This document shows positions 1 through 64,000 of a stretch of DNA of 64,000 bases, in pieces. This stretch comes from Blattamonas nauphoetae (lineage: Eukaryota > Preaxostyla > Oxymonadida). The number at the start of each line of letters is the position of its first letter. Positions within the stretch are counted from its first letter, which is position 1. The stretch covers positions 79,083-143,082 of the forward strand of contig JARBJD010000193.1 in assembly GCA_033064195.1 (NCBI GenBank), read 5' to 3'. The notes beneath the pieces are model-generated. The model was not told the DNA's origin. It did not search any database and saw only the letters and a list, made by a program, of their open reading frames with translations. The translations under genes and the position numbers were made by a program.

Positions 1-888
1 ACGAACGGGACAAGCTCTGGCGAACTTTCAGTCGAACAAGACGGCATTTTGAGTGTTCGGAGGAAGGAGCGTGTTTCTGAAACAGACTTGCTTTGTTTGA
101 GGAGTGCTTTGAGAGCCAATTTCGACACTTCGAGATGTGGGGAGAAACACAGCCGGGCAAGAATCGTCAAATGTTGAGAAGATGACTCCTTATTCGTACA
201 ATGATCGAGAAATGCGAGATATTCTGTGTTGTGGTGGGTAAGGAAGGCGGAAGACGATCGAAGAGTGGTAGTCCACAACAACAGACAATCTCTGATCTGG
301 AACGAGAATGAAGGAAATTTGGAGGAGGTCAAACTTCTGTGAGCATGTTTTCATCCGAAATTGAGACCATCCATTTGAGGAAAAAGGATGGAATCGACGA
401 TTCACAGATGCGAAAACATTCACCTTCTGATGATTTTCCTGATCGAAAGAATCATGAGAAAGAGTCGAGATGAACAGAAAACATTGACAGACCAATCAGA
501 GACAACAAATTCGGGAACATAATCTGAGAAATGATGACGAAACAAGAATCAAACTGGAACATCACATGGTTGGGTCTTTGAACAATACTCCTCAAGAGGG
601 TTGATGTACTCCACTTCAAGAATTGTGGAGAGGGCCCAATCAGATTCTGTCAAAATCATAAACGAGATTTTAGGAAATCAAGGCGAGACATACCACTCGC
701 AAGAATGAGTAAAGTATTGAACATTGCTGGACGGAGGGTTTCACTCTTCCCACAGATCTGGCTGAGAAGCACTTCGATACAGGTCTGGCGAATAATGAAC
801 GAGATATCGAAGAGAAAGTGAATCGAACTGTTTGGTTCCCTTTTGTTGTGTCAACTTGGGGGTGCGATGAGGTCCTTTCGACTTTCAT
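1..888 (-). CDS. Seven-exon helical family, copy A (5' part; runs off left edge)
   Basis: Exons read on the minus strand: 829-888 (start ATG at 888), 694-784, 561-646, 493-523, 335-438, then 1-296, which is cut by the window edge. Introns are 785-828 (44 nt), 647-693, 524-560 (37), 439-492 (54) and 297-334 (38). All are GT-AG with T-rich 3' ends. The model comes from aligning five copies: exon lengths and phases match and base changes are mostly silent, for example the block SDWALST in exon 3. The product is a Ser/Leu-rich, probably alpha-helical protein; ARM/HEAT-like is only a guess. No function is recognised. In this copy intron 5 is one base longer than in the others. It faces surface gene 1, now separated from it by nested transposons. 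Confidence 0.8.
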
Positions 889-1041
889 GGTATTTAGGTG
901 TGTGATATAGTTATGAGAAAGTCTGAAAAGTCGATAAAACACCGTATGGATGGGTCAGTGACAAGACTGTTTTCAGTTTGGTTTGATCGACATGGAACAT
1001 CACCCTATCCCTTTTAACTCATGCAACCGTATGACACACAA
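889..1041. promoter_or_regulatory. Former divergent promoter region of copy A and surface gene 1
   Basis: Between the copy A start (888) and the outermost transposon (target duplication from 1042). The other half lies at 4207-4289. Without the insertions the two divergent starts would be about 0.24 kb apart. I see no core promoter motif I can name. Confidence 0.4.
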
Positions 1042-1064
1042 CGACTATTGGCAAAATCATACCC

Positions 1065-3398
1065 CGTGCCCCTAGGCTTGTCTGACCGGCCAAAAGTGCC
1101 GGTCAGTGTCAGTCCGAAATTTTTCAAAGGGTCAGATCTAACCTGATCATGAAATCACGTGCTATGAACAAGAAACTAAGACATTTACAGATATGCATGT
1201 TGGAAGCTGCTTCTGGATACCGTTTGGCACTCTGGTTTCAATTATTTGTTCGGCTCTACGTTCCTCGTTCGTTGGAACTGATTTTTTCTCACCATCTCTG
1301 TCTTATTCTCACTTTTCTTCAGATAATCGACCTCAATACGGGATTCAGGACTAATCGGAGCCGAAACACACATCTTGATGACGTCTCCTCAATCTTTTGC
1401 TCTCATCGTGAATCGAAGTCACAGGACAGTTTCTAGGTCTTCTTTTCGCATTTCAATCTCTTTTTGTTGATTTCAGACTTCCATTCATTGCGACGTCATC
1501 AGTCCATCTAATCAAGTCTCTTTTCCTCCTTTTCTACCTCTCAGACTTTTGTTGTCCCCGTTCACTCCTCTCCATCATATCTCTATCGAGTATGACTCTC
1601 TTGTCTGCATTCCCTCTGCCCTGACGCCACTTCGGATTTCTGCCACTGCTGCTCTCTAGCACTTGTGGGATACTGACCAACATGCGATTGAAGTTATCCC
1701 TCCTGCTGTTTATGCCAGGAAAGTCCAAATTCCCTCCGAAACGACCTTCCTCGACAAGATCCTACTCATCAGACAGAACTTGATGTTGCACCAATGCCGG
1801 CAATCGTCCTCATCAGGTGTTGCCGTGGCCGACGACACAGCAACAATCGAAGGGCATGAGTTTCTCCCAGCCACTCTCTAGTCGAAAGGGAACCCAACAC
1901 CAACACACCCATAATAGAACGGCAGCGTCGACAGCCTTCAACACACTCCAAACCCAACCATCGTCTCTCCACCGCCTTCTCAGTTCGGCTTCCTCGATCT
2001 GTCTGAGCACTCTGACACTGTTCCTCACTCACCGCACTTGTCAGATGGACTCCCACATCGGATGGGCTTCTCCCCTTCTAACGCAGCAGAGAAGAAGTTG
2101 ACAGTTGTGGAGTATGTGGATGGCTGTGTGCAGGGAGTGCATCTGATGTTCATCCACGTACCCTCCAATCTTTTCGTTGTCACAAGTGTCAGTCAGCAGC
2201 TGTTGGAGAAATCATCTGGTCTTGTCACAGACATTCTCCTTTCTCCACAATCAGTCGGCTGGAGAAGATCCCGTTCACTTAATCTCTCAGATTTTATTTA
2301 GTTTTGACATTCACATCGAGTGTTGTTTTGTTGATGAAGACCAGATGAAGTAAAGCGAGAAATGACAATACAATAAGTCCAGTCTTGGTCTATGTTTGCA
2401 CTGATCATCAAACTTTCACAACGAGATCCGGATTCTTCCCTCCAACCTTATCGAGAATCAACTTCAGCACAACATTGAGTTTCTGAATGGACAGAGAGTT
2501 GGAATAAGAGATGAGGAACATGTGTGACAAACTACTTCTCTTCTTTTCTGTTCGTTGCTGTTTGATCGATGGTTCTGGACGTTGTTTCGGTTTTGTAAAA
2601 TCTCACTTCATTGTGGTTGATGGCTAGAGAATAGTAGTGGCAGTGGAGATGGAATGAAATGAATGGAGGGAGTGTATCTGCTGTCGTTGTGGGTGGTAAA
2701 TTCAGATTCGCCTCTGAAATCAAAGATTCGACCCTTTTTTGGTTGGACTGAGATGGAACGATCACCCCAAGAATATCCAAGAATCAAACCGACGACAAAG
2801 ATCAATGAGATTTCCACATAAACAGCTAGGATAGAACTGGAACTTGACCGTGAAGAAAACGGCATGCAGCAGATCGTACAAGACGATGATGGAACAGCAG
2901 AGGCAAGAGATCCTGAGAAAATAGAAGAAAAAAAACGAGATGAGATGAATTTAGGGATAATAAGGGGATTGATGAGCGAAATGAGAATGAGTCGGATGAC
3001 ATCACAATACCATCTTTTCTTGCATTATTGTCAAATGAATATGTCGTTGTGATTCATTTCACAGAAGTAGGACTTGCAGCTATAATGGTTTCTGTAAGAG
3101 ATGACGAATCAGAACGATCATCCGTCCATAACTGTTTTGAAGAACCGCACGATCTTCAAATGCCTGTAAAGAAGAGTGAGACGGCCTGAATGAAGTGACA
3201 ATAATTCAATCCAATCATCTGCAGCAGAAATTACGTTGATTTTCATGGGATTTCTGCAAATCTCGGATCAAAATGAAAACACTTCGGAGAAATTGTAACT
3301 CTGGACTATGGGTTCTGGTATTTCTCCGGTCAGTGACCGTCAGTACTTTTCGGTGAAAACTGACCGGTCAGTGCCGGTCAGACAAGCCTACGTGCCCC
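1065..3398. mobile_element. hAT-like 2318-bp element nested in MITE unit 1
   Basis: The element body is 1073-3390 with perfect 18-bp inverted ends (TAGGCTTGTCTGACCGGC) and 8-bp direct repeats CGTGCCCC at 1065-1072 and 3391-3398. Removing the element and one repeat restores the sequence seen uninterrupted in the sister unit near 4140-4160, which proves the insertion. Subterminal GACCGGTCAG-type motifs recur inside both ends and may be transposase sites. No transposase reading frame is visible. The interior holds only short open frames, so I call it non-autonomous or degenerate. Confidence 0.85.
2408..2865 (-). other. Possible small cargo gene inside the hAT-like element
   Basis: On the minus strand an ATG at 2865 opens a Ser-rich start followed by a hydrophobic stretch (VEISLIFVVGLILGYSW) that could be a signal anchor or membrane segment. 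A second open segment, about 2615-2408, ends in TGA and encodes a plausible helical tail (KLNVVLKLILDK). The two are in different frames, so an intron between about 2750 and 2620 would be needed. I could not fix its borders. No family is recognised. It could be captured host sequence or chance. Confidence 0.25.
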
Positions 3399-3752
3399 CT
3401 CACCGAAAATTTCAAATATGCCTATTTTCGATTAATAATCACACTTTTGATGAAATTTTGTGATTTTGAGGGCGAAAAGAAGCTGCCCATTTTGGCCCGA
3501 TCCAGCCCATTATTTGTTTCAACACTTCACAAAGATCCTTTTTTCTATGGTACTTTTGAGAATTCACCAATAGTCTTCACAGCCCCCCCTGCTCTTGAGC
3601 GGGGGGCTGTGAAGACTATCCGACATTATGAAAAAGTGTCTGGAAAAAGGATCGGGTGAAGTGTAGATGAATTTATATCTCCAAAACCCGGTCTCAAATC
3701 GAAAAATAATTGCAAAAATATCGTGAAATGGAGTTAAATCAAGCAACTGTTA

Positions 3753-4171
3753 AAATATTGGGCATAATCCGACCCCGTGCCCCCCTCCAATATTTTAACA
3801 GTTGCTTGATTTAACTCCATTTCACGATATTTTGCAATTATTTTCGATTTGAGACCGGGTTTTGGAGATATAATTATCTACACTTCACCCGATCCTTTTC
3901 CAGACACTTTTCATAATGTCGGATAGTTCACAGCCCCCGCTCAAGAGCAGGGGGGGCTGTGAAGACTATTGGTGAATTCTCAAAAGTACCATAGAAAAAA
4001 GGATCTTTGTGAAGTGTTGAAACAAATAATGGGCTGGATCGGGCCAAAATGGGCAGCTTCTTTTCGCCCTCAAAATCACAAAATTTCATCAAAAGTGTGA
4101 TTATTAATCGAAAATAGGCATATTTGAAATTTTCGGTGAGGGGGCACGGGGTATGATTTTGCCAAATATTG
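3753..4171. mobile_element. MITE unit 2, inverted copy of unit 1 inserted into it
   Basis: The body is 3761-4163 (403 bp), starting GGCATAATCC and ending GATTTTGCC. It is flanked by AAATATTG at 3753-3760 and 4164-4171. It is the reverse complement of unit 1 (pieces 1050-1072 and 3399-3760), so together they form a fold-back with arms of almost 400 bp. The arms differ by a few single-base indels, so the self-insertion is fairly recent. Confidence 0.85.
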
Positions 4172-4289
4172 GAGGGGGGCACGGGGTCGGATTATGCCCG
4201 ACTATTTTTGAAACTTCAAATGCAATTCTCCTTCAACGTTCTGAACGTATGAGACCCTTTATTTCAAAAGTCGTCTTCGAGACCATTTT

Positions 4290-7200
4290 ATGTACTTAAT
4301 ACGCTTTATTTCGTTCGTATGCCACTTCGGGTCGGCTCTGCAGCTCAAATCTGACCTGAAACTACTATCTCTGGAGGCATTCGTGAATGAACAAAGAAAC
4401 TCTCCATCGCTCAATCATCTGACCAAAAATCTTGAAATAATACTTCCGAACGACCAATATCATTCGTCGAATTATGAAGTGACATCCACAACCTTTAATC
4501 TGAATGGAAATGGGTCAACCATATTTCCATCATCCATTGGGAACACTCTTGATCTCACACAAAATTCAGGAAGGAGCCTTTCTCGAAATGGAAAGCAAGA
4601 ACTGCAGAATCAGCTTTTCGTTTTCTCGAACTCCACAACACGGTTGTCTGACCTGACATTCGACTGTGGGACTTCAGGCTCATCGCTCGCAGCGATCTCG
4701 TCGTCGTCTGTGAGGGTTTATGAAAGTCGTGTGATCTCGAACTCAGAAAGGACGCCCTTTGTGGTTGTTGGCGAAAACGGGTGGGAAGAGACGTCGATCA
4801 GTCTGATTGGGTGTTCGCACACTTCGTCGTGCTTTCCCTCCCTTCTGCCTCTCGCGAGCCTCAAATCGCGTTACCTCAGCTCAGCCTCGCCGTCTGATGT
4901 GGACGTTGCGCAGAATGTGGAGATCGCCTCACACGGACTTTGGATTCGGGATGCTTCGCTGATTGTTGGAACAGGCCCGCTTTTCGACTTTTATGGATTT
5001 GGGTCGCAACTCGAAAGGAAGGAGACGTGTTTTGTGAAGACTACACTTTCGTCGTCATGCATTTTGAACACGACAAGTGACTTTATGGGATCTGTTGCGA
5101 GGGAGCGGAAAGAGCAGGATTGTGGGAGTGATGTGGGGTTGGTGAGTGGTGTGTCTCAGTCGCTGATTGGGAGTTGTGTTAGTTCCTGCACGAACCATCT
5201 TTACGGAACAGCCATTCACGATCTGAACTTGGGTGGATCAGTTCTGAGCAAGAACACCTCCTTCACACACACCACAACAACACTGGACTATCACAACGAA
5301 CACAAAACAACACAAACAACTCTAAATACAGCGATACAGTTTCACCACTTCTCCCTCTGCACTTTCAAAGGCTGCACCGGACAATATCAAGGCGGAGCGA
5401 TCATTCTGAACATCTACCCGGTCGATCTCGAAATTGAGTCGTGTTCGTTCGACTCGTGCTCTTCGGGCACTGGCGGTGGAGCTGTCTTCTTCTCCCCAGG
5501 TAATACGAAAGCCATTTTCGTACTCTCCTCGTCGTCCTTTGTTGGATGTTCCTCCGCAGGTGGCGGTGGCTCTCTCTGTGTCACGTCAGACACTTCAATC
5601 ACCATCTCAGACACCATCTTTCGGAATTCTAACTCAACCAACCATGGAGGAGCTGTTCTTCTATCCCACTGGGATTTTACATCGTCCGGAGGTGCCATTT
5701 CAAATTGTCTCTTCGAAAACTGTCAAACCACCACAGCTGTGTCGGAGGGTGGTGGTGGAGGTTTGTACTGTCGCAATTGTCTCTCGATCAGACTCGACTC
5801 TTTCCGATTTCGAGGATGTTCCACTGTTTCTGGAAATGGGCGAGATATGTACTTCTACACGTACAACGCCCAAACAACTCCACTCCCAACTGTGTCACTC
5901 TCGACAGTGTCCAACTGCGATTCCACATCAACCCCTGAAGAGAATCGAATCTATCCAGCTAACATCGTTTCCGGGACTGTTCTCCCAACACCAACCCAAA
6001 CGGCAACGATCCTGTCACTGACAGCTCAGCTGATAAGTTCGACGGAAGCAGAGATTGTTGTGACTCTGAACAAGGCAGTATCGGGAAAGCTTTTGGTTTT
6101 GTTGTCGAATGCAGAAGGAACACCTCGAACCGACTCAACGAAGGCCCCAAACATTGATCGAGTCTTGGCATTCACTCTGTCGTCAAACGTGGGAAAGACG
6201 ACAGTGAGCATTGATGACACTGGTCTTCTCCAACTACCTCTCGAAGACTACAGAATCACGATTCCGTCTCTTTCTGGTCACAACGTCTCGTTTTCAAACG
6301 CGCCCATCGTCATGTTCACTCCCAGCCCAACACTTCTTTCGGCGAATTGTGTTTTGGACGAAAGCTTCATGATCGCAGTCCTAAATCTCGAAGGCTCTTG
6401 TATGGATGGTGAGTCGTTCGTGTTCACCCTTCATGATGAATCGACATTTGAAGCAACATTTGCCTCGTCGGAAGCAAGGGTGACATTGGAATTGACTGGA
6501 GAGGGTGCGGAATGGAAGGAGAACATGATGTTTGTGATTGTGAGCGGAAAGAAGAAGAACTCTGACTCCATCTCTGTTTCGATCCCAACGCCAGTTTATT
6601 TCACGATTCCCGAAAGATCTCGTCTCACCAACATTGAGGTGAGTGAGCTGAACGAAGACAAAACGGGGGTGACATTGTTGTTCACCTCTCGTCAACTAAA
6701 AGGGAATGAAGAACTCGAAGTAACGATTCAGAAAGCGAGTGGAGATGACTCTGAAGTGATGAAGTTGAGGACAAACGCAGAAGGACAGATTATTTCCCAG
6801 ACAGTCACTCTTTACCCATCGAACAAAAATGCGGAAGAGTGGAAAAACTGGATTGTGTTTGGAGAGAGCTACAAAGTGGTTGGAGTGTTGTGGAAGAGAT
6901 CGGAGGGAGATGTGGCAGTTCAGTTCTCTTCGATTGTGTTTGGCATGCCTGTGGAAGTGGTTCGTGTTTCATCAGCCGATTGTTCAAAAGATTCTGCGAC
7001 ATCGACGATTGTGTCGATTGTTGGAGTTGGATTTGTTGTGGACGAGACATACACGCTCACTCTGAGTGGAACACCAACCTCCGATTCAACCTCGTCGGAC
7101 ATCCACGCACCAACGATCACAGTGAAGGCCTCTTCGCGAACAACAGCCCAATCATCTGCTCTATCTCTGTCGTGGAGTTCTGAAGAGTCGCTTCGTTTCG

Positions 7201-10200
7201 GGTTCACGTATGCCATCACAGCGATCACAAATGGAACAGAGGATGGAGTGGTTGAGGGAGGAGAATTCAAAACTCCTTCTGAACCATCAGTGACGTCGAT
7301 CTCACGCAAGCTGAAAGATGGAGATGCGAAGACGGTAGAGATTTCAATTTCTGGATTGAACATCCCAGATGGAGAATATTGGCTTGTTTTGAAGGGCAAA
7401 GTAAGCACGAAAGAAACGGAATTGAAGATCAGGATTGCGAACTCCGAAGGAAAATCGGAAGGAACAGTGGAATTTGGGATCTTTTCGTCGTCTGAGATGG
7501 AATATGGAGCAGAATACGAAGTGACTGGACTCTTCAACAGTTTGGTGACAGTTGCTCTGCCAAAAGCGGCAGACCGATCTCTGACGATGCCAGAAGCACC
7601 AGCTCGAGTGATGTCAGTGTCGTGTGAGCTTTCTGGGGAAAAGAAAACCCATGCGAAGATTGTGATTTCTGGAACGAAACTTCCTTCTGGAAAGACACTG
7701 TCCGTGAAAGTGAAAGAAGTTGACCCAACTGGAAGTTTGATTGGATATGAGATTGCACTTTCTGAAATTGAAATTGCCAAGGAAACAAGTACAAAATCAA
7801 TTGAAATGGAAGTTTACGAAGCGAATAAACCGAGTCTTGAGTATGGGAAGACGTACGAGCTCATCTCGCTCGCCATTTCTGACACAGCATCGTGCATTCT
7901 GGATGAGTCTGTGCGCTTTTCAGTGCCAATAGAGCCTGTGCGAATCAAGTCGGTATTGTGCCCAGAAACAAATCCAAACTGGACAGTTGTGACACTGGGA
8001 GGGTCTGGCTTTGTGTCTGGAGAATTCTACACTGTGACTGTTTCTGGCCATCCGATTGACTCTGCCTCGCCTCCTCCATCCACACTCCATGAAGCGTCGT
8101 TTGTGGTGACTGCATCATCGGATCAACTGGCGAAGTCTTCTGCCCTCCAACTGTATCCAGCCGAAGGAAGTGATCTGAAGTTTTCGTATTCGTACACGAT
8201 TGAAAAGATCACGAATGGGACTGAGGATGGAGTCATCCACTCTGGAGTGTTCAACACGCAAGCTGATGTCAATCAAGATGAAGCTCTGATCACGAGATTT
8301 GAAGTTGTTCTCGCGAGTTCACTGAACACGTCGATGATGATTGAAGTTTCTGGGTCTCATCTGCCAAGTGGAACAATCGGAACGATGACACTGAATGAAT
8401 CTTTCACGTTCAACATGTCTTTCTCATCGGACACCTTTGGTCGGAGCGAAGTGATTCCACTTGGTGTGAGTGATTCTCTCGCATTTGGTTCAGAATACAC
8501 AATCACATCCCTCGAAAACTCGAACAAGCAACCAATCCAAACGACGCAAACAACAATCACCACACCTCCAAAGCCATCGAAGTTATCGTTCTATGTGTGT
8601 GGAACAGAAGCAAGTGCAGGAGTGGATCAGAGTGGAGCTGATCCTGAGTCGTGTTTTGGGATCAAGTCAGCGTGGAACTCAGCGACTTCTCTCGGGATTT
8701 TGGACACCACAATGCGAATCGTCAACTCAGCTGACCTCTCCTCTCCTCTCATCGTCACAACCAGCGTCCCGTTCACTCTGCTCTCGTTCCAAGCCGAGCC
8801 AGCAACTCTTCAAGCTCGTCCATCCGCCTCCCAACCGAACTGTGTCCTCATCTCAGTGAAACAGGAAGCAGAGTGCAGACTGACACTGCTCACTGTCATT
8901 GCCGACTTGTCTGGCTCATCGTTCAAACTGGTGTCAGCCTCGAAAGGAACAGTTGTGATTCGAAGCTGCTCGATTGAAGGAAGAGGAGGGAGTGGATCAA
9001 GCAACGAGGATGTGTCGATTTGTGGATGGTCGAGAGGATTTCTTGAACTGATCGAGACAGACACTGAGTTGAATAGTGTGACGCTGAAGGAAATCGAAAT
9101 GGGTGGGATCTGGATGAGCGGAGGGAAGCTGAATGTGACAGCTGGAGTGTTCTCACACAACGGACCATCCAACGCCGACTTCCCATCCACTCGACAGAAC
9201 ATCCACTGCGAGGGAGAGGGAATGCTTGTGATTGACAGTCTGGCCAAGGGAGATGGAACCGAAGACACACCTTCAGCATGGATTGATTCTCACGAATGCA
9301 CAGTGGATGCAAAACAATCGATCAAGACATCGCCTCTCTTCGTCCCAACACTCCTCCCGAACTCTTCGTCGTCCTTCAACTCGTCGTCGAAGCAGTACCG
9401 AATTGTGGTTGTTGGGTCGAGTCTGTTTCCGTGTGGTCTGTCGCTGGAAGTGTCCTCGCAAAAAGGAGACAAGCGAGAATCAGTGGAGTTCGCTCTTTCT
9501 GGTTCGAGTGATGGAGTCTCTTCGTTCTCGGAAAGTGAGATTGTGGTGACGCTGGCATCGTCATCGTTCTCGTCGCTGCACACATCGGAAGAGTGGAAAG
9601 GGTGTCTTCTGTTTGGAAACAACCAATCGTCGTCGTCGTTTGTGATTCGCTCGCCTTCGTCATCAGATCAGAAGCAAGCGGAAGGAGGAGTCACGAGTCG
9701 GGGTTGGATTGTGGGGCTGGTGGTGGGGATTGGCATTCTGGCGCTGATTGTGATTCTGCTGTTGGTTGTGTTAGGAGTTCGATCTCGTGCATTGAAGAAA
9801 GACAGAACGCCGAGCCAGTCAGAGATGGATGAGACAGACCATTTTGAGATGAAACTTGACGATGTGAACGAGCTGAACAGGCACAGTGGAGACACGTCGT
9901 TTTATGGGATGGGATCGAAGTCGATTGTTGTGGAATCGTCAGCGTCAGATTTCACTCAGCTGGCACATTCGGAAGGGAAACAGAAGGAAGGAGATGATCT
10001 CCTGGACATGGTGGAAGTGATGAATGGACTGAATCCTGTTTCTGTGATTCAACTGACACGAAACTGTTCTCTATACAACCGTTTGCATGGAACAAACCAA
10101 GTCGGATTCTCGAAAAGGCAGGTTGGATTGGAGCTGGCGCGTGGAGTTGAACAGATTGCGAAGACAGACTCTTCGGCGCCAATTCTGACAACATTGTCCC

Positions 10201-10691
10201 CTCACTGGATCTTCCTGGACTCGAAAGACAAAGTGTTCTTCCAGACGAAGGCAGCACTGACCCAGGGCGCTTTTTTCGGGAGTGGCCTTGGCGAGAGCAC
10301 AGAAAAGGCGCGGAATCGAGAGCGAGTGGAGGACCAGCGATGGCAAGCGCCAGAAATGGTGAAGGGAGGAGTGGTGGCGGAGATGGAGAAGGCAGCCGTG
10401 TTCAGTCTGGGGATTCTGTTGTGGGAGTTGGAGACAGGAGAGATTCCTTGCAAAGAGGTTGATGCTGTGAATGCTCAGCGTGCATTTGAGAGTGGATTCC
10501 AGCTGAGCATGACAACGATCACCAACAAAACACTTGCCGAGCTGATCGACAAGTGTGTCACACCCGACGTGGACTCTCGTCCGTTGTTGAAGCATATGGT
10601 GCAAACCCTGGAAGGGTTGGAAGAGAAGAAGCAGCCTGAGGAAATGAAGTTGTTTGCGGAATCGACAAGCAAACCTTCACCAGCGATTTGA
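4290..10691 (+). CDS. Giant surface protein with C-terminal pseudokinase domain (surface gene 1)
   Basis: A 2133-residue uninterrupted frame. Residues 1-18 form a hydrophobic secretion signal. Residues ~100-530 are Ser/Cys/Gly-rich repeats of the form 'SCSFDSCSSGTGGGAVFF', as in right-handed beta-helix or Pmp-like adhesins. Residues ~570-1400 hold beta-sandwich-like units of ~100 residues; two contain near-identical 'ITNGTEDGV' segments (nt ~7230 and ~8210). Residues ~1805-1830 are a strong membrane helix followed by basic residues. The cytoplasmic tail (~1890-2110) has kinase C-lobe landmarks: 'WQAPEM' (~2017), then 'FSLGILLWELETGEIP'. The catalytic HRD position reads 'LSPHWIFLD' and no DFG motif is present, so catalysis is unlikely. 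The N-lobe is very short. It probably acts in contact or signalling at the cell surface (inferred). Surface gene 2 has the same plan. Confidence 0.85.
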   Translation: MYLIRFISFVCHFGSALQLKSDLKLLSLEAFVNEQRNSPSLNHLTKNLEIILPNDQYHSSNYEVTSTTFNLNGNGSTIFPSSIGNTLDLTQNSGRSLSRNGKQELQNQLFVFSNSTTRLSDLTFDCGTSGSSLAAISSSSVRVYESRVISNSERTPFVVVGENGWEETSISLIGCSHTSSCFPSLLPLASLKSRYLSSASPSDVDVAQNVEIASHGLWIRDASLIVGTGPLFDFYGFGSQLERKETCFVKTTLSSSCILNTTSDFMGSVARERKEQDCGSDVGLVSGVSQSLIGSCVSSCTNHLYGTAIHDLNLGGSVLSKNTSFTHTTTTLDYHNEHKTTQTTLNTAIQFHHFSLCTFKGCTGQYQGGAIILNIYPVDLEIESCSFDSCSSGTGGGAVFFSPGNTKAIFVLSSSSFVGCSSAGGGGSLCVTSDTSITISDTIFRNSNSTNHGGAVLLSHWDFTSSGGAISNCLFENCQTTTAVSEGGGGGLYCRNCLSIRLDSFRFRGCSTVSGNGRDMYFYTYNAQTTPLPTVSLSTVSNCDSTSTPEENRIYPANIVSGTVLPTPTQTATILSLTAQLISSTEAEIVVTLNKAVSGKLLVLLSNAEGTPRTDSTKAPNIDRVLAFTLSSNVGKTTVSIDDTGLLQLPLEDYRITIPSLSGHNVSFSNAPIVMFTPSPTLLSANCVLDESFMIAVLNLEGSCMDGESFVFTLHDESTFEATFASSEARVTLELTGEGAEWKENMMFVIVSGKKKNSDSISVSIPTPVYFTIPERSRLTNIEVSELNEDKTGVTLLFTSRQLKGNEELEVTIQKASGDDSEVMKLRTNAEGQIISQTVTLYPSNKNAEEWKNWIVFGESYKVVGVLWKRSEGDVAVQFSSIVFGMPVEVVRVSSADCSKDSATSTIVSIVGVGFVVDETYTLTLSGTPTSDSTSSDIHAPTITVKASSRTTAQSSALSLSWSSEESLRFGFTYAITAITNGTEDGVVEGGEFKTPSEPSVTSISRKLKDGDAKTVEISISGLNIPDGEYWLVLKGKVSTKETELKIRIANSEGKSEGTVEFGIFSSSEMEYGAEYEVTGLFNSLVTVALPKAADRSLTMPEAPARVMSVSCELSGEKKTHAKIVISGTKLPSGKTLSVKVKEVDPTGSLIGYEIALSEIEIAKETSTKSIEMEVYEANKPSLEYGKTYELISLAISDTASCILDESVRFSVPIEPVRIKSVLCPETNPNWTVVTLGGSGFVSGEFYTVTVSGHPIDSASPPPSTLHEASFVVTASSDQLAKSSALQLYPAEGSDLKFSYSYTIEKITNGTEDGVIHSGVFNTQADVNQDEALITRFEVVLASSLNTSMMIEVSGSHLPSGTIGTMTLNESFTFNMSFSSDTFGRSEVIPLGVSDSLAFGSEYTITSLENSNKQPIQTTQTTITTPPKPSKLSFYVCGTEASAGVDQSGADPESCFGIKSAWNSATSLGILDTTMRIVNSADLSSPLIVTTSVPFTLLSFQAEPATLQARPSASQPNCVLISVKQEAECRLTLLTVIADLSGSSFKLVSASKGTVVIRSCSIEGRGGSGSSNEDVSICGWSRGFLELIETDTELNSVTLKEIEMGGIWMSGGKLNVTAGVFSHNGPSNADFPSTRQNIHCEGEGMLVIDSLAKGDGTEDTPSAWIDSHECTVDAKQSIKTSPLFVPTLLPNSSSSFNSSSKQYRIVVVGSSLFPCGLSLEVSSQKGDKRESVEFALSGSSDGVSSFSESEIVVTLASSSFSSLHTSEEWKGCLLFGNNQSSSSFVIRSPSSSDQKQAEGGVTSRGWIVGLVVGIGILALIVILLLVVLGVRSRALKKDRTPSQSEMDETDHFEMKLDDVNELNRHSGDTSFYGMGSKSIVVESSASDFTQLAHSEGKQKEGDDLLDMVEVMNGLNPVSVIQLTRNCSLYNRLHGTNQVGFSKRQVGLELARGVEQIAKTDSSAPILTTLSPHWIFLDSKDKVFFQTKAALTQGAFFGSGLGESTEKARNRERVEDQRWQAPEMVKGGVVAEMEKAAVFSLGILLWELETGEIPCKEVDAVNAQRAFESGFQLSMTTITNKTLAELIDKCVTPDVDSRPLLKHMVQTLEGLEEKKQPEEMKLFAESTSKPSPAI

Positions 10692-11582
10692 TCGAACACT
10701 ATTTCTCTTGATTGTTCTCTATCCACACACTTCTTGTTTTTCTTTGGCAGAGTCGTGATCAGTCCAGACACTTTTTGAAGCCACGTCAATCCGCTTCGAT
10801 CAAACTCGAGCCAGTTTCTGTTCATTTTGATTCTTCATTCCTCTCACGTCACACTCACCAACACACACCCTGTCGCTCACAACCATGCGAGACACGTCGA
10901 TGGAGAAGACCGCACTTCTCACACTCATCGTGTTCTGACACCCCAACGCCCGCTCCACCGAACAAGCAGAACACTCCACTCTTCTCCGACTCGTTCGGCT
11001 TTTGTGACGCGACTCGCCGTGTTCTTCTTTGTGGATCCGTCCTCTTCATTCTCGCCGAGCAGCCCAACCTTCCGTTCTCGTCTGGGCTAGCTCACTCATC
11101 CTTTGAACACCTCTTTCTTCTTGACATGCCTTTCCTGCATGTCGAGTCAGCCACATCATCACGTCATACATCACCCACTTCCACAATCACCTCACTGTAC
11201 CAGTCTCCCAACGATGTGAGAAATGATCTCGCAAAGATTAGAGACTAGTTTTGCTTGGCACCAATTCATCTTGTTTTGTGGCTGCCTTTGTGATTGGGAC
11301 AATAAAACAGGCACCCAACTCACCACTCATCTCGTTTCACTTCACCTTGATCTCATTCATCAACGTTCCTTCCAAGATCCCTGGAAACAAACCAATAACC
11401 CAGAAATAGCAGAGTGCGGAACTGATGAAACGATTCAGACCAATCAAGGTTCTGTCCAAACCACAAAAGGGTGCGAATAACGATCAAACCATTGATAAAG
11501 ATTTCAAGGAGCAAGAACCACCCATCAGGGATTCTATCAACATATTATGCATCTATCCAACTATTCATCACACAAAAATCCC
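10692..11582. other. Gene-poor spacer between surface gene 1 and copy B
   Basis: Holds the 3' flank of surface gene 1 and the 5' flank of copy B. Short open frames exist on both strands, but none has a family signature, a splice pattern or a relative elsewhere in the window. I see no repeat structure here. Confidence 0.5.
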
Positions 11583-13675
11583 ATGCTCCACAACAAGACT
11601 TCTTCAAAACCCAAAGTTGACACCAGAACACCGGAACAAACAGTTTGACGATTTCCTCTCGACATCACTCTGAAATGTTTACAGCACCTGGTTGAAGTGT
11701 TTCTACGCCAGATATGTGGAGATTGCAAAGCATTACGTCCAATGATGTTTAATAGCCTGCTCATTCTTGCAACTAGTTTGTTTCGACATGCTTTCCTTCT
11801 TTCTCGTCAATAATTTTCACAGAGTCCAATTGGGCCCTCTCAACAATACTTGATATGGAGTACATACAAATATTTGAACAGTATTGTAAATGGACGAAAC
11901 CATGTGCTATTCCGGTGTGATTCTTGTTTCGTCATAATTTCCCAGATTTCTCTCCCACAGTTGTTATCTATCCTTGGTGTGATCTTGATATTCTCGCCGT
12001 ATCGTTGTGTTTTGTAATTGATTCGGTCAGGAAAATCATCAGAAGATGAACGTGTTCGAATTTGTGCATCATCGATTCCATCCTTCTTTCTGAAATGTGT
12101 GATCTCTATATCGAATAAAGACATACTCACTGAAGTATAATTTCTTTCACATTTCCATCATTTTGTTTCAGATCGGAAATTGTCTGATGATATGGACTTC
12201 GACTCTCCGATTATCTTCCACATTCCTCACCCACCACAAAACCCAATATCTCGCATTTATCGATCGTTCAAAGAATAAAAAAGCAACTTTCCCCCAGTTG
12301 ACGATTCTCGCCCATCTATGCTTCTCCCCTCATCTCGAAGTGTCGAGGATGGCTCTCGAAGCACTCTCCATTCGAAGCGAATCTGATCCAGAAACCCGCC
12401 CCTTCCTCCAAACACTCGAAGTCCCTTCTGTCTCGACTAAACGTTCGTCGGAGCTTGTCCCGTTCGCAGGACGACTGTGTTCCGCACTGGCCGAGCATGA
12501 TTCCCAATTGAAGTCGCTCTTCACCGAATCGTCGCCTTCGGATGGAACCATCTCTGCTCTCTCCTCCACACTTCCCTCCGAATCACCACTTCTCAATGGA
12601 AATACTGTTTTTATTCTTCTTTATGAAGGACTCTCTCTCCTCAACTCAATTTTCGATCGCATTGACAACACATTTCAAGATGTGTGTCTTTGTCTCTTCT
12701 CATCTTGTCCAGATTCTGTTCAAGTACGACTTTGTTTCTCTTCTCAAATCAACCATCATCGCCCGCCTCGATCTCCTTGAGCAGCAGAAAACTCAATCGA
12801 AATGTCCACCTTCAGAACGAACTGACATCTTGATCAAAATTCTCGACGGTTCGTGGAAATGTGCTTCTTCTTGTCTCGGTTCATTTCACAAGTCACTCCG
12901 TCGAGCTGTCGAATCCACTTTCTACGATATTCAGGAGCTGTGCTCACTTTTGGTGCGAACTTGCCGTCTCTCCTCACACATGCTCTCTTCTCCTCTTCGA
13001 ATGCTCCTGAATCTCACTTCTAATCTCCCTCACCTGATTCCTCGGATTCTGAAAGAGAATCTGGTCGAACGATTGATCAACTTTTCTCAACCAATGACAG
13101 TTCCAACCACGAATGGTGAACTCCATTACTATTTCATCGATCTCGTGGTCAACTTGATCTGGGATCCAAGAAACATCACTGAAGACAATGAAGAGCAGAA
13201 GAGAATCCGAATTTTGCAGTTTGAACGATTGTTGAAACCAGCGAAGCAATATCTGCAGTTTATTCTTCAGCGAGAGGAGTTCATTCCGAAAGCAGTCTCA
13301 CGCAACAAGGATCTGGCAATTCGAATCACTGAACTTGTCGAACAGACATTGGTGCTCGAGCGAGAACTGTTCGAATATGGTGAGATTGTGGAGAGTGGGA
13401 GAGAGGAGTGGGAAGTGGGGTGGTTGGTTGGGGAGGCGGAAGAGAAGTTTTTGAGCTCGAGACTGTACTCGATCAGAGAAGAGGATGAGAAACTGAAGAA
13501 GGATGGGAAAGAGAGATGGAAGAGGAGAGTGGAGCGACGACGAGAAGCAGGACACGAAGATGCGATGGAAGGATGGCTGATGCGAAAGGACAATCGAACA
13601 CGATCGGATATTGTGGACCGTATTGAGAGTATTGGAAATGAGAATGGGATGAATATGACAATTTCAGGAGGATAA
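11583..13675 (+). CDS. Seven-exon helical family, copy B
   Basis: Exons: 11583-11642, 11685-11775, 11823-11908, 11946-11976, 12031-12134, 12172-12681 and 12713-13675 (TAA). The spliced product is 614 residues, 3 longer than the other complete copies. Intron lengths are 42, 47, 37, 54, 37 and 31 nt. Intron 6 (12682-12712) is only 31 nt and shifts frame exactly as in copies C, D and E. The C-terminal half contains the shared motifs YLQFIL.REEFIP and EEWEVGWLV and a basic stretch (ERWKRRVERRREAG). One oddity: at intron 3 the expected GT is AT (11909-11910). A GC at 11906 could serve as a GC-AG donor and would keep frame, at the cost of one codon. Function is unknown. The gene is either functional with an alternative splice site or newly damaged. 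Confidence 0.8.
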
Positions 13676-13788
13676 AAGAGAGGAGAGATTGGGAGACAGA
13701 ATTTCACATCTCACGTCAGAGTTTGATCATATTTACTCGTTTCTGAACAAACCCGAGAGAAACAGAGAACAGAATGTAGAGAGGATGT

Positions 13789-14640
13789 TAGTCACCTGAA
13801 AACCCGGTAGTAAATAACAAATCGGTAGTTTTTTTTTTTGGGGTCCCAAAAGCGTAGAGTAACACTGGATTTCTGATTTTTTCGACAATTTTTCAATCTA
13901 AATGACATTTTTATGAATAAATGAAGTGTCCTAGGTGGTTCAGAACAAATAGTTTTGATTACCCAGCATGATTGTCTCATGGACTTGAAAAGTTGATCTC
14001 GTTGTATCTTCATAACCAGACAAAATTTTGACCTGAAATTTTCGCGAAAATGAATGTTTTGAGAAATGTAAACTTTTGATATTTCAACTTTTCAAAAAAT
14101 TTATCCCCCTCGAGAGAATGTGAAATCCACTTTTAACGGGTGTCTGAAATTGACTTCTCACCGTGCATCAGATGGGAATCCCGTTTTCAAAATTCATCAA
14201 AATGATGTCAACACTGTCACAATCGAATCAAACTGGTCAATTTTGCATACAAGGTGAATGGTGAGTGACAAGTTCGAAGACTCTCTGAAAATTCCTTGAA
14301 AACTGATGAAAAACCATGATTTTGTGATCGTCGAAGAAAAAAAGTTGAAATATCAAAAGTTTACATTTCTCAAAACATTCATTTTCGCGAAAATTTCAGG
14401 TCAAAATTTTGTCTGGTTATGAAGATACAACGAGATCAACTTTTCAAGTCCATGAGACAATCATGCTGGGTAATCAAAACTATTTGTTCTGAACCACCTA
14501 GGACACTTCATTTATTCATAAAAATGTCATTTAGATTGAAAAATTGTCGAAAAAATCAGAAATCCAGTGTTACTCTACGCTTTTGGGACCCCAAAAAAAA
14601 CTACCGATTTGTTATTTACTACCGGGTTTTCAGGTGACTA
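13789..14640. mobile_element. Fold-back element with TA duplications
   Basis: The body is 13791-14638 (848 bp), flanked by TA on both sides. The ends begin GTCACCTGAAAACCCGG and continue as two nearly identical arms of about 300 bp (13791-14098 and 14340-14638). They differ mainly in a homopolymer, with 11 T on the left and 8 A on the right. The central 240 bp is unpaired. A TA duplication fits the Tc1/mariner superfamily. No transposase is present, so this is a long-armed MITE. The ~72-codon frames on both arms are mirror images of one repeat and are not taken as genes. Confidence 0.8.
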
Positions 14641-14808
14641 GTCAATGACTCCAGGTCCCTCATTTATTGTCAGTTCTAAACACATTGAACCACATATCAC
14701 TCCTCTTTTCGTTATTCACCTCTGTTTTTTGCAGACACGAGTGAAAATGAACAATCGGTGACGTGAAATGTGAAATCTGTGTTCAATCTCTCCTCTCCTC
14801 CATCCACC

Positions 14809-16893
14809 TCAAAGTCGAACATTCATCCCAGTCTCAACACTCACGTGTCTCACGAACTGCACAATCTCTGATGGTGTTTCATTGGTTCTTCGCGTCAGCC
14901 ATCCTTCCATCGCATCTTCATGTCCTGTCTCTCGTCGTCTCTCCACTCTCTTCTTCCATATTGCTTTCTCATCCTTCTTCACACTCTTGTCGTCCTTTCT
15001 GATCTTCGTCAGTTTCTCTCCCAAATCTTTCTCCTTTGTCTTCTCCACCAACCACCCCACTTCCCACTCCTCTCTTCCTGTCTCCACAATCTCACCATCT
15101 TCGAACAGTTCTCGCTCGAGCAGAAACATCTTTGTCAAAAGAAGACCAACAATCGTCGACAGATCATAGTTGCTTGACTCAGCCTTCGGAATGAATTCTT
15201 CTCGCGGAAGAATGAACTGCAGATATTGCTTCGCTGGATTCAACGCACGGTCAAACTGAAGCATTCGGATTCTCTTCCGCTCTTCTTTGTCTTTTGTGAT
15301 GTCTTGTGGATCACCGACCAGATTGTTGATGGCCCAGATGAGTCTCAAATGGAAATCTGCGTTTGAGGTTGGAATTGCCATCGGCTTGCATGTGTCGATC
15401 ACTCGTTCAACAAGTTTCTCTTCCAGCAGGCGAGGAATCAGGTGATGAAAAGAGCCCCCAATGTTGATGATCATTCGAAGATGAGAAGAGTGTGTTGGTG
15501 AAGTGTGGCTGCACGTCCTCTCCAAAAGTGAGCACATCTGCGGAATATCGGACAAGGTTGATTCGACAACTGGATTGAGTGATTTGTGAGAGCTGTGGAC
15601 ACAGATGGTAATACAGTTCCAGGAATTGTTGAGAATTTTGATCAACAGGTCTGTTCTGTCTGAATGTGGACAATTTGATTCACTTCTCTCGTGGTCGAGC
15701 AGGTCGAGGCAGGTGATGATGGTTGATTTGAGAAGAGGAACAAAGTCGCACTTGGTCAGAATCTGGGCAAGATGAGAAGAGACAAGGGCACACATCGTTG
15801 AAGGTGGAGTCACAGTGGAAGAGAAGTGACCAGAGGAGAGAGAGTCCATCACAAAGCACTTCCAGAACAGTGTTTCCAGTGAAAAGTGGTGATTCGGAGG
15901 GAAGTGTGACGGAGAGAGCAGAGATGGTCGCATCCAAAGGTGACGATTCGGTGAAGAGCGACTTCATTTCCGAAACATGCTCGGTCAGGGTGGAACACAG
16001 CCGTCCTGCGAACGGGACAAGCTCCGACGAACTGTCCGTCGAACCAGACGGCACGTTGTGTGATCGGAGGAAGGAAAGTGTTTCATAATCAGACTTGCTT
16101 TGTTTGAGGAGTGCTTTGAGAGCCAATTTCGACACTTCGAGATGAGGGGAGAAACACAGCTTGGTGAGAATCGTTAAATGTGAAGGAGATGACGCTGAAC
16201 TCTTGAAATGATCGAGAAATGCGAGAAATGCTGTTTTGTGGTGGGCGAGGAAGGTGGAAGACGATCGAAGAGTGGAAGTCCACAATACCAAACAATACCC
16301 AATCTGAGACAAAATGAGGGAAAAGCGAAAGAAGCCATACCTCAGTGAGTATATATGAATTCGAAATCGAGGCCATCCATTTGAGGAAGAAGGAGGGAAT
16401 CGACGATTCACAGATTCGAACACATTCATCTTCTGATGATTTCCCTGACCGAATAAATCATGAAAACACAAAGATGAAGATAGATAGTCAACATCACACC
16501 TATCACAATCAATAACTTCGGGAGGGCAATCTGAGAAAGGATGACGAAACAATAATCAAACTGGAACATCACATGGTTGGGTCTGTTCACAATATCGCTC
16601 AAGAGGTTCGATGTACTCCACACCATGAATTGCTGAGAGGGCCCAATCAGATTCTGTCAAAATCATTAACGAAGTGGAAACAAATCAGTTGTGACAAACC
16701 AGTCGCAATAATGAGGAGGCCATTCAACATTGTGGTCCGGAGTGTTTGGTATTTTCCACAGATCTGACGTAGAAACACTTCTACCAAGTTCTGTAAACAT
16801 TGAATGAGATATCAGAGAGAAATGGGATCGAACTGTTTGTTTTGCTTTTTCGTTGCCAACATGGGCTATCATGGAAGTTCTATCGACGAGCAT
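14809..16893 (-). CDS. Seven-exon helical family, copy C
   Basis: Minus-strand exons: 16834-16893 (ATG at 16893), 16700-16790, 16568-16653, 16500-16530, 16341-16444, 15794-16303 and 14809-15762. The product is 611 residues. Introns are 43, 46, 37, 55, 37 and 31 nt, all GT-AG. Exons 4 and 5 join within a Gly codon (phase 1), giving a block ending FFLKWM that is conserved in other copies. Exon 7 keeps YLQFIL.REEFIP and EEWEVGWLV. No lesion is seen, so this is the cleanest reference copy. It is head to head with copy D; the starts are 157 bp apart. Function is unknown. The protein is Leu/Ser-rich, predicted helical, without signal peptide or membrane segment, and probably cytoplasmic (inferred). 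Confidence 0.87.
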
Positions 16894-17050
16894 GGTATGG
16901 CGGAGCGGTGAATAGATGGGATGATGTCCAGAAATAACCACAGAAGTCCTGATCGAACCAAAGTGAGAAACGTTGCGACTTCGACTCATCTATCCGGTGT
17001 TATATCGACATTCTTGATATCTCCAAAACTATTTCACTCACCGAAATCCC
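16894..17050. promoter_or_regulatory. Shared 157-bp divergent promoter region of copies C and D
   Basis: This is the whole space between the two ATG codons (16893 minus, 17051 plus), so any promoter must be compact and bidirectional or overlapping. It is mixed-composition sequence, and I cannot point to a specific motif. Confidence 0.5.
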
Positions 17051-19136
17051 ATGAATATCGACTCGAGCTCATCGAATCCTCAAATAGACGCAACACCGGC
17101 GACACTTAAGGTTTGATTACCTTTCTCTCCGATATCTCTTTCATTTTCATTAGAATTGCCTTGAAGTGTTTCTAAGCCAGATATGTGGGGAGTGCACACC
17201 ACTCCGTCCAGTAATGTTGACTGGTCTCCTTGTTCTTGTGACAGGTTTGTCTCATCTGATTTCGTTTAACTCTCGTTGGTGGTTTTGACAGAGTCTGATT
17301 GGGCCCTCTCAACAATACCTGATGTGGATTACATCAAACCTCTCGAGGAATATTGTGAACAGACCAAACCATGTGAAGTCTCAGTGTGATTCTTGTGTTG
17401 TCATAATTTCCCAGATTTCTCTCCCGCAATTGATATCTTTCATTGGTATTCTCTTGACTTCTTGTTTTCATCATTGTTTTTTCGTGATTTATACGATCAG
17501 CAAAAACTTCAGAAGGAGAATGTCATCGGATTTGTGAATCATTGATTCTATTTTACTTACTCAAATGGATGGTCTCTATTTCGGATGAAAACATGCTCAC
17601 AGAAGTTTGTTTTCCTTCACATTTCCTTCATTATGCACCAGATCGGAAATTGTCTGTTGTTGTGGACTTCCACTCTTCGATCGTCTTCCTCCTTCCTCGC
17701 CCACCACAAATCCGAGTTTCTCACATTTATCGATCATTGTACGAGTAAGGAGTCATCTTTTCCACATGTCGCGATTCTCGCCCAGCTGAGTTTCTCCCCA
17801 AGTCTCGAAGTGTCGAAGATGGCTCTCAAAGCACTCCACACCAGATGCAACCGTGATTTTGGAACACTTTTCTTCCTTCGAACACACAGTGTGCCTTTTG
17901 ACTCGACTGACAGATCATCGGAGCTTGTCCCGTTCGTTGGACGGCTGTGTTCCACACTGGCCGAGCATGTTTCGGAAATGAAGTCACTCTTCGCCGAATC
18001 GTCACATTTTGATGCGACCATCTCTGCTCTCGCTGTCACTCTTCCCGAGGAATCGCCACTTTTCACCCGAAACCTTCTATTCGAAATGCTTTGTGATGGA
18101 TTCTCTCTCCTCAACTCGCTGCTCGTGAACTCGATCAAAGCCTTTCAACGTGTCTGCCGCCGTCTTTTCTCATCTTTTCCAGACTCTGATCGGTTGTCAC
18201 TTTGTTCCTCTTCTCAAATCAACCATCATCGCCTGCCTCGATCTCCTCGACCACGCAAGAAGTGAATCGAACTATCCACCTGCTGACCAAACTGACATGT
18301 TGATCTTCATTCTCGACAGTTCGTGGAACTGTGCTAGCGACTGCCTCTGTGCCGGCCGTGAATCACTCCATCCAGTTGTCCGATCCGCCTTCTCCGATGA
18401 TCCGCAGCTGTGCTCACTTTTGGAGCGAACTTGCAGCCACTTTTCACCCTCACAGACCTCTTACCTTCGAATGATCATCAATCTCACATGTGATCTCCCT
18501 CACCTGATTCCTCGCTTGCTGGAAGAGAATCTGGTTGAACGAGTGCTCACCACATCAAAACCGATGGCAGTTCCGACAGCACCTGGGCAGTTTCATTTGA
18601 GACTCATCTGGGCCATCAACAACCTACTCTGGAATCCCAAAAGCATCACACCAAACGAAGAAGGGCAGACGATGATCCGAATGCTTCAGTTTAAACGAGT
18701 GTTGACACCAGCCAAGCAATATCTGCAGTTCATTCTTCAGCGAGAGGAGTTCATTCTGAACGAGGTGTCAAGCGACAAGAATCTGCCAAGCATTGTCACT
18801 AATCTTTTGGATGAAACATTGGCGCTCGAGCGAGTACTGTTCGCAGTTGGGGAGATTGTGGAGACAGGACGAGAGGAATGGGAAGTGGGGTGGTTGGTGG
18901 AGAAGGCAAATGATAATGAGTTGGGGGAGAAACTGAATGTGATCAGAAAAGACGATGAGAAACTGAAGAAGGATGAGAAAGCGAGATGGAAGAAGAGAGT
19001 GGAGAGACGACGAGAAGCGGGAAATGAAGATGCGATGGAAGGATGGCTGACGCGAATGGACTATCGAACACGATTCGAGATAGTGGGCTACCTTCGATGT
19101 GTGAACCAGGAAAACGGGATGAATTGGAGATTTTGA
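17051..19136 (+). CDS. Seven-exon helical family, copy D
   Basis: Exons: 17051-17110, 17154-17244, 17292-17377, 17415-17445, 17501-17604, 17642-18151 and 18183-19136 (TGA). The product is 611 residues. Introns are 43, 47, 37, 55, 37 and 31 nt, all GT-AG. Exon 3 encodes SDWALSTIPDVDYIKPLEEY, closely matching copies A, C and E. The shared exon 7 motifs YLQFIL.REEFI and EEWEVGWLV are present. It converges with the NOT1-like gene, whose stop is at 19319. Within exon 7 it is more similar to C than to B (for example MIIN versus MLLN contexts). Function is unknown. Confidence 0.87.
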
Positions 19137-19318
19137 GAAGGATGGAAGGGGAGGAGAGGCTGATAATGTAAATTTCACGTTTCACGTCACCGATTGTTCA
19201 TTTTCACTCGTTTCCCACAATCCAGAGAGAACCGCAGAGACGACCATGTTCAAAAACTTGGAATGTCAAAAGTGATTGTGAAGTGTCAAAAGCAAGAAGT
19301 TGTCAAAACAAACAAGCA

Positions 19319-22300
19319 CTACCCCTTTCTCTGCTGCATCAGTCGGGAATATTTCTCCCGAAACTCTGAGAATTCATGCCCTGTGAACTCCCCCGTTCTT
19401 GTGTTGATCGTTTTTGTCACCTGACGAATCCCCCACGGTGGCAGCTGTGTCTTGTATCGCTGGAATATCAAACTCAGCAGCAGTTGGTTCAGATTCTCCA
19501 CAGTCTTCGGCTCTCTCATCGGAACCTGCGCAGAACTCGTCCTCGTGATCGATGTCTCTGTCTTCAGAAACGGACCAATGTTCCCTCCCAACAACAAAAA
19601 GAAGAATGTGTTCGACACGAATGCTGTCCGAGCGTTTGGTGTTGTGCACGTCGTCAGCATGAATTGAATCGCAACCTTGATCGTCTGTGCGTTCGGGTGA
19701 GCAATCAGCTTCGCCAGATAGTAATAAATCACACTCATCACATTCAGAGCCCCCTTGCACTCCAAAATGTGAGTCTTCGCTTCGATGTCCCCATTCAGGA
19801 TCGCCTGCCGTTGCTTCACCACTTCCGATCGCTCGTGCTTCAGATGGTTCAGGAACTGCCGCCCTCCCTCCTCAATCAGGAACAGCATGAAGTACGGGAA
19901 GCTCCCCTGCCAGTATTCGTGCGGAGGCGAGATGTCGGTCAGTCTGTTCAGGTGTTCCACGAGTGTCGTCAGCTGCGGCTGCGTCTCGGCGTGGATCGTG
20001 TTCAGGTTCAACAGCTCACACTGGCCTTGCTCCATGTAGAAGGTGAAGCTCGCGGTGATGTCCTTGATCGCGATGGACTGCTGTTGATACATCCGCAGTG
20101 TTGGGTTCGGATAATACGAGTACGACAAGAACTGCCGGATCTGAGCGTCCTTCTCGAAGTGCTCGCGCATCTGCTGGCCAGCCTCCACATCCTCCTTCGT
20201 CCCCTCTCTCTTCTTCCTCATCGGCATCGAACGAAGAAACCCACAGATCTCCGAGTCCCAGCTGTCGATCGTTTCGACTGCCTTTCCAACATCGATGCAG
20301 CTCGAATCGCTCACAAGTTGGAGCAGATTTCCCTTCCTGTCGTTTTCGAACATCACCAACAGATGCGGTCTGTAGACATCCACAAATTCTTGCTTGTTCT
20401 GCACCAGTTCTTTGACAACGAGAAACGCCTTGTCGTACAAATCCTGTTGGAGGATTCGCCAGTTCTGAACCTCAGGTGCCTTCAACTCCCTCTCTCTTCC
20501 GTCAATCTGAAGGTCAATCCGGATGATCGGCTCAAACAAGAGACGAAGACACGCGAAGAACACGTCCCACTCTGGATTGTTGCACACGAGATGGAAGCTC
20601 GCCTGTTCGTGCCCGTCGGCCTTCTTCTTCAGATACAGCGGATCAGCCAGACGGATCAGCTGGCTGTGGAACACACGCGGAAACATGTCGTTGAAGTCGT
20701 TCAATCCCGGCATCAGCTGGTTAATCGCCCGAACCAGCTCCTGCTGGAAGATGACGTCGGTGCGGCCGAGAATGAATGTTTTGGGAGCCCCATCGCTCGA
20801 CACCACCCAGCGGAGGTCCTGGTCTTTGAGATGGACGGAGTTGTGTGTCTCGACAGTCGCTTCGGCCGAGGCATCGAGAAGGAAGTCCAGCAACCGGAAG
20901 CATTCGGCGACAACTTGGGGGATATGCTTGTATTGAATGGCGTGTCTGATGAAGAAGAAGCATTGCGAGATTGTGGTCCTCGTTGCTTCGTCTCCACGTT
21001 TCCCTTGACACAGTCGAGTCTTCAACAGCTCGAAGTGCTTCTTCGCAACAGGTTCCCTGAACGAACTGTCCCCAATCCTCTCGCGCGACTGCTGGAGTTC
21101 TTCAAAGTACGGTTTGAGAAGCTGACCGATGCTGTCGATTACTTGTTGAGGGGGAAGGATTCGCGGGGGCTGTGGGCGTTGACGGAGAGGAGCAGAAGCG
21201 ATTTGCGTGTTGTGCGACATGATTGTGTCGTGTCCAACGCGGACGGCGTTGTTGTAAGCACTCAGCGTGGATGAGACACCACTGCCGTTCGTTCTGACAG
21301 AAGAGAGAAGAGCGTGGCAGGACTGTGTCGCCCCGTTTGCACAACCAAACGCCTTTCCAAGAAGCGAGATCGTTCGGCTGATGGTCAGAGTCTCTTCATC
21401 GTCGCTCGGCTTCTCAAAGTCTTTCTGGCGGATGAAAGACAGTTCCCAGAATCTGATGGATGACAACAACGGACCCGGAGCAAGCTGTTTGTGGAAGGAG
21501 AGGTTTGATGCTTCTAGCTTGTACAGATTTGGAATGTCGATATTGTTTCTGTTCAACGAACTGTTGGGATTGGGGAAGGAGGCACCTCGAGTGATGAATC
21601 GGGAGAGGATGTTCCATTCCGTGTTGAGAAGAGAGATTGTGTCAATCAGTTCTGTTGCAGCGATAAGGATGGAGTGAGGGGAGACGGGTGGAGTGGTGAG
21701 TGTCTGCGATTGAGTCAGACCAGTTGGAGTTTGCGAAGGAGAGATTGTTCGTTGTGGGATTTGGTCAACAGAAGTAAATGCGATGTCGTGCTGAACAGGA
21801 ACTTTTCGCATCTTCATCACAATCTCTGGATTTGCTCTGACTTTGTAGTTTGGTCGTGGGAGCACTTCCAAGAATGGCTGGATGCTTTTGGAGAATTCTG
21901 CGGGGACTCTTGATGTTCGTGTTGGGGTGGAGTGGACAGAAATCGACATCAACATCACAAGCAGCTCTGTCAGAATTGTCAAATGGTGATGAAGATGGTT
22001 GGCGAGAGAAGGAACAATGATGGCCTCGCCAGTGGCAAGATTGAGTGTGTTTGTTGCTTCGTCCATTCCAATCGTCACTGACAGCATCTTCTGGCTGGCA
22101 AAGTAGTTCTGATACGGGCATTCCTCACACCCCTTCCGGCTCTGTCGCAGTTCGTTTGCAAATCGATGAAGGAAGAAGAGGAATTGCGGAGAGTCGGGAG
22201 GAAGTTGCGTGTCTAACAGTTTCCACAATTCCGAACGTCCTTCCTTCAGGTTCTCGACTCGCACTGTCCTTTCCTGTCTCTCTTTCGTCTCAATCGGTCT

Positions 22301-25300
22301 CACAAAGACAGCGGACTTCCACAACAGCACCAGAAACAGTTTCATGGAATCGAAATACAAATGCGGGTCCAGCTGTCCTTCTGTCAGCAGTCCAAACAGC
22401 GTCCTCGCTTGTTGGGCGTAGTGCATCGACATCGTCTTTGTCGTGTTGTGTGTGCTGAGTGTGAGTGTGGACATGAGCGAGCGAGGCTTTGTGTGGTCTG
22501 CCTTGTCCATCTGCGGTCCGTAGAACTCCGAAGTGGGCGAGATGACATTCGCAATCATTCGAGGAAGAGGAGGCGACAGGATGAAGCTCGGAGTGGTCCG
22601 TGTCATGACATCTTTCAACACAGTCGACACCACAGCTGATCTCGTCGCTGCCTGGCAGATATTCTGGTATGTCCGAAGCGAGCCCGTAAACACCGAAATG
22701 TAGATCTCGCGGATGAACTGCGGATACGCCTCGAATGACGGAAGGAGGCCCATCATCAGAATCTGCAAGTCCGACGCTTCTTTCAGCTCCTCCGGTCGCA
22801 TCGACCTGAGTGTTCCTGTCTTCTTTCGGAAGGCTTCTTTCGACGGCGCGTGAAGACAACACGGGGCGAACAAGAAAATCCTGATGTTGTCGATGGAAGT
22901 GGTGGTCTCTCGTTTGGTGTCGTAGAGGGAGTCGAAGAGGGGGGAGAGGAGGGTGGACACAGTCAGTTTCTGGTTGGACTTTGGTGGTTCATCGTCAGCA
23001 CACTTGCTCAGAGTTTCGTCGATGTAGTTCTGGGCTTGTTCTCGAAGGAGGGAGAGATTGGAAAAGATTGGATCTGGCGAAACTTGAACCTGGCTCTTGA
23101 TCTCCTCCGACGTGAAAGATGGTGATGGGATCGTCGACAGCTCAGAAAAGGCCTTTCCTGACCTTTCATATAACTCCCTCTCCTCCCGATTGGTCAACTT
23201 GCCGACGAATGCACAATTCGGTCGGCAGTGCTTCTGGTCGTTGTCAGAAGTGGAGAACACATATTCTGGATGGCATTCTTCAGCTCGGAAGTGGATGGCG
23301 GAAGTGGCAGGGATCTTGTGGAGCATGTCCTGGATGGAGAAGGCGGGAGGGGAGTAATGGATTGTGACAAGAGGTGATGGACCTGTGAGGAGTATGTCAG
23401 TGCAGATGGCTGCGTTGTGATGGCAGAATCGATGAAGGAAGAGCTGCGCGAGAGAGGTGCACGCTGTGAGGAGGGCGGGAGGAATGAGATAAAGAATGCT
23501 TGTATCGGGATTCGTTTGTAATGGAAGGAGTTTCTTCTGAAGACTTTGCGAAATCGTCGCAGTCTGTCCTTCCTTCGTGATTTTATGGTTGAGATTGTTG
23601 AGTTTCTGGATCTTCTCTTCAAGCTGCTTCGACAACACGAAGATCTCGTCTCCCGTCTTTCGAATGATTGCTTTGAGCGAATTCGGGTCATACGCGCCAC
23701 ACATATCTCGACAGCTGATGGTGTGTGTGCTGATTGTTTCACACGCTCGTCTCTTGTCGACCTCGTTCTGTCCTGCCAACGCTTTGGAGAGAGACAGAAG
23801 ATTATCTCGAACGACCTTGGCGTTGTGTTCGGAATTTCGCTTCTTTTCTTGATACGCTTGGGTGCCGACGTGAAGGTTGAGTAACTCTTCGTTCATCACG
23901 TTATAGTCCACTGTTAATGTCGCATACGAGGCGAGACATGACAAAAGATCGATTCTGGCTTGGTCGAGCTCACTTTGGAATGACACGAACCGCTCTTGAA
24001 GTTCAGATGCGAAACTTTCGATGATCGACACGAATTTTGATTTTGTGGGTAGTTTGAAGATATGGACGTTCTGAAGGCGGCATTGGAAGTAGTCAAACAC
24101 GTTTGATGTTTGAGTCATGTCTTCATCCTTCATTTTCCATGTTTTGATTTGGGACGGTAAGAGGTTGGCTGCATCTCGGAGAATTGGGGATTCGAATATT
24201 TTCAGGAGAGAGTATGGGAGATTGGAGAGGTTGAGCGAGATTCGAGGGGATGAATGAGGATAGAACGGGAGAAGGCCAGAGAATTTGGTGTGAAGGGATG
24301 ATCGAAGCGACGTGTTATGATCGTTATTTGTGAGCATGAATTGGGGTTCTTCGGCAGGTGCAGAGATATCTGACACTGTGGGAACAATAGAGGAACCGAC
24401 AGGGTGAAGTGATTGTGGGATTTCCTCGAATTTTCGGAGTGATGTCTGTGGGAGATAAATATAGAAATCTGAGAGGATAGGTCGACTAAGCTCCTCAATT
24501 TGGTTTCCCCATGATTGCTTTCGCGCTTCCCAGCCATCATCACCTAAATTGCTGATGATCTTCTCACGGAGACTGAGGGCTGATCTAACGCGTGGTTGGA
24601 GATGGGTGAGGACTTTCTTGGTAACTCTGTCGACGAGGAGATATGAGTAGTCGTCAATAACGCATTCGAGAAGATGCTCGGTCAGCTTATCTTTGTTTTG
24701 AATGATGAGATTGCCGATGAGTTCATTGGTCGTTTTTTTGAGTTCCTTGCCTTGAAGTTCGAATTCTTGAGCAATACTGTTGGTTGAGCGGGTCCGGAGA
24801 TAGGGCAGGACGAAGGTGTAAGCTTGGAGAGCTGTGAGACGTTCCAGACCTTCCCACAGCAGATTCTCCAATTGGACGAGTGGAGTTGAATATAAAGACG
24901 CTTCAAGCGAAGAAAGGGTGTGTCTGGTCAGCGTGTTTTTATCAGAAGCCACAGTGAATGTGGCATCTTGAAAGATCAGCGCTGGGATGACCGAAGCAGC
25001 AATTGGAAAAACTTTCTTGCAGATGTAGGGAAAGCATGTTTCACACGAGTTGTTGATGTAGAACTCAACGACAGCGTGAAATCCTTCAATGTTGACACTG
25101 GAGAAGATCTGTTCGATTGCAGGGGTTCGTGGCTTCTTGTGGAATGGGACGGTGAGGTGTGGGAGAATTTGCCTGGATTCCCATTCAGAAACGATGCGGA
25201 GATTGTTTGTGGGCTGCTGTGTAGCTTTGAGGACTTGTTCGGTGTACGGGAGTTGCTTGGGATAATTGTCTGTGGACAGATCGACCGACGTTGCATAATA

Positions 25301-26608
25301 ATCATGGCGACCTGAACGGCGAAGCAGGGCAAGTGAACGCTCCGGGGCGATGTCGAATTGAATCAAATTTTTCTCGTTGAACACTTTGAAGGTCACGTTG
25401 GGGATCAATTCGGAGAAAAGGACGAGTCGTGAGCGGTGGACAACCGAGATTTCTCGCATAGCAATCAGCTGCTTAAGTCCATTGACCTCACAATCGTTCC
25501 CATTTTCGATGTCATACGCGATTGGGTAGAGTTTGAAGACGGATTGGTTTGCGAACTGGCGGAGAAAAGCGAGTTCTTCGGGGATTCTGGAACGGTAATC
25601 AGACCTGGGGAGTCTATTCGCCGCGTCTTGAGCTTCATTTTCGTCTGTGACTCCTTTCTGGAGAACCGAAAAGGTTTCGCAAAAATGCTGGATGAGGAAG
25701 ACGAGTGAGCTGACAAGGGAGAACGAGGCTATTTCAGCGCAAATCCGCAACTGTGCCTGGACCCATGGTTGCTTCAGATTCGCAAAAGCTTGGCTCTGAG
25801 GACAGAATGATAGAATGGACAGAACGAATGGGAGGACGATATGAAGCTTGCCGAATTGGAATGCGTTGATCAGGACAATCTTCAAATCAAGTATGGTCGA
25901 TGGAATGGCGCGGTTGTGAGCGATAACGAACATTCCGATGAACTGTCCCAACAGTTTCAATTGGTTCTTTTCGTTCGACGATCCGACAGACTCTTGTGGG
26001 TTGAATCTGAATGGCACTTGCGGCATGGCGGGATTTGGAGGGGCTGAATCGTATCGGCACAACATGAGTGACTTGGATGCTTCGTAAGCGTCATGTTCGA
26101 TTTTTCGTCGAATGACAGGGTTGTTTAGTGTGTCGATGAAATCACAGTATCGTTTTATGTGAATATCTTCGTTAATAATTCGACGATAGATGAGGTATTT
26201 CGACAGATAATCGTAATAGCATTCGTTGTTGAGGACAACATCCAATAATTCTGTTTTGATTCTCTCCATGTTCGATTCTCCGAGATTGTTTATATGTTGC
26301 TTCATTTTATTCACCCTGTTCTCATTGGGAACACATACTACAGCCTGGTGCAAACTGCGATAAAGTGGGGCATTTGGATTCTGAATTTCTAGGGCGTCAA
26401 TTCCTGGGAGGTCTCTTGCTCCTTTCGGTCTTTCGGGAGATGATTGAACAGAAGGGCGTTCTGAAGGAGATGTTTGTGCTGTAGGGAGTGGAATGGGAAC
26501 TACTGAAGACTGTGGATCTCCATCCATTCCGAGATGGAAGAGTTCAGAAAAAAAGTATGGAAACTTCTTTTTCACAACTCTTGGATGAGCATTATGATCC
26601 TGGATCCC
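19319..26608 (-). CDS. NOT1: NOT1-like scaffold of the CCR4-NOT deadenylase complex
   Basis: A frame of about 2.4 thousand codons; first ATG at 26527, open in frame to 26608. There a T-rich TTTCATAG acceptor suggests a missing 5' exon. Residues ~90-310 resemble the NOT1 MIF4G domain that binds the CAF1 nuclease ('FIDTLNNPVIRRKIEHDAY', then 'LKLLGQFIGMFVIAHN' and a C-terminal 'VLPFVLSIL'). Residues ~460-700 resemble the CNOT9-binding helical region. The C-terminus ('LIFQRYKTQLPPWGIRQV', then 'HEF') fits the end of the NOT1 homology domain. The role would be mRNA deadenylation and decay in the cytoplasm. Length is close to human CNOT1 (about 2376), but MIF4G lies near the N-terminus here, not near residue 1100. 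The usual N-terminal HEAT region is therefore missing or upstream. The identification is from memory of the family. Confidence 0.62.
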   Translation of the reverse strand, partial: GIQDHNAHPRVVKKKFPYFFSELFHLGMDGDPQSSVVPIPLPTAQTSPSERPSVQSSPERPKGARDLPGIDALEIQNPNAPLYRSLHQAVVCVPNENRVNKMKQHINNLGESNMERIKTELLDVVLNNECYYDYLSKYLIYRRIINEDIHIKRYCDFIDTLNNPVIRRKIEHDAYEASKSLMLCRYDSAPPNPAMPQVPFRFNPQESVGSSNEKNQLKLLGQFIGMFVIAHNRAIPSTILDLKIVLINAFQFGKLHIVLPFVLSILSFCPQSQAFANLKQPWVQAQLRICAEIASFSLVSSLVFLIQHFCETFSVLQKGVTDENEAQDAANRLPRSDYRSRIPEELAFLRQFANQSVFKLYPIAYDIENGNDCEVNGLKQLIAMREISVVHRSRLVLFSELIPNVTFKVFNEKNLIQFDIAPERSLALLRRSGRHDYYATSVDLSTDNYPKQLPYTEQVLKATQQPTNNLRIVSEWESRQILPHLTVPFHKKPRTPAIEQIFSSVNIEGFHAVVEFYINNSCETCFPYICKKVFPIAASVIPALIFQDATFTVASDKNTLTRHTLSSLEASLYSTPLVQLENLLWEGLERLTALQAYTFVLPYLRTRSTNSIAQEFELQGKELKKTTNELIGNLIIQNKDKLTEHLLECVIDDYSYLLVDRVTKKVLTHLQPRVRSALSLREKIISNLGDDGWEARKQSWGNQIEELSRPILSDFYIYLPQTSLRKFEEIPQSLHPVGSSIVPTVSDISAPAEEPQFMLTNNDHNTSLRSSLHTKFSGLLPFYPHSSPRISLNLSNLPYSLLKIFESPILRDAANLLPSQIKTWKMKDEDMTQTSNVFDYFQCRLQNVHIFKLPTKSKFVSIIESFASELQERFVSFQSELDQARIDLLSCLASYATLTVDYNVMNEELLNLHVGTQAYQEKKRNSEHNAKVVRDNLLSLSKALAGQNEVDKRRACETISTHTISCRDMCGAYDPNSLKAIIRKTGDEIFVLSKQLEEKIQKLNNLNHKITKEGQTATISQSLQKKLLPLQTNPDTSILYLIPPALLTACTSLAQLFLHRFCHHNAAICTDILLTGPSPLVTIHYSPPAFSIQDMLHKIPATSAIHFRAEECHPEYVFSTSDNDQKHCRPNCAFVGKLTNREERELYERSGKAFSELSTIPSPSFTSEEIKSQVQVSPDPIFSNLSLLREQAQNYIDETLSKCADDEPPKSNQKLTVSTLLSPLFDSLYDTKRETTTSIDNIRIFLFAPCCLHAPSKEAFRKKTGTLRSMRPEELKEASDLQILMMGLLPSFEAYPQFIREIYISVFTGSLRTYQNICQAATRSAVVSTVLKDVMTRTTPSFILSPPLPRMIANVISPTSEFYGPQMDKADHTKPRSLMSTLTLSTHNTTKTMSMHYAQQARTLFGLLTEGQLDPHLYFDSMKLFLVLLWKSAVFVRPIETKERQERTVRVENLKEGRSELWKLLDTQLPPDSPQFLFFLHRFANELRQSRKGCEECPYQNYFASQKMLSVTIGMDEATNTLNLATGEAIIVPSLANHLHHHLTILTELLVMLMSISVHSTPTRTSRVPAEFSKSIQPFLEVLPRPNYKVRANPEIVMKMRKVPVQHDIAFTSVDQIPQRTISPSQTPTGLTQSQTLTTPPVSPHSILIAATELIDTISLLNTEWNILSRFITRGASFPNPNSSLNRNNIDIPNLYKLEASNLSFHKQLAPGPLLSSIRFWELSFIRQKDFEKPSDDEETLTISRTISLLGKAFGCANGATQSCHALLSSVRTNGSGVSSTLSAYNNAVRVGHDTIMSHNTQIASAPLRQRPQPPRILPPQQVIDSIGQLLKPYFEELQQSRERIGDSSFREPVAKKHFELLKTRLCQGKRGDEATRTTISQCFFFIRHAIQYKHIPQVVAECFRLLDFLLDASAEATVETHNSVHLKDQDLRWVVSSDGAPKTFILGRTDVIFQQELVRAINQLMPGLNDFNDMFPRVFHSQLIRLADPLYLKKKADGHEQASFHLVCNNPEWDVFFACLRLLFEPIIRIDLQIDGRERELKAPEVQNWRILQQDLYDKAFLVVKELVQNKQEFVDVYRPHLLVMFENDRKGNLLQLVSDSSCIDVGKAVETIDSWDSEICGFLRSMPMRKKREGTKEDVEAGQQMREHFEKDAQIRQFLSYSYYPNPTLRMYQQQSIAIKDITASFTFYMEQGQCELLNLNTIHAETQPQLTTLVEHLNRLTDISPPHEYWQGSFPYFMLFLIEEGGRQFLNHLKHERSEVVKQRQAILNGDIEAKTHILECKGALNVMSVIYYYLAKLIAHPNAQTIKVAIQFMLTTCTTPNARTAFVSNTFFFLLLGGNIGPFLKTETSITRTSSAQVPMREPKTVENLNQLLLSLIFQRYKTQLPPWGIRQVTKTINTRTGEFTGHEFSEFREKYSRLMQQRKG

Positions 26609-26917
26609 CTATGAAAGAATGATAAATAAAGATGTTCGGACACCGATGTTTTTATTTGGAAGAGGTTGGTGAATCCCCAGTTTTATTATGACTTGATCGC
26701 TCCATCTTCTATAGTCTGTGTCTCTTGAGACTTCCATGACTGTTGTGGCATCTGAAGATCGTATGTATTCATTTCATTTCTCTTCACTTCCACCTTTTGC
26801 GAATACCATGATTTTAATACAAACTCCAAAAATCATTATTTTTGTCTCTTAACCTAACTTTTAACTGTTCTTTGATCAAACTTTTTCGATCACGATATTG
26901 CTTTTTCCTCGTCTTTC
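26609..26917. promoter_or_regulatory. Divergent intergenic region between NOT1-like gene and acidic coiled-coil gene
   Basis: 309 bp between oppositely oriented genes. It is AT-rich. On the minus strand it probably also holds a small 5' exon of the NOT1-like gene, because that frame begins after a splice acceptor. Candidate ATGs exist there, but none joins at the required phase with a clear GT, so I do not place the exon. Confidence 0.4.
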
Positions 26918-28755
26918 ATGATTGTATCGTCATCAGTTCCCTCTGATCGTGTTCTTCTGAGTGATGATGACGTCACGAGTATGCATCCTTTCTTGACCGT
27001 TCCTAATCCATCACATTTTTCTGTTTCATTTCATGTTATTCTTAATGATCTCTTCATCACCATTTAATCCTTTCCTGCTCTGTCAGATAAACCCAGCACA
27101 GAAGCTGATCCCGACCAACTCGATAGCGATCTGGACATCCCTCAAGAAGCCCCAGCCGGGGATGATCCCGTTGATGACCATCATAGTGAAAACGATGCAA
27201 ACGATGATGATCCCGAACTGGCTGTTGATTCGAACGAAAATCAGAATCCACACGATACGGAAACTGCAGACACAGAAGACAAGAAACAATCAGATAATGA
27301 GCAACTGCGTCAAGAAAACGAGGAATTGAAGGCACGGCTGGAGTATTATGCTGCTCTCTGCGGTGTTAAGATTACACCCCGAAATTCACAGAGGACGAAT
27401 ACTGAAGCACTCCAAGACGCTTCACAGCAAAAAGAAGACGAAATTGTTCAAGAGGAAGACATTGTTCAGGAAGAAGACATTCAAGAGGATGGGAATGATC
27501 ACGCTGAGTCAATTGAGAAAAGCTCCGTAGATGGAAAGGATGAGAAGGAATGCGAAAAAGAAGTTGAAGAACCTCAAGTTCCACGTGAGCAACCTCATGA
27601 AGACACCGGCGAGGAATCGAAGAGAAAACCAAATCCATTTGTCACACCTCCAGGAGTCAGATTCATGACTGTCCATCAAGTTGAAACTCTAATTGATGAG
27701 ATATATACTGGAAAGCAGGTTGGGCTCTCTTACTTTCTTTTAAATACCATTCTGGTTCTTATTAATTGTGATTAAACTCATCATTCTTTTCCTGTTTATC
27801 TCTCTCATTCTTCCAATCCACTCAGAAATACGACCGAATCTGCGACAACACTCAAAAGAGGCATGAAACTCTGGCCGAATACATCACCACATTCCTCTCC
27901 CTCCGTCTCGGATTCCCTTCGATGATCACACAGACTGCCAACTCTCTCCAACACTATATGGACAAATATTATGATCGCTCCATCAAAATTGCCGTGTTTT
28001 CTGCGGCCTTCAATCATCTGATCGATGAGGATTTCAGAGTTGTGATTGAACAGATCCCAACAACCATCATTCGTGTTCTGCACGCCTTTCTTCGTGGAAA
28101 ATACAAAAATGAGACCGAGAAGCTTATTGTTGCTCGGCTAAACAAGAAAACTGGGAAGGGAGCAAAAGAGAAGCTAACAGATGAAGAATGGCGTGCCGTC
28201 GTCGCCTTCATGTGGAATGAGGAAGAACGACCAGATATCGAGACCACCGTGTCAAGTGCCATCGAAGAGGAGCGAAGTGAAGAAGAAGAAAGGCGAGAAG
28301 ACTTGGAAAAATCACGGACACGTTTGGCAGCATCGAAAAAGAAAACAGATCATCCCATCAGCTTTCCGAGGCTGGTAAAAGTCTGTCCATATTATCTTTC
28401 AATGTTGTAGGTTCTGAGCTATTATCAACTGCAAGCCCACATTCAATATCTGTCAGCATTCCGGCAACTGTTCAACAACGCTGATTCTGAAGATGAGGAG
28501 AATGAACAACCAGCACAGGGAATAGTTTCCGAGGAAGGATTTATTAAGATTGTGCGGGAACTTCTTGAAGATGATGAAGATCAAGGAGAGGACAGTCGGA
28601 AAGATGGACGAATTCAAGACTTATTGGATAAAGCGGACCCATTTAATGCCAAAGAAATCCCGTTTACCGATGTATGTGCTCTCTTTCAGTTATTTTCTCA
28701 GTGTATTCGTATTTTATCGGATGAGATTGGAAATTACACCAATAAACAAACTTGA
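26918..28755 (+). CDS. Multi-exon acidic protein with conserved-looking central domain, unrecognised
   Basis: Exons: 26918-26978, 27087-27718, 27826-28380 and 28411-28755 (TGA). Introns are 108, 107 and 30 nt. The 30-nt intron (28381-28410) contains an in-frame TAG, so it must be removed. A second possible 30-nt intron (28672-28701) is frame-neutral, giving about 520 or 530 residues. Residues ~20-90 are Asp/Glu-rich. A short coiled coil follows (EQLRQENEELKARLEYY), then more acidic sequence. From TPPGVRFMTVHQVETLIDE on, a folded domain spans exons 2-3 ('KYDRICDN', 'FNHLIDEDFRVVIEQ'). It recalls a family I associate with flagellates and ciliates, but I cannot name it. The C-terminal part is again acidic. 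It converges with the GNAT gene. Confidence 0.72.
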
Positions 28756-28948
28756 TTCTCACCGTCGCTTTTTTCCATTGTTTTCATTTCATCGCACATT
28801 ATTTCATTGTTTTTGGATAGTAGTGTTGATCGTCAAAGAGTTTCCCGTCTCAATCTATCTGTTTTCAATGAACGCGAGTATTTTGGACATAAAACCACAG
28901 AATAGCATCAAATATTTGATAAATGAGAATAAACGCCGAAAAGAGATG
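28756..28948. other. Short convergent spacer
   Basis: T-rich 3' flank of the acidic protein gene facing the end of the GNAT gene. An open frame continues here in another phase but shows no coding similarity to anything else. Confidence 0.4.
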
Positions 28949-29398
28949 CTACAAGGAACGGCATAGGACTGTCATATCGCGATAAGTGACTCCATTCTCG
29001 ATCACTGGTTCAGAGTAATTATCCACAAAAAAATTGGCTCGAACATGATCAACATGGAATCCAGCTCGTTCATAGAAAGCAATCAATGGTTCTGCAGTTC
29101 CAACAAGCATTTTTTGATAACGGCCAGAAAAAGTTGATGCGAGGTGTGACAACATCTGCGTAGCATATCCGTGCTTCTGATGTTCTGGTAAAACAGCAAT
29201 ATTCATTAATTCGCAGGTTGTAGAGTCGATTTCTTTTACAACAGCTTCACCGACAACGAGATCGTCGACTGAGAGGATGAACATCTCCCCGTCATCGAGA
29301 TATTTGTTGACAGCTTGTTCTTCAGGATCAGCAAGGAGAAGAAGTTCCTTATACTGCCACTTGTCGCCAAGAACTTTCGAAAAAGTGATGTGTGACAT
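28949..29398 (-). CDS. GNAT-family N-acetyltransferase, bacterial type
   Basis: 149 residues from the ATG at 29398; a GTG eight codons upstream is less likely. It has the GNAT signature: strand 'CELMNIAVLPEHQKHGYATQM' covering the acetyl-CoA-binding V-x-P-x-x-Q/R-x-x-G-x-G/A loop (here PEHQKHGYA), then 'LVGTAEPLIAFYERAGF' for beta5/alpha4. The tail 'FFVDNYSEPVIENGV..RDM' is typical of small bacterial YvbK-like enzymes. It would transfer an acetyl group from acetyl-CoA to an amine; the substrate is unknown. It is intronless, unlike its multi-exon neighbour, and the family is familiar mainly from Firmicutes. That makes horizontal acquisition plausible (inference). Confidence 0.88.
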   Translation of the reverse strand: MSHITFSKVLGDKWQYKELLLLADPEEQAVNKYLDDGEMFILSVDDLVVGEAVVKEIDSTTCELMNIAVLPEHQKHGYATQMLSHLASTFSGRYQKMLVGTAEPLIAFYERAGFHVDHVRANFFVDNYSEPVIENGVTYRDMTVLCRSL

Positions 29399-30006
29399 GG
29401 GGTAGAATTTGAGAAATGTCACCGTTTGGGTTGATCAAGACCACATCCTCATTTGACATCAAATCGAATTCAGAAAAGATGCAACTGGCAACATACCTGG
29501 TTTACGTGGCGATTTTCGAGAAATGAAATAAAGAATGGATGGTCATGTCAACAGAACCATACATGAAGGGCTGATCACTTCCGTCAATTTTCCAGACAAC
29601 CACTATGACAAATTATCTCTGAAAATGAGCAAAAATGAGACAAGATGATCGTCATAGAGTACATATCGGTCGAGATAGAGGTGAAGTATATTGGGAAGAG
29701 GGTGGTTGGTGTTGTTTCCGTCTGAGGGAAAGAGAAACACGCCGTGGATCACCAATGTCTTCTCTCCTCTCCCACTCTTCTCATTTCGTCCAATGAGAGC
29801 TGCATCAGAAAGAGCGACTAGGCGAACGCCTCTTCCACACCTTCGACTTGACTTGCCACTCAGAGTATCTATCTTTCCTTCATCGGTGGCTTTGGGAGTC
29901 AGACAAGACTCTGGATGCATTTTTTCAACCAAGAAGTCGAAATTATCAAACTGTGACGTGAACCGTGAAGTTTATCGAAATTATTGTGATTCTCCAACCA
30001 TCCTTC
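29399..30006. other. Spacer between GNAT gene and copy E; no supported gene
   Basis: A 109-codon minus-strand frame (29603-29932) is present but has no recognisable motif and no relative in the window, so I do not call it. No repeat or transposon end is visible. Confidence 0.4.
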
Positions 30007-32955
30007 TTACATTCCGTTGTTCATCCCACTCTCCGCACTCACACATTCAATGTACTCCACAATCTCTGATCGTGTATCTTCATCCCTTCGCATCAACCAT
30101 CCTTCCATCGCATCTTCATGTCCTGCTTCTCGGTGTCTCTCCACTCGCTTCTTCCATCTCGCATTCTCTCTCTTCTTCATTCTCACATCATCTAGTCTGA
30201 TCATCTCCAATCTCTCCCCCAAATAATTCTCGTTTGTCTTCTCCACCAACCACCCCACTTCCCACTCCTCTCTTCCTGTCTCCACAATCTCACCATCCTC
30301 AAATAATGCTCGCTCGAGCAGCTGTGTTCGTTCCAGAAGATCGGTGATAATGCTTGGCAGATCCTCGTCACTTGTATCATCTTTCGGAATGAACTCCTCT
30401 CGCTGAAGAATGAACTGCAGATATTGCTTCGCTGGTTTCAACAATCGTTCAAACTGCAAAATTCGGATTCTCTTCTGCTCTTCTTTGTTTTGGATGCTGA
30501 ATCTTGGATCCCAGATCAAGTTGACGATGACCCAGATGAGATCCAAATGGAAAGAACCATGTGTTGTCTGAACTGCCATCGGCTTTGATGTCTCGATCAC
30601 TCTTTCAACCAGATTCCCTTCCAGCAAGCGAGGGATCAGGTGAGGAGTATAGGCACCGATGTTGATGATCATATCAAGGTGGGAGAAGTTTGTTGATGAA
30701 AAGTGGCAGCAAGTTCGCACCAAAAGTGAGCACAGCTCTTGAACATCGGAGAAGGTGGATTCGACAACTGGACAGAGTGATTCGAGCGAGTCGCATATAC
30801 TTTCGGAAGCACAATCCCATGACCAGTTGAGAATGTTGACTAACATGTGAGTTCGATCCGATGGTTGGCAGTCCGATTCACTTTTCTGCTGCTCAAGTAG
30901 ATCGAGGCAGGTGATGATGGTTGATTTGAGAAGAGGAACAAAGTCGCACTTGATCAGAATCTGGAAAAGATGAGACAAGACAAAGGCACACATCTTCAAA
31001 GTTGTTATCCATGTCAGAGAGCAGTGAGTTGACGAGAGAGAGTTCTTCATAAAGCACTTCCAGAACAGCGTTTTCGGAAAGAAGCGGTGCTTCGTCGGGA
31101 AGGGTGGCGGAGAGAGCAGAGATGGTTCCATCCGAAGGTGACGATTCGGTGAAGAGTGACTTCATTTCCGAAACAAGCTCGGCCAGTGTGGAACACAGCC
31201 GTCCTGCGAACGGGACAAGCTCCGACGAACTGTCAGTCGAAGCAGAAGGCACGCTGTGTGTTCGGAGGAAGGAACGGGTTTCATAATCAGAAAGGCTTCG
31301 TTTCGAGAGCGCTTGGAAAGAGATCTTTGACAATTCGAGATGGGAGGAGAAACAGAGTTGAGCCAGAATCGTCAACCGGGGAAGAGATGACTCCTTATTC
31401 GTACAATGATCGATAAATGCGAGAAATTGGGTTTTGTGGCGGGCGAGGAAGGTAGAAGACGATCGAGGTGTGGAAGTTAACAACAGCAAGCAATCTCCGA
31501 GCTGGGACAAAATGATGGAAATGTGGAGGAAGTCATACTTCAGTAAGTACGGTTTCGTTCTTTGTCACGACAATCCATTTGAGAAAGATGGAGGGAATCG
31601 ATGATTCACAGATTCGATCCAATTCATCTTCTGACGATTTCCCTGATTGAAATAACGATGATAAACAGTCGACATGAACACAGAATATTGACAGACCGAT
31701 GAAAGATATTAGTTTTGGGAGGGCAATCTGAGAAATGATGAAAACAGATGGGCGATTCTAAATGAAAGGTCGCCTCCGTTTTATCTCCATCCCCACTCTA
31801 TATATCGTAAAGAAAACAGCAGAGTTCACATAAACATCCTCTCTCTCCCCGTTTAAGGTTTGAATTACCAGATTTTCCCATTTTCACTCACTTTTTTCCA
31901 GATTCCAAGTTCAGGTGACTCCTTCTTCATCACACGGTATTCATTTGTCAGATTCGTGATTGAACCGACCTAATACCGTGCATTACATGTGATTCTCCTG
32001 GTTTGTGTCATATATTTCGTTCACACTGACAGACACTCAGCACTTTTTTGAGGCGAGACAGATTGTTTCTCACAGCCAGAAGACAATCTGTACACTTGCA
32101 CTGTGTGATATTTTCTCCAGTTTTCACTCGCGATCGGAACTTTTTTCACAAATTTCTCGTCTTATAGATCACAAACGGGCACTGACTCTTTGTTCGCCCT
32201 ACTCTTCCTCTAATTCCCATCAAATACCGTTTTGAATCAAGAGATACCTCAAAGCACCTCTGTTAGACATGTTCCGCCAATCTTGAAGACTAAATTCATC
32301 ATGATTGTTGATTTTGCCATTCAGAACTTTTCGTGTCTTTTTCTACAATAGATGTCTTTGTGTTGGTTCTCTCACACAGAATGAGCGTTTTATGTAGTTT
32401 TCCATCGTTTCTCTGTTTTCGAACAGATTCTGTGACAAAAAGTGTGCACTATTGTCTTCAACAAAAAAGGACGATATCGAACGCGATCGAACTTAAAATT
32501 CAATAATTTCCCTATTTCTTGTCTACTGAAATAAAGAACGGTAATTGGGCAAAAAATGAATTTTTGGGACGCACATTAGTGTTTTGCGACCTTTCAAAGA
32601 GAATCGCCCAGATGAATCACACTGGAACATCACATGGTTGAGTCTGTTCACAATATTGTTCAAGAGGTTGGATGTAATCCACATCAGGGATTGTTGAGAG
32701 GGCCCAATCAGATTCTGTCGAAATCATCAACAACATGGAATGAAATCAAGACGAGACAAACCTGTCACAAGAACTAGAAGAGATTTGAGCATCATTGGGC
32801 GTAATTTGATACAGTCGCCGCAGATGTGACTTAGACACACTTCAAGAGAGTTCTGGAAAATCATTGTCTCTAAGGTCCGAAGATAGTGGACTAACTTTTT
32901 GTTTTGCTATTACGCTGTTAACTTGGGGATATGATGAGGTTTTATTGACGATCAT
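30007..32955 (-). CDS. Seven-exon helical family, copy E, with a transposon in intron 3
   Basis: Minus-strand exons: 32896-32955 (ATG at 32955), 32762-32852, 32629-32714, 31697-31727, 31539-31642, 30992-31501 and 30007-30960. The product is 611 residues. Introns are 43, 47, 901, 54, 37 and 31 nt. Intron 3 (31728-32628) consists of the family's usual 37 nt plus an 858-bp element and a 6-bp duplication. All splice sites and frames are intact, so the gene may survive if the long intron is spliced. Exon 5 differs most from the family (VVTKNETVLTE). It shares a 140-bp divergent region with surface gene 2. Confidence 0.87.
31745..32614. mobile_element. 858-bp non-autonomous DNA element inside an intron of copy E
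   Basis: The body is 31751-32608, flanked by CAGATG at 31745-31750 and 32609-32614. Inverted ends match at 20 of 23 positions: GGCGATTCT-N3-TGAAAGGTCGC. Deleting the body and one CAGATG rebuilds a 37-nt intron, the length found at this position in every other copy, so both borders are secure. If the first G is counted differently, the duplication could be read as 4 bp (AGAT). No transposase frame is present; the longest frame (32005-32235) has no motif. Confidence 0.88.
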
Positions 32956-33095
32956 GGGATTTTGGTGTTACGAAGAGGTTGGTTGAGACCCGATGAACGA
33001 AGAGAACAATGATGTGAATGCGATCAAACCCTTTCCTTGCCGGAATCACTCCTTGTCAGTATTCACCTGCCAAGCGCTTAACATTTCCATCAACG
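32956..33095. promoter_or_regulatory. Shared 140-bp divergent region of copy E and surface gene 2
   Basis: Space between the ATG of copy E (32955, minus) and that of surface gene 2 (33096, plus). The orientation matches copy A and surface gene 1, which suggests a duplicated gene pair. No motif is assigned. Confidence 0.5.
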
Positions 33096-36000
33096 ATGAT
33101 CCAAATCTCTTTTATCGCTCTATTCACATCTCTTCTGAGACCCCATCTCTCCCCAATTCCTTCAGCTGACTTCAGCATAGATAACATCATCAAACCGTCG
33201 CTACTCAATGGAGCATCAAACTATTCTCTCCCCGCCTCACTTCCGGAAGGTGTTGTGCATTCACACAATTATCCACTCATTTCATCAAGCTTCGTGTTGA
33301 AAGGTGAACACCAAACAGTTATCAGATATCTGGATGGCAACCGTGACAAAGCAAATCTATTCGGAAAAGAAAGCAATACTCCTCAATCAAATGAAGTTGA
33401 CTGCCTTTTCAATCTTCAGAATGCATCACTGTCGGTTCAGCGTCTCATCATCGACATGTCCTCCGAGTCTGCAAATCAGGACGTGAAATGTGCAGTACTT
33501 GCTTCATCGACTATTTACGTCTCATTTTGCGTGTTTTTCTGGACGGATGTGAACTCAATATTCGTTCTCCGATCCAGTTCACCATCCGCCCAAAACTCGT
33601 CGTCGATCACGTTGGCCTGGTGCACGATGAACAACACAGTGGATCATCTGACGGCAATTGTGGAGGATATGCGGAAAGACATCGCAACAGATGCTTTCAA
33701 TTTCCACATGCTTGGAACGACAATCGCAGACCTGAAAGTGGTTGGGACAGATGGTGTGTGCGTGTCACAGACCAACCATCGCAGCGAAATCACTTCTTTT
33801 GAAGGAATCTCGACGACTGTCTCCGAAATGCAAATGATGAACGTGTCCTCTCTGCCTGGGGAAGTGAAACAAGCGTCGTCACTGTTTTCGCAGAGAATGG
33901 TTGGATGTGCAATGTGGGGAAGCAACAACCATCTTTCAGGAACAATGCTGCGAGATGTGAATGGAGGAGGGTCATTTCTTTGTTCGAACAGCACATTCGA
34001 CTGGTGCCACACAACATCCTCCGAACGACCGTCACTCTCCTCCAGTCCATCTCCGACCATCGACAGCCACTCATTTTCAACCACTCGCAGCATCTCCAGT
34101 CAGACCACAAGTGGCAATGCAGATCGTGAGTATGTTGATGAAACGAAAGATGGTGTTTCCAGGTTGACTTTCACACAATCTACCATCACATTCACGCGCT
34201 GCACGTTCACAAACATGAAATACTCGTCCAACGTTACCTCAGAGTACTCGTCTGGCGGGTCAGCCCTTTTCCTGACATCTTCAATCTCATATTCAGATGC
34301 GGCACTGTCTCTCGTCTCCTGCACGTTCTCCAAGTGTTCCGTCACACATCGTTATCAAGTGAATGGAGGTTGCGTCTTTCTGTACAATCTGAGCACAGCG
34401 ACCAACACCGTCGACGGCTGCTCCTTCGACGACTGGTATCCTTCCAACGATGCCAACACGAACCAGTTCGGAGGTGGAATCGGGACGTATTCGACGTCAG
34501 TTCCGATTGTGATCACAAACTCCAATTTCACACTGAGTGGGGAGATAACAAACAAGAACAATGGAGGATTTCTTGCATTTTCCGCGAAATTCACTGCCTG
34601 CTCCACAACCATCGCAAATTGTCGCTTTATTGGAGATGGGAAGACAACTGGTCGTGTTATCTCAGTCGACGCAACGAGTTCTTACGCAATTGGGTCATTC
34701 TCTGTGACCGATTCGCAGATCCTCAAAACAAATTCTGAACTCCGAATCAACACTGTGCCTTTCGAGTCGTCGTCAGGATTTGAACGAACTGAAATCACCA
34801 ACACTTCGATTGCCTATTCCAATGTGTTGACAAACACAAACCCCACTCTCGTCGTCGACTGCAAACTCGATCGGTGTTCCATCTCCACGTCAGGCCAAAG
34901 AACCATGTTACTCTTCTCGGGAACCTCTTTCACTGGCAAGCCAGCCACGAAAAGTTCGTCCATCAACCTCTACATGTCAAGCCACGTTGTCTTCCACAAA
35001 TGTGAGTTCACTGACTGCACACCAGCACTTTCACAAAGTCTCATTCGCTCGTACTACCTTCCATCGCTGATTGTGGACACGTGCTCGTTCACGCGGTGCT
35101 CGGGAGGGAAGTCAGTCGTCGATGTCGATTCCTCTTATTCCTTCTTCTACTTCTGCACCTTCACCAATGGACTGGGACCACTGCCCGTGTCATGACATTA
35201 AAATCCAACTTCGCCAATTTCTTTGAAGCCTGCCACTTTGATCTGGAGGATGCGGAGACGTTGGATATCTCGATCGCAACACCTGACATCGCACGTCTGA
35301 ACAACACTGTTGTGATCGGATGCACATCAAATCGACAGATGTACGTCGGACCTTCGTGGGCGAATCGAACAGAATTGACAGCTGTGAATGTTGTTCCCGT
35401 CGAGACGGAGAAGAACGAGTTGAGAGTGGGAGCATGGTCAACAGAACCAGAAGAAGATGCGGGACAACAAATCCCAACATTCATATCATTGTCAGAAGCT
35501 CTCGCTGCCCTTTCAACTCCACCAAAGCACACCGTCATCACGTTCTCGGAGGGTTCCTTCACCGAACCATCTCTTCTGTCGGTGTCTCAAGTTCTTGAAA
35601 TTGTTGGCGCTGGATTGAATATCAGCGATGTCCACTCAACGCAGTTGACGACCAAAGGAATCGTTTCGAAGTCATCTGGCAAACTCACTCTCCAATCGCT
35701 CCGACTCGTTCCTTCGTCGACATCGTCGGTTCTTACTTCAGCTGAAGACAGTGGCAATCTGAGTCTGTTGAACGTAGGTGTGGAAGATATCTCTTCACAC
35801 TCCACCTGTTTATTTCAGTTTGCGGCAGGTTCTTCAGAGATCCGTCACTCGTTCTTCAAAAACATTGAATCTGAACAATCGCTGATATGTTTGTCGGGGA
35901 CATCCTCCCTCGCATTCACAAACACACTCTTTTTGTCCATAGCCAGAACCAGCACAGCACAAACTCCTGTGGAAAGCATGCAGTGTGCGAGCTGCATTGA

Positions 36001-39000
36001 GGGAAAGACGAGTGGAACAGTGAAAGTGCTTTATTGTCGTTTCGGAGCCTGCACAACGAAAGGACGAGCAGGAGCGATTGATTTGGAGAAGAACGGCGAG
36101 AACAGTGCTGTCGAAATGAGCTCTTGTTATTTTGATCAGAATTCAGCTGGGGAAGGTGTTCCTGACGCAGTGAGAGGAGATGATGTCGTCCTGAAGTCAT
36201 TCGACGACTCCAACACCCGTCTCGATTTGTCGACCATAAAGTCCTTCCCATCCCTCCAATCCATCCTGATCAACTCGAAACACTCCATCGTTCCTCCTCC
36301 TACTCTCCTCATCATGAGCTCAGCCAGCGTTTCTGACTATCTGACTTGGAGTTACTATCACATTCGGCTTTCTGCATCCTTCCTCGAGACATACCCTCTC
36401 CAGTCCCTTCTTGGTTCTCGTCTTTGGAACAACACCAACACTCTCATTCAAACGGAGTCTTTTTCCTATAACGAGACCATGACACCGCTCGTCTCTCAGA
36501 ATTCAACTGTCCGTGTGAATCTCTATGACTACACTAAATCCATAATCACAGTGGAACAACAAAACGAAGTGTTCATCACGCTAACGAATGCGACCTTGTC
36601 TTTCACGAAGGTCCAATTCTCGTTTGATGAACTGACAACACCAGCTTTCCAATGTGATCAGAATTCGTCGCTGACACTCAGCACCGTCCTTCAGTCTAAC
36701 CACTCCAACCCTCACCCAAACGTTCATCGATTCGGTCGGTCCATATGTCCATGTTGAGTATCAATACTTCCTCCAACCGATCGCTTTGGACAGCACTCAC
36801 TTTATTCGCCTTATCTGTGCTGAGAAGGATGCTAACTTATCGTTCCTGTACACAACTCCTCTTCTTGCCGGCCATCTGACAACCCCGTTCATTGTCTGCG
36901 AGGGAGCAAAGCTGCTGAATCTTCAAACACTGAGACTGAATTATTCATTCGTGAATTCGGCCTCCTTTGTTTCTGCCAAAGATTCAACACTCGTGATCAC
37001 CCTCAACCAGGTCCAACTCCAATCAACCGCCAATGGCGCATTCCTCAACCTTGAAGATGGTTCTGTCAGATTCAAGAGTGATACCTGCCAATCATGCTCA
37101 GGCGTGCAGGGTGGCCTGGTTCATTGCCGCAATTCAACCGTCGTCGCTGAAGAATGGACCTTGAGATCGTGTTCAGCGACACAAGGCGGAGTTCTTATGT
37201 CGGTGGGATCCCGCGTGAGTATCTATTCGGGATCGTTCTCGAACTGTGTGGCTGATGAGGGTGGAGTTGCTTACGTCGTCTCGTCCACTCTCTCCTTCTC
37301 AAAAACATCTCTCGTCTCCAATTCTGCGAAAAGGGGAGGAGTTCTCTTTCTCGACTTCGGAACCAACTCTGCCTCATCAATCTCATCATCGCTTTCAAAT
37401 TTCACATCCAACTCTGCATGTGATGTGAGTGAGAATGGTGTGGATTCTGGGAAGGGAGGAGCGATCTTTATGATGGGAACGACAACATCTCAGACTCCTC
37501 TTGTTCTGAATTACTCTCGTTTTGACAGGAACACAGCAGCATTTGGGAATGATGTGTTCGTCGAGGAGACAGTGTTGGGAGAGACAGGGCCAGATCTTCT
37601 ATCGAGTTGCAATGGAGAATCCTACAGCAGATTCCCACACCTCGAAATCGAGAACCATAATCGTGATGCCAATGAGATCGCCAGAATCTCGCACTTCCTT
37701 CCATTCCCTGTAATCCGCGTCTCAAGCTCCGGTTCGGATGTTCCGGCTTGCCAGTGGTCCAGCGTGTACTGCAAGACTATCCAGTATGCTCTCAACTTTC
37801 TTCAGACAACAGCTCCCAACGGAAGCTTGTTCCAGCGACAGTGTTTTCAATATTCAAACACAATGACCACTGAACCTGTTGTGTTGTGCAAACACGATCT
37901 GGTTTATTCAAGTTACAATGCAACAAGCACGGAGAAGTTCCCACTCTCTCTCTCCGTGGCGGATAGAGTTGTGTTCACGATTAACGATGAATCGAGGTTG
38001 ACTGTTGTGCGGATGAGGTTTCGCTTGACGTCATTCCAACAAGTTGTGACGGTGAACTCCAACGATGGACAAGTTGCGATGGAGAACTGCTATGTCTTCA
38101 GTGAGAGCGGGACCACAACGTCGAGATCTCCGATTGACTCTATTGGGAAATCGCTCGTCCTGACCTCCATCTCATTCGCCGCATCTCTCACGTCATCACA
38201 AGCAACTCTTTCTGTCCCTCTCGTCCGTTTTGCACCCAAACCATCGGAAGAAGGCAGGCTTGGATCGGGGACGTTTGAATTAACGCTCTCCCAGTTTTTC
38301 AATCTCACCTTTGAAGGGACAACGATGTTTGAGATCGAAACTAACGGCCGTGTCGCTTTTCTTCCTCAATCGATGACTGGCGTCACAACCAATTCCGAAC
38401 AAGGGAAATACATTTCTCTGAAAGGACAATCATTCAAACAACAGATCGAACCCTCGCTTTGGCAATCGACACTGTACACAATGCATCTGCCATATTTTCT
38501 TGGGGAGGATGTTTCGATGGACGAAAATGACAAGTGGAGAAACAACTCGCTTGTGTATTGGCTGATCTCCCCTTCTTCAGAGATTCAAGTTGGATCGGAT
38601 GTTTATGCTGTCGATCATCCGAATTGTGGGTCGTCCACTTTCAAATGCTCGACTCTGGATTCTGCCATCACATCGGCTGGTCTCAACAGCCTCTCCACAC
38701 TCGCCCTTTCGATGTCCACGTCGCTCTCCTCGAGAAGTCTGTTGACGTCGTCGTTGTTGATCAAGCCGTCATCATCAACGAAGCGAGGAATCGAGTTTGA
38801 CAAGAATGGTTCGTTCGTTGTTGCCAATTCCGAGGCCAACTTGTCGTTTACGTCGATCATATTCGCATTATCCCAGAATTGTATAACAGCCACTCTCTTT
38901 GTGGTTGAGGAAGGAGAACTCTCTTTCTCGTTGTGCCAGATGGGAGGGACAAGCAATGAATCACCGCTTGTTCTCCCTGAATCAACAACAACTCTGATCG

Positions 39001-42000
39001 AAGTGAAAGCAGGTGGAAAATTCACCCTCACCGACACTCTGATCCAGCACATCGAATTCTCCCACGCCACACTCGGAACAGCCCTCCGTCTTCATCTCGA
39101 CTCGACGATTTCCTTCAATGAAACCTCGAAAGTGGGAGAGATACTTTCGAATGGAACGGGAAGTCATGTTGCGCTTGTCACCTCGACAGGACTGGACGAA
39201 TCGTCGATTTCATCACTCACCACAAACTTCTCGTCTTGGAAACCAACGACAAATGAAGCGAGATTCACAAGCTCAGAAATCAACGAGTTTGTAGCAATTG
39301 ACGAGGTTGGGAGAGTGGATGAACTAATCTACCATTGACATCCGTACGATGGGAAAACGAAGTATGTTGATTCGGATGGAGGAAGTCATCCGAACTGTGG
39401 TCTTTCTATTCTTCCGTGTTCGTCCATCTCCAACAATGTGGACAAGGTCGAAGCTGGAGAGACGATGCTTGTCTGCGGTTCTGTGACGGAAACAACTGGA
39501 TTCATCGCAACGAAGAATCTCTCAGTGAAATCGTCAGACAGCACAACACAGATTCTCTCCATTGCCAATTCTGCCTCGTTCACCACGCAAGCATCGCCCC
39601 TCTCGTTCACAGACTTGATCATCATTCCACTCCCCCAAGCATCCACACAGAACGCAGAAATCACCCCACGAACTGAATCGCTGTTCATTGTGAAGTCAGG
39701 TTCTCTGTCGTTGTCATCATGTTCTGTCTCGTCCTTTGAACTCTCGTCATCACCTCTGATCACTCACACTTCTGGAACACTCACTCTGAAATCATGTGAG
39801 ATCTCGTCAATCACTCGCTCAACCGGAAATGGTACAGTTTTGAGCATCGAGATGGGGACTGGGATGTCTTTGTTATTGGATGACATCAAATTCTTGTCGA
39901 TGCCATCATCGAAAGAGGCTACGCTTCTCGCTCTTTCATTTCCTCCATGCGACGAAGACGAGCCTGATCCTCTCTTCGCCTTCACGCTGACCAATCTTAC
40001 CTTCAACTCGATGAGTGGAATGGCTTCTGAACCACCCTGTTTCATCTCAATCGTCGGGACTGACCTCGCCAGCTGGATCGAAGTTGCTGATCCTCGATTC
40101 AAAAACTCGTACAACAACGACTCCGTCCTTGACAGTTATTCAAGTTTTGACAAGTCGAATGATCTTGCGGTGTCGCTTCTGTTTTATCTGCGACCATCTG
40201 ACGGGCCAGTTGGAGTGTCAAGTTCTGGATATGCGATGGCGAAGTGTGGTTCGAACAGTCTGTGGTGCTCGACGATTGAACAGTCACTCACTCGCCTCAC
40301 TCCGCAGAACACGAAGAAGATTATTGTGATGGACGAGGTGACCCTGTCGAATGCGATCGCGCTTCCCGATGAGTTGACATTTGCTGGTAATCCGAGTCCA
40401 CTGAGCACGTGTATTGTGTCTGCTGCTGGTTCATTTGTGTCTGAAGACATCGACTTCACCACGATTTCCAAACTGACATTCTCACTGCCATCAACACAAA
40501 CAGCAGAGGCAGTGATTGTGCACTCATCGATCACACTCACACTCTCCCATCTTGAACTAACATCTACTACAGAATCGTCAGTTTGCTTCCTGAAAGTTAC
40601 AACTGGAAAGGTAGAGATGTCAGACATCAAGATCCGATCCGAGATGGCACAGAACTCGATCCTTTTCTCAATTTTTGGAGGGACAGTGACAGCATCTCAG
40701 TTCGGAGTGGAATCTGGAATCACACAGAATGGAACAGTTGTTCAAGTTGAAGGAGGAAGTATGAGTTTGACTGGAATGACAGCAACTTCCTCAAAAGCGA
40801 TGGAAGGAAGACTCTTCTCAGTGAGCAACGCGTTATTCAACCTGTCCGATGTGAAACTGTCGAAACAGACATTCGCCAATGCACCGTTCCACCTTTCGTC
40901 ATTTGGAGCGAGCACGATCAGCGACATGAACATTTCAGAGTGCTCAGGTTCGACGATCATGACGATCAAAGATGGAGACGAACTGACAATCCGAAACTCT
41001 ATCTTCTCCTCACTCACTCCACCAACATCACTCAACGAAGCCGACACCACTGATTTGTGTGGATGGGAGACAAGCCTGATTGGATTGAAGGCACAACAAC
41101 CACACTCTCAAACGCTGTTCTGACACACATCCCCCAAGGAGCGATCTCGATCTCCGACGCTCTTCTCATCCTCACCACCTGCACTCTCAGCTCAAACTCT
41201 CCATCAAACTTGGAATGGCCTTCTCTTCGACGAAATGTCAAGTGCACAAATGGAACGGTTGGAATGGACACGATGAATGGAGGGGATGGACCGTCGTCAC
41301 CTCATCTTTGGATCTGGACGGATGAATGCGCAGTGACGAAGGACGATGAAACTCAACACTCCACACTCTTCGTCCCCACTCTTCTCTCAAACGAGTCAAC
41401 CAGCATTTTGGACAAGAAGCTGAATGAGTATTCGGTGAAAGTGGTTGGAACGATGATGATTCCATGCGGGCTGAAGTTGGAAGTGTTTGAACAAGCAGTA
41501 CTCTCCACGTCGAACGAGGGACAACCACTCAGTTTCGACATCTCCTCCCTCCAACCGTCGAAATGGACAGAAACTGAACTGTCGTTCGTCCTCCTCCAAT
41601 CATCGCTGGCCGACTTGAACAAGAAATCTGACATTCGATGCCGACTCGTGTTCGGAGATGGGCAGAACACAGACTCGTTCTCGCTGATTGGAAAGGGGAA
41701 AGGAAACATGTCTCTGGGAGGAGTGGTCACGACAATTGTGGTTCAGATTGTTGCAGTGATCATCGTCGCTGTGCTCCTCATCATCGTCATTGCTGTTCTC
41801 TGCCGTCGCAAAAAGACGAAGAATCAGGCAGCGGAGAAAGACAAGCAAGAACTTGACGTGGCTGAAGCAGGTGATGTCCTGAAAGACGAGGGAGACGCAC
41901 AAGACAACACAATCAAACCGATCTTCGGAACAGCTGGAAGGAGCAATATCTCGCTGCTGATGGTGAGCGAAGACAAGCAGCATGGGGACCACGTGCACAC

Positions 42001-42736
42001 ACTGGGCACGCCGTCGATGATGTCGCTCAAACACGTGGAAGCTCCGAAGTGCGATGGGGAGGCTGGAGTTGTGTCTGTTGATCCAACACACACTCTGTAC
42101 CATCGTCTGCACGTGGAGAAAGCGAGAGTTGTCGAGAAGAAGAAGATGGCACTGCGGATTGTGACGGGGTTGGAGCGAATGATGGCCGACAATCCGTCGA
42201 GTGAACTGTTGACCAAACTGTCTCCGCATTGGATCATCCTCGACTTCAACGAGAACACGTTCCTCCGAATCGAGTCGATTTCTCAACTTTTGGCTTCAGA
42301 CGGGATGCACCAGCTTTCAACATCGACGAAGAATGACGAAGATCGTCGCTGGAACGCACCTGAACAGGACTCGAAGGAAGGAGAGACAGCGAATGAGCAA
42401 GAAGAGCAGTATGATCACAACAAGGCAACAGTTTTTAGGCTCGGCCTGGTCTTGTGGGAAATGGAGACTGGTCAGGTGCCGTTCGGGGAGCTGGACGCAG
42501 TGAATGCGTCTCGGCAGGTGACGGCCGGGATCTTGCCGCTGATTCACAACTGGGAGGACGCGGACTTTGCCGACCTCGTTTCTGAATGCCTCTCCCTCTC
42601 TCCTGACTCCCGCCCCTCCCTCGCCGATGTGAAGATTCGTCTGGGCGAACTGAAGACAGCCGTTCCTCCTGCAGCGCATGATCCTCCGCCGCCAAAAGAA
42701 CCAGCCAAAGTGATCTCCGGAATTGAGACACTCTAA
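33096..42736 (+). pseudogene. Giant surface protein with pseudokinase tail (surface gene 2), frame-broken
   Basis: Same plan as surface gene 1: signal peptide (MIQISFIALFTSLL), long Ser/Thr/Cys-rich beta-helix-like ectodomain, membrane helix near 41725-41805 followed by CRRKK, and a kinase-like tail with 'LSPHWIILDF', 'RRWNAPEQ' and 'FRLGLVLWEMETGQVPFGE'. HRD and DFG motifs are absent. The ectodomain repeats a cysteine module (HPNCGSSTFKCSTLDSAI and relatives, near 38620, 39400 and 40240). The frame is kept for 9.6 kb except at four places: a 1-base loss near 35175, a 1-base gain near 36690, an in-frame TGA at 39336-39338 inside a cysteine module, and a 1-base loss near 41095. Alignment with surface gene 1 shows the last is a true frame break. 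No GT-AG intron fits these sites. Either a young pseudogene or assembly error. Confidence 0.75.
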
Positions 42737-43265
42737 CGACACCTTCGCACACACCCACGATCTCGGAAATCACCAACTCAAACTGGACATCTTGTCAATC
42801 ACTTCACTACCATCACACTCGAACACGCACAACATTCATCTCACTCTGTCTTGCTTTCCACTCGCTCACACCTTCATCCTCCCAATTTGAATCATCGTTC
42901 ACCACACTCACTCTTCGTCATTTTCTATATCTAAACATCGTAACAACTCCACAGTTCATGACACCTTTTTCGGAGTCGACTCCCTTCTGTTCTGCACGCT
43001 CGACACCCATCGCTGTGTCCAAAGTGCATGTTCTCTTTTTTCATCGATGATTCACTTTTGTTGTCTTACTTTCATTTCTCCCACCGTCTTTGTTTTCCCA
43101 ATCTCACTCGTCTTCAGTCAAAGAGAGTGTCTTCTTCATCCACCATCGACATCTCAGCTGGGTGTCACATGTCTTCTCTTCCATCAAACATGGAGACGGA
43201 ATCGACACTTTTGATTCGTTCCTAATTCTCTCATTTTCATTCTTCTTCATTTGACCCGTAGCCGC
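42737..43265. other. Spacer after surface gene 2
   Basis: 3' flank of surface gene 2, pyrimidine-rich on the plus strand. No gene or repeat is recognised. Confidence 0.4.
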
Positions 43266-43526
43266 ATGTCTTCTTCAGTCTTTCTCACCCCTCTTTTCGT
43301 TCATCTCACTCTTTTCTGTTCACTTCCTGTCACTCAGTCATCACTTGTCTTGGACCAAAATGCGTCCACCAGTGATTCATCTGGTTTTCATCATTCCTTG
43401 TCTCCGGAATCACTTCACAGACTCGAAAAGGGTTGTTTCCGGGTGCTCACCATCGATTTCGTTGATATTCATGACTTTTCTTTTCTGGAATTATCGGAGA
43501 AATTGTCAATCAATAAAAACCAGTGA
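43266..43526 (+). pseudogene. Possible orphan signal-peptide start of a further surface gene
   Basis: The ATG at 43266 opens 86 codons starting with a convincing secretion signal (MSSSVFLTPLFVHLTLF). It then becomes an ordinary Ser-rich sequence and stops. The start resembles in style those of the two giant surface genes, but no beta-helix repeats follow. It could be a truncated third copy or chance. I see no intron that would extend it. Confidence 0.25.
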
Positions 43527-44174
43527 GATGAAGTGATAAATTTGTGGAATCGACATGTGTGTCTACTTGACGACGGTGTTGGTCTGTATGAAATGAAATA
43601 GAGATGGTTGTGACAAGTGCTGATTATCGGTTTCTGGAACCTTGTTTTCCTTATCTTTCCCTTTTTGGAATCCTAGGATGAGAAATTGATCAAAAGGAAG
43701 CGGTAGAATGCGGTTTGATGATCGATTGATGGTGCTGTGGAGATGAGGATCTGGTCGGGATGTGACGACTTGGTTTTGACGGGAATATCGAGATGATCAG
43801 GCTGTGCTCCGTAGTTTTTTCATTTAGAAAGAATTGGCTCATCTTTTCATCCGATTGGTTGCTTCGGAACTGGATTTCGAGAGATGTATAGAAAGTTTCT
43901 CCGTGTAGTATTGAAGTGGTGAACTGAAGGTTGTCTGTTCAAAGGAGAAAGAAAGTCTTTGATCTTTGAGATGGACACTGAAGGAAGAGTCTGAGATTCC
44001 GGAATGGTAGCGATGTCGATGAAATGGTTTGATTGTCGTCTTCTGACAGAATCTCAAAATATTGATAAAAACGTTAGATCCAATACTTCTGTCCAAAATA
44101 CACCTATATTTTGCATGTAGGCCCGTTATTTTGAGTGTTGTGCTGCTGTTTCTCGTCATTCAATTTTCTTATTC
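43527..44174. other. Spacer without recognisable gene
   Basis: Mixed sequence after the orphan start. A 106-codon minus-strand frame (43839-44159) has no motif. No inverted-repeat ends were found. Confidence 0.35.
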
Positions 44175-44292
44175 GATGTTGAAGTATTCGATTTCGATGT
44201 TGAACTATTTTGTTTGATGTTGAACAATTCCGTTGTGATGTTGAATTATTTTGTTCGATGTTGAACAATTTTCCTGCGATGTTGAACTATTC
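44175..44292. repeat. Short tandem repeat, 20-21-bp unit, about six copies
   Basis: Units all begin GATGTTGAA and alternate 21 and 20 bp (for example GATGTTGAACTATTTTGTTT). They are diverged from one another, so this is an old minisatellite. Confidence 0.8.
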
Positions 44293-44539
44293 AGACTGTA
44301 TAGAGAAGGAAAGGGTTGTCGAAAGAGGCAATTATACATGTTGACACAATTACGAAAATGGGGGCCACAATCAGACCAAAAGTGAAGCGTGCATCATGTG
44401 TCGTGCACTCCGAAAACGCCTGAAAATATCGTTTGATTCGGGTACCAGTTGAATCTACAGTTAGTACAGTAAAACATAAATGAGAGATCTGTTGATTGTT
44501 GTAGAATTGATGCGAGGCTTGGTCCTTTGTGATTGAGAC

Positions 44540-45463
44540 CTACCAATTTTCCTTATACTCATATATGACAATAGCAGTGCCCATTTCCAATTCTGATGTC
44601 TGAGTATTGAATGTTTTTCGTTGTATAGCGGCGTGTTGAATATGCATTTGTACAGTTGTTTGCTCAGAAAGAAGTGAATGTGGGATCGTTTCTGATTTTT
44701 GATTAAGAGATGCAATCTCGCGGTTGACTTGCTCTAGACGAGCACATCTATTACAGACATCTGTCCGTCGTTTAGCACGTGTCAGCGATTTACACGTTTT
44801 CCTGAATGTGGTCAGAGAGATTTTGATTGTCGGGTGGTCTTTGTGATATAGAAGAAAGAGATCTTTGAGAGTCCCTCTATACATTCGTTGCTGCCATGTC
44901 CATTCCAATATGAAAGCTCGTGGATTGTTTGGGTTGTATAGTCATGGATCCATTTCCAGAGGAGGATCCTATCGGAAACTGACGGGAGCCGCTTTTGGAT
45001 GGAATCGGTGCCACTTTTCTCGACGCCACGGGGACACCTTGCTTTCAAACGATATGAGTTTTTAATGTCATGCATGGTGATGCTGAATCCGGCACTGACT
45101 AATTCTGGAAACGACACAATTGATGCAAGAGCTGATAGCAGAAGAATTTGTGCATGCTTTGCGAGATGGCCGAATATCAAACCAAGAGATATCACTAGCT
45201 TTGTGCACTTCCCTGTGAACATGAACCTGATGAAATATCGTTGACAAACCGTGGAGTTCAAGTTCGAGACTGGTTCGGATGCGCTTTCCCTGCTTTGTAT
45301 TAAGAACTGTGTCTTCCAGTAGGGCGTCCGGACATCCTCCGGAGATATAGGTGGCAGCTTCAAACAGACGTGCTGCCATTTTACTCTTGTCTGAAAACCG
45401 ATATGTTCCGAAAAAATCTGGTTGAACACATTTTCCCCGAAATGAACGCTCGACGTGGTTCAA
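44540..45463 (-). pseudogene. Degenerate transposon-type protein with Cys motif
   Basis: Three overlapping minus-strand frames (45463-45068, 45429-44812, 44908-44540) read as one decayed gene with at least two frame changes. The last part has 'LTTFRKTCKSLTRAKRRTDV' followed by CNRC. This 'S-x-x-TF...RTD-x-C-x-x-C' pattern is typical of a zinc-binding region upstream of DDE domains in several eukaryotic transposases. No catalytic region follows before the frame ends at 44540. It may belong with the transposase remnant just upstream (45490-45947) or be a separate relic. Confidence 0.35.
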
Positions 45464-45489
45464 CGAAACAAAAGGCGAAATTGATGCTT

Positions 45490-45938
45490 CTACTCGATGG
45501 CCATAGTTCCCGAAATGACCACGAAATCCAAATTGAATAAAGTGTCCGGAGTGATCTTGTACTGCGCCATCCGCGTTTTTATGACATTAATCCACACGAT
45601 TATGTTGATTGGAATCAAAGCTTCAATACGAGCTGGTTCCATTTGGATCAGGCGAGAGGTGGAAAGACGGGGGGATCTGATCGACAAAGATCTGATGGAT
45701 GATTTTTTTTAGATTATTGGACTTCGAAAGCCTTCTTTATGATGTTTTTGTTGAATTTATTGCGCCTTCGAATGGAATCAGAAATGAGAAACGGATACTG
45801 GTTTCACTAGTGAAGACAAGGAGACGTATTCATGTCTGGCTCTTTTCTCCTTCAATTCCTCGATCAGTTCCAGCTCTGCTTCTTCGTTCAAATGTGTAGG
45901 TCTTCCAACTCGCTGAATTTGGCGACCCTGCTGATGTG
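45490..45938 (-). pseudogene. Transposase pseudogene, downstream part (split by element X)
   Basis: Minus-strand continuation of the frame at 49332-49515 across element X. It begins at the helix-turn-helix region with 'QRVGRPTHLNEEAELELIEE' and, after frame breaks near 45790 and 45710, reaches 'MAQYKITPDTLFNLD'. That matches the pogo/DDE_1 type sequence around the first catalytic aspartate (typically 'YNIQPEDIYNxDE'). The D is kept but the following residue is changed. It is clearly non-functional. Confidence 0.6.
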
Positions 45939-45963
45939 CTCTCAAGGGGGTACCTCAATTCTC

Positions 45964-46085
45964 AGGGTAAAAACTCGATCCCAGGGGAATATCTCAATCA
46001 CAGGGGAGAATCTCAGTCACAGGGGAGAATCTCAATCACAGGGGAAAATCTCAATCACAGGGGAAAATCTCGGGCCACAGGGGAA
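45964..46085 (+). repeat. Subterminal tandem array, left end of element X
   Basis: About six units of 19-20 bp with core CACAGGGGA-(A/G)-AATCTC. The mirrored array lies at about 49185-49300 in the right inverted repeat. Its position next to the tip suggests transposase-binding iterons (inference). Confidence 0.8.
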
Positions 46086-46130
46086 GAATGTCATATACCA
46101 TTAGGGTTGAAGAAGAACAAAATTTTGAAC

Positions 46131-46199
46131 ATGTTTGGTTTAGCGGGAAGTACGTTGGACTTTGACACGGCGGACCCGGGTTCGATTCTCGACATCGAC
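46131..46199 (+). ncRNA. tRNA-like sequence, left end of element X (tRNA-Gln UUG derived?)
   Basis: A-box-like TGGTTTAGCGGG, anticodon region TGGACTTTGA, B box GGTTCGATTC, then a run of eight or more T, a Pol III terminator. The order and the segments GACTTTGA and GACCCGGGTTCGATTC recall eukaryotic tRNA-Gln(UUG). The acceptor and anticodon stems do not pair properly, so it is unlikely to be a working tRNA. It may still be a Pol III transcription unit directed into the element. Confidence 0.6.
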
Positions 46200-46453
46200 T
46201 TTTTTTTTCCTTTTTTATTTCATTTGTTTCAGATATCACATATTTTCTCTGTTTTCAATCCCTTTTTTTCTTAAAACGGATTATCAATGCTCTCAGATGA
46301 ACAAAACGTTGAAGATGAGCGAACCATCACGATCCTGCTTTGGCTCTCAATTTCAGGCACTATTCCACAAAAAAACTTGACATTCAACATAACAATGAAA
46401 GGTCCGATGAATCTTAATCATCTTTTCTTATTTCTCCACTTGATTATCTTGTT

Positions 46454-48798
46454 TGATCCATTCTCGCGTTCGTTCAAGTATCGTCTGCAATTGAGTATGC
46501 ACATCGTTCTCGTCGCTCTCTCCAATCGCGAGAATGAATGAGGAAGTTCGAATTCTCTCATTTGATGTGGGAGCCGAAAGAGATGATTGGTAAGAGTTGG
46601 TTAGGAGTCACTTCTGGAGACTCGCCCTTCTCCTGTGTCTCTTTCTTCTTCTCCTTCACTTTTGACTTGTCGTTTGGGACTTATTGTGGTGTGGTGGGTT
46701 GGTTGTTGTCTGTGTCTGGACGTGTCACAAGCCCTCCCAATTCGGCTACTCTCTCCTCCTTCCTCCCACTTCGACTTGCCCTCCACAATCTTCGCCGACG
46801 AGAACGCCCTGGTGGCTCGCACTGACGCTGTGAGAGGGCTCCGCCAGAAAGATAGGGTGCGAGGGTCACTTCGCCAGCATCACAACACCTCCACTCGCAT
46901 TCCCTCCTCCTTTTTCTCCTTCTTGCCATCCTTCTGACTCTCTCCCACTCTCATCACGCCGAGTGATCCGATCTTCTCGAAGTCAGCGTTCGGAATTGGC
47001 TCTACAAACAACAAGTGCTCCTTCCCTTTCTTGTAGTACCCCTCTTCAACCAGCTGCGTCGGCGACTCGTCTGGCCCTTTCTCCGCAATCTCCGCTGCTC
47101 GTCGCTGCGGCCCAAAGAACAGCGTCACACACATATTCGAAAACACAACTTGCGCCATCACTCCCGCCAGCCTCTCAGCACGCCCTGCTCCTTCCGCTCG
47201 TCCTGCCTCCACTCAACTGTGAAGATACGCCAGAACACCGCGCTGGAACGCTGTGGAGGGAAGGAAGGTGTCTGCCATCCACGCAAACAGACCCCAGCCA
47301 GCCATCCTCTCCTCGTCAGTCATCGTCTCCCACACTTCCTTCTTCTTCCCCTTCTTCCCTGTGCTTGTTTCTTCTATTCCAGTTACACTCGCACTGTACT
47401 CAAAGTCGTTTCGCTTTTTCATTGTCATCGCGTACAGCTCGTGGCGCAAGGGATCTGATCCGTGTTGGTCAGTGAAGAGGAGGTGTTATCCCTACATCCC
47501 CCAATCCTTCGTTTGCCTCTTCACACTTCCCTGCCATCGCAACACCATCCTGAAAAGGTGGTGGATGATATTTTCGACTGGTTCTGTGCAGCGACAGTCG
47601 GTCTGCTCCAAGAGACACCGGTTGAGTTCGTCGCACCGAAATCGCATCAAATTTGATTGCCAGTCGCTCTTCTTCTTTCTTTATTTGGCTGCAATCTTTG
47701 CAACCCCCCATTTTCCAAACGTCGCAATGGTGAACTTTTGGAGCTCTGCTTTGAGAGTGTCTGGCAGCTTCCTGTAAGGAGACTTGACGAACGGTTCCCA
47801 AAAATGTCCTGAGATCAAGCTGTGCTATTTGGGGCCTTCCATTTTCTCCAAAATCAAGTCATCGTTGGGACGCAGTTCTCATTCTAAATTTGAATCGATT
47901 CTTGTGTAAACAAGTGAAGTACTGCGATTGAACAGTCAAAATAAGTGCTAAAACTGTGCATTGGAGTCGCAAAACATGTCTTGAATCGGATCTGGAGCGG
48001 CGTGAAAAAATGATGAACAAACTTGTGAGAGAAGAGATTCTTGTCATTTTCAAGCTTTTTCTGCAGAGGTCTTAGGAGTCGGCTACACATGAAGTCGGTC
48101 GCCTGTTCCGAAACGAAGCGAGCGTCAATACAACCATCAAAAATCAGATGATCGATGGATCCTCATCGTAACTTTTCGAATCAGCAGCTCTCTTCGCGAT
48201 TGGTGGAGGATCACTCACTCTCTCCCAATGTTCTCTCAAACCTGAAACAACACTTGGCACTCCTCTGATCTTGAGGAGTGGGAACACTCTGAAGCTGACC
48301 GACATGAGAATCATTTCAATCATCTTTGAACACACCACTCTCATTCTCAAGTCTGTCCACACAGTATCGATCAAACACATCGAATTGGTGAAAAGTGTAC
48401 ATGGTAGACAGGTCTTGTTCGTCTGACAAAAACGTTCTCCTCGCTCATATCTGTGTCATTCTTCGATTTGGACGATGGGGCGATTATGATCGACACTTCG
48501 ATATTGTTCGTGTTCTGCTTGAATGTCGACGATGAATGGAGAGACGGGATGAAATGCGCTGAGTGCGATCGCATATGATTCGTCCACACAACACCGTAAG
48601 AAGCGAACGAGATCCACATCGACACCGATTCCAACAAATCTCCTCCCGATACACTCCCCATTGGCACGCTGCTCTCTTCCACACATCTCGCATACCGAAT
48701 CGCAGACCTGAAAGCCGAATCTGACTTCGCTTCCTCAAAACACAACTTTTTGCACTTTGTCGACAAGATCATCAGCTTTTTTACCACAAGAACCGTCC
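46454..48798. other. Interior of element X: unassigned, gene-fragment-like
   Basis: Open stretches occur on both strands. The longest is a minus-strand frame from 47449 to 46880, interrupted only by a TGA at 47213-47215 ('DEERMAGWGLFAWMADTFLP' before it, 'VFSNMCVTLFFGPQRR' after it). It has the feel of a captured gene piece, but I recognise no family. Near 48230-48400 (plus) short segments vaguely resemble the surface-protein ectodomains. There is no DDE motif. Confidence 0.35.
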
Positions 48799-49051
48799 AA
48801 CAAGATAATCAAGTGGAGAAATAAGAAAAGATGATTAAGATTCATCGGACCTTTCATTGTTATGTTGAATGTCAAGTTTTTTTGTGGAATAGTGCCTGAA
48901 ATTGAGAGCCAAAGCAGGATCGTGATGGTTCGCTCATCTTCAACGTTTTGTTCATCTGAGAGCATTGATAATCCGTTTTAAGAAAAAAAGGGATTGAAAA
49001 CAGAGAAAATATGTGATATCTGAAACAAATGAAATAAAAAAGGAAAAAAAA

Positions 49052-49120
49052 GTCGATGTCGAGAATCGAACCCGGGTCCGCCGTGTCAAAGTCCAACGTA
49101 CTTCCCGCTAAACCAAACAT
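49052..49120 (-). ncRNA. tRNA-like sequence, right end of element X
   Basis: Mirror copy of the left-end tRNA-like sequence, with the same A-box, TTTG anticodon region, B box and T-run, reading inward on the minus strand. Confidence 0.6.
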
Positions 49121-49331
49121 GTTCAAAATTTTGTTCTTCTTCAACCCTAATGGTATATGACATTCTTCCCCTGTGGCCCGAGATTTTCCCCTGTGATTGA
49201 GATTTTCCCCTGTGATTGAGATTCTCCCCTGTGATTGAGATTTTCCCCTGTGATTGAGATTCTCCCCTGTGATTGAGATATTCCCCTAGGATCGAGTTTT
49301 TCCCCTAGAAATTGAGACACCCCTCTCAAGG

Positions 49332-49515
49332 CTCGCCACAAGACATCATATTGGATGCCTGTGACTCTTGAAATGATCGCCACGGAGGCACCTGTATTAT
49401 TTTTCAACTTGATCGCTTTGTCCATCATTGTCTTTTCTTCACGGTATTCCGCTGTTGCCAGGAGTTTGTGCAGCTCAGACTCACTCCAGTCCGCCGGACG
49501 GTGAGGGAATAACAT
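49332..49515 (-). pseudogene. Transposase pseudogene, N-terminal part (split by element X)
   Basis: The ATG at 49515 starts a frame with 'DWSESELHKLLATAEYREEK' and a helix-turn-helix-like 'GASVAIISRVTGIQYDVLWR', cut at the target duplication of element X. Reading across the excised X keeps frame into 'GRPTHLNEEAELELI' at 45938 and below. This is the usual N-terminal DNA-binding region of pogo-like transposases. Confidence 0.6.
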
Positions 49516-50085
49516 TTATGATGGGAGGATCAAGGTACAAGTATGTCCATACGCTCAATTGAGTCTTTTCTAGGATCAATGAATCTTATGATCAGTTAAA
49601 TCTCAATGAGACTTCTCATTTCTCACACTTTCAAGAAAAAAGGACTCATGGAACACTGGAGCTCATTGAAATGGATTACTCGTGGGTTGACCATTGACTT
49701 TGTGGATTTCCTCACACTTTGTGCATTAATTGGTCTTTTTCTCTGAGATCAGAGAGGACCTTGTTCGTGAGATTGTGGAAAATGTGATAGTGTCCAAAAA
49801 TACCTCCTTCAAGAGAACGACACGCGTAGGGACTTCATCGTGGTTGTGATTCTCATCGAACATCAAAACAAAGACTGAGAAGAGAGTTTTGAGAACGCCA
49901 AATGGTTCTTTCAAATACAGTGGAGGGATTAAAACTGCAAGCCTGACTAAAGAGGAAGTTTTGAAAAGTAACACCATTTCACAGTATTGTTCCATCTCAT
50001 CTTTTCCAAAAATAAACGGAGAGTTACAATAAGGATGACATGGCTGGAAAAAACAATCCGATGGGATGATCTTCCCCTCTCTCCC
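49516..50085. other. Spacer between transposase relic and Tc1-like gene
   Basis: AT-rich. An 89-codon minus-strand frame (49726-49995) is not recognised. I could not find the Tc1 terminal repeats here. Confidence 0.35.
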
Positions 50086-51009
50086 TCACCACCGGGTCCA
50101 GCCGCCTTTCGCTCTCACAACGTGGATCATTCGCTCACTCAAACTACAGATCGAATTCCTGACACCATCAAGCAGCTGATATCGCCAGATCCTGCAGATG
50201 TGAGATTTCAACTCATCAATGGTCCTAATTTCTTCCTTGTTCAACTTGGCTTTCAGGATTCTCCACACATTCTCGATCGGGTTTAGATCTGGGCTTTGAG
50301 GTGGCCAGTCGAGCGTTTCAACTTCAGAAAATTCAAGCCATTCCGTCACCACTTGAGCTGTGTGGATCGGACTATTGTCTTGCATGAAGACAGCAGGTTT
50401 GTCACAACACTGATTCATATTGTCTAGGAGGTGCTTTTTCAGGATCTGAAGATATTGATCCTTCGATAAATTCCCAGAGACAAAAACAACGCTCCCCATA
50501 CCTCTCCAACCGATTGATCCCCACACATTAACCTTTGCGCTGTGTTTGACGGTGTGTAAAACACAGTTTCTGTTAAATTTTTCGTCTCCTCTCCTCCATT
50601 CATAGATTTTTCCTCGCGGTTCCATCAGGTGGATCGTACACTCATCCGTCCAGAGAACTCGCTTCCACTCATCAAGTCCCCAGGCTATGTGAGCTGAGGA
50701 GAATCGCATCCGTTTGTCGATATTGGTCTCTCTCAACAGTGGCTTCCGAGCAGCAATCCGTTGATTTAACCCAGCTTCCCTGGCTCGGCACGAAATCGTC
50801 TTCTCGCAGATTGAAATTTTGAGTTTGTCCTTAATTTCCAGTTTTATCTCCCTCCTAGTCGCAAACCGTTTGGATTCGATTGTCTTGACGATGGCTTCAT
50901 CCTCTTGATCTGTCGTCTTCCTTCTTCTTCCCCGTGCCGCTTTGAGTGCCCGTCTATGTCGGAACCTGTAAATCATCGAGTCAACAGTTCCTTTTGGGAG
51001 ATGCAACAT
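50086..51009 (-). CDS. Tc1/mariner-type transposase (DD34E)
   Basis: 307 residues from the first ATG (51009). The same frame is open upstream to about 51100 and encodes the start of the first helix-turn-helix ('EIEILWKLGKSADRIAKM') but has no ATG, so the true start is lost or in another exon. The catalytic triad is complete: D in 'RVLWTDE', D in 'VFMQDNSPIHTAQ', and E in 'SPDLNPIENVW', with 34 residues between the last two, the Tc1 spacing. It would cut and paste its element at TA sites. It is the only near-intact transposase in the window and might mobilise TA-flanked MITEs such as 13791-14638, but I found no matching terminal repeats around it. Confidence 0.88.
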   Translation of the reverse strand: MLHLPKGTVDSMIYRFRHRRALKAARGRRRKTTDQEDEAIVKTIESKRFATRREIKLEIKDKLKISICEKTISCRAREAGLNQRIAARKPLLRETNIDKRMRFSSAHIAWGLDEWKRVLWTDECTIHLMEPRGKIYEWRRGDEKFNRNCVLHTVKHSAKVNVWGSIGWRGMGSVVFVSGNLSKDQYLQILKKHLLDNMNQCCDKPAVFMQDNSPIHTAQVVTEWLEFSEVETLDWPPQSPDLNPIENVWRILKAKLNKEEIRTIDELKSHICRIWRYQLLDGVRNSICSLSERMIHVVRAKGGWTRW

Positions 51010-51656
51010 CTTCGCGATCCTATCGGCAGATTTCCCAAGTTTCCACAGAATTTCGATCTCGTGTTTCTTCTTCTCCCCTATCCTCCGTCTTCGCTTCGTC
51101 CTCTAATTACGCCAACTGAAAGCAAACAGAAAAAGCAAACGGTCAAACGTGCAACCATCGGAGATAAAGGTCTACGAAGCCTGATCTCTGACCTCGTATT
51201 TCTCATTTCACACTTTTCTCGGGTAATCGCCTCATGGTATCATTGATTTCACTTTTCTCTGTTTTATCTCTGAAATTGAAAGTGAACTTCGAATCGAGCC
51301 AATTTAAAGTGTGTTGGTGAACGAGATCCTATCCATCGCCCCATCATATCTTTTCAACTCTCGCAGACCAACAAGGAAGTGTTGGCGGTGGGCGTCTAAA
51401 ATAACAACAACTATCCCTCCAAGGAAGTCGATAAACACAGTGTGAATTCATATCTAGTCTCATTTCGTGCTTGCAGTTTTAATCCCTTGACTGTAGTTTC
51501 AACTGACTCTGAACCAGGGCTGAAAATAAGGTCATTTTCGGCGTATTTACGCCAAAATATTGCATTTTTTGTTACACCAGTGTAAACACTGGTGTATCGT
51601 TCTCGACACCCACAGTTTATTCGTTTCAGATTTGTCACAATTTAGAAAGCTGTTTT
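51010..51656. other. Spacer with two adjacent palindromes
   Basis: Contains a perfect hairpin TACACCAGTG-TAAA-CACTGGTGTA at 51573-51596, and GGCGTATTTACGCC at 51540-51553 just before it. Otherwise unassigned, apart from the upstream open end of the Tc1 frame. Confidence 0.5.
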
Positions 51657-51995
51657 ATGACAGAATTAAAACAGAAACCCTCTATTCAGAAACAAATTTC
51701 ACTTGACGACTTTGGATCTCCTATTGTTGCTCAGAAGCGGTCTCAATTGACAGGTGTAATCCTCAAACCCAAAAAGACGAAACGAGAAGTGTCAGATTTT
51801 GCGTCGGTGATGACACACATAGCGAATTCAACATTCGACGTTGGGGGTAAGAAACAACCTACATACATCGCTCACAAGTATGGCGTTACATGTGTTCCAT
51901 GTGAAGCTGGGAAGCTCATCTCTCAGAAACAATTCACAAAAGATTGGGATCCTAATACTGCCGAACCAACGATATCTTCCATTCGTAGTGTATAG
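51657..51995 (+). CDS. Small lysine-rich hypothetical protein
   Basis: 112 codons from an ATG, with a basic N-terminal part (LKPKKTKREVSDFASVMTHI) and a Cys pair 'GVTCVPCEAGKLISQKQF'. No family is recognised. The open frame is stop-free and not antisense to anything, but there is no second copy to confirm coding. It could be a fragment of a mobile-element protein, given its surroundings. Confidence 0.35.
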   Translation: MTELKQKPSIQKQISLDDFGSPIVAQKRSQLTGVILKPKKTKREVSDFASVMTHIANSTFDVGGKKQPTYIAHKYGVTCVPCEAGKLISQKQFTKDWDPNTAEPTISSIRSV

Positions 51996-52012
51996 AACGA
52001 TTTGGGAACCAC

Positions 52013-52245
52013 ATGGGTGAGAATTTTTGATGTCATAAAAAAGTTCGAATCCACATCATCGAAACTCGTCTCATCACACAGGAGAGACAGATATTGTTCA
52101 TACTTGGATATTCGTTGGAGACACCATTCAACGTCTTTATCGTGAAACCAGTCCAGATACTGGCTCGATGGACAAGTCTCGTTTTTTGATGCGAGTCCTC
52201 GAACTTTTTTATGATGTCAAAAATCCCGACCCACATTGAAAAAGT
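52013..52245. repeat. Small inverted-repeat element, about 230 bp
   Basis: The ends share ATTTTTGA..TCATAAAAAAGTTCGA in opposite orientation (about 52018-52048 and 52200-52230), with a gap of about 150 bp. It looks like a degenerate MITE. No duplication is identified. Confidence 0.5.
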
Positions 52246-52441
52246 GGTCGAAAGCACCCTCATTTGTGATTTATTTCACAGTGACTTCGTCAAAAACAGT
52301 GATTTTCTTCATCGATTTGACACAAAATATTGGAGCAAATTTTTGCACTTTTTCGAAAAATTTGATCACTTTGTCGATTTTCTTCAAAAATCAACCCGAA
52401 CAGATTTTGAAACTCATTCTAAAATCTCAATGACGATGTGA

Positions 52442-53311
52442 CTCGACCCCTGGGCGGGTTCGAGACCTCGCAGAGGCGAGACTCATTGATCAAAACAAAC
52501 CGGATCAAAATCGGATGAGTCGTGGAGATATGTGTCGAACATTGGTCAAAAATCAAAAAATTTTGGAAAATATTTTTTCAAAAATTGACCATATCTCGAC
52601 AACCAGCAGAGATCCAGACCTGAAACCAATTGCAATCGATAGAGGACGAAAAAATACATCTAGGGTAAATTTTGCAAAAACCATTGTTTGAGGAAGCACG
52701 AGATTCTGGTGATTTACAATGGTCCCAGGGTTGCGATCCCTGTGATGGAGCATTCACGCGCTCCCCATCGGCCCGTTTCTGGCTTACTGGGCCGGAATTT
52801 TCAAGTTTTTTTAATGGTGCTAGCTTCCTCCTCGTTTTTCGCTGAATCCCTCGAAATTTCATAGTGCTGCAGTCACTACTACGTCTCTCAGGATCCAACT
52901 AATCTACTATGACCACGGTCACGGTTATAGTGAGAATTTCGCCAAAAGTACGAATTATGGGGGTATTTTCAAAAATGTTTTCAAATCGTCTTCAAATTTC
53001 ACACAAAGGATGAAGAAATTATGAGAAAACAGAAAAAATAATTTGGAAAAAAAATTTTCGTCAGGAGCCAAGATCCCATTTTTGACCCTGTATTTGACTG
53101 CAGTAAAAATCGACATTTTTCAATTTCGAAAATATTTTCATCCAAGGTCATATTCGATGCGCTCTTTCGATTCCCGCAAGTTCTATTGAAATCGGATCAG
53201 TAGTTGTTGAGAAAAAATGGTTTTATTTTTTATTTTTTCATTTTTTTATTTTGTACTAAATGAATGCAACAGTCTCGCCTCAGCGAGGCTTCGAACCCGA
53301 CAGGGGTCGAG
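52442..53311. mobile_element. 870-bp element with 41-42-bp inverted ends containing a B-box-like motif
   Basis: Left end 52442-52483 and right end 53271-53311 are inverted copies: CTCGACCCCTG..CGGGTTCGA..CCTCGC.GAGGCGAGACT. The motif GGGTTCGA in both ends resembles the Pol III B box, echoing elements X and Y. The interior is AT-rich and without a gene. A target duplication is not evident, so the outer border could be a few bases off. Confidence 0.65.
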
Positions 53312-53469
53312 AAATCTATAACCAAAGACGTCGAACGAATGCAAAGCAAGCGTTGATCGAGTCGATGAAAAAGGAGAATTGTGAACTTGTTTCTGATTAC
53401 ATTCACGGTTCAACACCGGTGACGTATGTTCATGAAGGCGTTGAATGGAGGATAAAACCGATGCATTAG
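53312..53469 (+). other. Short open tail, unrecognised
   Basis: About 52 codons ('TNAKQALIESMKKENCELVS', then VTYVHEGVEWRIKP) ending at 53469, running out of the right end of the 870-bp element. It reads like a genuine protein end but has no identifiable start of its own. Possibly a gene fragment interrupted by the element. Confidence 0.3.
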
Positions 53470-53503
53470 TACCATGACATAGTCATACTAGAAATGCGAA
53501 GCA

Positions 53504-53617
53504 CTAATACTCCGGCAATAGATCAACTAGGAATTCATAATATTCTTTGATTATTTTTCCATTGACAGTTTCTGAAGTGTTCATTTCAACTGATTCACCT
53601 GAACTGTCTTTGAACCA
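53504..53617 (-). pseudogene. C-terminal piece of a coding block interrupted by element Y
   Basis: Minus-strand frame ending in TAG at 53504-53506, with acidic and aromatic residues near the end. Across the excised element Y (one copy of TTGAACCA kept) it is in frame with an open segment just right of 61715, so Y landed inside a protein-coding sequence. The protein family is unknown. Confidence 0.5.
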
Positions 53618-53636
53618 GGGTCATCTCAATTTAAAG

Positions 53637-53732
53637 TTGGTTTTCTCGAGTGCAGTTGGTTTTCTGAACTGCAGTTGGTTTTCTGAACGACCGTTGGAAA
53701 TCTGAACGACCGTTGGAAATCTGCAAAAAAAG
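53637..53732 (+). repeat. Subterminal tandem array, left end of element Y
   Basis: About five units of 19-20 bp built on GTTGG(T/A)(T/A)(T/A)TCTGAAC. The mirrored array, one unit longer, is at about 61579-61690. Confidence 0.8.
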
Positions 53733-53788
53733 TTGGTTTTTTTAAACCTTATCGGTGTGGATGTTTGATCAAAAAAAAATTGTACAAA

Positions 53789-53853
53789 TGGACGAGTTGG
53801 TAGATACAAAGACTTCCACTGTTGGGTCCCAGGTTCGAATCCCGGGATCTCCA
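53789..53853 (+). ncRNA. tRNA-like sequence, left end of element Y
   Basis: A-box-like TGGACGAGTTGG with D-loop AGTTGGTAGA, loop CTTCCAC (anticodon TCC if functional), T arm CCAGG-TTCGAAT-CCCGG (one mismatch), B box GGTTCGAATCC, then CCA and a T-run. The acceptor stem pairs poorly at its inner half and the anticodon stem has mismatches. So it is tRNA-derived but probably not a working tRNA. It is transcribed inward. Confidence 0.6.
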
Positions 53854-54040
53854 ACTTTTTTCTTAACAGGATTTTTCTGACGTGATCATTCATATTTTTG
53901 TGAAATTATTGCAGTATTCATGATCGGATGAGTAATGTTCGACAATTGGATTGAATTGGCCTTTTTTTGAATCGGATCATCCCACTTTCTCTTTAACTCT
54001 CCTCTCTCTGGTGTATACCGCCCTTTCAACAGGATATATA

Positions 54041-54763
54041 TCCTGAAAGCGACGAGTTTCATTGTGTGTCTGGAAAGATTGGACGGTCAGAAAGGCCTCT
54101 ATCTCTGATTGTGTTTTAACAATCTCATCCTCTCATCGCTCAGATACGATTGAGGGACACGGTGAAGGGCTTTCCCATCCTTTCGAATGCTTGGGCAAGC
54201 CATGACACATGCTGAATCTCACTGTTTGATGACCCCTCCTGAGCGATTGGATCATGATGAAAAATGGAACCGTGTATTGAACAGGAAGAATGGACACTCA
54301 AAGAAGAGTTAAAAACACTCGACATCGACTCATCTTCACTCAGGCCTAGATCACTCTCGAGAAATGTGGGTCCCTTGTCATTTTCCAGCGAAATCCATGC
54401 CTACTAACTGTGTCCACATTGGATTGTCAATCAGATCCTCAACAATAATCAATAGCGAAGTCTCATCAATCAATTCAGGTTTCTGAATCAGATAATCTCT
54501 CCTCTGTGCATGCAAATATGGCATACCTTTCATCCACACAACAAATCAAAAGATGATGAAAAACTCGTTGTATTCTGATGCAAATGCGACACTGTATTAA
54601 CTAACATAACCAAACGACTCGAAATCCTCCATTCCTCGATATCTTTCCTGAATACGGTCGAGATCACACGACACATAACTATCCTCTTCCGATCGAACGG
54701 AATGGATTCATCTATGTCCCTGTCAAGCCGACAAACTTTGAACTCAATTTAAATCCCTTCCCC
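54041..54763. other. Element Y interior without recognised gene
   Basis: Sequence between the left inverted repeat and the Q-rich frame. No motif or repeat was recognised. Confidence 0.35.
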
Positions 54764-56136
54764 ATGACGACCTTATGGATGGTGTCGAGGGGGACGATTC
54801 TCAATCCCCATTTGCATCGTCAAGAACGTCACCCCGACAGCATCGTCGACGTCTTCCCCAACAGCCAGGTGATGACATTGAAAAGACTCCCTCAACACAA
54901 ATGGGAATGTCTGGGCGTCCTCGACCTCGCCACATGCACTATTGGCAGCATCCTTCGATGAGGGACCAGAATTACAACTCGGACGAGTTCTATCCCATCA
55001 TCGTGGAATCTCTCGCCCATCAATACCCTCCTCGTCAGCAGCAACCGACATACAATCAACAAGTGCTTGTTTTTGAAGATGTCCAAGCAGATGTGCCCAG
55101 TCAGGGAGTTCCCGATGACCATCAGATCTCTGATGCACTCACAACAGGAGCAAGCGGAAGATACTCGACTCCCACCTCTCTACTCAGACGATGTTATGAC
55201 GTATCCCCTCCATTCTCATGTTAAAGCCCTTGAGAATCGAAACAAACACGAACACCCTCCAGACAAGGTCAACGATGTCCAGAACCCGCTTGTCGATTCT
55301 GGACGAGTTGTTGTTGCCTTCCCAGATCAACAAAAGTACTTCTCTCCCTTCCTTTCTCAGAACGAGCACAGCACTGTCCGTTTACAGGCAAAGCGGTATG
55401 CCAAACAGAAGCCCGACTCCCTCTCAAACAGGGAGGGTTTTGTGAACCAACAGCAACAGCACATCAACCCACAGTTTCCACAACAATCGTCTGCTGCCAT
55501 TGTCACGTAGAATTCCCAGTCATATCGTCGTCCACTGCAACAATCAGAGAATCAGCCATTCGATGAAGAATATGCCACATCTCGCGCCAACCAGCTAACC
55601 GAACGAGATTTTTCTGGTTCTTTCGCACTGCCTCCCACATACACCAATCAAAAACAGTCAGAAACAACACATCAATCCGAGCCAATCTCGCACCAAAGAT
55701 ACCCACAGGAAGACATCCACCACTTCACCCAACCCTCCTTCTACAAACCCCAATCTTCCACTTCCCTACTTTCTTCCCATGTCCTCCAACTCCCATCAAG
55801 TTGCCCTCAACGCACACATTGTGTGGTTCCCGCATTACGAGACTGACCCTCGCATTCTGATGGAGTAGACAGGATCAGCCGATGCTGTCCACAACTGGCG
55901 TTTCTATTTGTCGATTCCGACATATCCGATGAATGTGGCACCGACACAAATTCAGTCGAAGTCGCCAACACGCGGGAAGAAGGATCAGACGGCGAGAAGG
56001 CTGGCGAACGAGCTGAGAAGGTTGCTGCTGATTTCCAATCCCTCGTCGACTACTACGATGATCTTGACATCATCAATCAACTCTGGAAGAGCAGCGACAT
56101 CCTGTCGAACAAGATGGTGTGAGTGTCAGGAGGCGA
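54764..56136 (+). pseudogene. Gln/Pro-rich protein pseudogene captured in element Y
   Basis: An open stretch of low-complexity Q/P/S/H-rich coding. It runs in one frame from 54775 (ATG, acidic start) to about 55180, then shifts frame and continues through 55067-55510. There is a TAG at 55508-55510, and the same frame is open beyond it for about 110 more codons. Another frame change near 56000 precedes 'VAADFQSLVDYYDDLDII'. There is no known domain. The multiple lesions fit a captured, unselected gene copy. Confidence 0.45.
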
Positions 56137-57560
56137 TGGCTGGGCTTACGATTTCGACGTCCACTGCATCGATCATTTCCTCCACTTTGGCGAGGACGTC
56201 CGCGCCGTGATAAGGCTCAGATGTTCACAGGAAGGCAAAATCTCGCTTTCTTTGAACAAGAAAAGACTGTGCTCGTTCACGACTTGCACTGTTTCACCAA
56301 TACTCTCCCACATATCAACAGCAACACTCTCCATCTCTTCATACACGCTTGCCTCGCTCAGTCCAACTGCACATTCTTCTCTCTTCGCCGTCACGTCCAT
56401 AGGCAATGTAGCTTTCACAACGACGATCATCAACGATCTGACGTCAACAACCACCCTTTTCTCGATCACAAAGTCAACTGGAACAGTGACGTTCTCTTCC
56501 TCTCCCTTCACCGATTGTGGGTCAACGAGCTCATCTCTCATCGATGCCACACTAACTGAATCCGTGTCTCTTTCAGTCGTTTATGTCAATGTGTTTCAAG
56601 ATCTAAAACAGCCACCACCGCGGCGGGTCAGTTGAGCATCACCGTCACTGTCAACTCTGACGCGACTTGCCGCACAATCACACTGTCTGTGGACTCTGCC
56701 TTCACTGAAACAAGCGAGACACTAACATTGACCAAAATGGATTCATGGCCATGTCAAGCTGCTCGTTCACCTCTCTCGTCTCGATTGGGTCGGGCTAAGC
56801 CCTGAGTGGAACAATCGGCACTGATAAGGTAGAAACCATTGCCAGTTCGATCTTCGCGCCGTGTTCAGCTGCAAATGGAGGAGCTCTCTCGGTCAGTCAC
56901 AGGCGGACAACTCTCCATCACCTCGACAATATTTTCTGACAGTTCAGCTACCGCGAATGGAGCGGCGCTGTTCCTGGACCCCAGCGGACTCACAGCCTCA
57001 TATCTGACCTCTTTGCTGCCACGAACGTCAATGTGTGTGGATGATCTGGCATTCTCCAAACTGATCGTCGTTCTTCCATCGACCCTGTCATCCGCGTCTG
57101 TCGGATCTCTGATCTCCCCCACTGCCTCTCTGACCATCTTCCCATCATCAGAGAATGCTCGTTCTCCACGTGATCCTCCACACATGACGGCAGAGGGATC
57201 TCGATTTCATGTCCATCCAAATTCCCACCTTCAAGTCTTGTCATCGACTCAAAATTCGATAAAATCTGTCAGTGTTCGAGCGGACGATCTGGAGAATGGA
57301 TTTTCATCTCCGCCTACGACTACTCATCACTCCTCATCTCACACTCGATGTCAAGGAAGTCTGTCAAAATGTCAGCTTCAGGCCCATCTTTCGATGTGAC
57401 AGTCACCGCCTGCACATACACATCCTGCTCAACAACCTCCGAGACAACTTTTGGCGTACTCTCCATCGCGCACTCTTTCAGACACAGTTCATCCTCACTG
57501 GAACAGCAACTATCACAACATGCACGTCACAGTCAATGTGATTAGCCGACGTACTCCACC
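56137..57560 (+). pseudogene. Surface-protein (beta-helix type) fragments in element Y
   Basis: Plus-strand segments in several frames with the same style as surface genes 1 and 2: 'TITVSFSSSPFTDCGS'-like Ser/Thr stretches at about 56380-56560, and 'LSVTGGQLSITSTIFSDSSA' followed by NGAALFLD at about 56885-56975. No membrane segment or kinase tail remains. It is a truncated, frame-broken relative carried as cargo. Confidence 0.5.
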
Positions 57561-58290
57561 CACGCCTGTGTCTAAGCTGATGCCTCAATTGTTTTTGGTG
57601 AATGAGGATGCCGCTTCTTCGATTGCTGTTCGTTTTCTTCTCGCCGTCATTCTCCTCGTTCGCCAGTATCTGAACACGCAACGAATCACTCATGTGGTGA
57701 TCTGTGGAACTGGAACGACATTCTTGGCATCGCCAGCGAAACATGTGAGCCGTGTGTGCAGCTTTCTTGACAAAGCACTTGATGGTGACGGGGTGATCCT
57801 GGTTCATTCACCTCAAGGGCACAACCGCGTGATGCTGATTGAGTCGATTTTTCTGATTCAGCGCTACAGTTGGTGAGTGGAGCTTGCGATGGAAGTGACG
57901 TCGCTGAGCCGGCGGACTCGGATGAAGGGATCGTTCGTTTCGGGGTTGAGGAAGCATGCTGGAGTGATTAATCGTCTTGTGCAAACGCCTCGTCTTTTGC
58001 AGGAATCGTTCACTCTGCACAACACGTCGTTCAACCAGGCAGTGCGACTGGCTCAGTCTGCGCCGAGTGTGCGTACTGCTCCGAAAGTGAAGTTCCCCTG
58101 CTCACTGGCGCCGTGTGTCGTGAAACCGAAATCGAGCTCGTCGACGAAACGACCGCAGACGAGTGAACCGACAAGCGGGACGGAGCCAGCGGGATCGATT
58201 CTGCAGTCCGGCGATGCGAGGAGACACCGAATGCCGCTGAAGTTGGCGAAAACGAGCCCGCTTCTTTCGCGTGTCGCCCGCCGCTGACCA
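57561..58290 (+). pseudogene. Dual-specificity-phosphatase-like fragment with Cys-to-Ser active site
   Basis: The frame ending at 57876 reads 'RITHVVICG', then a helix, then 'VILVHSPQGHNR' and a following helix ending RYSW. This matches the cysteine-phosphatase loop HCxxGxxR, but the catalytic Cys is Ser. A TGA (57874-57876) follows, and the same frame continues with 'VELAMEVTSLSRR' and 'FVSGLRKHAG', the expected C-terminal helices. It is therefore both catalytically dead (STYX-like) and interrupted. It is cargo of element Y. Confidence 0.5.
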
Positions 58291-59823
58291 GCGCTTGCCG
58301 AACCTACACTCCACTCGGATTGGACGTGCCGCAGATTAATGTTCAGAATGTGCCCGCACAATTGTTGGGGCATGCGACGATTCTGGAATTGATGGAAGCT
58401 GGAAACCGAAACTGTCAGCTCTTCGGACAATCGAACAAAACGCCCTCCGACGGCAAGGATCGGCCGGGCACCACTCCCGAACGGCATGCCCGGCCGCCCA
58501 CACTCTCACAAGTCTCGTCCGCAGCGTCACTGGATTCGCTGGCCTCCTCGTCGCGTGTTGATTCGCCGACGTGCGCGACGAACGAAGAAAGCGAGTCGGT
58601 GATTGAACTGAACCCCACCCCGCTCTCATTGTACACAGACCAGCACTTCCTGCCGCTCTTCTCGCCCACACCGCACACCCCTCCGTCGGCAGCGGACAGC
58701 AACACAGACCGCTCTCGCCCCTCGTCGCCCACACTCACAAACCCCTTTCGCCTCCGAAGGACCACGCGAACTTGAACGAGCCACCGAGTCCTGTTCTTGT
58801 GACGATGCACCGGTTCTCGCGCGGGAATGGGATGCGCTCGCCGCGACACTCGAAGCCAGCCCCAAAGTTGGTCTCGCTCCCCACAACCCTCCCACACCCT
58901 CCCCCCTCTTCCCCATAACACGAAAGTGTGCATTCTGCGAGTGTGAAGAAGATAACACCGACAACATCCGTCGCGAAGGGAAGGCTGTGGCTGCGAGGCA
59001 GAAGCGCCATTTCTGATTGTTTCTCCGATCGGATTGGGTGGATCTGCCGTCGTGGTCCGTTCCCTTTCTTTTGGTTCGTGTCCCATCCTCTTTCTTCCTC
59101 CGCGTTCTGTTCTGCTTCGAAGCTCGTCATCATTTGGCTGTCCTGTTCTGCGCTGAATCTCGCTGTAGCTTTCTGTTCTGGCAGTGTCTTTCTCTGTGCG
59201 TCCTGCCCTTTCTTGCCTGTACATGAGACGATAGAGATTCGGGGAGGGATCTGAGGCTATTATCGTTTTACCCATTCTTTACCAGTTTCTGAGCCAATTT
59301 TCGCGAATATTTTGTTTTCTTGATTGCTTGTGACATGCACTGAATGAATTGAAGACGTGATATTGTCTTGTTTCCGAAATATTGGTTGGTGAAGTGTTCA
59401 AAACAAACTGGATTTGTGCAGCACAGGAGTTGGGGATGACTTACTATCTGGTTCCAGCAAACAATGAAATCCTTATCATTTGAATCGAGTGCGTTTCAAC
59501 CGTCCAACCAATCTGGGGATGGCAGCAGAGAATGACGAGAATTGGATGGCTTCAGCATTCTTGATCTCCGCTTCAAACTTCAGCTGCGTCGCAAAATATG
59601 TTCACGGAAGAACAAATTGTTGTTCCAGATCGAGTTGTTCCTGTCTGCACGGATCTTTCTACAAGTTCACATTAACAACCATCTGCTGTTCGATGAGACC
59701 TCGTTCGGCGTTCTTTGCAAGAAATGGGTTTCTTTTGGTTTTGTCTCATCTGTTGAGAGAAAATAGTGGGGGCAGTCAGGGACTAAGTTTTCTTCAAATC
59801 GAGTGCGATTCAGTGTCGATTCG
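58291..59823. other. Element Y interior, probable decayed coding sequence
   Basis: The 58320-58775 plus-strand frame (Ser/Pro/Thr-rich, no domain) may be the tail of the phosphatase-like gene. The long opposite frame 58415-59275 looks like its shadow. 59280-59823 holds nothing recognised. Local GC is higher than in the flanks at 57.9-58.9 kb. Confidence 0.3.
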
Positions 59824-60850
59824 TTATTGTGCCAGTGGAGACCCCAAAATGAGCATTTGAGTTGTCAGTGTATTCATACCCAACCATGTCATCACATCGA
59901 GTGATCCGAAATAAATTCGCTGTGGTTTCGTGTGCAAAAAGGAGAATGTTGTTTCCAACTCCAAAGAGTCATCAAGACCTTCCTCTCGCAAGCTGGCCAT
60001 GATGTCCTTGCTTCTCCTTTGCACTTCGGGTTTTGCGTCCTTCCACATCAACAGAGTCCATCTCAGGTACGACAGGCCTTGATCGATCATTTCAACGGTG
60101 GTGAAGTGAATGAAGCAATTTATGATGGCGACAGAGAGGGGGGGCAGCATGAAAGAGTGAATTTCTTCGTAGAAAAGAGCGCATCGCATTGGCTCCAGAA
60201 GCAGAGTCATAATGCTGGATGTCGGATTGTGGATGTCGAATATGGAGTAGTGACGACAGATGAATCTCAGAAAACCCTCAAGTGGAACAAGGAGATCCGA
60301 AAAGATGATGTGGAAGAACTGAAGTTGTTCTGGAATCACAGAAAAGTCCCTAAAATAGATGGAGTCGCCGAGTTGAGAGAGACAGCGAACAATGATTCTC
60401 ACGAGAAGAATTATGTGTTGAGGCTTCAGATGATTCTCTTGCTCGCAGAATGAAAGCGGAGGAGTCAGAAGAATTCGGCTTCCACAAGTTTGAGTCGGTC
60501 ACGAGTGTCGGCCATTTCTAGTGTTGTATCCAGAAATGAAAGTGCTGAAAATGATATTGTTTCATTGCTACAGGATAAAAGGGAGACCATTGCTTCTGCG
60601 AACAGTCGACAGGTTCGATTCAGTGATGGGACGAGGTCAAACAGAATCTCGCCGCAAGTGAACAGTTTCTGGGCCCAGGTGCAAGTTTGTCCAGCAATCG
60701 GCAGGCCTTTCGGGTTTCAGACTTTCCAAAGACGGCTCCTTCTTTCACAAGTGTCACAAGTGAGAGAAAGACTGGAGATGCATCAGAGATGTTGGTGATT
60801 CGAGACAGGTTGACTGTGAAGAATGGTTGCGGCAAATCTCTCGTGTCCGG
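59824..60850 (-). pseudogene. Helical (ARM-like?) protein pseudogene in element Y, second family
   Basis: Minus-strand pieces in different frames: about 60835-60690 ('SPVFLSLVTLVKEGAVFGKS'), about 60690-60465 (Leu/Ser-rich helical sequence ending at a TGA) and 60402-59824. The last, of 192 codons, contains 'LVPLEGFLRFICRHYSIFDI' and, near its end, YFGSLDVMTWLGMNTL. The layout resembles a large helical hypothetical family I associate with oxymonads (from memory). It is not the same as copies A-E. Broken by at least two frame changes and one stop. Confidence 0.45.
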
Positions 60851-61276
60851 TTGGGAAAGATGCGATTAAAAGAGATTCTGTGTGGGAAGGGAGCTGGGTC
60901 TGTACGAGAAGAGGGAGTGGAAAAGATCGGATTCATTCCCTTCGGTCTCTTCTTGATATGCCCTGCTGGAAGACAAAGTGAGGTGCACACGTGGTTAGCC
61001 AGTTGCCTTGTCTCCGCTTTGTTTGCTGGTGTTGCGTTCTCTCGATGCCAGTCGTGGATCTGACGGTTAACGTATGGTTGAGAAGGAAGGGAGGCGGTGT
61101 GAGATTGCAGTTGGCTGAAATGGAGGAATATCCTTGGGACTCTGTTGGTTTTGGGACAGGGATTACTGAAATGGCACCTGTTTCGGTGAAAGATAATCGC
61201 GTCGATTTGCACAACTCCATTCTTGCTCTGTTTCATTGTATCATCTCATGATTCATTTTGTGATTGTTGGTACAGA
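60851..61276. other. Element Y interior near right end, unassigned
   Basis: Open frames occur on both strands without motifs. Possibly the 5' part of the minus-strand helical pseudogene. Confidence 0.3.
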
Positions 61277-61459
61277 ATATATCCTGTTGAAAGGGCGGTA
61301 TACACCAGAGAGAGGAGAGTTCAAGAGAAAGTGGGATGATCCGATTCAAAAAGGCCAATTCAATCCAATTGTCGAACATTACTCATCCGATCATGAATAC
61401 TGCAATAATTTCACAAAAATATGAATGATCACGTCAGAAAAATCCTGTTAAGAAAAAGT

Positions 61460-61524
61460 TGGAGATCCCGGGATTCGAACCTGGGACCCAACAGTGGAAG
61501 TCTTTGTATCTACCAACTCGTCCA
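61460..61524 (-). ncRNA. tRNA-like sequence, right end of element Y
   Basis: Mirror copy of 53789-53853 with identical A box, B box and TCC loop, reading inward on the minus strand and followed by a short T-run. Confidence 0.6.
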
Positions 61525-61715
61525 TTTGTACAATTTTTTGATCAAACATCCACACCGATAAGGTTTAAAAACCAACTTTTTGCAGATTTCCAACGGTCGT
61601 TCAGATTTCCAACGGTCGTTCAGAAAACCAACGGTCGTTCAGAAAACCAACTGCAGTTCAGAAAACCAACTGCACTCGAGAAAACCAACTTCAAATTGAG
61701 GGCAGCCTTGAACCA

Positions 61716-64000
61716 GATCTTCACAATTGATTGCCGAGTTGTTAATTCCCACTTCTTTCGTTTCGAAATTTGTTCGTTACTGAAACAATGTATGAATCAT
61801 TCCATGCATCTGTCTGAATCCAGTCAGCATGGATTGTATAATTCTGAGGAATATCTTTGGAGATGACTGTTGACGAATCACCTATTTCTTCCTTCACATG
61901 TATGAGTTTGCAGTCGAGAAAGTGGATGTATTTTTGATTTCTGGAATTGGTAAAATCTGGAGGAGTTGAGCAGTGTGAGAATTCTGAATTGAGAAATAAC
62001 GTTTGACCATTGTTTTCTACAAAAATAAAATATTAGAATCAATAACCTCTCTTCACTTCTTCGAATGCTTCTTGGAGTCGACGATCAATGACATATCGCA
62101 CTCGTGGTTGTCCATTCTCAATCCAGAACCACCAGTATGTAGCTTGATGTAAGGCCAAAATTGGTGGTGGAGGACCTTCTGGAGTTGATGAAATATGGAT
62201 CGAGTTCGCCTTGTTTTATTGGTGTTCCTCTGTAGACAATATTCACTGATTCTGCTGTCGAGATTCCTTCTTCACCCACCGGCGATTTCTACGATCTGTT
62301 GGAACCATGAATGTAAATGAAGTTGCATCCGTAACTGCTCTTGTTCTCTTGGACTCATGTCCCAAATAGTTATTGTTGCGTGACATACAGATTGAATTCT
62401 CAAACTCTTCAGTTGCAGAACATCCAATGAAATCACCATTCACCATCATCATCTGATAGAACTCTGGCGAGTGTTGACATCGGAGAAATTAGGAAAGTTG
62501 GATCAAGCATTTCGAATTGACCAACGTGGATTTCTGAAGACTGTACACTCGTTAGGACGTTCTGGGAATAAGCACATGAGATTCATGAGATTGTTGAGTT
62601 TGATACTAATGTTTGATCTCACTCCATCGCTGTTGCTTTTGATTGGAATGATTGTGTGTCAATTCTTTCTGCTTTCATGACATACAGAGTCTTCAGAATA
62701 TGTGTTGAAGAGATTGTTTTGTTGGATCTGTGATTTGGTATCCGTAGCAAACTGATGTGACTTTATCACTGATGAAGAAAGACAGCGGATGTCATTGATC
62801 TGGTTTGACATATGGAGTGGCAGAGTAGAATCGAAGGGATTGTATTGCATCATCGAAGGGTGGATTGCCAATTTGTGGAAATTCCTGTGTCAGATTAGAG
62901 TACTCTCCTTCAGACATGAGACTCATTCTTCCCTCAGATGCAGTGAGAAGCCTCGTTGTGCTCTGGATGAAGCTTGAACGTTTTCAAGTGATTTCGAATG
63001 ACAGTTGAAACTCGAATTGGACAGTACAAGTGAATCAGTTGTCAAAGTGAAATCTGAACCGGAGATTGCCAAAGATTGAATTCGGATACTGATCAAATGT
63101 ACTCAGCGGCAGAAAGTTCACCAATGGAATAACCAGTGGAATTGTCGCAGTGTATGGAGTTTGGATCCATCGAGTGCTGGAACATAGTAGAATCCACACA
63201 TCTGATCCATTCTCTGAACACATTCCCACGATATGGCAATGCTTCATATTGTTTTCTCTTCTTGTGACTTGAATGTGAGATACATGGAATGATTCGTGCA
63301 CATGATTATTCTGAAGTGTGTTGTCAATGATGTTTCCTTGACTATCGACTAGTCGCATGTCCGAATTGCATCTGATGACGACTTATAGCCAAAGTGTTTC
63401 CTCGCCTGCACGTTGTGCTAATCGGATTCTGCAGTACATGAAACAGCAACAGTTAGATCTATTCGTAAATGACTCTTAGAAAACTCGGTCATCATGACCG
63501 TCGCGCACAATGGAACTTCAATCTCATCTCCAATTTCTACATGGCTTTGGAGGTTTGTTGGATGAATTTCCAGAATTGAATACGGTGAGGTTCTGGAATC
63601 CTGTTTTAGCATGTACGATTGCACTGGATTGCTCAATTAATGTCGATGTTGGTTTGGATTGATTTGATCGATACTTCTCATTTATAAAAATAAAAATTCA
63701 ATATCAATGAATTCTTTTACTGTTTGTCTCTACATGATTCCTAAATCTTTTTGTAACGCTTTCAATGTGTGATAAGGATAGTACTCAACTTTTGGTTCAC
63801 CATTGCTGAATCGTAGGACCCACCACGTAGTTGCAGTCGTTGCAGAATCGGTGCTGGAGGATGAGTAAATGTTGTCATGTCACCACCACTTTCACTTGGA
63901 TTGTAGACATTGTAAATGTGTCGAGATTCCCTTGATAGTGGATATGATCTCAAAGTGACTGGAACATTCTGATCAAGAGACTTATGGAATCATTACAGTT
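61716..64000 (-). pseudogene. Unrecognised minus-strand coding block with two related units, interrupted by element Y
   Basis: Several open minus-strand segments follow one another: 63953-63730, 63636-63418, 63358-63035, 62871-62659, 62452-62243, about 62200-62039, and about 62020-61742. They are rich in beta-branched and aromatic residues. Segments ending at 63730 and at 62039 are related: both have a Pro-rich stretch ending PIL, then a TWW or YWW, then an N-G-(E/Q)-P-(K/R)-V core. So there is an internal duplication. Frame changes separate many segments. The block continues beyond the window and, across element Y, to 53504. The look is of beta-rich structural proteins; a virus- or Maverick-type origin is only a speculation. 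There is no polymerase, ATPase or integrase in view. Confidence 0.35.

Follow-up and report, generated by a model that had tools for sequence, protein, structure and literature searches.

Composite transposon ends that contain tandem repeats have been described, and to our knowledge their inner parts are without an explained role. The closest described systems are the Mutator-like elements (MULEs; defined in the accessible parts of PMC6446971 and PMC5225508), and in particular the Foldback-type MULEs Tm1 of root-knot nematodes and Muta1 of Aedes aegypti. As the available portions of their papers describe them, both resemble the elements reported here in having subterminal tandem repeats of variable number and target site duplications (TSDs) of 8–9 bp, and Tm1 also in having short terminal motifs that differ between its two ends; the repeat unit is 12 bp in Muta1 and 13–15 bp in Tm1 versus 19–20 bp here (accessible parts of PMC5225508 and PMC3169594). 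Tm1 elements also hold, in the same partial text, a histone hairpin motif between repeats, which is perhaps another RNA-end-forming signal carried as cargo. Word searches of the accessible text found no mention of a tRNA-derived unit in the Tm1 and Muta1 papers, and the words "tRNA" and "Pol III" are absent from the main text of PMC6446971, PMC2725143, PMC5225508 and PMC3169594.

tRNA-derived SINEs have an A box and a B box of tRNA origin, as do the units described below, and the B2 SINE serves as a boundary (available part of PMC8136502). In yeast, A box plus B box act as a barrier or insulator and tDNAs are nucleosome-free (available part of PMC7990762). Such tDNA insulators and TFIIIC boundary sites are host genes, whereas those proposed here would be transposon-borne and are putative in function. 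Our elements share with Mutator-like elements a MULE transposase between the tips of the X family, 8–9 bp TSDs, long terminal inverted repeats (TIRs) and subfamily-specific interiors; unlike those described, nearly every TIR read here carries an inward, terminated, tRNA-derived Pol III-type unit. The literature searched held no precedent for tRNA-derived units in DNA-transposon ends.

Two such elements, X and Y, lie in the window, the whole 64,000-nucleotide stretch of Blattamonas nauphoetae DNA that was analysed (Table 1). A sequence-only reading had described them as TIR transposons with short target duplications; its limits for X (45948–49322) were confirmed, as was the right end of Y (61707), and Y begins at 53619 rather than 53618, making it one base shorter than claimed. 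The TSDs of both are 9 bp and perfect on both flanks. The TIRs measure ~0.51 kb in X and ~0.42 kb in Y, each with tandem units inside, and the proposed order of subterminal iterons followed by an inward tRNA-like unit closed by a T-run is present at both ends of each element. The longest stop-to-stop ORF in X is 213 aa, and neither this frame nor three frames of Y (202–286 aa) matched Pfam.

Table 1 Features of elements X and Y, in positions of the window.
Feature	Position	Strand	Remarks
Element X	45948..49322	.	TIRs, TSD, tip family A (GGGTACC... / GGGTGTC...); apparently non-autonomous Mutator-like
TSD left of X	45939..45947	.	9 bp, CTCTCAAGG
TSD right of X	49323..49331	.	9 bp, CTCTCAAGG
X left iteron array	45964..46083 (approximate)	+	~19-bp units, AGGGGARAATCTCAATCAC-like
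X left tRNA-derived unit	46127..46199	+	A box 46136-46146, B box 46179-46189
X left T-run, Pol III-type terminator	46200..46208	+	read from sequence; distance like host tRNA genes
X right tRNA-derived unit, inward	49052..49124	-	
X right T-run	49044..49051	-	read from sequence
X right iteron array	49163..49306 (approximate)	-	
Element Y	53619..61707	.	tips GGYCATCTCAATTT... / GGCTGCC(C)TCAATTT...; Mutator-like by tip, 9-bp TSD, layout; apparently non-autonomous
TSD left of Y	53610..53618	.	9 bp, TTGAACCAG
TSD right of Y	61708..61716	.	9 bp, TTGAACCAG
Y left iteron array	53634..53727 (approximate)	+	GTTGGTTTTCTGAACTGCA-like
Y left tRNA-derived unit	53777..53855	+	A box 53789-53800, B box 53832-53842
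Y left T-run	53856..53861	+	read from sequence
Y right tRNA-derived unit, inward	61458..61536	-	
Y right iteron array	61575..61693 (approximate)	-	

Compared with 24 host tRNA genes (a set without Glu, Ala and Ser(GCT)), the X and Y units gave z-scores of 7.7 and 8.1, with 0 of 300 shuffles as good in each case, and z ranged from 2.9 to 11.6 across both unit sets. For 21 of the 27 units given 300 dinucleotide shuffles apiece, and for all 13 units of the second set (200 plain shuffles each), no shuffle did as well. Similarity scores to host tRNAs were 36–57 for units versus 19–28 for 13 equal-length TIR stretches downstream of the unit. The X unit had been called Gln-like from its anticodon-loop triplet alone; full-length comparison favours host tRNA-Asp, the best match among the 24 genes for the whole unit of both X and Y. 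Best host matches elsewhere are Lys (L038), Val (L178) and Thr/Arg (L167). Isoacceptor identity by anticodon triplet was set aside as a weak lead.

Likeness to host tRNA genes was borne out, and recognition by tRNA-finding tools in the X/Y region was not: Rfam returned nothing in 45700–62000, even at E ≤ 1, and ARAGORN found no tRNA in the window. Because both were blank, the X and Y units are degenerate and not tRNA genes. Over 17 loci scanned, the best tRNA family score was 22.9 bits, under the gathering threshold of 29, and ARAGORN on the set of loci given to it called two units (L050 and L053) tRNA-Val(CAC) and made one intron-bearing SeC call in L013. Mean stem pairing over 25 units was 3.72/5 in the T-stem, 2.60/5 in the anticodon stem and 4.92/7 in the acceptor, versus 5.00, 4.92 and 6.96 in the 24 host genes. 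Functional tRNA genes are ruled out by the Rfam and ARAGORN results, the score below gathering and the broken stems.

The Pol III type-2 promoter layout, with A box, B box and T-run at tRNA-like spacing, is present at 106/149 ends under a strict pattern and at 133/149 under a looser one, X and Y ends included. In units of the X tip family (family A) anchored at the B box, the T-run begins 21–25 nt past it, as taken solely from ends whose reported motif is the B box; the first T4 of host tRNA genes, searched beyond position 20, lies at 21–28 nt in 21 of 24, and three gave no value. SINEs, too, carry a degenerate cloverleaf. A tRNA-derived SINE (retrotransposed, with a 3' tail and no TIR) is ruled out, since the units sit in TIRs with DNA-transposon TSDs; they also differ from SINEs in forming two inverted copies and in being closed by a T-run that follows immediately on the tRNA-derived portion.

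The anatomy of the ends is firm. Four tip families occur in the 88-Mb genome, X and Y falling in two of them, and by reading, 145 of 149 ends show the tip, ~19–20-bp iterons, an inward tRNA-derived unit and a T-run; the unit is missing at four ends, three of family A and one of family B (L049, L114, L118, L176). A regex scanner, designed post hoc after the data had been seen, found an inward unit in 133/149 ends, an outward one in 0/149, and a hit in 9/1490 shuffled ends. The reading and scanner counts rule out a chance feature of two elements. As the layout recurs genome-wide, the units are not confined to X and Y, the case in which the sequence-only reading would have taken their shared plan for coincidence. 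Iteron copy number varies from end to end, and a TTTGA(A/T) leader occurs in the unit region of 97/99, 20/22, 3/3 and 22/25 ends by family. The family-A unit pattern, compared by eye, stood at the exact tip and expected distance in 35 of 38 among the copies listed (contigs up to C378). L031 was left out of the counts for a shortened G run in the tip that fails the filter, its unit nonetheless being present; L089, L090, L092 and L112 were excluded from the representatives for lack of the anchor, though units are visible; and five family-B ends (L165, L166, L169, L170, L180) that fail the pattern were counted as unit-bearing on a damaged unit seen by reading.

A strict canonical pattern (A-like box, GWTCRANNC, T4+) is met by 106/149 ends and failed by 43. 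The B box is damaged in whole lineages (the L032–35 group, L045, L046, L054, L056 and the L165 group), and the L045 type is autonomous despite this. A full transcription-unit layout with terminator at most ends (106/149 strictly), constant while unit sequences vary, would suit elements whose actual product is a short Pol III transcript of ~75–90 nt, such as a competitor of silencing or tRNA processing, a primer or a guide. We consider this very improbable, given stems broken relative to host tRNA genes (the structure checked being the cloverleaf) and a family score reaching at best 22.9 bits over 17 loci. Among the roles proposed from the sequence alone, the broken stems count against a guide or primer RNA that would depend on tRNA folding, and putative Pol III/TFIIIC border functions are favoured.

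In family A, PF10551 is encoded between both tips in five contigs (C21, C38, C151, C212, C288), with Pfam scores of 82.5 and 79.2 bits for the L043 and L045 ORFs; a MULE transposase lies between the tips in four family-B contigs (C454, C650, C68, C204) and one of family C (C85). With a MULE transposase between tips in three families, the elements are therefore assigned to a Mutator-like, Foldback-type group. TSDs are perfect and 8–9 bp long in 19/21 family-A elements (L031 and L035 have only one end in the stretch), and interiors differ among subfamilies. X is shown to be Mutator-like by the tip family to which it belongs. For Y, the same membership is indicated circumstantially by its TSD length, its tips, its layout and a candidate transposase: in C287, C546 and C41 a Y-type tip and a MULE match, of the same relative orientation, stand 9–10.5 kb apart, and no second Y-type tip was found in the 1.4–1.45 kb read on the far side (L181–L183). 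The autonomous partner sought elsewhere thus exists for the X tip family, with a MULE between tips, and is a candidate only for that of Y. The L043 transposase, used as query in a protein search, had no match at E ≤ 1e-3, and of two other ORFs from autonomous elements one had no Pfam match and the other fell below its cut-off.

The A box, the B box and the T-run show stronger conservation than most of the sequence that separates or flanks them. Among 18 family-A representatives, counted after removal of three near-duplicates, mean pairwise difference was.176 in the leader,.257 in the A box,.229 in the B box and.211 in the T-run, and.465 and.355 over most of the inter-box stretch and.481 downstream. 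Conservation roughly like that of the A box is also seen in the spacer ahead of the unit (.277) and in the 7 bases that precede the B box (.213), and the trailer following the B box is less conserved (.332). Between left and right ends of three autonomous elements, leader plus A box are identical at 28/28 positions and the B box at 11/11, and only 14–15/27 positions agree between the boxes. Different units at the two ends are not the rule, as the autonomous element in C38 (L045) has one and the same unit at both. Binding by the transposase, homogenisation of the TIRs or shared ancestry could also account for the conservation. One tRNA gene might have been captured in an ancestral MULE TIR and its ends homogenised by gene conversion, leaving a relic of no present function; the broken cloverleaf, the lineages with damaged B boxes and the leader common to most ends of all four families agree with this. 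It is unlikely in our view, since the boxes diverge less than most sequence between and downstream, the three autonomous elements have ends that match inside the boxes and differ in the stretch separating them, and the unit is kept at 145/149 ends with no outward units.

We propose instead, with a probability of roughly 55%, that a tRNA-derived Pol III promoter/TFIIIC site is retained as DNA in each TIR of these Mutator-like, Foldback-type elements, probably as a border or a block to transcription. We infer factor binding, transcription and border function; the inward units just inside nearly every end that was read suggest that these transposons draw on the cell's machinery for tRNA genes there. 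Each end is a composite of short terminal motif, tandem iteron array, inward Pol III type-2 module and T-run, in which the iterons are probably transposase binding sites and the module, presumably kept for its function as DNA, would recruit TFIIIC/TFIIIB and perhaps Pol III. The recruited factors may keep the end nucleosome-free and accessible, and the module may stop transcription or chromatin crossing the TIR; transcription across long TIRs would otherwise give foldback dsRNA. A fuller version, to which we give somewhat less than even odds, is that each TIR has its own TFIIIC/TFIIIB site, repeatedly re-derived or swapped between kinds of tRNA, acting as a transposon-borne boundary that holds the ends open and prevents both read-through and foldback RNA.

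MULE transposases bind TIR DNA. The unit might be conserved because it is bound as part of the end, by the transposase or by some host factor that is not TFIIIC, its tRNA likeness reflecting origin only; the unit region adjoins the iterons, and leader and spacer are conserved as well. This appears improbable, as iterons and tips change across families while A box, B box and T-run at tRNA-gene distance stay. If the retained promoter/TFIIIC site is real, a DNA transposon would be able to recruit Pol III machinery, the escape of long-TIR elements from foldback silencing would become a testable question, and the 106 strictly matching ends would be natural TFIIIC-site candidates in a poorly studied eukaryote group.

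Reading 1.6 kb upstream from the transposase domain at 16 further MULE loci revealed a unit in one only (L130); the 16 include near-copies (L127/L128; L131/L132/L135) and a repeat of L042 (L138). The module may therefore be dispensable for MULE transposition itself, and a unit in all MULEs of the genome is unsupported. The check is weak because units of C287 and C68 lie at distant ends: L126 (C287) and L037 (C68) lack a unit in the stretch read next to the transposase, and a matching distant end of each contig (L185, L174) carries one. Unit-bearing transposases cluster in the tree as reconstructed. A first tree (with L162, without L037 and L042) needed 4 label changes; the rebuilt one (without L162, with L037 and L042, and with a long-branch warning) needs 2, or 1 if L146 is taken as unit-bearing (support 64/80), a single group that would fit the inherited relic considered above. 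L162 probably stems from a foreign MULE inserted close to a tip. In L028, a 473-aa frame encodes a DDE_1 transposase (47.6 bits) that probably belongs to a nested insertion, since the 4.45-kb element exceeds its near relatives by about 1.6 kb.

X and Y, two elements with terminal inverted repeats (TIRs) in the window (GC 46.0%), are both bounded by inverted ends and perfect 9-bp duplications, CTCTCAAGG for X and TTGAACCAG for Y. At each of their ends the tip is followed by tandem units of ~19–20 bp (iterons), a tRNA-like A-box/B-box unit that reads inward, and a T-run. Four of the five matches in an A-box/B-box/T-run scan of the window are these units. The longest stop-to-stop frames span at most 213 aa in X and 287 aa in Y, and a Pfam scan of one X frame and three Y frames gave no match; both elements therefore look non-autonomous, with stop-to-stop frames rather than spliced genes considered.

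Positions of elements, units and neighboring features
Sequence	Position	Strand	Feature	Remarks
Window	45948-49322		X	Tip family A
Window	53619-61707		Y	Tip family Y
Window	8659		Fifth A-box/B-box/T-run match	Looks like chance
Window	50086-51102	-	Uninterrupted frame for a Tc1/mariner-type transposase (Pfam DDE_3, HTH_Tnp_Tc3_2)	Between X and Y, inside neither
Window	52438-53310		Inverted GAGTCTCGCCT.../...TTCGA-containing segments on both sides of ~0.85 kb	May be a further small element with inverted repeats
Contig C85 (assembly G000)	141025-153372		Family-C element, 12.3 kb, with MULE transposase	Just three tip matches genome-wide
Contig C46	360592		Unit copy with no exact tip at the predicted spacing
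Contig C297	68886		Unit copy with no exact tip at the predicted spacing
Locus L028	1629-3047	-	473-aa DDE_1-type transposase frame within a family-A element	Likely nested insertion
Locus L039	1-242	-	SSU rRNA fragment, 137 bits	Near but outside a family-B element end

The layout that the sequence-only reading had described from X and Y is not confined to them, since 145 of 149 ends in four tip families carry the unit. Across the assembly (88,311,006 bases, 837 contigs) we found 162 exact matches to the X tip (family A), 111 to the Y tip (family Y), 25 to a third tip, GGGTATTTCTATTG (family B), and, with one mismatch allowed, 3 to a fourth, GGGTTCGCTCTAAAT (family C, a low-copy autonomous family), versus 0 for each reversed control. 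Ends were drawn from TIR matches, autonomous elements, and some tips among the matches listed (100 of 162 for family A, 100 of 111 for Y). The count of 145 inward units comes from reading; a regex scanner, composed after the sequences had been seen, found 133 of 149, with outward units at 0 of 149 ends and 9 positives among 1490 dinucleotide-shuffled ends. By family, the unit was present at 96/99 ends in A (78 loci plus X), 21/22 in B by reading (16/22 by one pattern, 12/22 by another), 3/3 in C by reading and one pattern (1/3 by another), and 25/25 in Y by one pattern (24/25 by another). Conversely, 35 of the 38 family-A unit-pattern copies listed on contigs up to C378 lie, in a by-eye comparison, as far from an exact tip match as the layout predicts; two of the other three (on C46 and C297) fall within TIR matches. 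The family-A ends without a unit on reading are L049, L114, and L118. The first is the end of an element on C212 whose transposase match lies ~2.3 kb from the tip, as against 1.05–1.11 kb in eight others (C21, C38, C288, C454, C650, C119, C836, C85), which suggests an insertion; C151 and C68 have spacings of 1.6 and 4.2 kb.

Genome-wide, the Mutator-like element (MULE) domain PF10551 gives 100 matches (E ≤ 0.001). The autonomous, transposase-bearing member that the sequence-only reading had proposed to look for exists for the X tips: paired family-A tips enclose a MULE match in five cases (C21, C38, C151, C212, C288), and full ORFs of 638 and 633 aa match the domain at 82.5 and 79.2 bits. For Y there is a candidate on C287, where a MULE locus (L146) lies 10.5 kb from a unit-bearing Y-type end and the second tip was not found. 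MULE matches also lie between tips in families B (C454, C650, C68, C204) and C (C85). Of 21 family-A elements, 19 have perfect 8–9-bp target duplications; for each of the remaining two, only a single end was found. On a rebuilt MULE tree of 27 rows, nine of them unit-bearing, the unit-bearing label needs 2 changes, a number that falls to 1 with L146 included (support 64/80); 0 of 500 label shuffles were as low. Since the L146 contig holds a unit-bearing Y-type end, Y may be part of this unit-bearing lineage as well. Among 16 further MULE loci, a unit was present only in L130 within 1.6 kb upstream of the domain, a span that does not prove the others unit-free because units can be at the far end, as on C287.

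Foldback-type MULEs already offer examples of such composite ends, with asymmetric tips and tandem repeats, in Tm1 and Muta1 (PMC3169594, PMC5225508). By word search, "tRNA" and "Pol III" are absent from the main texts of a Trichomonas MULE paper and a MULE survey (PMC6446971, PMC2725143). Titles and abstract starts of the open-licence papers listed gave no TIR element with a tRNA or Pol III unit, none under Foldback ends or Mutator-like elements with Trichomonas or oxymonads (15 of 86 listed), and none under tDNA boundaries with transposable elements (6 of 8 listed).

Similarity of the units to tRNA was judged against 24 host tRNA genes. No equal was found among 300 dinucleotide shuffles each for 21 of 27 units, while 1–4 of 300 equalled the weakest (L032, L035, L054, L056, L089, L120); none of a second set of 13 units (families B, Y, C) was equalled in 200 plain shuffles, and z ranged from 2.9 to 11.6 over both sets. 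Units score 36–57 against host tRNA and thirteen downstream TIR stretches 19–28. ARAGORN called two units (L050, L053) tRNA-Val(CAC). The cloverleaf is nonetheless broken: even with a stem search biased toward pairing, means in 25 units were 3.72/5 (T-stem), 2.60/5 (anticodon stem), and 4.92/7 (acceptor), versus 5.00, 4.92, and 6.96 in the host genes. Terminators start 21–25 nt from the B box in B-box-anchored family-A units and 21–28 nt in 21 of the 24 host genes (three gave no value).

Mean pairwise difference among 18 family-A representatives was.277 in the iteron-side spacer,.176 in the leader,.257 in the A box,.465 and.355 between the boxes,.213 in the seven bases preceding the B box,.229 in the B box,.332 in the trailer after it,.211 in the T-run, and.481 in the downstream TIR. 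In the C21, C151, and C288 elements, the units at both ends are identical in leader plus A box (28/28) and B box (11/11) and agree at just 14–15 of 27 positions between the boxes; C38 has the same unit at both ends. This is the pattern expected if a promoter has been retained as DNA; a tRNA retained as RNA would preserve its stems. Another protein may bind the region, given that the spacer and the A box show similar conservation. The strict canonical arrangement occurs at 106 of 149 ends, and the B box is damaged across whole lineages, including the autonomous L045 type. A TTTGA(A/T) leader in 142 of 149 ends, comprising most ends of all four families, speaks for one origin of the units; given this shared leader, drift or partial conversion, rather than new captures, may explain why the best host match varies (Asp for X and Y, Lys for L038, Val for L178, Thr/Arg for L167).

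Two papers describe tDNAs and their A and B boxes as nucleosome-free barriers that require TFIIIC/TFIIIB (PMC7990762) and link long MULE TIRs to foldback RNA and siRNA (PMC6446971). On these grounds we propose a border function for the promoter-like unit, which would hold the element end open and halt read-through at the TIR.

The interiors of X and its relatives vary by subfamily. Y and L036, an element with X-type ends, have ~700 bp of interior in common at 89% identity and in opposite orientation, so tip families have cargo in common. At L180, a family-A tip with iterons lies ~300 bp inside a family-B end, one unit-bearing family nested in another.
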